47,813 bases of DNA from Leptolyngbya sp. Heron Island J (GTDB taxonomy: Bacteria > Cyanobacteriota > Cyanobacteriia > Phormidesmidales > Phormidesmidaceae), in contig NZ_AWNH01000025.1 of assembly GCF_000482245.1 (NCBI RefSeq), positions 1-47,813 of the forward strand. Direction: 5' to 3'. Position numbers and translations under genes: made by a program. Below are positions 1 to 47,813 of this stretch, in pieces (positions within the stretch are counted from its first letter, which is position 1; every line of letters starts with the position of its first letter). The notes beneath the pieces are model-generated. The model did no database searches. It was given only the letters and a program-made list of their open reading frames with translations, and was not told the DNA's origin.

Positions 1-61
1 TGGCTATTACTAGCATCCCTGATGCGCTACCCAACATACAAGGGACCCCACGCAACCGGTT

Positions 62-1003
62 TTACTCCACTCCGATCCCCTGAAATTGCAAATACTCCCA
101 AACCTTATCAATCAAACCCACATCATTCGAATCAAACCACTTAATCGCCTTTTCCTTCCGAAACCAAGTCCGCTGCCGCTTAGCAAACTGTTGCGTATGC
201 CGAATAATCAAAACAGCAGCCTCCGCTAAACTCACATCACCAGCTAAATACCGCTTAATCTCTGCATATCCCAGCGTGTCCAATAACGGTAAATCTGCAC
301 CGTAACGATTGATCAACGTTTGAACTTCGTCCACAAGTCCGGCATCTATCATATGATGAGTACGTTGAGAAATACGCTGACGCAGGGCCTCACCACAGTC
401 TAGTCCTATATGTATCAGTGGATAGTCTGGTGGATTCTCGCCTTGCTGAGCTGAAATTGCTCGCCCGGTAGCATAATAGACCTCTAACGCACGCAGGGTG
501 CGGACAGCATCATTGGGGTGAATTCGTTGAGCCGCTGCAGGATCAACTTGCTGCAGAAATATATAACATTGGGGTTGGCCAAGGCTTTCTAGCTGATGGC
601 GCAGGTTAGGTTGAGGCGCAACGCGGGGAATGATTAGTCCTTTTGCGATCGCATTCACATACAACCCTGTCCCACCTACTAATAATGGCACCCGTTTGTT
701 TTCTAGGTGGATCTGCTGAATTAAGATTTGAGCCTTGGCTTGATAATCAGCAACTGTTAAAGTTTCAGTCGGCTCACATATATCAATAAGATAGTGAGGT
801 GCCTGCTGCCGCTCTTCCCAAGGCGGTTTGGCGGTGCCAATATCAAACTCACGATATATCTGCCGCGAATCGGCCCCCAAAATCAACCCGTTGAGCCGTT
901 CAGCCAGCTGTAATGCCAGCCCAGACTTACCCGACGCCGTTGGCCCAACGACTATAATGAGAGATGGTACATAAGAACTAAATTGAGAGCTGATTGTAGT
1001 CAA
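62..1003 (-). CDS. miaA: tRNA dimethylallyltransferase MiaA
   Basis: Transfers a dimethylallyl group to the N6 of adenosine 37 of tRNAs that read UNN codons, a soluble cytoplasmic reaction. The 313-residue length is normal for the family. The P-loop GPTASGKS lies at residues 20-27, the conserved segment DSRQIYREFDIGTAKP at 45-60, and GGTGLY at 110-115. The only start that keeps the P-loop at its usual distance is a TTG at 1001-1003. It is divergent from gyrB with about 170 bp between them, so both promoters must lie there. Nothing looks broken. The identification is secure; only the exact start codon is less certain. Confidence 0.95.
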   Translation of the reverse strand: MTTISSQFSSYVPSLIIVVGPTASGKSGLALQLAERLNGLILGADSRQIYREFDIGTAKPPWEERQQAPHYLIDICEPTETLTVADYQAKAQILIQQIHLENKRVPLLVGGTGLYVNAIAKGLIIPRVAPQPNLRHQLESLGQPQCYIFLQQVDPAAAQRIHPNDAVRTLRALEVYYATGRAISAQQGENPPDYPLIHIGLDCGEALRQRISQRTHHMIDAGLVDEVQTLINRYGADLPLLDTLGYAEIKRYLAGDVSLAEAAVLIIRHTQQFAKRQRTWFRKEKAIKWFDSNDVGLIDKVWEYLQFQGIGVE

Positions 1004-1174
1004 CGAAAATTGCCCGTTTATTTTACGTGTAAATTTTTTTGATCCATCCCCGATAAATACGCTTTCTAAAATCCATTCAGAATCGCTTTTAACACCGTTG
1101 TGCTAGAATTCGGGGGCACAATTTCATTTCTAACGCTACTGCGGCTTTACGACCGTCTTAGGAGATAGGAACGC

Positions 1175-3112
1175 ATGACAACCGACTATGGTGCTGATCA
1201 GATTCAGGTGCTCGAAGGCCTGGAGCCTGTGCGCAAGCGACCGGGTATGTACATTGGTAGTACCGGGCCACGGGGTTTGCATCACCTAGTTTACGAGGTT
1301 GTAGACAACTCCGTAGACGAAGCCCTGGCAGGTCATTGTACAACCATTGCCATCGACCTCAATGCCGATGGCTCTGTTACCGTGACTGATGATGGACGTG
1401 GTATTCCCACCGATGTCCATGCTCGCACTGGTAAGTCCGCCCTAGAGACAGTGATGACGGTGCTCCACGCAGGGGGCAAGTTTGGTGGCGGCGGTTATAA
1501 AGTGTCCGGTGGTCTACACGGGGTGGGTGTTTCAGTCGTCAATGCTCTATCCGAATGGGTAGAAGTCACAGTCTGGCGGAATAAGAAGGAACATATCCAG
1601 CGCTACGAACGAGGTGTGGCCCAAGGTGAGCTAGCGGTTAAAAACGGTGCAGGGACCAAAACTGGGACTTCAGTAACCTTTAAACCCGATCATCAGATCT
1701 TTAGCGATGGTATTGAGTTTGATTACAGTACCTTGGCTGGACGCTTGCGTGAACTCGCCTATCTCAATGCGGGTGTTGAGATTATCTTTACGGATAACCG
1801 CTTAGAGCTGCTTAAGGCTGATGAACCCAAAGTTAACCGCTATTTCTATGAAGGTGGCATTCGTGAGTACGTTGAATACATTAATAAAGAGAAGCAGCCC
1901 ATTCATCCTGACATTATCTATGTGACCGGTGAGAAAAACGGTGTGCAGGTAGAAGCGGCGCTGCAATGGTCCGTAGATGCCTATTCAGATAATCTGATGG
2001 GCTTTGCCAACAACATTCGCACCGTTGATGGCGGCACCCATTTAGAGGGGCTAAAAGCGGTCTTGACTCGGACCATGAATAACTTTGCCCGCAAACGCAA
2101 CAAGCGTAAGGATAATGAATCCAACCTGGCAGGCGAGAATATTCGTGAAGGGCTAACGGCGGTTATCTCTGTCAAAGTGCCAGAGCCCGAATTTGAAGGC
2201 CAGACTAAAACCAAGCTGGGTAATACTGAGGTTCGTGGCATTGTCGACTCGCTCATTGGCGAAACCCTAAGCGAGTATTTAGACTTCAACCCCAATGTGG
2301 TGGATTCTATTTTAGAAAAAGCCATTCAATCCTTTAACGCGGCTGAAGCCGCTCGTCGTGCCCGTGACCTGGTACGACGCAAGTCAGTACTAGAATCTTC
2401 CACCCTACCTGGTAAGCTAGCCGACTGCAGCTCCCGTGACCCAGCTGAGTCTGAAATCTTCATTGTTGAGGGAGACTCTGCGGGCGGTAGTGCTAAGCAG
2501 GGGCGTGACCGTCGCTTTCAGGCAATTTTGCCGTTGCGAGGCAAGATTCTCAACATTGAGAAAACAGATGATGCAAAGATCTACAAAAATAACGAAGTCC
2601 AGTCATTGATTACGGCTCTAGGTTTGGGGATTAAAGGAGAAGAATTTGATCCGTCCCAGCTCCGCTACCATCGTATTTGTCTGATGACGGATGCAGATGT
2701 GGATGGAGCCCACATTCGAACTCTGTTGCTTACCTTCTTCTATCGCTATCAGCGAGCGTTGATTGATCAGGGGTTTGTGTACATTGCCTGTCCGCCTCTT
2801 TATAAGCTGGAGCGGGGTCGTCGCCACACCTACTGCTACAGCGAACAGGAACTTCAGCAAGGTATTAATGCATTGCCTGACAATGCAAAATACAACGTGC
2901 AGCGCTTTAAGGGTTTGGGTGAAATGATGCCTGCCCAGCTGTGGGATACCACCATGAACCCTGAAAGCCGTACCCTCAAGAAGGTTGAAATTGAAGATGC
3001 TGCCGAGGCAGAACGCATTTTTACAGTGCTAATGGGCGATCGCGTGGCACCGCGCCGTGAGTTTATCGAGACCTACGGTCCTAAGCTCAACATGGCGGAT
3101 CTAGATATCTAA
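1175..3112 (+). CDS. gyrB: DNA gyrase subunit B
   Basis: ATPase subunit of the A2B2 gyrase that introduces negative supercoils. The GHKL ATPase domain is at the N-terminus, with DDGRGIP at about 72-78 and the glycine-rich lid GGLHGVGVS at about 112-120. The central transducer domain follows. The C-terminal Toprim half has [15 protein letters not shown] near 430 and the metal-binding DADVDGAH near 510, and the tail ends in the usual [12 protein letters not shown] block. At 645 residues it has the short form without the enterobacterial insertion. The ATG is preceded by AGGAG at 1160-1164. It stands alone and is followed by a strong hairpin. Confidence 0.97.
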
Positions 3113-3198
3113 AGTCTGACAACTGTCGGAGGGCTCAGTCGGTGATTGCGAAAATACAATACGGCTAAAGTCATTAGCCATTCCATCAATAGATAATA

Positions 3199-3242
3199 GA
3201 GCTGATTAGAAGCATAGTTGATTCCTTGCTTCTAATCAGCTT
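3199..3242 (+). terminator. Rho-independent terminator after gyrB
   Basis: A perfect 15-bp inverted repeat has arms at 3200-3214 and 3227-3241, extended by a G-U pair, with a 12-nt loop. It is followed by a T-rich run (TTTTAGATTTTT). It lies 87 bp after the gyrB stop and just before the next gene on the same strand, so it should insulate gyrB from that gene. Confidence 0.8.
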
Positions 3243-3287
3243 TTAGATTTTTAGCTGATGAGTATTTTGATGGTAGAGGTAGTCTGA

Positions 3288-3620
3288 GTGAGAAAAGACT
3301 ATAACAAGCTTGTACGGGATAAGGTGCCGGACCTCATTGAGGCGGCAGGTAAAAAGTTTTTGACACTGCGACTTTCTGAAGATAAGTATAAAAGAGCTTT
3401 GAAACAGAAACTTGTGGAAGAAACTAGGGAAGTTCAGGGAGCTGAGTCTATAGCTGAGTTGACAGAAGAACTTGCTGATGTGGCGGAAGTGATGGATACA
3501 TTGATTGTTGTTTTGGGTATTAGTTGGCAAGAGGTGCGAGAGGCCCAAAAACAGAAGAGGCTGGAACGTGGTGGATTTGAGGAACGGTTGAAATTGATGT
3601 GGGTTGAAGAAAAGAATTAG
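3288..3620 (+). CDS. MazG-like nucleotide pyrophosphohydrolase
   Basis: A 110-residue protein of the all-alpha NTP pyrophosphatase type. The N-terminal YNKLVRDKVPDLI block and the acidic helices with EETREV and ELTEELADVAEVMD match the MazG/phosphoribosyl-ATP pyrophosphohydrolase-like fold, where paired glutamates and aspartates bind Mg. The family hydrolyses non-canonical or excess NTPs to NMP and pyrophosphate. The start is a GTG at 3288 with an AGAGGT-type ribosome site just upstream. It is a single gene after the gyrB terminator. Its exact substrate cannot be read from the sequence. Confidence 0.75.
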   Translation: MRKDYNKLVRDKVPDLIEAAGKKFLTLRLSEDKYKRALKQKLVEETREVQGAESIAELTEELADVAEVMDTLIVVLGISWQEVREAQKQKRLERGGFEERLKLMWVEEKN

Positions 3621-3838
3621 GAATTGAGCACTGAGAAGTAAAAAAATGCTTCATCACCACAGTGATTGCACGCTGGAAAATCTTGGCCTTTCTCAAGGGA
3701 AATAGGGATTTGTGTTAAGTGCCAAATATCAACAGATATATTTTTAACTGCATAAAAAGAAGATGTGAATCATACTTATATGATATGCAAGGTGTATCTG
3801 GAGACCTTCACAGCTTTCTGCATTAAGAGACCACGGAT

Positions 3839-4111
3839 GTGACGTTACAAGATGTAGCTATTCATGAGGATTATCGGAGCGATCGCAACGATCTAATCTG
3901 TGATTTTTATGTTCCTTGCCTGAGTCAGTCGGTGCGGTATGACCGAGCGGTGGGCTTTTTTTCGAGTACGTCGATGGCGGCGGTAGCATGTGGGCTGGCG
4001 ACGTTTATTCGGGCTGAGGGGAAAATGCGGTTGATTGCATCGCCCTATCTGTTGTCGGCAAAGGATGTGGAGTATTCAAAATGTACATATGATGTTTTGG
4101 GGATAGCATGA
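3839..4111 (+). pseudogene. N-terminal stub of a DEAD/DEAH helicase with PLD-like domain
   Basis: Ninety codons from a GTG start. They resemble the first part of large helicases that begin with a phospholipase-D-like domain and are common in defence islands (the stretch from YDRAVGFFSSTSM to MRLIASPYLLS). Such proteins normally run to about 1000 residues. Here the match ends near residue 78 and a short unrelated tail leads to a stop. No later part of the helicase is present before the next gene. I read it as the remnant of a deletion; the family call rests on recognition of the N-terminal motif only. Confidence 0.55.
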
Positions 4112-4133
4112 CCTGCAGAACCTTGAAAGCGTT

Positions 4134-4703
4134 ATGAGTAATACCCTCGAAACATTAGAACTACTAGATTTTTATGGCAAAAAGTTTCAGAAAATCCGGG
4201 TAGACCGTGCCCATGGTGTTGCTCCCCATAAGCCAATTTTATTATTGTCTGTAATTGAGCATATTCAAAAACAACTGATTCAAGAGAACAAAATATTCTT
4301 ACAGCCTCAACTGATTCAAACTTTTCTAAAATACTGGGTATATCTGGGGTCAGACACTCATAATCCTGATATTTCAAAGCCTTTTTTCTTTATGAAAAGT
4401 GGTAAGTTCTGGCACCTATGGCCTAATCCTAAATATAAAACTGTATTGTCTTCCAAGGTGAAGTTGAAAACCTTTGCTGAAGTAAAACGAGCAATCAAGT
4501 TCGCATATTTGGATGAAGACTTATTTGACTTACTGCAACAGCGAGTTACTAGAGACAATCTATCACGAGTCTTAGTAAGCAAATGGTTTCCTGGAAAATG
4601 GTCACGGGTAGAAGAAATAATGAGAATCAATCAGATTGATGGAGAACTAAGTTTATTAGTTCAAAAACATAGTCTTTTTTATCCTCAGAAAGAAGTTTGG
4701 TAA
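4134..4703 (+). CDS. Sulfur-binding-domain (SBD) protein lacking its HNH domain
   Basis: 189 residues. The VAPHKPILLLSVIEHI block (near residues 29-44) is the signature of the N-terminal SBD-like domain found in ScoMcrA-type HNH endonucleases, which recognise phosphorothioate DNA. Related full-length proteins continue for another 100 or so residues into an HNH nuclease. This one stops at residue 189 with no HNH motif, so it is either truncated or a stand-alone DNA-binding protein. It begins 22 bp after the helicase stub and converges with the intact SBD-HNH gene (13 bp between stops). The AT-rich composition differs from gyrB. Function is inferred. Confidence 0.6.
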   Translation: MSNTLETLELLDFYGKKFQKIRVDRAHGVAPHKPILLLSVIEHIQKQLIQENKIFLQPQLIQTFLKYWVYLGSDTHNPDISKPFFFMKSGKFWHLWPNPKYKTVLSSKVKLKTFAEVKRAIKFAYLDEDLFDLLQQRVTRDNLSRVLVSKWFPGKWSRVEEIMRINQIDGELSLLVQKHSLFYPQKEVW

Positions 4704-4716
4704 ACAATGCTTAATT

Positions 4717-5640
4717 TTAAGTTAATGGGAGGGCAGGTTCTCTAAAGACCCCTCCCTCATTGCGGTTGCGATGCCAGCGCATGTATCGTCGAGAAATTTT
4801 AGGTTGACCGGGTAAGGGAGAGCGAATTGTTTGGCCATGCAGTGCTCTTAGTCTATCAATAGCTGAATCACTGCCTGTAAAATGCTCTGAGACTAAAACT
4901 TGGTGTTCATCTGAGAGAGTCCAAGCACCAGCATCAAACAGCTTGTGCATTGTAGGCTCTAGACAGAGACCATTATCTACATTGTCAGGTCCACCATATG
5001 CATGCCATTGAACGTGAGCAGCCTCACAGCCAAAATATGCACCACTCAGTGCTGCACGAAAACCTGTCAAGGCACATTGATATTCATAAGCTCGAAGAAT
5101 TCTTTCTCTGAATTTAGGATCCCGTTTCTTTGTGTTGAGATATGTACCCGATTGTTCCTGAGCTTTGTTGATCGTTGGGAAAGTTATCCCAACAGCAGAT
5201 AGAATATCCTCATGAAGAGATTCTGGAAAATGCTGATTCAGAATGATAGTGACCACTTGTTTCGCAAAATTTTTATCTTCCTGAAAACATTGAAGAACCC
5301 TACTTGGAAAGCGCCCTGATGATTTCCTAAGACCTGATTTCTTTGGGAAACCTCCAAGTTGCCGAGGTAAGGTTTCGGCATCACTTACTTCCCATAATTT
5401 GTCAGATTGTAAATACCAGTATGGTAATTCGGGTTGATGGCTTCCTGACACTGGTGGAGCATATGCATTAAGAAGTGGCTTTAATGCTTGTTCTATTTCT
5501 TCATACGAAAGATTAATCTGTCCTTGTTGGAACTTTGAGATCGCAATCAATATGAGAAGAGGTTTGTGAGGAGCCCTACGATTCCCTCTTCGATAAATGT
5601 TTAAATTAGAAAAATATTTCAGAATTTCTTCTTGGTTCAT
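4717..5640 (-). CDS. SBD-HNH endonuclease, probably phosphorothioate-dependent (type IV restriction)
   Basis: 307 residues with two domains. The N-terminal domain carries RRAPHKPLLIL (21-31), the basic motif of sulfur-binding domains, and the LPYWYLQSDKLWE block near residue 70. The C-terminal HNH domain (about 165-280) has YEYQCALTGF, CEAAHVQWH, and NGLCLEPTMHKLFDAG, which supply the metal-binding histidines and asparagine. Characterised relatives (ScoMcrA, SprMcrA) cut DNA next to phosphorothioate linkages. The gene appears complete. It lies in the same island as a broken dnd locus, which matters because active Dnd modification would be a substrate for it. Confidence 0.75.
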   Translation of the reverse strand: MNQEEILKYFSNLNIYRRGNRRAPHKPLLILIAISKFQQGQINLSYEEIEQALKPLLNAYAPPVSGSHQPELPYWYLQSDKLWEVSDAETLPRQLGGFPKKSGLRKSSGRFPSRVLQCFQEDKNFAKQVVTIILNQHFPESLHEDILSAVGITFPTINKAQEQSGTYLNTKKRDPKFRERILRAYEYQCALTGFRAALSGAYFGCEAAHVQWHAYGGPDNVDNGLCLEPTMHKLFDAGAWTLSDEHQVLVSEHFTGSDSAIDRLRALHGQTIRSPLPGQPKISRRYMRWHRNRNEGGVFREPALPLT

Positions 5641-5697
5641 CGGCAGTTCCTATAATTACTGCTTATTTCTCACTGATTGCTTGATTTTCGGAATAAT

Positions 5698-5946
5698 TTA
5701 GAGATCTTTGAAGTATAACGTTTTGAATTCGGCAGCTGCTTCTGGTTGAATCTGTTTTAGAGCCTTAATTAAGCTAATTACTGTTTCAGAACTGGGATCA
5801 CGCACTTCATTAGCCCAGCGATAAACATTGGATGCACCGATACCCATCACGGCAGCCAATCGACCCTGGCTAATACCGTGAGTCTCCATCACTGTTTTAA
5901 GTACTTTGCCTGCTCTGCCCATGCCTTTGATCCTTACAAAGGCCAT
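5698..5946 (-). CDS. XRE-type helix-turn-helix regulator
   Basis: A small repressor-like protein. The HTH spans roughly HGISQGRLAAVMGIGASNVYR, followed by the usual WANEVRDPSSETVISLIKAL helix. I start it at the ATG at 5946 (82 residues) rather than the longer TTG at 5967, because the TTG lies inside an 18-bp palindrome that looks like an operator. The gene reads toward the SBD-HNH gene with 57 bp between them, so it may regulate that nuclease as a restriction controller would. The twin palindromes just upstream suggest autoregulation. Confidence 0.75.
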   Translation of the reverse strand: MAFVRIKGMGRAGKVLKTVMETHGISQGRLAAVMGIGASNVYRWANEVRDPSSETVISLIKALKQIQPEAAAEFKTLYFKDL

Positions 5947-5958
5947 GACGTTTCGTAT

Positions 5959-6003
5959 ACAGTCCAATTGGACTGTGATATTCTAATTGAGTCCAATTGG
6001 ACT
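5959..6003. promoter_or_regulatory. Twin palindromic operators upstream of the XRE gene
   Basis: Two copies of AGTCCAATTGGACT. The first sits in an 18-bp perfect palindrome at 5959-5976 (ACAGTCCAATTGGACTGT). The second is a 14-bp palindrome at 5990-6003. Their centres are 29 bp apart, close to three helical turns, so bound dimers would face the same side of the DNA. They sit 13 bp before the XRE ATG and about 50 bp before the divergent small gene. This is the classic arrangement for an autoregulated XRE repressor. Confidence 0.7.
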
Positions 6004-6052
6004 GTGCCTGTTTTGAGAAATAGGTGTGGTTTTTATTACTGAATTCTCTTTT

Positions 6053-6334
6053 ATGAAAACTAAAGCCTTTGTGACACTTTCTGCGCCGTTAGTGGCTCCT
6101 GAATCAGCTCTACAGCTCTACTCAGTTCCTAAGCCCGACCACGAGCCCGTCAAAATTCTCATCATCGGTTCCCAGGCAGCCATCAACACCATCATCCATA
6201 GCCTGCACCATCACCACTTCGCTGAACCGTTTGAATGGACACCATTCCTGCCAACCGATCGACCGATTCAGATTCAGGCGGGGGAGTCGATGCGATCGTT
6301 GGTGAAGTATTTGCCGCGAGGGGGAGTGGAGTGA
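6053..6334 (+). CDS. Small conserved-looking hypothetical protein
   Basis: 93 residues from the ATG at 6053; a longer GTG at 6026 is possible. It is divergent from the XRE gene. The central part (VKILIIGSQAAINTIIHSLH, then FAEPFEWTPFLP and SMRSLVKYLPRG) looks like a folded domain and resembles short hypothetical proteins I associate with cyanobacteria, but I know no function. There is no signal peptide or membrane segment. The twin palindromes lie upstream of both this gene and the XRE gene, so they could be co-regulated. Confidence 0.5.
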   Translation: MKTKAFVTLSAPLVAPESALQLYSVPKPDHEPVKILIIGSQAAINTIIHSLHHHHFAEPFEWTPFLPTDRPIQIQAGESMRSLVKYLPRGGVE

Positions 6335-6361
6335 TGAAGAATGAAGAGATGGAGAGTGGCA

Positions 6362-6384
6362 GTAGGGGCATTGCATGCAATGCC
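6362..6384. repeat. Partial copy of the GTAGGGGCATTGCA intergenic palindrome
   Basis: Matches 23 bp of the 32-bp palindrome at 43071-43102, then diverges so that the right arm is lost. It lies in the short gap between two plus-strand genes. Confidence 0.7.
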
Positions 6385-6488
6385 TGGAGCCGTGGTAGGG
6401 AGTGGGGATGAAGGGTAGTGGATGAAGTATCGCTAGTGAAATACCTGCCCCGTTAGTAAACTATTGAAAGCTTTTCGCTAACTCCCTT

Positions 6489-8042
6489 ATGGCTCGCTGG
6501 TTTAACACAACAGGCCCTTGTGTCCAAACAAAGCATTACACACTGACCACAGCTCGCTGGTCAATGCCTGGATTAAAGCGCCTAATAGACCAGGAAAACT
6601 ACTTTGTCCTCCACGCCCCCCGCCAACTTGGCAAAACCACAGCCATGCTGGCTCTGGCCAAAACCCTGACCGACTCAGGACAATATGCCGCACTGGTCGT
6701 CTCCGCAGAGCTAGGGGCTCCCTTTTCAGACGATCCAGGAGCGATGGAACTGGCACTACTAGAAAGCTGGCGAATTGATGCCGAAACCTATCTGCCAGAC
6801 GATTGCCTGCCGCCCCCCTGGCCAAAAACATCAGCTGGACAGCAAATTGAAGCCGCTCTAAGTGCTTGGAGTGAAGCCGCTTCACGTTTATTAGTCCTCT
6901 TTATCGACGAAATCGATACCCTGCAAGATGCTGCATTGATCTCAGTGTTGCGCCAGTTGAGGAATGGGTTTCGCCGTCGGCCTCATGGATTTCCCCAGTC
7001 CGTAGCACTAATTGGCTTACGGGATGTGCGGGACTATAAAGTTGCTTCCGGTGGTAGTCCTCGGCTAACCATATCCAGCCCGTTCAACATCAAAGCCGAA
7101 TCCATCACGATGCGAAATTTTACAGCGGCTGAAGTAGCAGAGCTGTATCAACAGCATACGGATGAAACAGGTCAGGTATTTTCAACCGCTGCCACAAATT
7201 TAGTGTTTGAGCTAACCGATGGCCAACCCTGGTTAGTCAACGCCCTGGCCCGTCAGCTAGTAGAAGTGTTAGCACCAGACTCCACCATTACCATTACGCC
7301 AGACCTGGTGCAGCAAGCCAAAGAGATTCTCATCAAGCGTCAGGACACCCACCTGGATAGCCTGGCCGAGCGCTTACAAGAAAAACGGATCAAGGCCATC
7401 ATCGAACCCATGCTAGCGGGTTTACCGCTACCGGTCACGTCCAATGATGATCGTCAATATTTGGTGGATCTGGGTTTGCTCAAGCGTTCTCAAGCCGGTG
7501 GATTAGTGGTCACAAACCCAATTTATCGGGAAGTACTGGTGCGCTTTTTAGTGCAAGGCTCCCAGGACAGTTTGCCCATGATCGCACCCACCTGGTTAAC
7601 GGCTACGGGCGAGCTGGATACTAAAGCGCTGTTGGATGCATTTTTAGCCTTCTGGCGACAGCATGGTGAGCCATTGCTCAATAGTGCGGCCTATCACGAA
7701 ATTGCTCCCCATTTAGTGCTGATGGCATTTTTGCATCGAGTGGTGAATGGGGGTGGCACGTTGGAACGAGAATATGCCATTGGTAGCGATCGCATGGATC
7801 TTTGCCTACGCTATGGCAATGTCACCTTGGGCATTGAGCTAAAAATATGGCGAGACAAAAGGGCAGATCCGCTGGAGGCAGGTCTAGAACAGTTAGACAG
7901 CTATCTAGACCGATTAGATCAGAACCATGGCTGGCTAGTTATTTTTGATCGCCGAACCCAGGCCCTTCCTATGGCAGAACGCCTAGCCACGAAGACCATA
8001 CAGTCAAACGGACAGAGATTAATTACCGTCATTCGAGCATAG
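6489..8042 (+). CDS. AAA-ATPase with C-terminal PD-(D/E)XK nuclease-like domain
   Basis: 517 residues. The P-loop HAPRQLGKTT is at 42-51 and the Walker B stretch LLVLFIDEIDTL is near 135-146. A winged-helix region follows. The C-terminal 110 residues look like a PD-(D/E)XK nuclease fold: an aspartate in GSDRMDLCL, then GIELKIW about 14 residues later, then a glutamine-containing helix (GLEQLDSYLDRL). The architecture matches the AAA-ATPase-like/DUF1703-type proteins common in cyanobacterial accessory regions. They are suspected nucleases or mobile-element proteins, but no reaction has been fixed. The gene is intact and not in an operon. Confidence 0.7.
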   Translation: MARWFNTTGPCVQTKHYTLTTARWSMPGLKRLIDQENYFVLHAPRQLGKTTAMLALAKTLTDSGQYAALVVSAELGAPFSDDPGAMELALLESWRIDAETYLPDDCLPPPWPKTSAGQQIEAALSAWSEAASRLLVLFIDEIDTLQDAALISVLRQLRNGFRRRPHGFPQSVALIGLRDVRDYKVASGGSPRLTISSPFNIKAESITMRNFTAAEVAELYQQHTDETGQVFSTAATNLVFELTDGQPWLVNALARQLVEVLAPDSTITITPDLVQQAKEILIKRQDTHLDSLAERLQEKRIKAIIEPMLAGLPLPVTSNDDRQYLVDLGLLKRSQAGGLVVTNPIYREVLVRFLVQGSQDSLPMIAPTWLTATGELDTKALLDAFLAFWRQHGEPLLNSAAYHEIAPHLVLMAFLHRVVNGGGTLEREYAIGSDRMDLCLRYGNVTLGIELKIWRDKRADPLEAGLEQLDSYLDRLDQNHGWLVIFDRRTQALPMAERLATKTIQSNGQRLITVIRA

Positions 8043-8229
8043 TTTTGTTCGTTCTCAATCGACTAGCTGGCCAATACCATGAACATTACCGTTATTTATG
8101 TTGAGGCAGATGTCCCAAACCTGATTACCCCATAAAGGTTTATGACTAAACGCTGCTATGCCGATACAGTGCCCCTATGTCATTTAGTCCACACACCACA
8201 GTTTACAAATTTGAGGTACTGTCAGCTTC

Positions 8230-8586
8230 ATGAATCAGAACAACATGGCAGAAAACGTTAGCCCTTTGCCCTCGCAAGTTGAGGACGTGATACAGCAATG
8301 CAAAAAAGTCCTTGAGCAGCATTATCAGCAGCGTCTTACCGATGTGTTTCTGTATGGTTCATCAGCAAGGCAAGAATTAACCCCAAATAGCGATCTTGAT
8401 TTACTAGTTGTATTGCCTGCTCCGTTTGACTATGGCCAAGAGCTCAGAACCATTGTGGACCTACTTTATCCCTTGCAGCTAGAGGCTAGTCACTGGATTT
8501 CAGCCAAACCTGCAGAAGCCCAGAAATTTCGTGCCGGTGCTAACCAGCTTTACCGCAATATCCATAAAGAAGGGAGACGCCTATGA
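8230..8586 (+). CDS. MNT-type nucleotidyltransferase (antitoxin half of a HEPN/MNT pair)
   Basis: 118 residues with the minimal nucleotidyltransferase signature GSX10DXD: GS at 43-44 in LYGSSARQEL, and the two aspartates at 55 and 57 in SDLDLLVV. In type VII toxin-antitoxin systems (MntA/HepT) this protein AMPylates and silences a HEPN RNase. Here the partner is almost gone: the stop overlaps the ATG of a 35-codon HEPN remnant by 4 bp (ATGA), the coupling expected of the original pair. The enzyme itself looks complete. An ATG at 8245 is an alternative start. Confidence 0.7.
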   Translation: MNQNNMAENVSPLPSQVEDVIQQCKKVLEQHYQQRLTDVFLYGSSARQELTPNSDLDLLVVLPAPFDYGQELRTIVDLLYPLQLEASHWISAKPAEAQKFRAGANQLYRNIHKEGRRL

Positions 8587-8690
8587 CCTATCCCGATGAT
8601 CATGTCACCCAGGTGTCAGCTGAACAAGCAGTTGCGATCGCAACTAAATTTGTTGCCCAGGTCAAACTTTTGTTGCAAGAAGACGCGTGA
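8583..8690 (+). pseudogene. Remnant of a HEPN toxin (C-terminal tail only)
   Basis: A 35-codon frame. The sequence MTYPDDHVTQVSAEQAVAIA resembles the last helix of PF05168-type HEPN proteins, which commonly contain a YPDD segment followed by an alanine-rich helix. The N-terminal helices and the catalytic R/H motif are missing, so it cannot be an active RNase. It overlaps the MNT gene by 4 bp and its TGA overlaps the GTG of the dndD fragment. This suggests one deletion removed the front of the HEPN gene while keeping the start context. Confidence 0.5.
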
Positions 8691-9211
8691 TATTTCAAGA
8701 CCTTATCCTACAAAACTTTGGTCCCTACAAAGGCCGCCATTGCATTAACCTTTTGCCCGATGCCGATCGGCCTATTGTGCTATTTGGTGGCCTCAACGGT
8801 GGTGGCAAAACCACCCTGATGGATGCCCTGCGCCTGGTGCTCTACGGGCAGCGTGCCCAGTGCTCCACCCGCAACAACCTGGCCTATGCCGACTTTCTCA
8901 ACCAGTGTCGCAACCGCCACGCCAACGGCACCCCCACCCAGCTAGAACTCAGCTTTTTACTTACCCTCAACAATGCCGCCCAACCCACAGAATTTCGCAT
9001 ACGCCGCACCTGGGATACCCTGGGCAAAAAGGAGCGAGATACCCTGGAAGTATTTGAAGATACTGAGCTAAAGCCAGACCTGGTCAACGGCTGGGATGGT
9101 GAGATCGAAACTCTCCTACCCCTGGGCATTTCCAACCTGTTTCTGTTTGATGGCGAACAGGTCAAAGAACTGGCTGAGCGAGATAACCTGTCCCCTTCCT
9201 GCGGACAGTAA
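8687..9211 (+). pseudogene. dndD: Truncated dndD (DNA phosphorothioation ATPase, N-terminal part)
   Basis: 174 codons that match the beginning of DndD, the SMC-like ATPase of the Dnd complex. It has QDLILQNFGPYKG at the start, P-loop GGLNGGGKTTLMDAL near 35-48, QLELSF, and FLFDGEQVKELAE near 150-162. Full-length DndD is about 650-700 residues. Here the coiled-coil and the Walker B half are absent, and after NLSPS the frame runs six residues into a stop. At that point the +1 frame is dndE. A single deletion of roughly 1.5 kb or more between dndD and dndE explains this. It is non-functional as it stands. Confidence 0.8.
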
Positions 9212-9422
9212 CGTAGAAATGACATGGCAAGTATTTGGTGGTCCTATTGCTGATTTGTTACTAATTGCCCTTAAGCAGCGTTGTCACGATGACGGTATAG
9301 ATACCGATGATGAAACCCTTGCTCAGCAACTAAGGTTACACCTACATCGAGGAATCGGCTATCTTGCCGGTGATCCCAACATCAAAAAACTTGAAGATTT
9401 TATCGAGCTAACAACGTTGTAG
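9186..9422 (+). pseudogene. dndE: 5'-truncated dndE fused to the dndD stub
   Basis: In the +1 frame relative to the dndD fragment, the sequence reads PLPADSNVEMTWQVFGG, then LLLIALKQRCHDDGI, then LRLHLHRGIGYLAGD. This is the conserved C-terminal two-thirds of DndE, the small DNA-binding subunit of the Dnd complex. The N-terminal 40-50 residues are missing and no start codon of its own is visible. The boundary with dndD lies near 9186. Its presence immediately after a dndD start shows that the original order was dndD-dndE on this strand. Confidence 0.75.
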
Positions 9423-9437
9423 AGATTGAATGAAACG

Positions 9438-9797
9438 CTATAGTCTTTCAGAAACCTTCTTCTGCTCATCAGTCGATGACTTTTTATCATAGAAAATAAG
9501 CCCGACTCGATTAATGTGATCAATCACATCTGGATCTTCAATATGGCTAAAAATCGACAGGTCAAACAGATACGGCAACAATAAATCATCTAACTGATGT
9601 TCAATGGATAACAACTGCTCGTGAGAAATTTGCTTACCTACGAGAGTTAAATCAATATCTGAACCGGCTCGATAGGTACCTTTAGCTCGTGAACCGTACA
9701 AAATAACCCGTTCAATTTCAGTATATTGCTGAAAAATACTTGAAATATCCTCAATAGTCCTCGATTCAAGGCCAAATTTTAGGTTTTTACTCTCCAT
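9438..9797 (-). CDS. MNT-type nucleotidyltransferase, antitoxin of the HEPN/MNT pair
   Basis: 119 residues. The signature GSX10DXD is exact: G35-S36 in ILYGSRAKG, and D47 and D49 in AGSDIDLTLVG. It corresponds to MntA of type VII toxin-antitoxin systems, which inactivates the HEPN RNase by adding AMP to a tyrosine. The gene overlaps the upstream HEPN gene by 11 bp and is the last gene of the dndC operon. It converges with the dndE fragment (15 bp between stops). All catalytic residues are present, so this pair is probably active. Confidence 0.8.
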   Translation of the reverse strand: MESKNLKFGLESRTIEDISSIFQQYTEIERVILYGSRAKGTYRAGSDIDLTLVGKQISHEQLLSIEHQLDDLLLPYLFDLSIFSHIEDPDVIDHINRVGLIFYDKKSSTDEQKKVSERL

Positions 9798-10212
9798 TCT
9801 GTAGTTCCTCAGTCTGTAGAGCCTGCATCTTGACTTGCAGTTTTACAAACAAATCAAAGAATCGACCTTTTATATTGGCTGCGATCGCTTGAGCCGTTGT
9901 CTGATTGTAAGTATGGCTAGTACGATTTCGCTCTTTAATCATATCCATCCAGCTACCACCATCTTCAATTAGACCCACATTAAAGGCAAGGCGGGTGGCA
10001 TCGCGAGAACCATAGATGTTTTGATTTCCTTGATACTGCAGATAATCTTTCAAGACATTCCAGGCTAGTTCATGGGTATATTCAAACGCCTGGATTAACC
10101 CTTGCTCTTCCAGTTCATTCAATTCACCCTTATCAATAAACTTCGTAAGCTGAGCCAAGGCTCGTTCGTAGTTTGCAAATCGCTGCTTCCATCGAATATC
10201 TGGATCCGTCAT
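9787..10212 (-). CDS. HEPN-domain RNase toxin (HepT-like)
   Basis: 141 residues of the HI0074/nucleotidyltransferase-substrate-binding type. The active-site motif RX4HXY is exact at residues 95-102 (R95, H100, Y102 in RNRTSHTY). In HepT the arginine and histidine cut RNA and the tyrosine is the AMPylation target of the partner. Upstream helices (QAFEYTHELAWNVLKDYLQ) match the family. It overlaps the MNT gene by 11 bp and starts 10 bp after the HARE-HTH gene, so it is co-transcribed with dndC. The toxic activity is inferred from the family. Confidence 0.8.
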   Translation of the reverse strand: MTDPDIRWKQRFANYERALAQLTKFIDKGELNELEEQGLIQAFEYTHELAWNVLKDYLQYQGNQNIYGSRDATRLAFNVGLIEDGGSWMDMIKERNRTSHTYNQTTAQAIAANIKGRFFDLFVKLQVKMQALQTEELQNGE

Positions 10213-10222
10213 AGAAATGAGC

Positions 10223-10480
10223 CTAACTTACCTCCTGTTTTAGCTCATATCGCTTATCAGGAAGTTTAGTAAACCATGCAGATGATACCGTCCGCTTTTT
10301 CCCTTCACTATCACACCACCGCTCAATTGCCGAGCGTACAATTTGCCTCGGGCTTTTAGCATTAGATGTATAGAGATTTTTCGCTTGGATAATTTGAGTG
10401 ATCTCGGCTGCGGTCATCGGAGACTCCGCCTCTTTGAGAATCTCAATTCCAATCTGGGCAATAGTTTTCTTTTTTTCCAT
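10223..10480 (-). CDS. HARE-HTH domain protein
   Basis: 85 residues. The order IAQIGIEILKEAESPMTAAEIT, then SPRQIVRSAIERWC, matches the winged-helix HARE-HTH (HB1/ASXL) module (PF05066 type), proposed to link DNA modification recognition to nucleases. It usually occurs fused to restriction enzymes; a free-standing copy inside a dndC operon is unusual. It starts 21 bp after dndC and ends 10 bp before the HEPN gene. It could be a DNA-binding partner of DndC or a regulator of the toxin pair; the sequence cannot decide. Confidence 0.6.
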   Translation of the reverse strand: MEKKKTIAQIGIEILKEAESPMTAAEITQIIQAKNLYTSNAKSPRQIVRSAIERWCDSEGKKRTVSSAWFTKLPDKRYELKQEVS

Positions 10481-10501
10481 AGCTTTAGCGATGAAAGAGC
10501 A

Positions 10502-11698
10502 TCAAAATAATAATGGCTGAATACTGCCATCTGGCAGTATTTCTGGCAACCACATATCCCCACGATGCTCAGTGCCATCCCATTTTTCAGGCCAGGTTTC
10601 AGCATCAATTAACTCATGAATCCGTGCCAGTTCTTCATCGTTAATCAGCATGACCCCAGGTTGACCAACAGCTCGAGCTCTCTGATTCACCTCATCCTGG
10701 ATTGCTAAAATTTCTGCCAATATTTCCCGCCGAGCATCTAGATGCAATGGTCCTAAACGCCCTTGTTTTTTCGCTAGGGTGCCATCTTTACGCAGTTCAC
10801 CATGTTTTCTTAGCCGATACTGGGGCTGCTTAATTCGCCAATACAAAGGTCTTAGCTGCTGTAACGGAGCCAAATATGCCCACTTAGGATTTGCTACCAC
10901 ACGGTCTAAAGCAGAGTCCTTCTGTACCAGCGGGCATCCAATACATCCCGTTCGAGCATTCATCGGCTCCGTCTCACCTAGCTCATCTTGAGGATCGTGG
11001 CCGTATACTTCCGCGATCGCAAACGTCGGATAACCCAGATCCACATCCGCCTGCACCAGCCAGTCCCAAATATGACACACACGCCAGTGCAGCAAAGGAG
11101 CCAGTGTATCGGCCACCGCATTGGCCGATGAATGCTGAAACCACCCCTGACCGCACTCACCGCCATCCTTCGTGCAGCTCATGGCAATCCGCTGGTCTCG
11201 TGCCGCGCTCTCCCCAATGCGCACACCCGTCAGCATCAAAAACTTTTCGCCCCGTTCCTGCCGCAGCGCCTCCAGTTCCCGCTCCATGCTCATCACCTTG
11301 AGCTTAGGCGTACACCAACGGAACGTATTACTAGGTGGCGGTACACCACGCCCGAGCATGTAAACAAAGTAGCGATGGTCCAGCTCAGGCAGCACTACAC
11401 GAGTATCGAACCCTTGAGAACGCAGCTTATCCAGCAGGTTCATTGCCGCATTGTGCAAAGGGGGCAACTCTTGACGAGTATCAGCGTACAAAATCGTGAC
11501 GCTCTCGGGCTGTGGAATTCTACCGGTTTTTAACAAATGAGCAACTAACGTTACAGTCGCTGAAGAATCTTTGCCGCCGCTGAATGCAATGGCCCAATGC
11601 TTGTATAAAGCTCCATAGGCGGTCAGGGAGTCGGTGGTCAGCTCAATGCTGCGCTCCAATGACAGTCGTTCAGTTTCAAATAGACTGAGATTTCGCAT
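10502..11698 (-). CDS. dndC: DNA phosphorothioation sulfurtransferase DndC
   Basis: 398 residues. The PP-loop AFSGGKDSSATV at about 38-49 binds ATP, as in PAPS reductases. Cysteines at CTKDGGECGQ and TGCIGCP lie where DndC places its 4Fe-4S ligands. WCTPKLKV and MLTGVRIGES are also family features. DndC activates DNA and transfers sulfur from the DndA/IscS cysteine desulfurase into the backbone. The gene looks intact and heads a four-gene operon (dndC, HARE-HTH, HEPN, MNT). No dndA or dndB lies in the window, and dndD/dndE are broken on the opposite strand, so this DndC has no local partner. Confidence 0.85.
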   Translation of the reverse strand: MRNLSLFETERLSLERSIELTTDSLTAYGALYKHWAIAFSGGKDSSATVTLVAHLLKTGRIPQPESVTILYADTRQELPPLHNAAMNLLDKLRSQGFDTRVVLPELDHRYFVYMLGRGVPPPSNTFRWCTPKLKVMSMERELEALRQERGEKFLMLTGVRIGESAARDQRIAMSCTKDGGECGQGWFQHSSANAVADTLAPLLHWRVCHIWDWLVQADVDLGYPTFAIAEVYGHDPQDELGETEPMNARTGCIGCPLVQKDSALDRVVANPKWAYLAPLQQLRPLYWRIKQPQYRLRKHGELRKDGTLAKKQGRLGPLHLDARREILAEILAIQDEVNQRARAVGQPGVMLINDEELARIHELIDAETWPEKWDGTEHRGDMWLPEILPDGSIQPLLF

Positions 11699-11826
11699 CA
11701 GGCTCCTAGGACTAGCGCTAGTTTATCTATTAAACGCTATATCTAGAGTGCATTAAAGAATTAGTTCACACAGTAATGTTTAGTTTATCTCAGTTTTAGA
11801 ACATATGTATTGAGTTTTGTAGGACC

Positions 11827-13917
11827 ATGGCATCTTTCCCAGCGATGACGTCTGAGCAGTTGGTTTCTGCGCCACCTAATCTGGTGCAGCAATGCCAGCA
11901 CAGTACTTTAGGGAAATGCTTGCCAGGGGCCTTTTATGTACACATTTCCACCTTACGTCATCTAGATAAAGCATTACAGCAATACGAGGCTAAGGCTCGC
12001 CCCTATCTGCGAGACGATATTCCCCTGACCCTAGTTAAATTTCATTTCGAGCAGCCTAAGCTGTCTTACCTTTACTACCCTGACTTTGATCAGGTAGCCC
12101 ATCCTGCCCTCCATGCCAGTATTCAAGTTAGTCTTGTCACTGGGCAGTTGCACTATCGTGACTATAGTCAAACGCCCAATCCCCCTGTCCTACATCGTAA
12201 AGAAACCTTTGTTGCTCCTGATTATCCGCGCTATCAAGACTTTGTAGAACTGACGCGCCAACAGGAAGCATTTGGTCTCCTGGATAACTCGCGGGTTATT
12301 GGCACACAGCAGGGATGGCAGGCTCGGCTACAGCAGCACAAACTGATTATCCATGACCATGCCTTAGCGTGTCCGCTTACGCCTAAACAAGCGATCGCAA
12401 AACCCAAAATTGAACGCCATAAAGCCGCTATCGTCCGTAAGGCACTTTCTAAGCCGGTTCGCTTAGCCTTGGAAGCCGGTTTATTTACCTCACAGATGAG
12501 TTTCTTTGATTACGGCTGTGGCCATGGGGGAGATGTCAGTCGCATCGGTCAAAAAGGGTTTCAGGCTATGGGCTGGGACCCTTTTTATCAGCCAAATAGT
12601 CCGCAGCAACTAGCCGATATCGTTAATCTAGGCTATGTTATCAATGTGATCGAAGATTTGGCTGAACGTCGTGAAGCCTTGCTCCAAGCCTGGCAGCTTA
12701 CCCAGCGGGTAATGATCGTGGCTGCTCAGGTGCTAGTAGCCGACAGCCGCCGAGGTCTGGTGGCTTACGAAGACGGGATTATTACCCGTCGCAATACGTT
12801 TCAAAAGTATTACGAACAGGAAGAGTTAAAAGCCTACATTGATCAAGTTTTGGGCGTGGACGCGATTCCTGCTGCTTTAGGTATCTACTTTGTCTTTCGT
12901 GATCCATCCCAGGCCGAGGCATTTCGAGCCTCGCGATTTCGTTCTCGGGCAACAATGCCTAGGGTTCGTCTCAGCGTTAAACGCTTTGAGGAATGCAAGG
13001 CACTGCTACAGCCGCTGATGGATTTTGTAACTGAGCGAGGCCGAGTGCCAACTGCTGATGAGCTGTTACCCGAACAGCTAGAACCGCTGACTCGCGAATT
13101 TGGTTCGGTGAAGCGGGCATTTAATGTGGTAGTCAAGGTGACGGATACGGGGGAGTGGGATGCGATCGCAACCAAACGCCGTCAGGATCTCCTGGTATAC
13201 CTGGCCCTCAGTCACTTTGGTAAACGACCCAAACTACGAGATTTGAGCCCTGTCGTACAAAACGATATCAAAGCGCTCTTTAGCAGTTATCGCCAAGCTT
13301 GTACTGCTGCCGACTTAATGTTGCTAAGTCTAGGTAACTTGGAACTACTAGCCAACCACTGCCAACAAAGCACAGTTGGCAAACAGATGCCCGATTCTCT
13401 CTGGGTTCATCTGTCAGCATTGGAGAAGCTTGATCCACTGCTGAGACTATATGAAGGTTGTGTATCAAGAACTCTAGGCCGTCCGATAGAAGCCACAGTC
13501 GTCAAACTTAACTACACCAAACCTCAAATCACCTATCTGTTTTTTCCAGATTTTGATAATGTGCCACATCCCATACTGCACACCAGCATGAAAGTTGGCT
13601 TACAAGATTTACAAGTACGCTACCGAGACTTTGATCCACAGGATGATCCCCCTATCCTGCTCCAAAAGGAACTACTGTTATCACCCGACTATCCCAACTA
13701 CGACAAATTTGCCAAACTCAGTCGCCAAGAACAAGATTGGGGAGTATTAGACGGCTCTAGTTACATCACCCTCAATGATTGGAATCAACGTCTTGATGAA
13801 CAGTGTACTCAGCTGCAAGGATATCGCTTAGCATGGCGTAAAGATGCTGATCCCTATACCCTTAAACTGCGCAAGTCTCAGGTTCGTGCCCGGCAGAGAG
13901 TAAAGAGTGAAGAGTAG
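11827..13917 (+). CDS. DNA phosphorothioation-associated methyltransferase with duplicated flanking module
   Basis: 696 residues, divergent from dndC with 128 bp between them. A class I SAM-binding motif FDYGCGHGGDVSRI is near 227-240, with WDPF at the end of strand 2. This is the family found beside dnd genes as a putative methyltransferase. The core is flanked by two related modules, at about 18-172 and 509-675. Each carries an STxGK segment, a TLVKF/TVVKL strand, a YPDFD/FPDFD motif followed by HPxLH, a YRDY/YRDF strand, and a DYPxY block. The substrate is unknown; tRNA or DNA are guesses. The ATG follows an AGGA at short spacing. Confidence 0.75.
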   Translation: MASFPAMTSEQLVSAPPNLVQQCQHSTLGKCLPGAFYVHISTLRHLDKALQQYEAKARPYLRDDIPLTLVKFHFEQPKLSYLYYPDFDQVAHPALHASIQVSLVTGQLHYRDYSQTPNPPVLHRKETFVAPDYPRYQDFVELTRQQEAFGLLDNSRVIGTQQGWQARLQQHKLIIHDHALACPLTPKQAIAKPKIERHKAAIVRKALSKPVRLALEAGLFTSQMSFFDYGCGHGGDVSRIGQKGFQAMGWDPFYQPNSPQQLADIVNLGYVINVIEDLAERREALLQAWQLTQRVMIVAAQVLVADSRRGLVAYEDGIITRRNTFQKYYEQEELKAYIDQVLGVDAIPAALGIYFVFRDPSQAEAFRASRFRSRATMPRVRLSVKRFEECKALLQPLMDFVTERGRVPTADELLPEQLEPLTREFGSVKRAFNVVVKVTDTGEWDAIATKRRQDLLVYLALSHFGKRPKLRDLSPVVQNDIKALFSSYRQACTAADLMLLSLGNLELLANHCQQSTVGKQMPDSLWVHLSALEKLDPLLRLYEGCVSRTLGRPIEATVVKLNYTKPQITYLFFPDFDNVPHPILHTSMKVGLQDLQVRYRDFDPQDDPPILLQKELLLSPDYPNYDKFAKLSRQEQDWGVLDGSSYITLNDWNQRLDEQCTQLQGYRLAWRKDADPYTLKLRKSQVRARQRVKSEE

Positions 13918-13980
13918 AGAGGAAAGAGTCACTCTTCATCCCCCTTCGACAAGCTCAGGGCAAGCTTCACTCTTCATCCC
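13918..13980. repeat. Intergenic repeat between convergent genes
   Basis: A 13-bp direct repeat CACTCTTCATCCC occurs at 13930-13942 and 13968-13980. It flanks the segment CCTTCGACAAGCTCAGGGC, a type of short interspersed repeat seen in many cyanobacterial intergenic gaps. The second copy overlaps the end of the next gene. An AGAGTGAAGAG stretch just before it can pair with these repeats, so a hairpin could form between the two convergent genes. Confidence 0.5.
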
Positions 13981-14552
13981 TGCACCTGCCTTTGCCAATG
14001 CTGTACACCCTTCTTAGTCGGTGTTCCATGCTCGGTAAACGCCCAAATCTGCCGCTTATGCTGTGGTCCATAGCTAATATGGATAGGGCGATTCGTTCCA
14101 TAGTAATAAAGCGAATCAAAGGGTAAGGCCTGGCCTAAGATCCACTCCACCAGGGCATTACTGTCTAGGTCCACAATTCTAAAATCACAGGCAGCCCCTA
14201 AGCGATCGCAATAGTAACGACCATTACGATTCTTCTCATGGGCCATATGTTGATCTACGCTAGGAGTGGACTTACCATTCTTTAGGCCCGTCACTGGATC
14301 TCTTTTTGCTAAAAAACGCTTTAAGTCCAACGAGCAAAAGCCATAGGTTAGCTCAAACCGTGCCCGCCCATATTGGGCTATGACTGGGTCAATAATGTAG
14401 TGACACAGTGCCTGTAAAGCCGGAATGGTTTCTTCTAGATTGTTAGGAAATGGTTCGATGGAATCAGCCCATCGACTATATGTCTGTGTACATGTACAAA
14501 GTTCTGCTAGGGCCAGGTATTGCCCCAAACGAATTGACTTTTGAGCTTTCAC
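13974..14552 (-). CDS. Peptidase M15-like hypothetical protein
   Basis: 192 residues. The C-terminal half resembles the D-Ala-D-Ala carboxypeptidase M15 fold used in phage and mobile elements: a helix ending IIDPVIAQYG, then LGAACDFRIVD in the place of GxAxDF, then a FDSLYYY strand and IHISYG with a late histidine. The first zinc histidine of the SxHxxGxAxD motif is replaced by aspartate at the matching position, although SVDQHMAHE nearby could supply one. Catalysis is therefore doubtful. It converges on the Dnd-associated methyltransferase (56 bp between stops) and follows the oxylipin operon. It may belong to either; the function is not known. Confidence 0.45.
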   Translation of the reverse strand: MKAQKSIRLGQYLALAELCTCTQTYSRWADSIEPFPNNLEETIPALQALCHYIIDPVIAQYGRARFELTYGFCSLDLKRFLAKRDPVTGLKNGKSTPSVDQHMAHEKNRNGRYYCDRLGAACDFRIVDLDSNALVEWILGQALPFDSLYYYGTNRPIHISYGPQHKRQIWAFTEHGTPTKKGVQHWQRQVQG

Positions 14553-14586
14553 AGCAATACATTGCTAGACTAGCATTACTTCAATA

Positions 14587-15159
14587 CTAACTATCTCTTG
14601 CTTCCGTGTCTTGAGCAATGACTAAGCATTCAGGATCAACCTTTTTCAGCATATCTTGAAAAGCAGGGGTGTACTGGCCATTTTCATCGACAATACGGCG
14701 TAGAACATATTCACCTACCCTAGGTAAGCCCCCAAACCAAACATTTTTGCGGTCCCAAAGATCGCCATTGTTAGTGTTCTCATGCTGACACATTGTGGCA
14801 TCAAGTATCCAACGTGGCACAGGGATACCAAAGGTGATGGGGGTAATTTGAGCCTGTTGCAAACTATCATCCTCAAATTCAATTTTGTACCGAAAGTGAG
14901 AAATTTTTGCTGCTAACAACAGAAACCATCCTAAAAGGTTGCTGTGAAAGGTCCATTGGGTGGGGCCTGTGACGGGCAAGGTGAGGCAGTTTGTCTGTTC
15001 ATCCCAGTCCAGGTTATACATGGTGATGCAATCATCGGGGAGTGGATTTCCATCCATGAAAAAGACGCCTTTTAACACATCAGGTAGTTTGGTGGGGCGA
15101 GTGGAGGTCATCCAAGAGGCAATGTTTTCAAACTTTTGAGCGACTACGGAGTCTGTCAT
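14587..15159 (-). CDS. Unknown 190-residue protein downstream of the P450
   Basis: I do not recognise this family. It has no signal peptide. A hydrophobic stretch (NLLGWFLLLAAKI, near 88-100) looks like a buried helix or strand rather than a clear membrane span. Tryptophan- and proline-rich parts (IPVPRWILDATMC, NVWFGGLPRVGEY) suggest a compact domain, and the two halves show no obvious internal repeat. It starts 57 bp after the P450 stop, on the same strand, so it is probably the third gene of the lipoxygenase operon. It ends 34 bp before the M15-like gene. Confidence 0.6.
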   Translation of the reverse strand: MTDSVVAQKFENIASWMTSTRPTKLPDVLKGVFFMDGNPLPDDCITMYNLDWDEQTNCLTLPVTGPTQWTFHSNLLGWFLLLAAKISHFRYKIEFEDDSLQQAQITPITFGIPVPRWILDATMCQHENTNNGDLWDRKNVWFGGLPRVGEYVLRRIVDENGQYTPAFQDMLKKVDPECLVIAQDTEARDS

Positions 15160-15216
15160 AGTTACTAGTCCTTAAAGTGAATATTTAATCAACAGATTCT
15201 TGAGCTTGGTGTTTGA

Positions 15217-16575
15217 TTAGGCTTTAGCTATAAATCCCTGTAGCTCTAGTTCATTCGGGGTGACAGCTGTAACTTTTTCAAGGTCCCATTTCACTTCTGT
15301 AAACTGTTGCCACTGGTGCTGCTTCAACAGATACATGCAAAACACTTTAATTAACTCGATGGATAGAGACTTCCCCGGACAGACTCGCTCATGGGCATCA
15401 CCATTCCATGACAGCAGATCAGAAAAATCTCTTGTGACTGAAAACTTATCTGGATTTTGATATCTGTTGGCATCACGGTTAGCCGTAAAGATGGAACCGA
15501 GTAAGCGTGTTCCCTTATGGAAAGGACATTTCTGACCGCTTACTTCTAACTCTCCTGCTTCTGTAGCGAGCTGACTGACAAAACGGACAGGAGGATATAG
15601 GCGAGCGGTTTCTAAAATAACATTGTTAAGGAGGGTTGCTTGTTGAAGACAACTGCCAGTCAATGCGTCTGTGCCTGGCCAGAGGTTTTCGATTTCTTGC
15701 CTTACGTCTGCTTGGAGAGAGTCATTTAAGCATAAGACACCGATGACAGACCCCATAAGAGCGCTAGTTCCTGCTGTGCCAGCAATATGAATCATATCAA
15801 ACAGACCATTGGCAATCTGCTCGGGGGTAAGCTCATACTGTTTGCCGATGTCCACATAGGTCGCCCATTTGGGAGAGGTTTGATAGCGTTGGGCTAGCTG
15901 TTTGCGATGCTTTAGAATAGGACCTGTTTTAAAGGCCAGCAGTCCACGACTGACAAAATTGGGCAAAGAGGCCAGGGGTAAGCCTTTGATGTAGGCGCGT
16001 GAGGCAGTGACTTCCTCCTCAGTCAGGGAGATTTCGAAGACTAGATGGTGTAAGATCTTCACCATAAAGCGGGGTAGATCGTCCCCAATGTGTAATTTCC
16101 CCTGTTTTGTCGCATCGCCTAGAAAACGATCGATATAACGTCCTAAGTCATCTGGCTGTTCCAATGGGTTGGGCAGAGCCTGCTTAAAGATGGCTCGCAT
16201 GCCGGTGTGCTCTTGGCCATTCATACCCAGGCTTAAGGGATGATTGAGCATATATCCCGGATCGATGATTCTAATAATACCCAGGTCGTTACTGCGGACT
16301 TGGGGCTCAACCTGCATCAGCTTTTTGACTTGGGCATGATCGGCATGCATGATGGCATGGTCAACGGCAAAAAAGGTGTCGCCGATATGTTCTTTTCGAA
16401 TATAGAGAAAGTCTCGCCAGGCTTTGAGGATGGTAAATCCTTCTTTGTAATAGGACTTGAGGCGCAAGAGTTTCCCAATGGTGCTGTTGTAGCCTACTTT
16501 TGCCAGTCTCTGAGAGAGTTGAATTTGGCGGTCGTGATCCTTGAGTACTTTTTGCGTCAGTGTGGTGATGTCCAT
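15217..16575 (-). CDS. Cytochrome P450 with CYP74-like features
   Basis: 452 residues from the ATG at 16575 (a TTG four codons upstream is possible). The heme-thiolate cysteine is at residue 399 in WNGDAHERVCPGKSLS. The K-helix ExxR is at 322-325 (ETAR), followed by YPPVRFVSQLA. The I-helix reads HIAGTAGTSA, so the usual acidic residue before the threonine is a glycine. The loss of that acid, the PPV segment and the WNG before the cysteine recall CYP74 enzymes (allene oxide synthase, hydroperoxide lyase). Those rearrange lipoxygenase products without O2 or a reductase. The adjacent lipoxygenase gene 27 bp upstream supports this; the exact product is unknown. Confidence 0.7.
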   Translation of the reverse strand: MDITTLTQKVLKDHDRQIQLSQRLAKVGYNSTIGKLLRLKSYYKEGFTILKAWRDFLYIRKEHIGDTFFAVDHAIMHADHAQVKKLMQVEPQVRSNDLGIIRIIDPGYMLNHPLSLGMNGQEHTGMRAIFKQALPNPLEQPDDLGRYIDRFLGDATKQGKLHIGDDLPRFMVKILHHLVFEISLTEEEVTASRAYIKGLPLASLPNFVSRGLLAFKTGPILKHRKQLAQRYQTSPKWATYVDIGKQYELTPEQIANGLFDMIHIAGTAGTSALMGSVIGVLCLNDSLQADVRQEIENLWPGTDALTGSCLQQATLLNNVILETARLYPPVRFVSQLATEAGELEVSGQKCPFHKGTRLLGSIFTANRDANRYQNPDKFSVTRDFSDLLSWNGDAHERVCPGKSLSIELIKVFCMYLLKQHQWQQFTEVKWDLEKVTAVTPNELELQGFIAKA

Positions 16576-16602
16576 GATGGTTTTCAATGGTGTGTGCGTG
16601 TT

Positions 16603-18477
16603 CTAGATATTGATGCTTTGGGGAATATTTTTGGGTAGTAAATACTCGTAGGGAGACCGATCGCGATTACGCTCATGGATAATATCTGTAATCTCTTCGA
16701 GACGGTTTTGAAACTGTTCTAGCGGGATTTTGATATTGGCATCCTGGAAATGATTTTTCTCGTACTGTCCTAACTGTGTGAAGTGGACAGAGCCTAGCAG
16801 ATGCAATAACTTAAGTTGCTCCTGCGCTTGGTCGATGGGGGGTAATAAGCTCAGGTAGTTTGCTTGAGTGGTGTGCTCTCCGAGATTTTCTAATGCGGCA
16901 TAGCCAGCGGTTGGCATGGCTGGGGCGTAGCTCATGATTTCCTTTTGGGGGAAATTGACTGCTGCATGTTGGGCGCTAGCGGTGAATATAATCAGCGTGA
17001 TGGCGTCAATCAGATATGCAAGGGTTTGGAGCTGCCCTTCGGCTTCGCCGAATTCTTGGACGCGACCGCCATTGTGGGCGCTTAGTTCCTGTGCCCATGC
17101 CTGTAGAGCGTTATCCTGCTGAACGGCCGCATCATTGGCATAGTAGAGGCTGAGATAGTTTTCGGCCCAGTCATGAATGGCGTCCCAAATTAAGATGCTG
17201 TCGTCACGGTAGGGGTAAATGGGGAGGCTATCTGTATCGTCTACTCCGCGCTGCTGAAGTTGTTTGGGTAACATGGCGGAGTTAAAGCCGTAGGTCTGGA
17301 CGCCGATGACAGCAAATACTCGCGAGGTATCGATGGTGGCTGAGAGAATCTTGTTGACGCCACCGCCAGGGGCGATCAGCTTGGCTTGGGCTTCGTTATT
17401 GATGGCTAGCATGCCCTGGAAGTGGGGGCGGAGCAGGAGGCTGAGGGGATGGTCGTCGGATAGTTGGCGGTGGGTTGCGATCGCAAATGGTCCAATCAAC
17501 AAATGAGTACGTGCCAGATGGGTGACTGCCTCATGGAAATTAGCATCAGCAATCTGCACCATGGTCTTTGCACAGAGCCAGGCATAGGGATTTGATTGCG
17601 GGGTATAAAGAGGAAACTCCTCGGGATTTTGCCCACATTGAATTGCTACTGGCCGCAAACGGCGATCGCCCGTTTTTGCTACAGCAAATAACGCAAGTGG
17701 CGCGTAGAGATATTTCTGCGCCTCAGGAAATGAACCGTTGATGGCTCCATCCAGAATGCCATAATCAGCTAGGTATAAACGTCCTTCAGCATAGGCATCG
17801 GCCAGGGAATCCGTTTCTCCCATGCCCCCTTTGTACAGAGTCTCTGTGATGGGCAGACGAGCATCCGGTGTTGACAGCCGCTTGATCATGACTGGATTTG
17901 GCCCGGCTACCTGCATTGATGCAAACACCTCATCGGTTTCGTAGGTGTAGGCGATGTCTGGTAAGTCAATCGTTTGAAACAGAGCCTGAAAATCTTTAAT
18001 GTCCTGGCCGCGCCCTACAGGCGCATCGAGTTTTAACTTCTGTTGCACATTGGCGGCAAAATCTCGTAGAAAATCGCCATTGACACTCTGAATAATCTCT
18101 TTGATCAGGTTTTCTAGCTCTTCTGCCTTTAAGGATAACCGCGTAAATAGAATCCTGGGTATAAACTTTGCTCCCTGCCAGAGGATTTTCAGCCGAGACC
18201 TCACTGAATAGTCTGCTAAAGTCTCCTGAAAAGTCTCTATGAGAAAGGCTTTAACATCGTCTGCGGCTCCTGATTTACCTTGATCACCTCGATTGACAAT
18301 AATCGTATTAACCAGTATTTCAAAACCAACTTTAGCCACCATCAAACGCCATCGCGAAGAAAATTGCTCTTCCTCTGATAGCTTATCCACCATAGCTATG
18401 GGCGGAATATGGGTATAGTTGTATTGATATTCTAAACGTTTTTTATGTTGGTCTGGGTTGGAGTAGCTTGCAGTCAT
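16603..18477 (-). CDS. Lipoxygenase
   Basis: 624 residues, a bacterial-size lipoxygenase without the plant PLAT domain. The iron ligands are visible: H315 and H320 in HEAVTHLARTH, H504 and N508 in AQHAAVNFPQ, and the C-terminal isoleucine 624. The conserved ATHRQLSDDHPLSLLLRPHF block after the first ligands is typical. It inserts O2 into polyunsaturated fatty acids to give hydroperoxides. It leads an operon with the P450 (27 bp gap) and the 190-residue unknown. No signal peptide is present. The positional specificity cannot be read with confidence. Confidence 0.92.
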   Translation of the reverse strand: MTASYSNPDQHKKRLEYQYNYTHIPPIAMVDKLSEEEQFSSRWRLMVAKVGFEILVNTIIVNRGDQGKSGAADDVKAFLIETFQETLADYSVRSRLKILWQGAKFIPRILFTRLSLKAEELENLIKEIIQSVNGDFLRDFAANVQQKLKLDAPVGRGQDIKDFQALFQTIDLPDIAYTYETDEVFASMQVAGPNPVMIKRLSTPDARLPITETLYKGGMGETDSLADAYAEGRLYLADYGILDGAINGSFPEAQKYLYAPLALFAVAKTGDRRLRPVAIQCGQNPEEFPLYTPQSNPYAWLCAKTMVQIADANFHEAVTHLARTHLLIGPFAIATHRQLSDDHPLSLLLRPHFQGMLAINNEAQAKLIAPGGGVNKILSATIDTSRVFAVIGVQTYGFNSAMLPKQLQQRGVDDTDSLPIYPYRDDSILIWDAIHDWAENYLSLYYANDAAVQQDNALQAWAQELSAHNGGRVQEFGEAEGQLQTLAYLIDAITLIIFTASAQHAAVNFPQKEIMSYAPAMPTAGYAALENLGEHTTQANYLSLLPPIDQAQEQLKLLHLLGSVHFTQLGQYEKNHFQDANIKIPLEQFQNRLEEITDIIHERNRDRSPYEYLLPKNIPQSINI

Positions 18478-18838
18478 GGGCGGTCCCCCCTGAACTGTTG
18501 TGATCGCAATTATTGAAAAATGAAGTAGGTCATCCTAATCAGTTATTAGATATCGATTGCCCCTTCAGTCTCCTCAGCTTGAGGAAACTTGAACTTAAAG
18601 CCTCCAGGATTGAGGGTTTGGGGCAAAAGCCAAGCCGTTTAACAGCTTGGCTTTATCTTAAAAAAGATTAAGTTCGCTTACTTGGTACAGGGATTAGACA
18701 GCTCTCTCCATAAAAGAACTGCCTGATTGTTAGATACAGGAGACCCAACCCAAATTCCGCATCATCATATTTCGGAAGAACGTACTTATGAAACAAGATG
18801 AGTCAGTATTGAGATCCGTGCTGAGATCTAACACGACA
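18478..18838. other. Intergenic region upstream of lipoxygenase with a 10-bp hairpin
   Basis: This 361-bp gap should hold the lipoxygenase promoter, but I see no clear -35/-10 pair. It contains a perfect 10-bp inverted repeat with arms at 18626-18635 and 18645-18654 (AAAGCCAAGC, 9-nt loop) and a smaller one at 18571-18585. Neither is followed by a long T run, so a terminator role for either flanking gene is uncertain. I see no open frame that looks coding. Confidence 0.5.
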
Positions 18839-19765
18839 TCAATGCTGTGCTCTGGTGTGTTTCATGGCTCGCGGCTGGTGGGGTGTACGTAATGGAGTGG
18901 CCCGAGCAGCGGTAATCTTTTGTCCTAGTAAAACGCTGGAAAAGATAATTGCCATCCCGCAGACTTGAATGGTCGTTAAGGTTTGGTGGAGCCAGAGGAA
19001 TCCCAGTAAGGTGGCCATGACTGGACTGAGCAAGCCTAGATAAGAAGCGGCTGTAGCAGAAAGCTGCCCAATCCCTCGAAACCAGAGTAAATACGCTAAC
19101 CCTGTGCCTACAGTGCCTAGATATATCAAGCCTTGCAGGTGCGTTGGCGTTAATTCGGTAAAGGGACCTTCTATGATTAGGGCAACTGGGAGCAGTAATG
19201 CTCCGCCCATTGTGAGTTGCCAGGCTGTGAATGCCAGCAGGGAAACGGGAGGTTGCCAGCGTTTAACTAAGACGGTGCCGAGTCCCATAGTAGCGGCTCC
19301 AGCTAGAGCGGCGAGAATACCCCAGGGATCTAACTGAGCAGACGGGCCGAGCACGAGCATCGCGATTCCTATAAAACCGGCGATCGCAATGGCAATAGTT
19401 CCTTTAGCGGGCTTTTCTTGCAAAATTAGCCAGGAGAATAGGACTACTAGTAAGGGCTGAATCGCGCCAGCGGTGGCGGCAACGCCACCGGGTAGGCGAT
19501 AGGCGGCTACAAACAACAACGCCTGAAAAATACCGATGTTGAGTGCGCCCAGCACCAGAATTCTCCACCACCAAATGCCGTGGGGTAATTTCCGGAGGGC
19601 AATGGTTAGTAAGAGACCAATGGGGAGCGATCGCAATGCTGCAACGAGCAGCGGATGCCCAGAGGGCAAGAACTCTGTTGCGACAATGTAAGTTGTTCCC
19701 CAAGCCAGGGGGGCCAGCGCTGTCAGCGCAATATCTCGCAGTTGAATAGTTGAGTGTTTCATCAT
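18839..19765 (-). CDS. EamA/DMT-family transporter
   Basis: 308 residues with about ten hydrophobic segments in two similar halves, as in drug/metabolite transporters of the EamA type. The first half starts ALAPLAWGTTYIVATEFLP, the classic EamA opening; the second half repeats the pattern around AATMGLGTVLVKRW. An inner-membrane exporter of small metabolites or amino acids is the family role; the substrate cannot be told. The ATG at 19763-19765 is used. It lies downstream of the VOC gene on the same strand, separated by a strong hairpin. Confidence 0.85.
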   Translation of the reverse strand: MMKHSTIQLRDIALTALAPLAWGTTYIVATEFLPSGHPLLVAALRSLPIGLLLTIALRKLPHGIWWWRILVLGALNIGIFQALLFVAAYRLPGGVAATAGAIQPLLVVLFSWLILQEKPAKGTIAIAIAGFIGIAMLVLGPSAQLDPWGILAALAGAATMGLGTVLVKRWQPPVSLLAFTAWQLTMGGALLLPVALIIEGPFTELTPTHLQGLIYLGTVGTGLAYLLWFRGIGQLSATAASYLGLLSPVMATLLGFLWLHQTLTTIQVCGMAIIFSSVLLGQKITAARATPLRTPHQPRAMKHTRAQH

Positions 19766-19811
19766 TGGATATGCAGAGAATTAACGAAGGTAGTGGACAC
19801 TGAAGGGATTG

Positions 19812-19850
19812 CCCCCATCTATAGCCTCAACCTGAGGCTGTAGATGGGGG
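19812..19850 (-). terminator. Hairpin after the VOC gene
   Basis: An 18-bp stem with one mismatch and a 3-nt loop (arms 19812-19829 and 19833-19850, CCCCCATCTATAGCCTCA with its complement). It begins 24 bp beyond the VOC stop. There is no strong T tract on either strand, so it may be an interspersed repeat or an RNA-stability hairpin rather than a true intrinsic terminator. Confidence 0.5.
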
Positions 19851-19874
19851 AGGAGTGATGGGGGAATGGAGGGA

Positions 19875-20291
19875 TTATTTAAGTGCGGGGGCCTCAGGTA
19901 GCGGCAGTTGGGTGAATTCGAGGACATTTAGGTCTGGATCACGGATAAAAATCGATGTTTTTCCATCGCCAAATGTGACGGGTCCTTCGGTGATTTGGAT
20001 GTTGCAGGACTCTAGAAAGGCTTGCGCTTTCTCAATTGAAGCGACTGCGATCGCATAGTGGGTATAGCCGGGATATCGTTTGTCCACATCCATCAGAATG
20101 TTTTGTCGGCCATTGTTGTGATCTCCAGTTGCAATCAGATTAATCTCAACTCCACTGGGATGTTTAACAACAAAAACCTGTTCTTTCTTATCTTGCCGAA
20201 TGACATCAAATCCAAGGGTTTGATAAAACCCCATAGATCGATCTGCGTCCATGACCCGAAGACCGATATGGTCAAGCTTTTGAATTTGCAT
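19875..20291 (-). CDS. VOC (glyoxalase/bleomycin-resistance) family protein
   Basis: 138 residues with two beta-alpha-beta-beta-beta modules. LDHIGLRVMDADRSMGFYQTLGF opens the first, with a metal-binding histidine; YTHYAIAVASIEKAQAFLE opens the second; IFIRDPDLNVLEFTQ supplies the last conserved glutamate. Members are metal-dependent lyases, dioxygenases or resistance proteins, and the precise reaction is not visible. It is divergent from a MarR gene with an operator-like inverted repeat between them. This suggests that the MarR protein controls it in response to a small aromatic or toxic compound. Confidence 0.8.
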   Translation of the reverse strand: MQIQKLDHIGLRVMDADRSMGFYQTLGFDVIRQDKKEQVFVVKHPSGVEINLIATGDHNNGRQNILMDVDKRYPGYTHYAIAVASIEKAQAFLESCNIQITEGPVTFGDGKTSIFIRDPDLNVLEFTQLPLPEAPALK

Positions 20292-20337
20292 AACGTCCTC
20301 CGTAACACTAGGACAGTGCTGCGCGTCCTTTGTCTTG

Positions 20338-20383
20338 ATATAAAGATACTCGATTTAAAGGTAGATATCAAGTATCTTTATAT
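20338..20383. promoter_or_regulatory. Operator-like inverted repeat between VOC and MarR genes
   Basis: A perfect 13-bp inverted repeat, ATATAAAGATACT at 20338-20350 and its complement at 20371-20383, with centres 33 bp apart (three turns). A second small dyad, AGATA-TCAAG-TATCT, lies at 20363-20377. It occupies the divergent promoter region and ends 18 bp before the MarR ATG, as expected for an autoregulated MarR operator. Confidence 0.65.
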
Positions 20384-20400
20384 AGAGATATAATCAAGCC

Positions 20401-20892
20401 ATGACTTACGATCAAATCGACAAAATTTTGACCCAGTGGCGGGATGAAACGCCCGACCTGGATCTTTCATCCCTGGCGGTGATTGGCCGTATCTTGCAGC
20501 TTGCTCGCCTGCTGGAAAAGCACCGAGAAACGGTGCTAGCTGATTTTGATCTAAATCTTTGGTCCTTTGATATGCTGGCAACGCTGCGGCGACAAGGACC
20601 GCCTTACCAGCTCAAGCCGACCGAGCTTTATGGTTTGCTGATGCTGTCTTCAGGGGCAATGACCAACCGCATCGATCGCCTTGAAAAAGCGGGATGGGTG
20701 ACGCGGTTGCGCGACCCCGACGATCGGCGCAGCGTCATTGTGCAACTGACAAATCAAGGGATGGAATACGTTGATACAGTTATGCCTGTATTGTTTGAGC
20801 GGGAAAATCGGCTGTTAGATGATTTGAGTCAAGCTGAAACCGCAACGCTGATCACTTTGTTGCGCAAATTTCTGGATACAATGAGCCGCTAG
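20401..20892 (+). CDS. MarR-family transcriptional regulator
   Basis: 163 residues. The winged helix is recognisable: FDMLATLRRQGPPYQLKPTELYGLLMLSSGAMTNRIDRLEKAGW forms the HTH and RLRDPDDRRSVIVQLT the wing with the conserved D-x-R. Flanking helices would form the dimer. It is divergent from the VOC protein gene and has a 13-bp inverted repeat in its promoter. Family knowledge suggests a ligand-released repressor of its own gene and of the neighbour. Confidence 0.9.
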   Translation: MTYDQIDKILTQWRDETPDLDLSSLAVIGRILQLARLLEKHRETVLADFDLNLWSFDMLATLRRQGPPYQLKPTELYGLLMLSSGAMTNRIDRLEKAGWVTRLRDPDDRRSVIVQLTNQGMEYVDTVMPVLFERENRLLDDLSQAETATLITLLRKFLDTMSR

Positions 20893-20923
20893 CTTAATGC
20901 CATCATATTTACACTACGGTGTC

Positions 20924-21541
20924 CTACCGGCGATCCCTTGGATGGTAAGGGGTTTCGTTTAGTAAATGGCTGACGAGTAACTTCAGAAAAAACAAGGGTA
21001 AGAACCATTCCAGGCCTGGTGTGGGTGTGAAGAGATAGCGATCGCACAGCAGCGCTAGACTATACAATCCCAAGGCAACTGGGCGTTGCAGGTATAGCGG
21101 ACTGGCTAAAATCAGGCCAGCTGCTAGTAACAAATAACTCGACACTCCAGCAAAAAAGAGCCCGTCTGCTCCTCGAAACAGCCAGGCTACCAGGCCAATA
21201 TGCAACAAATGCACCCCAACAAAGGTCAAATGCTGTCGCCATCCTTGCCCCGGACGGTGATACCAGCGCTTGGCGGCGGCGGTGGCATTGGTCAACACGC
21301 CTCCAACTAAGTCAAACCCTAAAATTGCTATCAGGCTCAGTTGCAGAGGGCTGAGGCCCAGCGACAGGGTCAAGGCATAAAGGGGAGCTGCGATCGCAGT
21401 GGCCACCGACGGCACTAGCTGCAGCACCAACTCCGCCCGAGTTGCCCCCGGTCCAATCAATCGATCTAGCTGCCCTTGCCACCCCGAACGAGGCACGGGC
21501 TGGAGATAAGACACATCAGACTGCATGAATGCTGGCTCCAT
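20924..21541 (-). CDS. Integral membrane protein of unknown function
   Basis: 205 residues with five or six hydrophobic segments (for example VATAIAAPLYALTLSLG, LSLIAILGFDLVGGVL, HLTFVGVHLLHIGLVAWLF, LFFAGVSSYLLLAAGLILA). I start it at the ATG at 21541, preceded by GAGG; the longer TTG frame would begin inside the operator. I do not recognise the family. It is divergent from a TetR gene, with two operator copies between them, so it is very likely the regulated target. An efflux or membrane-stress role is a guess. Confidence 0.7.
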   Translation of the reverse strand: MEPAFMQSDVSYLQPVPRSGWQGQLDRLIGPGATRAELVLQLVPSVATAIAAPLYALTLSLGLSPLQLSLIAILGFDLVGGVLTNATAAAKRWYHRPGQGWRQHLTFVGVHLLHIGLVAWLFRGADGLFFAGVSSYLLLAAGLILASPLYLQRPVALGLYSLALLCDRYLFTPTPGLEWFLPLFFLKLLVSHLLNETPYHPRDRR

Positions 21542-21552
21542 AAATGCTACCT

Positions 21553-21590
21553 CATAACAGTTGTTATGCAATAAGATAACAACTGTTATG
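21553..21590. promoter_or_regulatory. Two TetR-type operators in inverted order
   Basis: CATAACAGTTGTTATG at 21553-21568, and its reverse complement (lacking one base) ATAACAACTGTTATG at 21576-21590. Each is a 7-bp palindrome around a 2-bp centre, and they lie 22-23 bp apart, two helical turns. They sit immediately before the membrane-protein ribosome site and about 40 bp before the TetR start, so one occupied pair could shut both promoters. Confidence 0.75.
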
Positions 21591-21627
21591 ATATGCTGTC
21601 AACACGGTTCCATAACTAAAGTTGTCA

Positions 21628-22242
21628 ATGCCTATGGCTCAAAATGACCGGCGGCTTGAAGTTTCAGCGGCGGCCTGGCGAGTGATTGTTCGAGAAGGGC
21701 TTGACCGCGCCAGTATGCGAGCGATTGCCCAGGAGATGAATTGCACAACGGGGGTAGTGACCCATTACTTTCGCAATAAACAAGAATTGATCTTATTTGC
21801 TCTGCATCAGGTGACGGAGCGGCTGCGGGGCAGGATGGAAAGTGCGATCGCTAGCTGTTCTGGAGCTGATCGTCTAGTGGCGATGCTGTCCGCATTTCTG
21901 CCTGTTGATCCAGAACAGCTAGATATTTTGAAGGTATGGGTGGCGTTTCTGGGCTATGCGGTTGGGCGCGAGCAGCTGATGGCAGAGCATCAACAAAGTG
22001 CTGGGCAATTGCGACAAGTCGTGGTTCAAGAATTGGTGATGCTTCAACAACAGCAGGAAATTCGGGCTGACATCAACCCAGAAATTGAGGCGAATGTGCT
22101 GTTGGCATTGGTGAATGGTATCAGTCTGGACACTTTGATTCAATCACAGCGGCTAAGCCCAGAGCGGCAAGCGGCCATCTTACACAGCTATGTGGAGGGG
22201 CTACGCTCCAGTCCCGACTTGCGATCGCCCGTTCCTTTTTAG
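21628..22242 (+). CDS. TetR-family transcriptional regulator
   Basis: 204 residues from the ATG at 21628 (others at 21622 TTG and 21634). The N-terminal HTH is clear: AAWRVIVREGLDRASMRAIAQEMNCTTGVVTHYFRNKQELILFAL. The rest is the helical ligand and dimer domain of the AcrR/BetI type. It is divergent from a membrane protein and shares two operators with it. Family knowledge suggests a repressor released by a small ligand; the ligand is unknown. Confidence 0.9.
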   Translation: MPMAQNDRRLEVSAAAWRVIVREGLDRASMRAIAQEMNCTTGVVTHYFRNKQELILFALHQVTERLRGRMESAIASCSGADRLVAMLSAFLPVDPEQLDILKVWVAFLGYAVGREQLMAEHQQSAGQLRQVVVQELVMLQQQQEIRADINPEIEANVLLALVNGISLDTLIQSQRLSPERQAAILHSYVEGLRSSPDLRSPVPF

Positions 22243-22337
22243 ACACTAGCGGTTGTATTCAGCGGATGCAGACTGCCTAACGATAAGGGCGAGTCAGTTT
22301 CGCTGTAACACGGTTGTTATGGGGCGATTGCCCATCT

Positions 22338-23324
22338 CTACAACAGCTTAAATCGACGCACGAAGAAACGATCGGGAACTTCGGTTTCTTGTCCTGGTCT
22401 CAGACGATGGCGGATCTGGGACTCAGTAACCCAAATCTCTTGTCCAACTAGCGTCAGATTAACGGGTGACTTAAGATCAGAGGCTAATGTCTCAATTGGC
22501 GTTGGGTTCGTTCCAGGTGCAAAACTATTGATGCGTAAAAGATGACCATTACCGCTTGTAGCTGCGCCTTCGGTTAGAATCAATGAACCATCAGGGGCAA
22601 ATTGCATACCATCTGGATTCTCCAGCAATCTTTCCAAAGGAATCTCTTCAACTGTTGGAGATCCACCAAGTTGAGGCATCACTTTGAATAGAGTACCGTT
22701 AGAGTAATTCCCTACAATGATGACCCCATCCACTCTCCGTGCAATTCCAGCCAGTCCAATGCGCTCGGCTCGAAACCGCTCATCAATTACCCAAGTCTGC
22801 AACTGGCTTGTTCCCGGAGCCAAGTAGTGAATCCGAGCCAGAGTGCTGTCGGTGACGTAAACACCACCATCTGGATCAATGGCCAGATCATTGCCGAAAC
22901 CACCCTCCGGCATAAAAATTATCTGCAGCACATTACCAGAACGAACATCGATGGCAAAGATACGCGGTGGGCGATGAACAGTCTCCCCATTGGCGCTACG
23001 AGTTCCCAGGAAATCAGGCGAACTGCCCCAGAGAATACCGCGTGGTTGATCAAGTCGTAATGCGGTGGCGGCAAATACCTCATTATTACCAGGGAAAAAT
23101 ATCTCGGTCTTGCCGTCAGGCGTGATGCGCAAAATCTGTCCACTGGTAATGGAGCCAATATAGAGTGTGCCGTCACTGCCATGGGAAATACCATTGGGAT
23201 ACTGAAAACCAGCAGGTAGTTCGATCGGCTCTAGTTCCCTTGCAGAGGCGGCAATTGGTTGATTGGAGGACAGCACGATCGTACCCGCACATCCTAAAAC
23301 TAAAAGAAATTCTCGTCGTTTCAT
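22338..23324 (-). CDS. Exported SMP-30/gluconolactonase-like beta-propeller protein
   Basis: 328 residues. It opens with KRREFLLVLGCAGTIVLSS, a signal sequence with twin arginines and a possible lipobox cysteine, so it is exported to the periplasm. The rest is beta-propeller-like: repeated blocks of the form FQYPNGISHGSDGTLYIGS, GFGNDLAIDPDGGVYVTD and ENPDGMQFAPDGSLILTE, as in SMP-30/LRE and strictosidine-synthase-like proteins. The reaction is uncertain (lactonase or esterase). It starts 14 bp after the SDR stop and is co-transcribed with it. Confidence 0.75.
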   Translation of the reverse strand: MKRREFLLVLGCAGTIVLSSNQPIAASARELEPIELPAGFQYPNGISHGSDGTLYIGSITSGQILRITPDGKTEIFFPGNNEVFAATALRLDQPRGILWGSSPDFLGTRSANGETVHRPPRIFAIDVRSGNVLQIIFMPEGGFGNDLAIDPDGGVYVTDSTLARIHYLAPGTSQLQTWVIDERFRAERIGLAGIARRVDGVIIVGNYSNGTLFKVMPQLGGSPTVEEIPLERLLENPDGMQFAPDGSLILTEGAATSGNGHLLRINSFAPGTNPTPIETLASDLKSPVNLTLVGQEIWVTESQIRHRLRPGQETEVPDRFFVRRFKLL

Positions 23325-23338
23325 TGCATTACTCCCTT

Positions 23339-24121
23339 TTAAGCGACGCGATGTCCGGGAATGGCATATCCGCCATCCACAGAGATGGTTTGTCCAGTGA
23401 TGTATGAGGCGGCATCAGAGCAGAGCCACAGTACGGTTTTTGCCACTTCTTCGGAACTACCTAACCGTTTGATTGGAATGTGGTGAGTGAAGGCTTGCAC
23501 AACGGCATCCTTTGGGTCGTCGGGATTGCCAAAGCGACGAAACATCTCCGTATCAATGATGCCGGGATTGATATTATTGATGCGAATGTTGCGACTTGCG
23601 TAGGCCAAGGCGGCAGGTCTGACCATGCCATCCAATCCACCTTTACTGGCTGAATAGATTGTAGAACCGGCTAACCCACCTTTTGCTAGCCAAGACGATG
23701 TATTGACAATCGCGCCTCCGCTTTCTTGTTTGAGCATTTGTTCAATTTCATACTTCATGCAGAGCCAAACTGCTTTCAGGTTGATCGTGATTGTGTGTTC
23801 CCAGTCGCGTTCTGTTAGCTCGGTGATGGGGGCAAATTTACCTTCTGTTCCGGCGTTGTTGAAGGCGAAATCCAGGCGACCGTGATAGTCGACTACTCTT
23901 TCGATCAGTGATTGAATCTCATCAGAATTTGCTACGTCTGTTTTCATAAAGTGAGCCTTCCACCCCAAATCATGGATTTGAGCAATCACATCTTGGCTTT
24001 GCTCTTCACGTCGCGCTGCAATGACTACTGTTGCCCCCTGTTTGGCAAATGCGATCGCAGCCGCTCGACCCATGCCAGAACTACCCCCAGTGATGAGGGC
24101 TACTTTGCCTTGAAACTTCAT
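23339..24121 (-). CDS. Short-chain dehydrogenase/reductase
   Basis: 260 residues of the classical SDR type. The cofactor motif TGGSSGMG is at about 11-18, NNAG near 88-91, the catalytic serine in NTSSWLAKG, and the YSASK pair (Y and K) near 155-159. The tail ASYITGQTISVDGGYAIPG is typical. It oxidises or reduces an alcohol or ketone with NAD(P); the substrate is unknown. It lies between the MerR gene (33 bp gap) and the SMP-30-like gene (14 bp gap), apparently one operon controlled by MerR. Confidence 0.9.
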   Translation of the reverse strand: MKFQGKVALITGGSSGMGRAAAIAFAKQGATVVIAARREEQSQDVIAQIHDLGWKAHFMKTDVANSDEIQSLIERVVDYHGRLDFAFNNAGTEGKFAPITELTERDWEHTITINLKAVWLCMKYEIEQMLKQESGGAIVNTSSWLAKGGLAGSTIYSASKGGLDGMVRPAALAYASRNIRINNINPGIIDTEMFRRFGNPDDPKDAVVQAFTHHIPIKRLGSSEEVAKTVLWLCSDAASYITGQTISVDGGYAIPGHRVA

Positions 24122-24154
24122 TGCTGAGTCTCCTAATCTAAATGAAGGTGAAAA

Positions 24155-24595
24155 TTATTTGTGCAATTTGCTGTCTAGAGACTTCTCAAGATGATGTTTC
24201 CAGAAAATACAGCTGTGATCATTTTCACCAGTTGCTTCCAGTTGTTTGTAGTGTTCAATTTTCAAGTCAATCACTTGCAAATGATGAGTCAGTTCCTCTA
24301 AGTGTTGTTTGACTTGATTGCGGTGCTCCTCAAGTAACCCCCGTCGTCCACTAACTTCATTGGGCTGCTGACGAACTAAATCTGCAAAGGCAATCACTTT
24401 TTTGATTGGCATTCCGGTTTCCCGCAAACGCACCAAAAACTCTAGCCAAGCAATATCTTCGGCGGAGTACCGTCGATGTCCATTAGATGCTCGGTAAATC
24501 GGAGCTAAAAGCCCAACTTTCTCGTAATAACGCAAAGTATGGATACTTAGCCCTGTTGCCTCAGAAACTTGTCGGATGGTGAATTCAGTCGTCAT
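24155..24595 (-). CDS. MerR-family transcriptional regulator
   Basis: 146 residues. The HTH (FTIRQVSEATGLSIHTLRYYEKVGLL) and the wing (NGHRRYSAEDIAWLEFL) are typical of MerR; a long dimer helix follows, with a histidine-rich turn near the C-terminus (TGENDHSCIFWKHH). There is one cysteine in that tail, so a metal or thiol sensor is possible but not shown. It leads the SDR and SMP-30-like genes. The promoter has the 19-bp MerR spacer with an operator dyad in it, so autoregulation is likely. Confidence 0.9.
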   Translation of the reverse strand: MTTEFTIRQVSEATGLSIHTLRYYEKVGLLAPIYRASNGHRRYSAEDIAWLEFLVRLRETGMPIKKVIAFADLVRQQPNEVSGRRGLLEEHRNQVKQHLEELTHHLQVIDLKIEHYKQLEATGENDHSCIFWKHHLEKSLDSKLHK

Positions 24596-24601
24596 GCCAA
24601 C

Positions 24602-24632
24602 ATCATAAAAGCTAGAGTACGCTCTAGGTCAA
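24602..24632 (-). promoter_or_regulatory. MerR-type promoter with 19-bp spacer and operator dyad
   Basis: On the minus strand, -35 TTGACC (24627-24632) and -10 TATGAT (24602-24607) are separated by 19 bp. The spacer holds most of the perfect dyad CTAGAG-CGTA-CTCTAG (24612-24627). An over-long spacer with a central dyad is the hallmark of promoters untwisted by MerR proteins. The -10 ends 7 bp before the ATG, so transcription would start at or next to the start codon (leaderless mRNA). Confidence 0.8.
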
Positions 24633-24820
24633 TAGCCGGTTCGCATAAATTTCTACTGTGTGCTTAAAGTTTTGTGAGCGCCCCGCCATCAATCTCAAAA
24701 AGCAATCTCAAGTTAACTGAACCCTAGACCATTAATGGAAGAAATTCGGTTGCTATATCTCCACCCAGGACTTGTTCTATAACGTTAGCGAGGGATCGTC
24801 GGGTAAACGCCATACGTTTC

Positions 24821-25153
24821 TCACTGAGAGCCATCAACTTCCCATTTGTTGGGTACTTGGCCCCTTTCATAACAACTCTTTAAATAGGTTAAAAAGTCAG
24901 AGGTAATCCCTGCTTTGTCTGCACGATGTAACAACTCAAGATCGTCAGCGACATATGAACAAATCTCATGGTGCCCCGTGATTTCTGACAGTTTCACAAA
25001 AATATCTTCTATATTAAAAGGCTGGTCTAGTTCTGGAACAGCTTCACTCTGTATCCCCCAAGCATCGTCAAAGGTGCCCGAATCGCGTTTGTCCAAAATC
25101 TCATCAAGCTCTGAGGAACTTAAATGCACTAAATTTTCGATGAGCTTGTCCAT
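24821..25153 (-). CDS. Unknown 110-residue acidic protein in cassette region
   Basis: I do not recognise it. It is acidic, starts MDKLIENLVHLSSSELDEIL, and contains helical stretches and no signal or membrane segment. It resembles in size and style the small soluble proteins found in gene cassettes or as immunity proteins. It follows the 92-residue gene by 80 bp on the same strand; both lie downstream of an attC-like site. No clear attC follows it. Confidence 0.55.
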   Translation of the reverse strand: MDKLIENLVHLSSSELDEILDKRDSGTFDDAWGIQSEAVPELDQPFNIEDIFVKLSEITGHHEICSYVADDLELLHRADKAGITSDFLTYLKSCYERGQVPNKWEVDGSQ

Positions 25154-25233
25154 AGATTGGAGATACAGCTAAACAACACTGTTTCAGTCCAAGGTGTTCG
25201 GTGATTCGCGTAATTAGATTGCCCGCTGCCTCA

Positions 25234-25512
25234 TTACCCATCCCATTGGTTGAGTGCCCATTCAATTACGTAACGCCCTTGTTGTGCAGATACAGTTTGC
25301 TCAAGTTCAAAGTAATTCTGGATGCTCTGAGCCATTTTCTCACAGTGCTCAGAAGTAAAGGTCCTGAAAGCCTGGCCATCCACATTGCTGCCAAAGGTGT
25401 CTGTAAGCAATTCATAGCCATCTTGCCCATTGCATTCAGTTTCTGGAAATAACTCATAGACAGCATTGGCTATGCCATTAGGAACTGATTCATTAAAGTA
25501 ATCTTCACTCAT
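25234..25512 (-). CDS. Unknown 92-residue protein, probable cassette gene
   Basis: Acidic, soluble and unrecognised (MSEDYFNESVPNGIANAVYE at the start). It begins 46 bp after the GTTAGCC core of the attC-like site at 25558-25646, which is where the gene of the next cassette should begin. It has no signal peptide or membrane span. It may form one cassette with the 110-residue gene behind it. Confidence 0.55.
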   Translation of the reverse strand: MSEDYFNESVPNGIANAVYELFPETECNGQDGYELLTDTFGSNVDGQAFRTFTSEHCEKMAQSIQNYFELEQTVSAQQGRYVIEWALNQWDG

Positions 25513-25557
25513 GAGTCAATTCAACGTGTATTAGGTCTGTTTTTTTCTCTATATTCT

Positions 25558-25646
25558 GGCTAACGTTGTCCATCACTCGCCGCAAATCGCCTCTGTAGCA
25601 TAATCTATAACTTCTATAGGGTCGGTGTGCATGGGCAACGTTAGTA
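25558..25646 (-). other. attC-like recombination site after the GNAT gene
   Basis: An 89-bp imperfect dyad read on the minus strand. The outer arms pair CTAACGTTG-CCAT on one side with ATGG-CAACGTTAG on the other, with unpaired extra bases on one arm only, as in attC hairpins. The conserved-end core is GTTAGCC (one mismatch to GTTRRRY). The other core, TACTAAC, contains the TAA stop of the GNAT gene. This position and structure are typical of integron gene cassettes. Confidence 0.7.
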
Positions 25647-26105
25647 TGGTGGTAACTTCTTCACCATCTGTAAACATGGGTTTCCTTCCCAAAGATTCAA
25701 AAATTCTTCAAGCGGCTTAAACCCTACTGACTCATAAAATTTTCTAGTCTTGGCATAGTTAGGATCTTGACTAGAGGAGCCTAGCGTTTTGACTTGAAAA
25801 TACTCAACTCCCAATTTTCGTAACTCCGCTTCAGCAACTTTTACAAGCTGTCGCCCAATACCTTGGCGGTGGGATTTGGGATGTACTGCCATCACATAAA
25901 TCTCAGCTGCGAATTCATTGTGCTGTTTGAGCGCCAAGAATCCTACGACTTGTTTCTGACTCCATGCGAGCAGTGTTGGCAGACGATCAATTTCTTGAAC
26001 ATAATGAACAATTGCCGATTCGATTCCAAACCATCCAGGTAGAAGCAGCAGAATGGGCTCACACAAGGACGCCTGATCTAACTGAGGCTCCACAATCTCA
26101 ATCAT
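25641..26105 (-). CDS. GNAT-family N-acetyltransferase
   Basis: 154 residues. The acetyl-CoA-binding motif is clear: IYVMAVHPKSHRQGIGRQLVKVAEAELRKLG, with the R/Q-x-x-G-x-G/A loop. It is followed by the KTRKFYESVGFKPL block that closes the GNAT fold. The acceptor is unknown (an amine of a small molecule or protein). GNATs are frequent cassette passengers; here the gene is bounded by two GTTAGCC cores (25558-25564 and 26250-26256). Its stop overlaps the attC-like site. Confidence 0.85.
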   Translation of the reverse strand: MIEIVEPQLDQASLCEPILLLLPGWFGIESAIVHYVQEIDRLPTLLAWSQKQVVGFLALKQHNEFAAEIYVMAVHPKSHRQGIGRQLVKVAEAELRKLGVEYFQVKTLGSSSQDPNYAKTRKFYESVGFKPLEEFLNLWEGNPCLQMVKKLPPY

Positions 26106-26249
26106 TGATTTGTCTCACACATTATCTATCTTGAAGCCTAAATGTCAACAAATGTCCCAACAACTGCATCTTTGCCAATCATTACACGATCCAATGTTGG
26201 ATATTTACCAGGAACCTTCAAGGCACTACCCCAGCCCAAAAACGAAGCA

Positions 26250-26322
26250 GGCTAACGGTTTTGGTCAGCAGTTGCCAGTACCTTTACATTCAACCCAATT
26301 AGCTTCAAGCAAGCCGTTGTAC
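26250..26322 (-). other. Candidate attC-like site between HEAT-repeat and GNAT genes
   Basis: On the minus strand it opens with GTACAAC (one mismatch to RYYYAAC) and ends with GTTAGCC, 73 bp in total. The arms pair partially (AACGG-TTG against CAA-CCGTT). The GTTAGCC core is identical to that of the next site, so the GNAT gene between them has the layout of one excisable cassette. The stem is weaker than that of the other sites. Confidence 0.5.
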
Positions 26323-26391
26323 CAGAGCGTGATACAGCACTGAATGCTGACTGAAGATCAATACACTGGATATACCTCAAACAACTACAAT

Positions 26392-27387
26392 TCAAGCTTT
26401 GAGTCTTGCCAGCACGAATTTCCCCCGTTCCACAACTGATGGATATGAATCCTTCGACAATATCTCAGCAATTGGTAAAGCCTCCGTGCCAATACTGTCT
26501 AGCTTAGTAAGGAGCACATTCCCGGCCACCCTTCGAACTACTGGAGAACTGTCTCTAGCTGCTTTTTTAAGGGTTTCCAAGAACGATCGATTGACCTTTA
26601 TTGCCCTCTCACCAAGAACTGGCTCATAACGTCCTTCACACCAACGAATATCTGTCCATACCCATTTTCGACCCTCGAACCATACCATACGCTCCTCTAA
26701 CTGGCTAAGATACGCCTTCGCGCGAACCGCTGGTTGAACTGCTTCCTCAGAGATAGTCGATAAAAATTTATCGAGCACGGGCTTGCGACCTGCTTGTCCA
26801 AGAATTGAAGCAGCCGGACCGGCGGTGACCTCAACAAGCTTCGATGCCAGTCGCGACGGTATACCATCTATAGAAAGAAGACTTATCAATACCTCTAGAT
26901 CCTCGTCCTGTAAGCGTCCCCAGGTATGCAAGTACGGCAAAATTGCCCAGAGTGTTTCTAGTATGAACTCAGGTTTGGTGTTAGCTGCTATCTGCGGGAC
27001 ATGCTCACGAGCTGCAGCTCGTACTTGCGGAACCCAATCGTTTAACCGTCGAAGAATCATAGCAAAAAGGAACCCATTCGGTGCACCTTCACGTAAAGAG
27101 CGCAATGCCTTTTCTCGTAGATACCCGTTTCCGTTGCAATGATCTAACCAAGGAATTAGCAAACGATGTTCACGGAGCGAGAATGACTTGGATCTTGAGT
27201 GCGGTTCTACATAAATCTCATAACGGAAGGTTCTTTCCCAATACTCTAGCTTGGAAATAGATAATAACGAGGTTGCATTTATATATTCAGATACTGCTGA
27301 AACTAAGTTGAGATGGCCATTGGCAGCATGTGCAAGATTTCGCACTGCATCCAAAACCCGATCTTTGTCTTCGTGTTGATTGGTCAT
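26392..27387 (-). CDS. HEAT-repeat protein
   Basis: 331 residues from the ATG at 27387 (a TTG two codons earlier is possible). It is made of paired helices with the HEAT pattern, for example RRLNDWVPQVRAAAREHVPQIA and ARDSSPVVRRVAGNVLLTKL, each with the D-x-x-P/V-x-V-R core. There is no catalytic motif. Such proteins are scaffolds; the partner is unknown. It ends 70 bp before an attC-like site and may itself be carried on a cassette. Confidence 0.7.
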   Translation of the reverse strand: MTNQHEDKDRVLDAVRNLAHAANGHLNLVSAVSEYINATSLLSISKLEYWERTFRYEIYVEPHSRSKSFSLREHRLLIPWLDHCNGNGYLREKALRSLREGAPNGFLFAMILRRLNDWVPQVRAAAREHVPQIAANTKPEFILETLWAILPYLHTWGRLQDEDLEVLISLLSIDGIPSRLASKLVEVTAGPAASILGQAGRKPVLDKFLSTISEEAVQPAVRAKAYLSQLEERMVWFEGRKWVWTDIRWCEGRYEPVLGERAIKVNRSFLETLKKAARDSSPVVRRVAGNVLLTKLDSIGTEALPIAEILSKDSYPSVVERGKFVLARLKA

Positions 27388-27633
27388 TCTCAAGGCATAA
27401 GTTATAGTTTTCTCTATGTCAGATGCAAGGATTCCCTTAAATGAGTCCAGTTTGAAAGACGGGGTGATTATGCTGAATAACTATGTATTCGATGTGGAGC
27501 GATCGCACATCTCCAGATGCTTGACTGAAAGGTTCCGACAAGGGAGTTGCCGCCACGCTGACGCGGTGCAAACCCTTGGGCATAGGAACAGCCCGTGGCC
27601 GAGCAGTTGGACCACCAACCAGCGCGGTGCAGC

Positions 27634-28116
27634 TTAAGTTTTGGGTTTGTCCTTCTTTCCCAGCACCTTGATCGCCAAGATTCCTGCGCAGACGCCGGGA
27701 AACAGCAACAACAATCCCTGATAGAGCTCGCGCCCGCCGTGAAGAGGGAACAGGCTTGTCGATCCGGCGATACAGAGGAGGACGACTGACGACGTATAGG
27801 TGATTGCGATCGCGTCATACACGTTGTGGCGAATGTACCGACCGAGCCCAGCTCGCAGGTCCCGAAAGAACTCTTTGGTTGATGAGATGGTGTACGAAAA
27901 ATCGAAAACAACCCAGATCCCTGTGATGATTCCCAGCCGCATCAGGAGATGAACGTAAGCAAACTGTCCTTCTTTCGGTGTATCGAGACCGTTCACCATC
28001 ATGAAGCTGTTGATAACGGTGACGACCGAAAATGCGTCGGACACTCCTGCGACGGCGTTCTTTTCGGTGAAGAAGTGTTTGATCGCACTTATCACTTTTC
28101 GAGCAGAAAACGGCAT
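27634..28116 (-). CDS. Small membrane protein of unknown function
   Basis: 160 residues with about four hydrophobic segments (AFSVVTVINSFMMVNG, LLMRLGIITGIWVVFDF, AIAITYTSSVVLLCIAG, LLLLFPGVCAGILAIKVLG) and a lysine-rich C-terminus (KKDKPKT), suggesting a cytoplasmic tail. The ATG has an AGGTG ribosome site 8 bp upstream. I do not recognise the family. The higher GC content and codon use differ from the cassette genes nearby. Confidence 0.65.
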   Translation of the reverse strand: MPFSARKVISAIKHFFTEKNAVAGVSDAFSVVTVINSFMMVNGLDTPKEGQFAYVHLLMRLGIITGIWVVFDFSYTISSTKEFFRDLRAGLGRYIRHNVYDAIAITYTSSVVLLCIAGSTSLFPLHGGRELYQGLLLLFPGVCAGILAIKVLGKKDKPKT

Positions 28117-28126
28117 GTTTATTCAC

Positions 28127-28519
28127 CTTATGATCGACTCAGATGCTTGAATAGTGTGCATTTCTTTTAGTTTTTCTGTAACCTCTTCCAGCTTTTCAGC
28201 CTGAGAGAAGCTCAAGCTAGCCTGAGGCCAGGATCAAGTGAAACGCATACAGTTATGATCACATATTTGGGATGATGTGGGGCGATCGCACGGCTCCAGC
28301 TTCCTGATTGAGAACAAGGTTCTGAAAGTCAGCCTATGCGCATAACACAGCGGCGGTAGGTTAACATTGAACTTAGCATCAGCAACCTTGTCTGTCCACG
28401 GCAGTGGAGTGCTGGGCTACTGTAGAAGCCAACAACACTAATGCTCTTGTGTGGTGTAAATTGGTAAATCCTAATCGTAATGCTTATATTATCTGAATAG
28501 CCTTTGATAAGTAGACGCT
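28127..28519. other. Intergenic region without visible genes
   Basis: About 390 bp between a minus-strand membrane-protein gene and the AraC-type gene. It contains one HIP1 site (about 28283) and no open frame, hairpin or repeat that I can support. The promoters of both flanking genes must lie here. Confidence 0.5.
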
Positions 28520-29449
28520 GTGAAACAAACCCCTTCTGGAACTAAGAAACGGTCCTCAGGTAGCGCGGTAGCGATTGACTTCACCAAAGACAGCGAGATT
28601 TTGCAGGTTTTTCCCTCTGGCTCACTCCTTTCAAGCAAACCGGGGCAATGGAATGGGGTTCACCTGGGCTACTATCGGCACCGTCCCCATGAGCTTTCTG
28701 AAACTGTCTCCAATCAGCATTTGGTTTTAGTTCACCTAGAGACTCCAACCTGGGCTGAACAAGGATTAGATGCCCAGTTTCGGGAAAATCAGTTTCAGGT
28801 TGGCGACATTCTCATTGTTCCAGCCCAAATGCCCCACTACGCCCGCTGGGATACAGAGCATCGCTATCTGATTCTTAGTCTTGACCCAACCGCATTTCTC
28901 AATGCGGTGCAATCAACCGGAAGCTGGGATAGAGCTGAACTAGTGCCCCATTTTGCAACAGCTGACCCGTTAATTCATGGAATAGGATTAGCCCTAAAAG
29001 CCGAGCTTGAGTCAAGTGGCTTAGGCGGGCAGCTTTATGCAGACTCCCTCTGTACCGCGCTGCTCAATCACTTAATTCGCCATTACACTGCACAAAAACC
29101 AATACTCTCAGCTCAATCATGTGGACTGCCAAGCTATCGATTGCGGCAGGTGCTCGAATACATTGATGCCTATCTGGATTGCAAACTGTCTTTAGCTGAT
29201 CTTGCGACTGTTGCTCAAATGAGTCCAAGCCACTTTACTCAGCTCTTCAAAAAATCGACTGGATTCACACCGCATCAATATGTGATTCAGCATCGCGTTG
29301 AGCGGGCGAGGCAACTTCTCGTTGAAGGGAAGCTAACAATCGCAGAAGTTGCCCTTCAGGTTGGCTTCGCCCATCAAAGTCATCTCAACCGCCACTTTAA
29401 GCGATGGTTTGGAGTCACGCCAAAGACGTTTCTTAAACATCTTCTGTAA
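28520..29449 (+). CDS. AraC-family transcriptional regulator
   Basis: 309 residues from a GTG. The N-terminal half is a cupin-like sensing domain (GDILIVPAQMPHYARWD). The C-terminal 100 residues hold the two AraC HTHs: LSLADLATVAQMSPSHFTQLFKKSTGFTPHQYVIQHRVERA, then LTIAEVALQVGFAHQSHLNRHFKRWFGVTP. It is an activator or repressor responding to an unknown ligand. The nearest co-oriented genes are DUF4079 and amine oxidase, 0.5 kb downstream beyond a MITE-like element. Confidence 0.9.
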   Translation: MKQTPSGTKKRSSGSAVAIDFTKDSEILQVFPSGSLLSSKPGQWNGVHLGYYRHRPHELSETVSNQHLVLVHLETPTWAEQGLDAQFRENQFQVGDILIVPAQMPHYARWDTEHRYLILSLDPTAFLNAVQSTGSWDRAELVPHFATADPLIHGIGLALKAELESSGLGGQLYADSLCTALLNHLIRHYTAQKPILSAQSCGLPSYRLRQVLEYIDAYLDCKLSLADLATVAQMSPSHFTQLFKKSTGFTPHQYVIQHRVERARQLLVEGKLTIAEVALQVGFAHQSHLNRHFKRWFGVTPKTFLKHLL

Positions 29450-29589
29450 GAACGTGCTAAAAATCGGAGAAATTGGCAAGAAATCAAGAGTTAATCATCT
29501 GCATACTGTAGATGCTCATTCAATGGTGGGCTTGACAGATTAGGGATATGCATGAAAATAAGAGACCGTTTTGAAGCTTGGCGATATCT

Positions 29590-29812
29590 GGTTCTCCTTA
29601 CTAAGGCTACCGTGTACACACAAGTCGAGTAATGACTCAAGATATCGAGCCCTCATCCCCCAACCCCTTCTCCCCCAGGGAGAAGGGGAGCTAGTCTCAA
29701 AGTCCTTCTCCCCCAGGGAGAAGGATTTAGGATGAGGGCTAATGCAGAGCATGGAGCTGATTTCCAGTAGATCTCCTAGATGTGTGTACACGGTAACTTA
29801 CTAAGGGGAACC
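29590..29812. mobile_element. MITE-like nested inverted-repeat element
   Basis: Terminal inverted repeats of about 32 bp: the left end runs GGTTCTCCTTACTAAGG then TACCGTGTACACACA, the right end is the near-perfect complement. The innermost 15 bp (29608-29622 against 29781-29795) are perfect and begin with TA, as in IS630/Tc1-type elements that duplicate TA. Between them are smaller hairpins built of CCTTCTCCC and GGGAGAAGG. There is no coding capacity. A CCTTACTAAGG motif recurs at about 29871-29881. Confidence 0.65.
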
Positions 29813-29960
29813 GTTAGGGAAAGGTCTCGACATCTAGCGCTAGCAACCGCAGACCCCTCCGCCTTCGGCACCTTACTAAGGGGAGGATTTTGCTCAACTG
29901 TTTCTTGTCTGGGGTTTTATTTATGTGCAACCACCTGACGCTTAAATATTTGGTTCAGAA

Positions 29961-30452
29961 ATGAATGGTTTACAGTTTGGAGGCTCACTTTCAGAAGTGA
30001 TGAAGTATTGGCTTTATGCCATTCATCCAGCCTGGATGTGGGTTGTGCTTGTCTTGACAATTTACGCGCTTTACTTAGGATTACAGTCTCGTCGCACTCG
30101 AAAAGCGACTGGAGAAAAAAAGAAAACCTTAGTTAAACAAAAGTTTCCTCAAAGACACTATCGAATCGCAGCATTACTTTTAGCTCTTATGACAACAGGA
30201 AGTATCGGTGTTTTAGGGATTGAATATCTTAATAGTGGCAAATTATATATCGTCCCTCATACTATCGTCGGGCTTGTCATGACAGTCTTGATGGCTAATG
30301 CCGCAGCCCTAGCCCCCTTCATGCAAAAAGGAGAAGAGTGGGCACGTCAAATTCATATGGCTTTTGCATTCTCAATTACAAGTCTGTTTGGCTGGCAGCT
30401 TATTACGGGATTTGAAGTCATTTTAGAAATTATTGGTGAGTATAAGCCATAG
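29961..30452 (+). CDS. DUF4079-type membrane protein
   Basis: 163 residues with four membrane segments (PAWMWVVLVLTIYALYLGLQ, IAALLLALMTTGSIGVLG, YIVPHTIVGLVMTVLMANA, IHMAFAFSITSLFGWQLITGFEVI). The ordered histidines (IHPAWMW, PHTIVG, IHMAFA) match the DUF4079 family of cyanobacteria, which resembles cytochrome b561-like quinone or heme membrane proteins. The role is not established. It precedes a Tat-exported amine oxidase by about 180 bp on the same strand; a redox link is possible but only inferred. Confidence 0.7.
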   Translation: MNGLQFGGSLSEVMKYWLYAIHPAWMWVVLVLTIYALYLGLQSRRTRKATGEKKKTLVKQKFPQRHYRIAALLLALMTTGSIGVLGIEYLNSGKLYIVPHTIVGLVMTVLMANAAALAPFMQKGEEWARQIHMAFAFSITSLFGWQLITGFEVILEIIGEYKP

Positions 30453-30635
30453 AGGTTGGATGGTTTCTCCGTCTCAAAGGAACCAAGTGGATTAATGATT
30501 TTCAAGGGTGAAAGAACTCAATTAACACTATATTCATCAGCCTTGACAGAAACCTATCTGTGCGATCGCTAACCCTTTCACCAATAGCGACTCCTCTCTC
30601 ATTTTGACTTGGAAAGCAACTTTGGATCACTACAA

Positions 30636-32246
30636 ATGAATCAAGATAGTCGAACTTTTTTTAACGTCAACTCTTTATCCCCAATCAGTCGTCGTTGGCT
30701 TTTGCGAGGTGTTGCTGCTTTAGGTAGTGCAGCTTTCACATCTCGTTTTATTCACACAAGAGAGATATTGCATGCAAAGGCCTCTACAACAGCAATCAAG
30801 TCTACGAGTTTGCTGAAGGAACTAGATGCGACTCCTAATCCTAGTCAATCTTTGAAAGTGATAATTTTGGGGGCAGGAATGGCAGGACTTTGTGCAGCTT
30901 ACGAGCTAGAAAAGCGGGGACATTCATGTGTCATTCTAGAGGCGGAGCGCAGTCATATTGGAGGACGAGTTCGTACCCTGCGCTTTGGGGATGGCCTGCA
31001 TGGTGAAGTTGGTGCATCGCAAATCGCTAAGAGTCATGAGATAGCCCATCATTACATTAATGAGTGTGAGTTACAACTCCGTCCATCGGTAACAGTCAAT
31101 CCTGAGGCATATTACTATCTACTCAACCAGCGGATACGGGCGAAGAATCCTGAACAGTTGAGCAGTCTTTATAATCTGACTGGTTCGGAGAGAGGATTGA
31201 CGCCGGATGATGTTTTAGGAACTGTCATTGGAAGTCGTCTTTCTCAATTGAGCGAACAGGAGAAAGCTGAGATCTTTGCTCAGCAGATTCAAAATCCAGC
31301 CGTTCGCGAGATGGATAAGCAGTCTATGCTGCAGTGGTGTAAAGCATCTAATTTTTCAGACGATGCCATTGAAATGATGGCGGCGGCAAACGGTTTTTTA
31401 GGCGGTTTGATGTATTGTTCAGCGCTTAGTTTTGTTCGGGTAGGCGCAAATTATGGCGAAATGGAGGAAATCGTGGGTGGTAGCGATCGCTTCCCAACTG
31501 CTTTGGCAGACAAACTCAAATCGAAACCGAGAATGGGTTGTGAAGTCATTCGCCTAGAGCGAGATGATGCAGCATCCAAGGCGGCAGCTGTTTATGTAGA
31601 AGGAAATAGCATCAAGCGAGAAGTCGGAGACTTTGTTCTTTGTACGATTCCTTTCCCTGTTTTATCTAGGCTGGATAATCCCTTTTCTGCTGCTAAGCAT
31701 CGAGCTATTCGGGAGTTTTCCTATGTCTCGGCTACGAAGGTACTCGCTGTAACGAATCGCCGTTTTTGGGAAATAGAGGATGGGATATACGGAGGGAGTA
31801 CGTCGAGCGATTTACCCATCTCTACAGTCCATTATCCTTCAGATAATGCACAGGCCAAAACTCCTGCCATCTCGGCTGCTCCATCTGTTTTGCTAGCATC
31901 CTACACAACAGGTAATCTAGCCCGTTATTTAGCACACTTACCTGAGCAAGAGCGCCATCAAATCGTTCAGCAGAATCTCGCAAAGATTCATCCTCAGGTT
32001 AATCAAAATCAAACAATCCAGAGTATGAAAAGTTGGAGTTGGGACAATCACCGTTGGAGCTTAGGAGCTTGGTCTTTGATCAGGCCCTATCAGCAATTGA
32101 GTCTGTACGAACATGGGATTGTTCCAGAAGGGCGCATTCATTTTGCTGGGGAACATACATCAACCAATCAAGGTTGGATGCAAAGTGCGCTGGAATCATC
32201 GCTAAGGGCTGTTCAGGAAATATTGGTAGAAGCTAACAAAGCGTAA
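30636..32246 (+). CDS. Tat-exported FAD-dependent amine oxidase
   Basis: 536 residues from the ATG at 30636 (a TTG at 30609 is open). A twin-arginine signal SRRWLLRGVAALGSAAF near the start indicates folded export. The FAD motif VIILGAGMAGLCAAYELEKRG is followed by the ILEAERSHIGGRVRT block typical of monoamine and L-amino-acid oxidases. The C-terminal GRIHFAGEHTSTNQGWMQSALESS is the conserved flavin-contacting end. It oxidises an amine or amino acid with release of H2O2 and ammonia; the substrate is unknown. It ends 30 bp before an attC-like region. Confidence 0.88.
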   Translation: MNQDSRTFFNVNSLSPISRRWLLRGVAALGSAAFTSRFIHTREILHAKASTTAIKSTSLLKELDATPNPSQSLKVIILGAGMAGLCAAYELEKRGHSCVILEAERSHIGGRVRTLRFGDGLHGEVGASQIAKSHEIAHHYINECELQLRPSVTVNPEAYYYLLNQRIRAKNPEQLSSLYNLTGSERGLTPDDVLGTVIGSRLSQLSEQEKAEIFAQQIQNPAVREMDKQSMLQWCKASNFSDDAIEMMAAANGFLGGLMYCSALSFVRVGANYGEMEEIVGGSDRFPTALADKLKSKPRMGCEVIRLERDDAASKAAAVYVEGNSIKREVGDFVLCTIPFPVLSRLDNPFSAAKHRAIREFSYVSATKVLAVTNRRFWEIEDGIYGGSTSSDLPISTVHYPSDNAQAKTPAISAAPSVLLASYTTGNLARYLAHLPEQERHQIVQQNLAKIHPQVNQNQTIQSMKSWSWDNHRWSLGAWSLIRPYQQLSLYEHGIVPEGRIHFAGEHTSTNQGWMQSALESSLRAVQEILVEANKA

Positions 32247-32275
32247 TAACATTCCACCCATTAGGCACTTTTGTT

Positions 32276-32502
32276 GCCCAACGGGAAGTTGTGCGGCTGT
32301 GCAGCACTTTTCAAGTATAGCCAATATCTTTCGCTCAGCAGCACCAACGCAGTGTGTACGCTCAGCATGGGCGTGAACTAATTTGGCGCACGGATATGTA
32401 GCCAGCCTTAGATATGACGTGATGCTGAACCGCCCGGTGCGGACCCGCATACCGGGTGGTGTGAGAGGGGATTCGTGAGGATTCTCCCTATCCCGACTAG
32501 AT
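32276..32502 (-). other. attC-like site split by a group II intron relic
   Basis: Leaving out 32354-32497, the minus strand reads ATCTAAC at one end (a perfect RYYYAAC core) and GTTGGGC at the other (32276-32282, a perfect GTTRRRY core). GTTGGTGCTGCTG pairs with CAGCCGCACAAC inside. The TAA in ATCTAAC would be the original stop of the 261-residue gene. Both cores, the stem and the stop-codon position fit an integron cassette end. Confidence 0.65.
32354..32497 (+). mobile_element. Deleted group II intron relic in an attC core
   Basis: The 5' end GTGTACGCTCAGCATGGGCG followed by TGAACTAAT is a typical intron start. The 3' part contains CCGGTGCGGACCCGCAT and ACCGGGTGGTGTG (domain V) and GGGATTCGTGAGGATTCTCCCTATCCCGAC (domain VI; last bases AC). 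The 2-kb middle with the reverse-transcriptase gene is missing, leaving about 144 bp. The 5' exon ends in GT and the 3' exon starts with TAGAT, so excision gives GTTAGAT. Confidence 0.75.
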
Positions 32503-33282
32503 CTTGCGTAATGTTGTTAAAAACTTTTCAATATCTTCCTTTGATGCCACCCCTTGGTTGACGGCTAGGAAAGACACTAACGTAAGCTTCTTGCCAGCAT
32601 TTGCAGCTGCGTATACCTTATGGTGTCCATCAATAAGGTAGTGAGCCAAACACAAATGTTCCCAAATTTCTGGTTCACCTTCCCAAGTAGCTGGCCCCTT
32701 GATATCCAGAATCGACAGTGCCACCGCAGTTGGTTGTTTATTTTGCTGAAATTTACTTGCATACTCTTCAACCTGCTTATAGTCCAGCCAATTATGAGGA
32801 AATGTAGGAATCAGAAATTCAAATATACCCTGTCCATCTGAAAGTATTCGTTTTTCTAGGCGATAGTACTCGGTTTTAGGAAAATGAGGCATACCCCAAA
32901 AACCATCTACTCCCCAAAGAGAGACTTGTTCATGCGTAAAGTAGTCATTTTTATCACCAGGAGTTACCAGAATTGGGGCTATTCGCAATAGCAATACACG
33001 ATACTCACCCATTGGAATAATCTTCTCTAGACTCGACAGAAAACCTGGATGAAGCGCATTAATACCGGAGTTCAGCTCATCTGCGACGTCCCGAGGGTTA
33101 ATACTTTTGATAGCACCTTCCATTCGTTCAAAGAAAAACTCGCAGGTTCCGCAGACATTCCCAATGTGAAACGCTTTCTTACCATCAATCGCTAGATAGC
33201 GATCCCAATTATTGCCCTCCGTCATGAACGTCAATGGACTTTGAGATTGCTTTATTGTCTTTTCTACAATATCTAAAAGCAT
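32497..33282 (-). CDS. Hypothetical protein with ParB-like motif, cassette gene
   Basis: 261 residues. Near the C-terminus, LAHYLIDGHHKVYAAANAGK followed by LTLVSFLAV resembles the ParB/sulfiredoxin-type GHHR motif, seen in nucleases and in nucleotide-binding proteins. A CGTC pair near residue 40 could bind a metal. There is no signal peptide. The stop TAG uses the last base of the group II intron relic; without the intron it would be TAA inside the attC core. The function is unknown. Confidence 0.6.
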   Translation of the reverse strand: MLLDIVEKTIKQSQSPLTFMTEGNNWDRYLAIDGKKAFHIGNVCGTCEFFFERMEGAIKSINPRDVADELNSGINALHPGFLSSLEKIIPMGEYRVLLLRIAPILVTPGDKNDYFTHEQVSLWGVDGFWGMPHFPKTEYYRLEKRILSDGQGIFEFLIPTFPHNWLDYKQVEEYASKFQQNKQPTAVALSILDIKGPATWEGEPEIWEHLCLAHYLIDGHHKVYAAANAGKKLTLVSFLAVNQGVASKEDIEKFLTTLRKI

Positions 33283-33507
33283 TCAGTGACAATCTATGGC
33301 GTGGGGAATTAGACTTAGAATTAACGATGCTGGACCCACTATGGGAGCACCTGGCAACTATTGAACGGAAATTAGAAATACTCGCAAAGCAGGAGATCCG
33401 TATCCAATTAGCCAACAACAAGATGATAAATTTGTGGGAACAAAAATAAGAGCCTCCATAGAAGAAAAATGCCGAAACCCACTTGACACGTTCACGGCTT
33501 CATAGCG

Positions 33508-33590
33508 GTCTAGCCTCACCGAACAGAGTTATCTCAACGTATCCACTCATAAACGTTATGTTCTGTTCCGTGTGCAGGCGTTTGTTAGGA
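33508..33590 (-). other. attC-like site after the Nudix gene
   Basis: On the minus strand it opens with TCCTAAC (33584-33590, one mismatch to RYYYAAC) and closes with GCTAGAC (33508-33514, one mismatch to GTTRRRY). The inner arms pair well: GCCTG-CAC-GGAACAGA against TCTGTTC-GGTGAGGC. It lies 16 bp beyond the Nudix stop. The 83-bp length is normal for attC. Confidence 0.6.
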
Positions 33591-33606
33591 GTCTGTTGAC
33601 GACAAA

Positions 33607-34107
33607 TCATCCTAGCTTTCCTTCGTTGATTACATTGGCGAGACCTACCGGGAAAAGCATCCCGGAGATCAATATCTCAGACATTGGCTGCCAATCAATT
33701 TCATACTGAGAACCTCCTTCCATAAGCGCAGTAACGGAAGCCAGTTCCGGTGTTATCTGGAGTCGGTATGCGATGACGATTTCATGACCAGCATGTCCTT
33801 CGTGCTCGTAAATATTTTCAAGAAACTGGGGATCGCCGTTGGTGCTAACTACTAGCCCAAACTCTTCATAGAATTCACGGACTAACGCCTCATTTGCTGT
33901 TTCGCCAAACTCAATACCTCCACCAGGAGGCCGCCAACCTTTCAGCATGTTTTGATCATCGTAAACAGGCATAACCAAAAGCTTGTCTTCGGCAACCGCG
34001 ATGCCGATGGCAACAGCTCTGATACTTTGTTGGGGACGCCATTTCGGATAGGGCTGTATTTCTTCTGAAAACACTCTAAATCCAGATACGTTTTTGTAGA
34101 TGCCCAA
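33607..34107 (-). CDS. Nudix hydrolase, cassette gene
   Basis: 166 residues. The Nudix box GX5EX7REUXEEXGU is exact: GGIEFGETANEALVREFYEEFGL. It hydrolyses a nucleoside diphosphate linked to another group; the substrate is unknown. The TTG start at 34105-34107 lies inside the GTTGGGC core of an upstream attC-like site, which is unusual; a GTG about 11 codons inside is an alternative. The gene is followed 16 bp later by another attC-like site, so it is bounded on both sides. Nudix genes are common cassette passengers. Confidence 0.82.
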   Translation of the reverse strand: MGIYKNVSGFRVFSEEIQPYPKWRPQQSIRAVAIGIAVAEDKLLVMPVYDDQNMLKGWRPPGGGIEFGETANEALVREFYEEFGLVVSTNGDPQFLENIYEHEGHAGHEIVIAYRLQITPELASVTALMEGGSQYEIDWQPMSEILISGMLFPVGLANVINEGKLG

Positions 34108-34280
34108 CGTCGAGTTGAGCGGCGGTCAATATTTTAGCATTAATGTCTGGACCATAAATTCCGTCTGCTCCTGCGTAGGGTGTACGCCCAGCATGGGCGT
34201 GAACTAATGGGGTGCAAGTCCTCTATGGGGGGTGTTGTGTGAGGGGGGAATCGTAAGGTTTCTCCCTATCCCGATTAGGC
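34102..34280 (-). other. attC-like site split by a second group II intron relic
   Basis: Omitting 34180-34275, the minus strand starts GCCTACC (one mismatch to RYYYAAC) and ends GTTGGGC (34102-34108, perfect GTTRRRY). GAGCAGACGG near one end pairs with CCGCCGCTC near the other, with one bulge. The insertion point is the same as in the first split site (between the fifth and sixth base of the R-type core). Confidence 0.5.
34180..34275 (+). mobile_element. Second deleted group II intron relic
   Basis: It starts GTGTACGCCCAGCATGGGCG, nearly identical to the first relic, and ends in GGTTTCTCCCTATCCCGAT. Only the first 45-50 bp and the last 50 bp remain, so almost all of domains I-V is lost. The next base starts TAGGC, matching TAGAT at the first relic. 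It points toward larger coordinates, opposite to the cassette genes. Confidence 0.7.
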
Positions 34281-35098
34281 GTCAAGGCCAGAAGCTTTGT
34301 CCGTGTCCGCCTCAGAATTAAACTGGAATCTCCTGCGTCAAGGAATTTATGAGCAGGACGCGGTCCCCCAAAATTATTGGTAAGGCATTGAAGCTGCAGC
34401 AAGGACCGACCCTTACGCTTGCCGGCTTTTAGGTCAATTTGAATATTTTTCATCCAAATCAAACCCTCATTCGTATTGATAGTCAAGTGGGTAAATATTG
34501 ATTGATATAAGGAGGTTCACGTTGAACATCAAGGGTTGGTTTATGGAGCGCTTGCTTTGTGGTGGTTTGTCTAATCTAAATAGAAAACATTCGACAAGTG
34601 CTAAAAATTAAAGTCATCTAAGTTTAACTGTTATTCGTATCCATAACTGACAACCAATTGTGTTCTTATCCAGCTTTATGCATACGTGAGATTTTCACGT
34701 ATGGGATTGCCATTGAAAAGCAATTGTTCGTCTATTTGTTGTGCCCTACCTGAAAAAGAATATTTAAAAACACACTTAAACTCCTCTGATAAAGGCGTTT
34801 AAGTGTGTTAATGTTCTCTTTTTTTAGCCTGCTCAGAAAGACAGATCTGCCGATTGAACCCTTCTCATTCTAGATTTCAAAAACAATTTTTTTCATGGTT
34901 TCTGGAATCTAAACAACATAAGTGGAAGTAATCTTCTGCGTGGCTCTTTAAGAACCTAAACACATCTAAAGAGTGCACCAATTTATTTAAACCAAATCAA
35001 TTTCAAACCTGAGAGTTTTCTTTGGAGAAGACGCTGGTTTTGATGTGGTCAAGGTTCAAACATTTATAGTTCACAACAATTCAAAACAGGAAAATCCC
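34281..35098. other. Intergenic region with a possible untranslated RNA
   Basis: More than 800 bp before the beta-helix gene. The first 200 bp hold an open minus-strand frame (from about 34486) that I cannot identify; it could be a decayed cassette gene. A hairpin with a T run at 34769-34809 ends something transcribed on the plus strand, yet no plus-strand gene precedes it. The rest is AT-rich and should contain the promoter of the beta-helix gene. Confidence 0.45.
34769..34809 (+). terminator. Strong hairpin followed by a T run
   Basis: A perfect 13-bp stem, AACACACTTAAAC at 34769-34781 and its complement at 34797-34809, with a 15-nt loop. CTTTTTTT follows a few bases later. On the minus strand the stem is followed by TTTTTAAATA, so it may work in both directions. 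Confidence 0.7.
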
Positions 35099-37777
35099 AT
35101 GACAGTCAATGGTGTCGCCATTATCCCCACACAGGATGTTAAAAATTTATCTCGTCTCTCGAAACGTTTTCAAAAGCTACGGATTACTGGCAATAGAGGC
35201 GTTAAGCGATGCCTGAGTTACTGCTTATCTTTAGCGAGTATATTGGCCATTTCAGCTGAAGCAATCGCCACACCGGTTTCCATCGATGAGATCGCTCAAA
35301 CTCAGACTGATCAAGCTCAGACTGCCCAGTCCCCTACCCCAGAAACAATCCCAACAGAGACAGGAGCTGCTGCGCTCCGTCTGCAACCCTTCTTCAATCT
35401 CAACTATAATGAAGGTGCTGGCTTCACAGGCTTTAGCAGCTTTGGTGGTTTTCTCCCGCTGTTTCAAACACCGGGAGAAAATGTCACCTTTATTGATGGC
35501 CGTGTGAGTGTAGATAACAACGGTAATTTTGGCGGTGGCTTGCAAACTGGCTACCGAGCCCTGCTAAATGACAGCACAATATGGGGTGCTTATGCTGGAC
35601 TCGATGCTCGCAGTACAAGCGATCGCACCTTTACCCAGGTGGGCATTGGCACTGAGCTACTAGGAGATAACTGGGACTTAACATTCAATGCCAACCTGCC
35701 TTTGGATAATGCCCGTCAGGTCGTTGACACCGAGACCCAGGTCATCAACCCTCAGTTTGTAGTTAATCAATTGGCGTTTGATGAGCAGCAAGTTGACCAG
35801 GTAGAAGCTGCTGTGACCACTGTGTCACTCGACGGTGGCCTTGAGCTGTTTGACTTTGGTGAGGAGAGCAGCTTGTGGGGGCGAGGCGGTGTGTATTATT
35901 TGGGGGGAGAAGCCTCTCAAAATAGTTTAGGTATTCGGGCCTCACTGGACTACCGCGTTCAAAACAACTTACGTGTTGGTCTAGGTGTTCAAAATGACGG
36001 CGTATTTGGCACGAATGCGGTCTTTTCAGTCAGTGCGTTGTTAGGAGCCTCGGCACGACGTCCATCTGATACGGAAGAAAATTCACAAGCGCGGCTGTGG
36101 GCCAGAGCAGGAGAACCCATTGCGCGGACCAACACTGTTTTGGTAGAGGAACGAACGGATGTTTCGATTCTCGAAGCCAGCATTGTTGCTATTAACCCAG
36201 AGACGAACCAAGCGTTTGTTTTCCATCATGTCGACCCGACTACAGGGGTTGCCACCGCAACGGGTACTTTTGAAGCACCGCTCGATACCATTGCCAATGC
36301 CACTAATATTGCCACAGCCAACGCCGATAACATTATCTATGTGCAGGCAGGTGATGCAGGCGGTGCCTTTACACTGCCAGATGGGGTAGAAGTGCGCTCC
36401 GTAGGGCCTACCCAACTGTTAAATACTCAGTTTGGGGAAGTGATATTGCCAGGATCTGGCAGCGGCAACTTACCGACAGTCAGCGGCACTGCAACAATCG
36501 GCAACACCACATTGGTCTCGGGCTTAGCGATTGATCCGGCTGGGGCAGATGGCATTGTGGCTAATGGTGAGGGTATTGCAATTGAAGATAATACAATTAC
36601 CAATGCTAATATCGGTATTAACCTGCCCGACATTGATGGCCCGGTGGCGATTGTTCGCAATCAAATCTCGAATACAACTGACGATGGCATCTTCTTTGAA
36701 GACATTAACGGAACAGATAATGCAACAGTTACCGTCGCCAATAATACCTTGAACACAATTGGTGCAGCGGGCATTGAATTTGGCCTCATTGAGGGAGACG
36801 CTATCACCAATATCACAGTGGCAAACAATCAAATTACGGATGCTCAACTCGACAATATTTTCTTTGATGACATTGAGGCCAATGCTGTTGCCACGATTAC
36901 AGTCTCAGAAAATGTGATTGATGCAGGAAATGTAGATCCGCTTGTCGCAGGGGGGGATGGCATAGAAATTGACACTATTGAAAATAATGCTAATGCCACC
37001 ATTACCGTCGCCAATAATCAAATTAGCAATGTAGCTTTTGAAGGTATCGAGTTTGGTGACATTGAAAATGATGCGATCGCAACGATTACCATTGAAAACA
37101 ATCAAATTATCAGTAATGAGACAGGGGTTGAGTTTGACAGTATTGAAAACCGTGCTAACGCGACCATTACTGTGACCGGCAATACGATTACTGTTGCTAA
37201 TGAAGAAGGTATTCTCTTTGATGACATTGAAAACGATACCGTGTCCAACATTACCATTGCAGAGAACAACATTCTCAATGCAGGAACAGACGGCATCGAA
37301 TTTGACGTTATCGAAGATAATGCTAATGCCACTATTAGCATCCTCAACAATCAAATCTCGAACGTAGGGGAAGAGGGTATTTTCTTTAATGATATTCAAG
37401 AAAATGCCACGGCAGCTATTACAGTGACTGGTAATGTCATCACCAATGCCGGTGATGACGGGATTGAACTCACCTTAATCGAAGACAATGCCAACGTCAC
37501 TGCGACTGTGACCGACAATACGATTACCAATCCTGGCGCTAATGGCGTACGAATCGAGCACACGGCTGATACAGACTTCTGCCTGGCACTCGATAACAAC
37601 AGTGTTACCACTCCTGGCGATGATGGCTTTGCATTCGTGAGCAATGGGGCAGGTCAGTTTCAAGTGCTTGACCGGGCAAATGTTACCGCAAGGAATGTTG
37701 GCACCTTTAACCCCGCTGATATTGACACCAATGCGGACTTTGTAGAGGGTACGGCGGGAGTCGCTCCTTGCCCCTGA
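35099..37777 (+). CDS. Secreted beta-barrel/beta-helix repeat protein
   Basis: 892 residues from the ATG at 35099, which has AGGAAAA just upstream (a GTG at 35045 is less likely). It has a signal peptide (CLSYCLSLASILAISAEAIA). The next 250 or so residues are rich in alternating aromatic strands (LQPFFNLNYNEGAGFTGFSSF, GGGLQTGYRALL, RVGLGVQNDGVFGTN) and look like an outer-membrane barrel or inverse-autotransporter fold. The last 400 residues contain ten or eleven 28-residue repeats of the form ATITVxxNxIxNxxxxGIxFxDIExN, a right-handed beta-helix. It is probably a surface adhesin or anchored polysaccharide-binding protein. Confidence 0.72.
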   Translation: MTVNGVAIIPTQDVKNLSRLSKRFQKLRITGNRGVKRCLSYCLSLASILAISAEAIATPVSIDEIAQTQTDQAQTAQSPTPETIPTETGAAALRLQPFFNLNYNEGAGFTGFSSFGGFLPLFQTPGENVTFIDGRVSVDNNGNFGGGLQTGYRALLNDSTIWGAYAGLDARSTSDRTFTQVGIGTELLGDNWDLTFNANLPLDNARQVVDTETQVINPQFVVNQLAFDEQQVDQVEAAVTTVSLDGGLELFDFGEESSLWGRGGVYYLGGEASQNSLGIRASLDYRVQNNLRVGLGVQNDGVFGTNAVFSVSALLGASARRPSDTEENSQARLWARAGEPIARTNTVLVEERTDVSILEASIVAINPETNQAFVFHHVDPTTGVATATGTFEAPLDTIANATNIATANADNIIYVQAGDAGGAFTLPDGVEVRSVGPTQLLNTQFGEVILPGSGSGNLPTVSGTATIGNTTLVSGLAIDPAGADGIVANGEGIAIEDNTITNANIGINLPDIDGPVAIVRNQISNTTDDGIFFEDINGTDNATVTVANNTLNTIGAAGIEFGLIEGDAITNITVANNQITDAQLDNIFFDDIEANAVATITVSENVIDAGNVDPLVAGGDGIEIDTIENNANATITVANNQISNVAFEGIEFGDIENDAIATITIENNQIISNETGVEFDSIENRANATITVTGNTITVANEEGILFDDIENDTVSNITIAENNILNAGTDGIEFDVIEDNANATISILNNQISNVGEEGIFFNDIQENATAAITVTGNVITNAGDDGIELTLIEDNANVTATVTDNTITNPGANGVRIEHTADTDFCLALDNNSVTTPGDDGFAFVSNGAGQFQVLDRANVTARNVGTFNPADIDTNADFVEGTAGVAPCP

Positions 37778-37927
37778 TGACTACCTTTGTGAGGCTTAAT
37801 CACATAAGCTAAACCGCATCCAGATCCACAGTTTTTCTTCAAGTTAAAAACCTGGGTGTCAAATTGGACGTGGTTTAGCCACAACTCAGCTTTTTCTACT
37901 CTTCTTGAATGTCGCCTTTTGCTCTAT

Positions 37928-38107
37928 TTAATGGAAAAATGCAGCTTCTCGAAGTGCTTCAGTAGTATTTTTCTGTTGTATTTGCTTTAGATACTCAATA
38001 GCCTTTATTACAATCTGAGGATCGTCGTATCTTAATCCGAAGTGTTCGTATGTCTCGGTAAGAGCCTTTTCGCGTGTGTAAATTGGTATTCCGTCAATGT
38101 ATTCCAT
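37928..38107 (-). CDS. Short unknown ORF (59 residues) in cassette position
   Basis: Starts at an ATG at 38105-38107 (MEYIDGIPIYTREKALTETY) and ends in TAA at 37928-37930. The frame stays open upstream to about the GTTAGAC core at 38156, so it may be the C-terminal end of a longer gene. The GIPIY-x-REKALTE and KNTTEALREAAFF parts weakly recall the C-terminal part of AbiEi-type antitoxins, but I would not call it one. Confidence 0.4.
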   Translation of the reverse strand: MEYIDGIPIYTREKALTETYEHFGLRYDDPQIVIKAIEYLKQIQQKNTTEALREAAFFH

Positions 38108-38155
38108 AACTTCATACTTTACGAAAGAGGGCTTTAGATTGCCATGATTTTGTCT

Positions 38156-38241
38156 GTCTAACGGTCCAAATCAGGAGCAGCAAATGACCTCTAACTCAGC
38201 AGCGGTAGCTACAAGCGTCTGCTGCATTTGACTTGTTATAG
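38156..38241 (-). other. attC-like site after the 159-residue gene
   Basis: The minus strand opens CTATAAC and ends with the perfect core GTTAGAC (38156-38162). The arms pair TAAC-AGTC-AAAT-AGCAG against CTGCT-ATTT-GGAC-GTTA with bases unpaired on one side. It begins 20 bp after the stop of the gene. The stem is good; the first core has two mismatches to RYYYAAC. Confidence 0.65.
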
Positions 38242-38260
38242 TGCTTTTTCAACTTGTCGC

Positions 38261-38740
38261 TTATCTTCTTGGACATTTCCCAGAGGCTACATACTCACAA
38301 AAACTCCTAGTTAATTCTTTTGAACCATAATTTTCCCACCATTTAATTACTCCTGGGCGAGATAGAAGGGTACGCATATCACGGCACCAACTTGCCCACA
38401 GTTCTTCTTCCACCAGGTTATTTCTATATTGATAGAATAGATTTTCGTATAAATTAAAAAAGCTGAACATTAACAAACTAAATCTTAAGCGTTCATCACT
38501 GTCCAAAGTCTCTAAAGATTTCTGCCCAGACCTAAAGATTCGTGTGACTTCTGCATCAGAACTAATACGTTCTTCAAGATTTCCAATCGAGTCAACAATT
38601 GCTTGATATGTAGCCCCCTTTGTTGCTTTTGTACTATCTCGAACTTGCCTTGCAAGATATACGAGAGATGCAATCACTGCAACAGTTTCTACTATTCCAG
38701 CAATCTCGCTAATAACTTGAAGAATTTCATTAGAAGGCAT
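38261..38740 (-). CDS. Unknown 159-residue protein, gene cassette
   Basis: A single N-terminal membrane segment (IVETVAVIASLVYLARQVRDSTKA), then a soluble helical domain rich in aromatic residues (LLMFSFFNLYENLFYQYRNN). This type of N-terminally anchored hypothetical protein is common in environmental gene cassettes; no function is known. It lies between two GTTAGAC cores (38156-38162 and 38818-38824) with its stop 20 bp before an attC-like stem, the exact structure of a one-gene cassette. Confidence 0.65.
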   Translation of the reverse strand: MPSNEILQVISEIAGIVETVAVIASLVYLARQVRDSTKATKGATYQAIVDSIGNLEERISSDAEVTRIFRSGQKSLETLDSDERLRFSLLMFSFFNLYENLFYQYRNNLVEEELWASWCRDMRTLLSRPGVIKWWENYGSKELTRSFCEYVASGKCPRR

Positions 38741-38817
38741 TTTACTTTACCTGAGTGTTAAAAAAATAAGCTTCTTCATGGCTTTCAAGACTTACATAGG
38801 TCACGAAGGAATAATCA

Positions 38818-38903
38818 GTCTAACCGGTGAAGTTGTTCTGCAGCAGATAAACTCAAAGGTTTTCAGTCACTTCTCTTGTGTCCGCACCAATGTAGTGTTA
38901 GGT
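38818..38903 (-). other. attC-like site between LysR and the 159-residue gene
   Basis: Both cores are perfect: ACCTAAC (38897-38903) fits RYYYAAC and GTTAGAC (38818-38824) fits GTTRRRY, 86 bp in total. The stem between them is weaker than in the other sites. It starts 7 bp beyond the LysR stop, so the LysR gene is either the first cassette or the native neighbour of the insertion. Confidence 0.6.
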
Positions 38904-38910
38904 GCGAACA

Positions 38911-39834
38911 CTAATCGATCATGTGAGTGTGCTTCAACTCTGTCATCAGCGCTTGGATGAATTCGACAAACACTCTGACCTTCGCTGAGAGATATCGTTT
39001 CTGCGCATAGATCACAGCAATAGGAACGCCAGGGAGAGCGTACTTTTCTAAAAGTGGAACTAACTGACCGGCTGCGATCGCATCCCCAACAACAAAATTA
39101 TAAAGCTGAATAATTCCAGCTCCAGCAATCGCAGCAGCCGTGGCGGTTTCAGCATGGTCAATGGTCAACGGTCCAGCAACATCCACAGTCGTGACCTGGC
39201 CATCCTGCTGAAACCGCCAGTCGCGCACCCGCCCCGTTTGCGGAATCACATGATTTATACATTGATGCTGCTGTAATGCTTCAGGCGTTTGAGGTTTGCC
39301 ATATTTCGCTACATACGCGGGCGAGGCACAAACCACTTCTTTAGCCGTACCGAGTATGTGCATGATTAGGTTGCTATCAGGGCTGCTGCCAACCCGAACC
39401 ACTGCATCAATACCATCCTCAATCAGATCAACGCGGCGATCGCTCAAGGAAATTTCCAATTTGAGCTCGGGATACTGCTCTACAAATTTGGGGAGGGCCG
39501 GCATAATATGCAGACGTGCCATAGACGGGATGAGATTAATCCGGAACACACCACTGGGGGTGGACTGCGATCGCCGCAGCGACAATTCTGCCTCTTCCAA
39601 ATCACTTAAAATCTGCCGCCCAGACTCGTAAAAGCGAGCTCCGTCATCAGTGAGGGACAAACTGCGAGTTGTGCGATTTAGTAGTCGACTTCCCAGGCGA
39701 TCTTCCAGTCGCTGCACAGCTCGGCTGACTGCCGAAGGTGACATACCGAGCTGCCTAGCAGCAGCTGAAAAACTGCGATGTTTGGCTGCCTGAACAAAAA
39801 TCATAAGGCTATCAAGCCGTTCTCGCTCTGCCAT
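38911..39834 (-). CDS. LysR-family transcriptional regulator
   Basis: 307 residues. The N-terminal HTH is clear (FVQAAKHRSFSAAARQLGMSPSAVSRAVQRLEDRLGSRLLNRTTRSLSLT), followed by the two-lobed ligand domain. It is close to the AaeR/PgrR-like subfamily by its SLSLTDDGARFYE block. It is divergent from an NmrA-type gene with 122 bp between them. That gap has the repeated element CAAGTCTTT at about 39852 and 39878. It probably activates or represses the NmrA gene and itself. Confidence 0.9.
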   Translation of the reverse strand: MAERERLDSLMIFVQAAKHRSFSAAARQLGMSPSAVSRAVQRLEDRLGSRLLNRTTRSLSLTDDGARFYESGRQILSDLEEAELSLRRSQSTPSGVFRINLIPSMARLHIMPALPKFVEQYPELKLEISLSDRRVDLIEDGIDAVVRVGSSPDSNLIMHILGTAKEVVCASPAYVAKYGKPQTPEALQQHQCINHVIPQTGRVRDWRFQQDGQVTTVDVAGPLTIDHAETATAAAIAGAGIIQLYNFVVGDAIAAGQLVPLLEKYALPGVPIAVIYAQKRYLSAKVRVFVEFIQALMTELKHTHMID

Positions 39835-39956
39835 TCCTAACCCTCAGTTTGCAAGTCTTTATTTATGCGTTTAGTGCACAAGTCTTTTGAAGATTAGCCT
39901 ATTTTTTAATCTGGGCGCAAGGACTATTCTGAATTCATCGAGTTTGAAAGCAATAC

Positions 39957-40844
39957 ATGAACAACCAACTCAGAATTCTTGTCCTTGGTGCAACTGGCAA
40001 AGTCGGCGGCGAAACCTTACGACAACTCCAGCTGGCAGGAGATAATCAACCCATTGCCGCTGTTCGTTCTGCAGAAAAAGCCCAGGCATTACAAGCCCAG
40101 GGGTTTGAAACCGTAATCCTCGATTTGGATCAGCCGGATACCCTGGAACCTGCATTACAAGGTATTGATCGCGCCCTGCTGTTGACTGGCTACAGCGTGG
40201 ATATGCTGCGTCAAAGTAAGCGTTTTCTGGATGTCGCCAAAGCAACAGGCGTGAACCACATCGTCCATATTGGTGCATCCACAGCCCCCACCAATGAAGT
40301 CGCCCACTGGGGCTGGCATCAAATGGTGGAAGCTTATATCGAGCAACAAGGCTTTAGTTTCGTTCACCTACGTCCAGAAGCCTTCATGCAAAACATCACG
40401 GGGCCTGGCTATCGCTGGCTCGATGGCAATGTCATTCGTCATTATGTGGGCAATGCACGCTGGAGTTGGATTGACTGCAATGATCTGGCGTTGGTCGCGG
40501 CCCATGCGCTGCGTGAACCTGAAAAATATGCAGGGCAAGTCATTCCGCTGGGGTACGATACCAAAACCTTTGCTGAAGTCGCCGCAATTTTAAGCCAGGT
40601 GACAGGCCAAACTATTCAAGCTGAAGCTCGTCCACCAGAAGAGTTTCTAGAAAATTCCTTGGCTGCGGGAGCTGATCCGGCTTATATAAGCTGCGTCTAC
40701 ACACAATTTAAGCTCAACGGCGAAGGCGCAATTCCTGATGCCGATGCAACCTTTGATAATTTTGAAACGATCACAGGGCGACCTCCGACAACCTGGCAGA
40801 CGTTCGCAGAACATCAGCGAGAACAGCTCTTGGCAAATGCGTAA
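39957..40844 (+). CDS. NmrA-like NAD(P)-binding protein
   Basis: 295 residues. The Rossmann motif VLGATGKVGGETLRQL is at about 9-24, and HIVHIGASTAPTNEVAHWGWHQMVEAYIEQ and FVHLRPEAFMQNITGPGY are typical of NmrA/SDR-a5 proteins. These bind NAD(P) as redox sensors or reduce quinone- or isoflavone-like substrates. It is divergent from the LysR gene, which probably controls it. A decayed second copy of the same family follows 83 bp downstream. Confidence 0.85.
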   Translation: MNNQLRILVLGATGKVGGETLRQLQLAGDNQPIAAVRSAEKAQALQAQGFETVILDLDQPDTLEPALQGIDRALLLTGYSVDMLRQSKRFLDVAKATGVNHIVHIGASTAPTNEVAHWGWHQMVEAYIEQQGFSFVHLRPEAFMQNITGPGYRWLDGNVIRHYVGNARWSWIDCNDLALVAAHALREPEKYAGQVIPLGYDTKTFAEVAAILSQVTGQTIQAEARPPEEFLENSLAAGADPAYISCVYTQFKLNGEGAIPDADATFDNFETITGRPPTTWQTFAEHQREQLLANA

Positions 40845-40927
40845 ACCGGGACGTAGCGATCTCACAGTTTCAGCAGGGGCTTCTAGGGAGTGAGCCCATA
40901 ATCATCTTCATTACAGGAATACTGACC

Positions 40928-41083
40928 ATGAAACGAGTACTAGTTATCGGCGCAACTGGCGCAATGGGCTCATCGGTGGTTCGAGAGCTTTGCCGTAACG
41001 AGCAGGTATAGCCCGAAAAGATTCGTTGCTTTACCCGCAATCCCAATAGCGATGCCGCGTCATCAAGCGATCTATTACTCATC
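40928..41083 (+). pseudogene. Truncated NmrA-like gene
   Basis: Starts ATG at 40928 with MKRVLVIGATGAMGSSVVREL, the Rossmann opening of an NmrA-type protein. It is interrupted by a TAG at 41009-41011 and continues in the same frame as PEKIRCFTRNPNSDAA before the similarity ends near 41080. About 230 residues of the domain are missing. It is probably a paralogue of the upstream gene, lost by a nonsense mutation and deletion. Confidence 0.65.
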
Positions 41084-41131
41084 TGCTGGGTAGGCTATCC
41101 TAGGTATGTACAAATATAGGGAGTAACCGCT

Positions 41132-41416
41132 ATGGATGCTCTTGAGCCTCTAAAGCTTGCCATTGCACAACTTTCTTTGGAAGAACTGGCAGAATTCCGA
41201 TGCTGGTTTGCTGAGTTCGAGACTCAAGCTAATGCCGCAGCTAAGCTCGATCAACATGCTGCTGAAGCCTTGAGGATAAAGGGAAAGTTAGTCCGCCTTT
41301 CTTATCCTCAGGAGCTATTAGGATATCAACGGTGGTTTGGAGGGCTAGGCACCGAAGTCTCTGAAGAGAATCTCGATCAATATGCTGCTGAAGCCCTAAA
41401 GATAAAAGGAAAGTAG
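41132..41416 (+). CDS. Small protein with an internal duplication
   Basis: 94 residues made of two copies of a module of about 40 residues. The first has LAEFRCWFAEFE then LDQHAAEALRIKGK, the second has LLGYQRWFGGLG then LDQYAAEALKIKGK. The first module, with EELAEFRCWFAEFE, looks like the short antitoxin-like proteins encoded next to RelE/ParE toxins, but no toxin follows. I know no proven function. It lies 9 bp before a GTCTAAC sequence and about 50 bp after the NmrA remnant. Confidence 0.5.
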   Translation: MDALEPLKLAIAQLSLEELAEFRCWFAEFETQANAAAKLDQHAAEALRIKGKLVRLSYPQELLGYQRWFGGLGTEVSEENLDQYAAEALKIKGK

Positions 41417-41612
41417 TATGTGACGTCTAACGATCGAGCTGAGCCACGAACGCCGTCGAGTTGCTATGTCGCGCTGCACTAGGGTTTCCATGCGCTAACA
41501 GGGATATGTTGCATGTCGATATAAGCTCATCATTAGAGAGAAACTTTCTGCTAATCGGGGTAGCTAAGTTTTGAGCTGTGGTTTCTTCCTAAACATCTGG
41601 AGACCAAAGCTT

Positions 41613-41854
41613 ATGCTTCTCGATATCACCCAGGGCGCAGCTGCGTCCGTTTTTGGGAATACTCCTTTACCTGAGCATCAATACGAAACTGTCCGACACC
41701 TGGTTTTTGGCAGTCTCACCGGGGTACGCCTCACTTCCAAGACTTGCACAAAAGACACTATGCTGAGCCCAACGACTGGAGTAAACCCATCTCCACCGGA
41801 CGCCCCAATGAAGTGATGGTGATCTTGACCAAACGAGTAGCTATCAAAGAATAA
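41613..41854 (+). pseudogene. Frameshifted small conserved gene
   Basis: An ATG frame (MLLDITQGAAASVFGNTP...) runs to about 41735. From there a different frame continues without interruption: FQDLHKRHYAEPNDW, then STGRPNEVMVILTKRV, to a TAA at 41852-41854. The two halves join into one protein of about 80 residues. It resembles small hypothetical proteins of cyanobacteria with a YAEPNDWSKP-x-GxPNEVM block. One base was probably gained or lost near 41732-41740. Confidence 0.55.
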
Positions 41855-42118
41855 CAAGTTTGCTAATACGACCAGTCAGATTGATTGACTGAATCAGCAT
41901 ACAGAAAACAATCTTGCAGGAATGTCGTGGAATACCATTCCTGCATTTTCAATTAGCCTGTCAGGCCTGCATCCGCGTGTGAGATTGGCAATCTCGCTGA
42001 GGGTGCAACTGGCAACAAGATTGTTGTTGTCAAAAAGGTCGAAGTTCTGAAAGTCTGAACTGGTTTGAATGTGAAATCAGATCTGCCGGATGGTGTCTTG
42101 CTATGGTAATTCGGACTT

Positions 42119-42233
42119 CGACTTCGCTCAGTTCTCGGGTGTCGGCGCGATGGACGAACTGCGACTCCGCTCAGTTCTCGGATACAGAAGTTGGCTGTAT
42201 GGTAGCCGGGCTTCGGCTGCGCTCAGTTCTCGG
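42119..42233. repeat. Three copies of a CGCTCAGTTCTCGG repeat
   Basis: The 20-bp unit CGACTTCGCTCAGTTCTCGG and its variants occur at 42119-42138, 42162-42181 and 42214-42233 (43 and 52 bp apart). The last two are also followed by the same GATACAGAAG. They lie in a gap of about 440 bp between the frameshifted gene and the methyltransferase gene. I see no coding sequence here; it is an interspersed repeat array. Confidence 0.65.
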
Positions 42234-42295
42234 ATACAGAAGTTTGCTGAGCGCAGCCGTTCGCGAAGCGTCTCCAACGAAGTTAGCCAACTCTC

Positions 42296-43021
42296 CTATG
42301 CCGCTTTTTCAAAAAACAATAGGTGCTGTTGAGGTAAACGCTCATCTGTCTTTACCCAGGTTAGGCCCACTGCTGCCATTTCCTTTTTGACCTGCTTTTC
42401 ACTCATCTTGTGCAAGCGCTTGATCATAATCAACGGATTCTCGGCCCGATACTCCGCCAATACCACACGACCACCTGGCCTCAGCGCATCTACTATCCCT
42501 GTCATCACCTCCCGAGGAGCCTCAAACTCGTGATAAGCATCCACCATCAGCACCAGGTCTACCTGCGCTGATGGCAAATGAGGGTTATCCTCTTCAGCCT
42601 GGACGGTTTGCACATTGGTGATGCCCTGCTCATCGCGAGCTGCTGCCAACAGCTCAACCATCTCTGGCTGCAGGTCTACCGCTAGGACCTGTCCATCGGA
42701 TACCTTTCTCGCCATCCGAAAACTCATGTAGCCTGTCCCTGCACCGATATCGGCCACCGTATCAGTCGGGCTTAACCCTAGTGCATCGACAGCCATGTCA
42801 GGGCGTTCTTCTGCTTCTCGGCTAGGGCGCTCTAACCAGTAGGCTCCTTGATGACCCATCACCTGAGAAATTTCGCGACCCATGTAGACTTTGCCGATGC
42901 CGTCACTGCTGGGTTGTTTGTAGCTATAGAGGCCGTCAGCAGTGCCGATGGGCTGGGTACACCCAAGGCAGATAACGGCCAGCAATATAGGAAAAAAGAG
43001 GCGTAATGATGTCAGCACCAT
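42296..43021 (-). CDS. Exported class I SAM-dependent methyltransferase
   Basis: 241 residues with an N-terminal hydrophobic signal ending in LGC, a possible lipobox. The SAM motif VADIGAGTGYMSFRMA is near 87-102, with AVDLQPEMV after it and the VDLVLMVDAYHEFEAPREVM block of small-molecule methyltransferases. It is unusual for a SAM-dependent enzyme to carry an export signal; the N-terminus may instead be a membrane anchor with the domain inside. The substrate is unknown. Confidence 0.78.
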   Translation of the reverse strand: MVLTSLRLFFPILLAVICLGCTQPIGTADGLYSYKQPSSDGIGKVYMGREISQVMGHQGAYWLERPSREAEERPDMAVDALGLSPTDTVADIGAGTGYMSFRMARKVSDGQVLAVDLQPEMVELLAAARDEQGITNVQTVQAEEDNPHLPSAQVDLVLMVDAYHEFEAPREVMTGIVDALRPGGRVVLAEYRAENPLIMIKRLHKMSEKQVKKEMAAVGLTWVKTDERLPQQHLLFFEKAA

Positions 43022-43070
43022 AATGATTGGTTCAAAATGATTGGCTCAAAAATGTGGGGGATAAAAACAG

Positions 43071-43102
43071 CCGTAGGGGCATTGCATGCAATGCCCCTAC
43101 GG
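43071..43102. repeat. 32-bp perfect palindrome, interspersed repeat
   Basis: The left half CCGTAGGGGCATTGCA is followed directly by its complement. The same sequence, truncated, occurs at 6362-6384. It is a common intergenic palindrome in cyanobacteria. Here it lies between hemA and the methyltransferase gene, 54 bp after the hemA stop, and could act as a terminator. Confidence 0.75.
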
Positions 43103-43155
43103 GGAATACAATATTTTTACCAGATAAGTATGTTCTACCGATTAACGTTTATTCT

Positions 43156-44445
43156 CTAACGTCTGGCCGCTGCTTTTTTTTCTTCTAGATTGAAGAGGAC
43201 CTGTAACGTTTCCATGGCTTGTTTCCGGGACTCAGCATCTTCCTGCGCCCGCAGTTGGGTCATGGGATCGTGCAGAATCTTGTTGACAATGCCACGAGAC
43301 AGGGCTTCGACGACGCTGCGATGTTTGTCAGAGAAGTCAGCACCAAGACGAGAGAGGGCTTTTTCCAGTTCCTGTTCGCGGATGGCTTCTACCTTAGTGC
43401 GCAGACTGCTGATGGTGGCAACGGTGTCGAGGGAATTCCACCATTTAATAAACTGGTTCAGTTCCTGCTCTAAAATACCTTCGGCTTCCTGGGCCATCTG
43501 ACGACGGCTTTCCTGATTTTTGGCGACAACTTCTTTGAGGTCATCAACGGTATAGGCTTTTACACCGTCTAACTCCTCAACATTCTTATGCACGTTCCGG
43601 GGCACAGAAATGTCGAACAGGCTAAGGGGACGATCGGCTAAACAAGGCTGCACGTTGTCACGGTGTAGAACGGGCTCATCGGAGGAGGTGCAGGTAAAGA
43701 CGATATCAGCCTTGGTGACGGCAGCTTCCATGATGTCCATGGTGCCGGTTTTGATTTTGACATGGCTGTAGTCGGCGGCTAGATCATCAGCTCGCTTGAT
43801 GCTGCGGTTGAGCAAGGTGATGTTGACTGCTCGCTTGGAGACTAGATGCTTGACCAGCAGGCGACCCATTTTGCCAGCACCGATAATGGTGATATGGCAA
43901 TCGGTGAAGTCAGGGATCTTCATCTGGGCTAGCTCAGCGGCAGCGGAACTGACGGATACTGCGCCGGTACCAATGCTGGTTTCGGTACGAACTCGCTTAC
44001 CAGTTTTAATGGCGTCTTTAAACAGACGGCTGAGAATACGACCTACACCTTTATATTTCTGGCTTTCGGCTAGAGAGTGCTTGACCTGGGCCAAAATCTG
44101 ACCTTCGCCTAGGACTAGGCTGTCTAGACCGGAGGAAACGCGCAGCAGATGCATGATGGCGTCTTGCTGGATCAAGATGAACAGATGAGGGCGCAGTTCA
44201 TCAATGGGGACATCGCCATACTCGGCCAAAAACTGGGTGACTTCGCGAATGCCGTTTTCGGTATCACCTAAGACGACGTGTAGTTCTAGACGATTGCAGG
44301 TGCTGAGAATAGAAACTTCTTTAACGTAGAGGTAGCTGGTGAGTTTTGCGATCGCACCCTCGATCTTAGGTGTAGGAATACTGAGTTTTTCTCGAACCTC
44401 GACCGGTGCAGTCTTATGGCTAAGGCCAATAACGGCAATATTCAT
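43156..44445 (-). CDS. hemA: Glutamyl-tRNA reductase
   Basis: 429 residues from the ATG at 44445, preceded by GGGAGGAAG; an ORF of 30 more codons upstream has no such site. The catalytic cysteine is at residue 50 in [26 protein letters not shown] follows at about 110-128, the NADPH motif [16 protein letters not shown] at about 187-202, and the long C-terminal spinal helix. It reduces glutamyl-tRNA to glutamate-1-semialdehyde, the committed step for chlorophyll, heme and B12. It follows glpX on the same strand with about 380 bp between them. Confidence 0.96.
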
Positions 44446-44663
44446 TCTTCCTCCCAAAAAGATGTTTTTATTAAATGCCCGACGTCCCGGACGATCGCAG
44501 TAATTAATTGTCTTTAACAGTGATGAGATCAGCATTCTAGCGATATTTCGCTAGGTTTTGCTCCCTATTGAAATTAGAGAAAAACTGACCCCCAACTCAA
44601 GGTTTCTCAACAAAAGTCCATCAAACAGTGCTAACTGTTACTAAATGACATACAGACACAAGA

Positions 44664-44809
44664 ACACTCCAGCCATTTGTCAACGGCTAGAGTGTCTTCT
44701 AAAGAAAATATTTCTGGCCTATCCCCTCCTGGGGGGTGCCGTAGGCGGGGTGAGTTAACCGCTTAAGCCTAAGTGTTGAGACCCACCCCACTGCCCCTCC
44801 AAGGAGGGG
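44664..44809. repeat. Hairpins between glpX and hemA
   Basis: An 11-bp stem with one mismatch (arms 44664-44674 and 44685-44695, ACACTCCAGCC) lies about 130 bp beyond the glpX stop. Next to glpX, CCCCTCC-AA-GGAGGGG (44794-44809) forms a second hairpin, and further C-rich and G-rich blocks at about 44725-44750 match each other. The second is of the CCCCTCC-type interspersed repeat. Either could end glpX transcription, though no T run follows. Confidence 0.5.
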
Positions 44810-44821
44810 AGACCCTAAAGA

Positions 44822-45859
44822 CTACTTAAGGGAAACGTAGCTGGGGTTGTCCGCCATGTGGATGGTGTCCACAAAGCGAGCAGTCTTGGACTGGTTGGAA
44901 ATTACCAGAGTCTGAGTACGAGCACCGCCCTTGAAGAAGCGGACGCCGTTCATCAATAGACCAGGAGTAATACCGCAGCCAGCAAACAGTACAGTCTCAC
45001 CACAAGCAAGCTCTTCAGCGCTGTAGATCTTATCGGGGTCAGAAATCCCCATCTCTGCTAGACGAGCGAGGTTAGCTTCCTTGCTCTCACCGATGAGGCC
45101 AGTTTTTACAATGGCAGGATCGTAAATTAGCTGACCCTGGAAGTGACCACCTAAGCAGCGCATAGCGGCAGCAGAAATTACACCCTCAGGTGCAGCACCG
45201 ATACCCATCAGAGCGTGGGTGTTAGTACCGGAGAATCCGCAGGAGATAGCTGCAGATACGTCACCATCGCTGATTAGACGAACGCGAGCACCGGCATCAC
45301 GGATTTCCTTAATTAGGTCGTCGTGGCGTGAACGCTTCATCACCACAACTACCAGCTCATCAATCGCGCGGTCTAGACACTCACCCAAAATCTTCAGATT
45401 CTCAGTGGCAGACTTGGTGATGTCTACCTTGCCTTTAGCTGCCGGGGGAGCGGCTAGCTTGTTCATGTAGAAGTCGGGGGCTGCAAATAGACCACCCTTC
45501 TCGGAAATGGCCAGTACAGCCATGGAACCAGGCTGACCGTAAGCGCAAAGGTTAGTACCTTCACAGGGGTCAACGGCGATGTCAATTTCGATTAGCTCAT
45601 CGGGATTACATACTTCAGAGGCATTGGGCTGGGTGCAAACGCCCACTTCTTCACCGATGTAAAGCATAGGAGCATCGTCACGCTCACCTTCACCAATAAC
45701 GATTTTGCCGCGCATGTGAATTTTGTTCATGCGCTCACGCATGGCTTCTACAGCCACCTCGTCAGCAATATCCTTTTCCCCTTTACCCATCCACCGAGCA
45801 GATGCGATCGCAGCCTGCTCGACGACTTCAATAATTTCTAAACCGAGGGTACTTTCCAC
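44822..45859 (-). CDS. glpX: Fructose-1,6-/sedoheptulose-1,7-bisphosphatase (class II, GlpX type)
   Basis: 345 residues from a GTG at 45857-45859, which has GGAGGAAAT just upstream; a frame of 20 more codons exists but lacks a ribosome site. The metal and phosphate motifs are [19 protein letters not shown] near 53-71, then [23 protein letters not shown]. In cyanobacteria this bifunctional enzyme serves the Calvin cycle and gluconeogenesis. Length and motifs are complete. It lies upstream of hemA on the same strand, a familiar cyanobacterial pairing. Confidence 0.95.
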
Positions 45860-45955
45860 TGCGTATTTCCTCCAAACTGCCTGCTGTTTTTCAACTTTGA
45901 CCACGCCCAAAACTGGCATTCTCCGATAGAGGCCCGATAGGGGAACCTACAGGGT

Positions 45956-46153
45956 TCAACTTGGACGTGGCTGAAGACGGCACTGCTGATTGTCGGGACA
46001 TCTATGAGGAGGCACTACTTGCCACCTACCCAGAATCGTTCCTAGAACCAACAGTGGCATTAAGACTAATGTGAGCGCCTTTGATAGCTTCAGAATATCA
46101 GACCAAGGGGGCACCTTTCTTACTGGGTAGATCACCTCAAACGGTTGATTCAA
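45956..46153 (-). CDS. Possible small membrane protein
   Basis: 65 residues from a TTG (no clear ribosome site). One hydrophobic segment (ALTLVLMPLLVLGTILGRW) is preceded by lysines and followed by a proline-rich tail. It sits between glpX and cobH, about 100 bp upstream of glpX on the same strand. It may be an untranslated leader; I have no independent support for coding. The rest of the gap (46154-46402) shows nothing else. Confidence 0.3.
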   Translation of the reverse strand: MNQPFEVIYPVRKVPPWSDILKLSKALTLVLMPLLVLGTILGRWQVVPPHRCPDNQQCRLQPRPS

Positions 46154-46402
46154 GGTCTCTTAACACCAGCGGGTCGATCTAAAAACAGGTTGATTTGACT
46201 CTGGTCAATGGCTCTAAAGCCTTAGGGCATCAGAGGTTTGGAATAAGCATTTTTACTTATGCTAAGTGTTTTAATTTGTTGGTGTGTCTCTGGACTGCCC
46301 ATCAAAAAAATATCGACACTACGGATTCACTTGCCCGAATACCAGAAAAACAGCTGACGATGCTAGTCTATTGAGAATTAGCGGCAACCGCAGGCAGCAC
46401 TT

Positions 46403-47035
46403 ATGGAATGGCACGTTACTGATGCACGGAGCTTACGCATCATTGATCAAGAAATAGGTGAGCATACATTTGCTCCAGCCGAGTATGAAATCGTGCGACG
46501 GGTCATTTATGCCACTGCAGACTATGAGTATAAGCATCTCATTCAGTTTTCGGATCAGGCACTGCCATCAGGGGCGGCGGCTTTAGCGGCGCGGACTACT
46601 GTTGTTGTGGATGGGCCGATGGCCCAGGCGGGTATTACCCCCAGGCTACAAGAAACGTTTGCGAATCCGGTGTACAGCGCAATGGATGCGATTACACGAC
46701 CGCAAAAGGATCAGTCTAAAGCGGCCTGGGGGATTGAAACGCTGGCTAAGCGTTACCCAGAAGCGATCTTTGTTATCGGTCATTCGCAACCGGCGTTAGA
46801 TAGTTTGGTGCAGCTGATTGAAACTGACGTGATTCGACCGGCGTTAGTCATCGCCACACCGGCTGGTTTTTTGGAAGCAGAGGTGACCAAGTCTCGCCTT
46901 AAAGATAGCCTGATGCCCAGTATCTGTATTGGGGGGCGCAAGGGTAGCACTGTGGTGGCGGTGGCGATTGTAAACGGGCTGATTGATCTGGCCTGGAAAG
47001 CCTATGGTGGCAAGCAGCGGGGGGCGGTGGGATAA
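46403..47035 (+). CDS. cobH: Precorrin-8X methylmutase
   Basis: 210 residues. The opening EWHVTDARSLRIIDQEIGEHTFAPAEYEIVRRVIYATADYEY is followed by the catalytic histidine at residue 45 (KHLIQFSD). The signature GFLEAEVTKSRL near 156-167 and GRKGSTVVAVAIVNGLIDLAWK at the end are also family features. It moves the C-11 methyl group to C-12 to give hydrogenobyrinate or cobyrinate in cobalamin synthesis. It stands alone and intact. Whether the substrate is the cobalt or metal-free form is not visible. Confidence 0.92.
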   Translation: MEWHVTDARSLRIIDQEIGEHTFAPAEYEIVRRVIYATADYEYKHLIQFSDQALPSGAAALAARTTVVVDGPMAQAGITPRLQETFANPVYSAMDAITRPQKDQSKAAWGIETLAKRYPEAIFVIGHSQPALDSLVQLIETDVIRPALVIATPAGFLEAEVTKSRLKDSLMPSICIGGRKGSTVVAVAIVNGLIDLAWKAYGGKQRGAVG

Positions 47036-47057
47036 GGCATACCCTCCCCCCTGGACG

Positions 47058-47813
47058 CAGGGCTGATCTATTGAAAAAAGGAAAATAGTTTTTCGATATC
47101 GTGTGCGACCATTCGAATACCGTGTGTAATGGAGTCGAATCCGTTTCTTCGGAAGAGGTTGATAGCTACGGTGCGGAGAATCCCAAAGTTGGTTAGGGCA
47201 TGCCCATCACACACCGGCACCCAGTCTTCTCTGAAGACTGCATCTTTGGGCCAATGTAATCGGTTTTCAATATGCCAATGGTGGCGGACCCGGTGGGCTA
47301 AGGTTGGGGCATCCTCCATCCGAGAACTCATGTAAAAGAGAGTTTCTGAAAACGGTGTCTGTCCACGATACCCGACTCGCTCCACTTTGATAATTGCCTG
47401 GAGACCCACCCACGCTGGGTCAATGTCGGACGGCGGTGGCAGGACGCTGATCGTTCGAGTGATGTCCCGCCCATGGGAACGGTCGCGCTCACAAACGGTC
47501 CGGGTCGGAATGGAGTGCTCAAATGCGGATGCGATGGCTTGCTGGAGCTTTGGCTGATTGCCCTTGACCGTAATTAAGTAGTCGTTACCACTGGCCAAGA
47601 TGGCCTCAACGGTTTTTTTTCGTGTGTAAGGCGTCAAGACTGATACACACATCCGTTAACTCAAGCTGTTTGAGCAGCTCCTCAACCACCGCGACTTCAC
47701 TCGTTTGACCATTGCGCATCGGGGATAAGGCGACGACCTCTCCACGCTCTATGCTGAAGGCTGAGACGACGCAGATAAAGTCTTGGTAGCTTTGGTCATA
47801 GTCGCTCAAACTC
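47058..47813 (-). mobile_element. ISAs1-family insertion sequence, incomplete, transposase split by a frameshift
   Basis: The left end at 47058 begins CAGGGCTG, as in ISAs1 inverted repeats. The transposase (stop at 47068) matches the ISAs1 family: LITVKGNQPKLQQ, RHHWHIENRLHWPKDAVFREDW and INLFRRNG. The reading frame is broken at an A8 run (plus-strand T8, about 47614-47621). Upstream of it the other frame reads LDALHTKK, which must join to KKTVEAILASGNDY for a normal protein. The 5' end of the element lies beyond the window. It inserted 22 bp after cobH. Confidence 0.8.

Follow-up and report, generated by a model that had tools for sequence, protein, structure and literature searches.

For introns of the group IIC-attC lineage the published consensus of the ends is GUGYG and RAY, and the attC sites of integron cassettes carry cores that follow the consensus RYYYAAC/GTTRRRY. 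The closest known examples come from class 1 integrons: the introns of Klebsiella oxytoca (L171, CP026281.1) and Klebsiella pneumoniae (L172, NZ_CP083057.1), to which S.ma.I2 is added here by name only, lie antisense to the cassette genes in an attC core and start with GTACG, with a TGT|TA junction in L172. One account describes how such introns recognise the hairpin of the attC bottom strand along with a short exon match, then reverse-splice and are reverse transcribed, their target being TTGT/T (PMC7923331). The same account already reports truncated IIC-attC introns, among them UHB.F1 from the Tanatar-5 soda lake, a decayed copy that lies within a cassette array and runs against its genes, has lost its 5′ part and has kept its RT domains (PMC7923331). 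Cyanobacterial attC sites and integrons are also known (PMC8352920, PMC9668308). No report of group IIC-attC introns in cyanobacteria was found in the literature searched, a search outside which three primary IIC-attC papers lie.

The window considered here is the whole of contig C25 (47,813 nt), from the 8.06-Mb, 119-contig genome of Leptolyngbya sp. Heron Island J. It very probably carries two dead copies of a group IIC-attC intron, each within an attC site (Table 1). These relics share with L171 and L172 their antisense orientation, their position in the attC core and their GTACG start; whereas the enterobacterial introns have an annotated RT, the relics have collapsed to 142 and 94 bp, and their host is a cyanobacterium. 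Contrary to UHB.F1, they keep both ends and have lost the middle, twice. The novelty lies in the phylum of the host and in the collapse of the copies, the kind itself being known from other bacteria. A sequence-only reading of the contig had noticed the first copy; the second was absent from it.

Table 1. Features of the two interrupted attC sites and of four intron-less sites in the same contig (R2, covariance model of attC).
Feature	Coordinates	Strand	Remarks
attC-like site, intron-less	25556..25650	+	R2 26.4 bits, E 2.5e-4
attC-like site, intron-less	26248..26338	+	R2 34.0 bits, E 3.7e-6
attC1 (bottom strand on +), GCCCAAC (32276-32282) to 5′ exon end ...CAACGCAGTGT	32276..32355	+	R2 match 32274-32362, 27.1 bits, E 1.6e-4
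Relic 1, group IIC-attC intron, 142 bp (GTACG...GAC), in R″ core of attC1	32356..32497	+	
Relic 1, 5′ end (intron nt 1-27)	32356..32382	+	24/27 identical to L040 intron
Relic 1, RT-gene fossil (intron nt 616-650), 35 nt, in-frame TAG	32383..32417	+	
Relic 1, intron 3′ end, domains V and VI, last 80 nt	32418..32497	+	2 bases fewer than L040
Domain V hairpin of relic 1	about 32429-32460	+	
attC1 3′ exon TAGAT, remainder of R″ core	32498..32502	+	
attC1 cassette gene, 261 aa, stop at relic 1 border	32497..33282	-	no Pfam family at E 0.001
ORF with NUDIX domain, TTG start as mechanically listed (start putative)	33607..34107	-	PF00293, 1.4e-10
attC2 up to 5′ exon end	34102..34181	+	R2 match 34100-34188, 24.7 bits, E 6.2e-4
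Relic 2, 94 bp (first 48 and last 46 nt of the intron)	34182..34275	+	
attC2 3′ exon TAGGC, remainder of R″ core	34276..34280	+	
attC-like site, intron-less, reads TTGTTATA	38154..38244	+	R2 45.8 bits, E 5.2e-9
attC-like site, intron-less, reads GTAGTGTTAGG	38816..38906	+	R2 35.0 bits, E 2e-6

Relic 1 is made of nucleotides 1-27, 616-650 and 1929-2010 of the 2010-nt intron of L040, in three collinear blocks, which bears out the earlier idea that the insert is a piece of group II intron. When a 157-base query (the insert with a few flanking bases) was compared with 59 genomes, three congeners matched it, with E values from 1.3e-29 to 2.2e-30. The relic had been described as reduced to its two ends: it is indeed internally deleted, but a piece of the RT gene survives between them, translating as WRTDM*PALDM where the L040 RT has WRTDMQPTLDI. 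Folding, which had been proposed as a check on domains V and VI, gives −33.5 kcal/mol for the 73 nt that hold them, against a shuffled mean of −25.2, with two of 200 shuffles as low. Domain V forms a hairpin with a two-base bulge, a four-base loop and, in its 5′ strand, a CGC that is putatively the triad expected there, while the stem of domain VI is worse than in L040.

The left boundary of relic 1 is 32356 rather than 32354, the base from which the sequence-only reading had made its 144-bp excision; because GT is common to the exon end and the intron start, that end lay two bases too far to the left. In nine of 11 distinct related attC sites that lack this intron, five bases separate the C/AAAC of the inner stem from a GTT, as in CAACGCAGTGTTAGGC, CAACGTAGTGTTATGC and CAACGCAATGTTAACC (the exceptions are L188 and L040:5830), a spacing that relic 1 matches only if the intron starts at 32356. 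A single plasmid attC, compared between its intron-bearing and unfilled copies, likewise places the intron start at GTACG. The predicted join nevertheless stands: attC1 without its insert yields GTTAGAT, on the other strand ATCTAAC, a perfect RYYYAAC, and the other core, GCCCAAC (reverse complement GTTGGGC), is as perfect as had been said. The partner core is broken at 32356, after TGT, and resumes at 32498 with TAGAT. The join also gives the adjacent gene the TAA of ATCTAAC, as claimed; the insertion did not, however, cost the gene its stop, since a TAG is present now, its G complementing the last base of the relic. As for the empty sites that relatives were expected to show, four of the nine continue with TA, like the relic site, and the other five with TCGG. 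A relative's uninterrupted site reading other than GTTAGAT, proposed as a refutation, could be sought only among related sites, because the site's own uninterrupted form was not found.

Relic 2 corresponds to nucleotides 1-48 and 1965-2010 of the L040 intron. It has retained domain VI, lost most of domain V and has no RT codons, relic 1 retaining about 11. Both copies are thus without their insides, by deletions that differ between them. Joined at the corrected boundary, attC2 gives the perfect core GTTAGGC, and this boundary is the only one to yield GTTRRRY; within its GTTGGGC core lies the TTG at which the NUDIX ORF is listed to begin. Both relics lie on the plus strand, that is, on the attC bottom strand, with the cassette genes on the minus strand, and split the R″ core just before its TA, relic 1 following TGT and relic 2 following GGT; in attC1, this core lies at the stop of the cassette gene. 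An intron antisense to its cassette gene in the R″ core of an attC bottom strand, here in a cyanobacterium, is what the first reading had described. The junctions read GTGT/T and GGGT/T, so that the last two exon bases and the next T agree with TTGT/T and the first bases differ. The 3′ ends, GAC or GAT, fit RAY, while the 5′ GTACG is one base off GUGYG, as it is in L172. The class C RT of the IIC-attC lineage is present in the full-length relatives only. A scan of the window at the Rfam gathering thresholds gave no match, and at E values up to 10 the stretch 32200-35045 gave three, none of them a group II intron.

The two interrupted sites belong to an array. With R2, a model trained without window sequence, nine matches were found in the window at E≤1 and six at E<1e-3, all on the plus strand; both interrupted sites are among the six. 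Scores of the relic sites with the attC models are low. A rejected model, R1, built on the left boundary 32354, had given the two relic sites 16.0 and 21.9 bits against 27.1 and 24.7 for R2, a comparison that is no clean test of the boundary because R2 has more pairs and two more rows. No TIGR02249 integrase lies on the contig among the matches listed (down to near E 3e-8). The window, whose several attC sites all point the same way and are accompanied by no listed integrase, is a CALIN, and it differs from other CALINs in that two of its attC sites hold intron relics. Elsewhere in the genome, three intact integrases exceed the TIGR02249 cut-off (contigs C74, C6 and C71), such matches being found in 25 of 59 genomes and in none of 14 control genomes. 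Of the stretches of these three contigs that were scanned, those of C74 and C6 contain R2 matches at E≤0.1 and that of C71 contains none. Across eight genomes of the genus, with at most 150 candidates scored per genome, R2 at E≤0.01 counted at least 29 sites in the own genome and at least 17, 2, 33, 10, 4, 3 and 30 in the others.

The attC hairpin is also evident across sites. The alignment contains 18 of them, 16 obtained by joining the exons around cyanobacterial introns and two naturally empty, and 87.2% of its 288 cells are paired, a value reached by none of 500 shuffles. Double changes are found in 36 cells (shuffled mean 16.2; 0/500 as high) and in 10 of the 16 pairs (14/500 as high). 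Sliding the hairpin by one to three columns lowers pairing to 22-43% every time, a control biased in favour of the structure because the latter was derived from the same sequences. GTT is invariant in all 18 sites of alignment A2, which is partly built in, two bases having been added to all 16 joined sites; in five of these (L078, L079, L080, L081 and L086), the 3′ end was set by a text pattern in both alignments A1 and A2. GTTRRRY is strictly matched by six of the 16 cyanobacterial joins and by one of the 11 related intron-less sites (L043). Sites in cyanobacteria thus often follow the consensus only loosely; both window joins are perfect.

The related sites used for the attC models were chosen by the authors, and L047 was excluded because of its un-attC-like appearance. 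Among eight cyanobacterial insertion points outside the model (one each in L008, L041, L042, L045, L047, L049, L057 and L101), five fall on R2 matches at E<1e-3, a sixth on a weak one (E 0.13) and the other two on none. At L047:6995 and L057:5688, copies of the relic family occupy sites without an R2 match. A cruder core-and-hairpin score, on which the verdict is not based, reached at least 8 in 40 of 67 RT loci, compared with 4.2% of up to 3000 random positions; it is blind to cores such as CATAACG, some of the 5′ ends it used, accepted to E 10, are spurious, and it covers only the loci with a 5′ end, which 19 of 86 lacked. The attC-like site at L040:5830-5930, whose 3′ part reads GTGTACAGCCCAGCAC, is perhaps the start of another decayed intron.

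The intron family is represented at full length in the culture-collection strain Leptolyngbya sp. PCC 7375 (NZ_JH993793.1; L040:7896-9905, also L076). This 2010-bp copy lies in an attC-like site by the same mode of insertion and matches relic 1 at 95% identity across the final 81 nt; unlike the window relics, it is complete and has an open RT of 445 aa (260463-261797 of NZ_JH993793.1), whose closest match in the PDB is the GsI-IIC RT (3e-130). The full-length copy sought is thus found in the same genus, not in the own genome, where no RT of the relic family was detected in the assembly and identity does not exceed 26-39% in the 13 matches at E≤0.001; the family therefore looks extinct there, as assembled. 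It has left further traces in that genome: a 188-nt 5′ end at an R2 match on contig C17 (L008), and 3′ ends on C21 (L007) and C12 (L009).

Matches to the RT at E≤1e-60 occur in five of 59 genomes, one of them (G011, L051, about 48-49% identical) outside the attC clade, and matches of at least 64% identity in three of 386 genomes of the phylum. The best 80 of 265 related stretches in named genomes were used, coming from cyanobacteria, Pseudomonadota, desulfobacteria, Nitrospirota, Planctomycetota and others. In an RT tree built by a quick method from 86 of 91 loci (open match of at least 330 residues; L080 and L086 among those dropped), with several long branches, L050 groups with 13 named cyanobacterial rows in a single clade (SH-aLRT 99). 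This clade is nested in a 72-row clade (SH-aLRT 99), attC location being established for part of its rows, together with L171 and L172, which adjoin aadA2 in plasmid cassette arrays; the plasmid introns L173, L174, L177 and L178, with no adjoining cassettes by annotation, fall outside. The RT of the class 1 integron introns is 47-49% identical to the cyanobacterial one. Intron ends were paired in 74 rows by profile only, with some 3′ ends extrapolated, some copies doubled (L040/L076, L050/L084) and one 6257-bp row (L045) that joins distant ends. L046, L047 and L048 (G013) measure 709-731 bp, have no RT-gene match and occupy different sites, possibly having moved in trans; L044 (785 bp) has a single large internal deletion; and L135:398-6475 is a head-to-tail series of three copies, about 2030 bp long and without intervening exon, of which the last is truncated at the locus end.

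Could the end-only relics be a mobile miniature form, moved in trans by the RT of a full-length relative? Five of the 74 end pairs, 669-785 bp long, lack most or all of the RT gene, and two planctomycete bins hold a pair of distinct 173-bp copies that share their junction and 81% of their bases and lie in different flanks (L127:5415-5587, Pirellulaceae KatS3mg111; L151:530-702, Gemmatales KatS3mg105). That junction, however, falls on the short common word GCTCC and could result from the same deletion occurring twice, and the two bins may share a contig, since an identical copy is found in both. The window relics, for their part, differ in their junctions; those of relic 1 are absent from the other 58 genomes compared, and that of relic 2 does not reappear among the related loci compared. 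The own genome is also without a family RT match, and most of domain I, the seat of the exon-binding sites (PMC7923331), is lost, all of which makes a mobile miniature very improbable.

We give equally little credit to the idea that the pieces were kept for a host function, such as a promoter or terminator for neighbouring cassettes. Some IIC-attC introns do drive cassettes from outward promoters (PMC8876359), a distance of 75 bp separates the 5′ end of relic 2 from the point where the NUDIX ORF is listed to begin, and the stretch 32230-34400 holds six terminator-like matches against 2.1 in shuffles. Yet sigma-70-like matches are absent from its minus strand, its two promoter-like matches (3.5 in shuffles) are both on the plus strand, and terminator-like matches within the relics amount to two in relic 2, on the plus strand and thus against the cassette genes, and to none in relic 1. 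Finally, that these were terminator-targeting IIC introns lying beside hairpins by chance, the attC context being coincidental, would agree with the use of terminators by IIC introns (PMC4424553) and with two of the eight held-out insertions (L047 and L057) lying away from attC-like sites, but is largely ruled out already by the compensatory changes in hairpins across sites and by the nine same-orientation sites of the window, both copies moreover splitting the R″ core at the same base, and we consider it next to impossible.

On the favoured reading, that of two dead IIC-attC introns, the following course of events would apply, in keeping with what is known of how IIC introns move. Once excised, the intron RNA and its class C RT would have recognised the attC hairpin and a short 5′-exon match; the intron would have reverse-spliced into the single-stranded attC bottom strand and then been copied into DNA. 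Internal deletions would later have removed the RT gene and nearly all of domains I-IV, a loss that would leave the relics unable to splice or move, and from their sequence they are indeed predicted to be dead on both counts. As the insert splits the stem of the R box, recombination of attC1 and attC2 should be poor or absent, and their cassettes would then be held in place. Uninterrupted alleles are expected to read TGTTAGAT at the relic 1 site and GGTTAGGC at the relic 2 site; none was found for either, and the attC1 cassette gene has a homologue in one of 62 other genomes, fragmented and without a nearby attC match. Against the favoured reading weigh the missing alleles, the departures of target and 5′ end from the published consensus, the empty Rfam scan at the gathering thresholds, the small share of joins and related sites that strictly match GTTRRRY, the two held-out insertions away from attC-like sites and the place of L051 outside the attC clade.

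It seems unlikely that IIC-attC introns, in cyanobacteria and also in planctomycetes, regularly shrink to miniatures made of their two ends, remain in the attC core and thereby fix mobile cassettes; if true, this would be a retroelement freezing integron arrays. The two copies extend integron-targeting group II introns to Cyanobacteria, where the full-length copy of PCC 7375 makes attC-directed retrohoming testable, and they offer natural cases of an attC interrupted at a known base.

Two further features lie in the window. At about 33508-33592, after the NUDIX ORF, a decayed attC-like hairpin can be made out by eye (GTCTAGC ... GTTAGGA), with no R2 match at E≤1. Further along, 34769-34809 form a 17-nt inverted repeat, 94% complementary, with a 7-nt loop.
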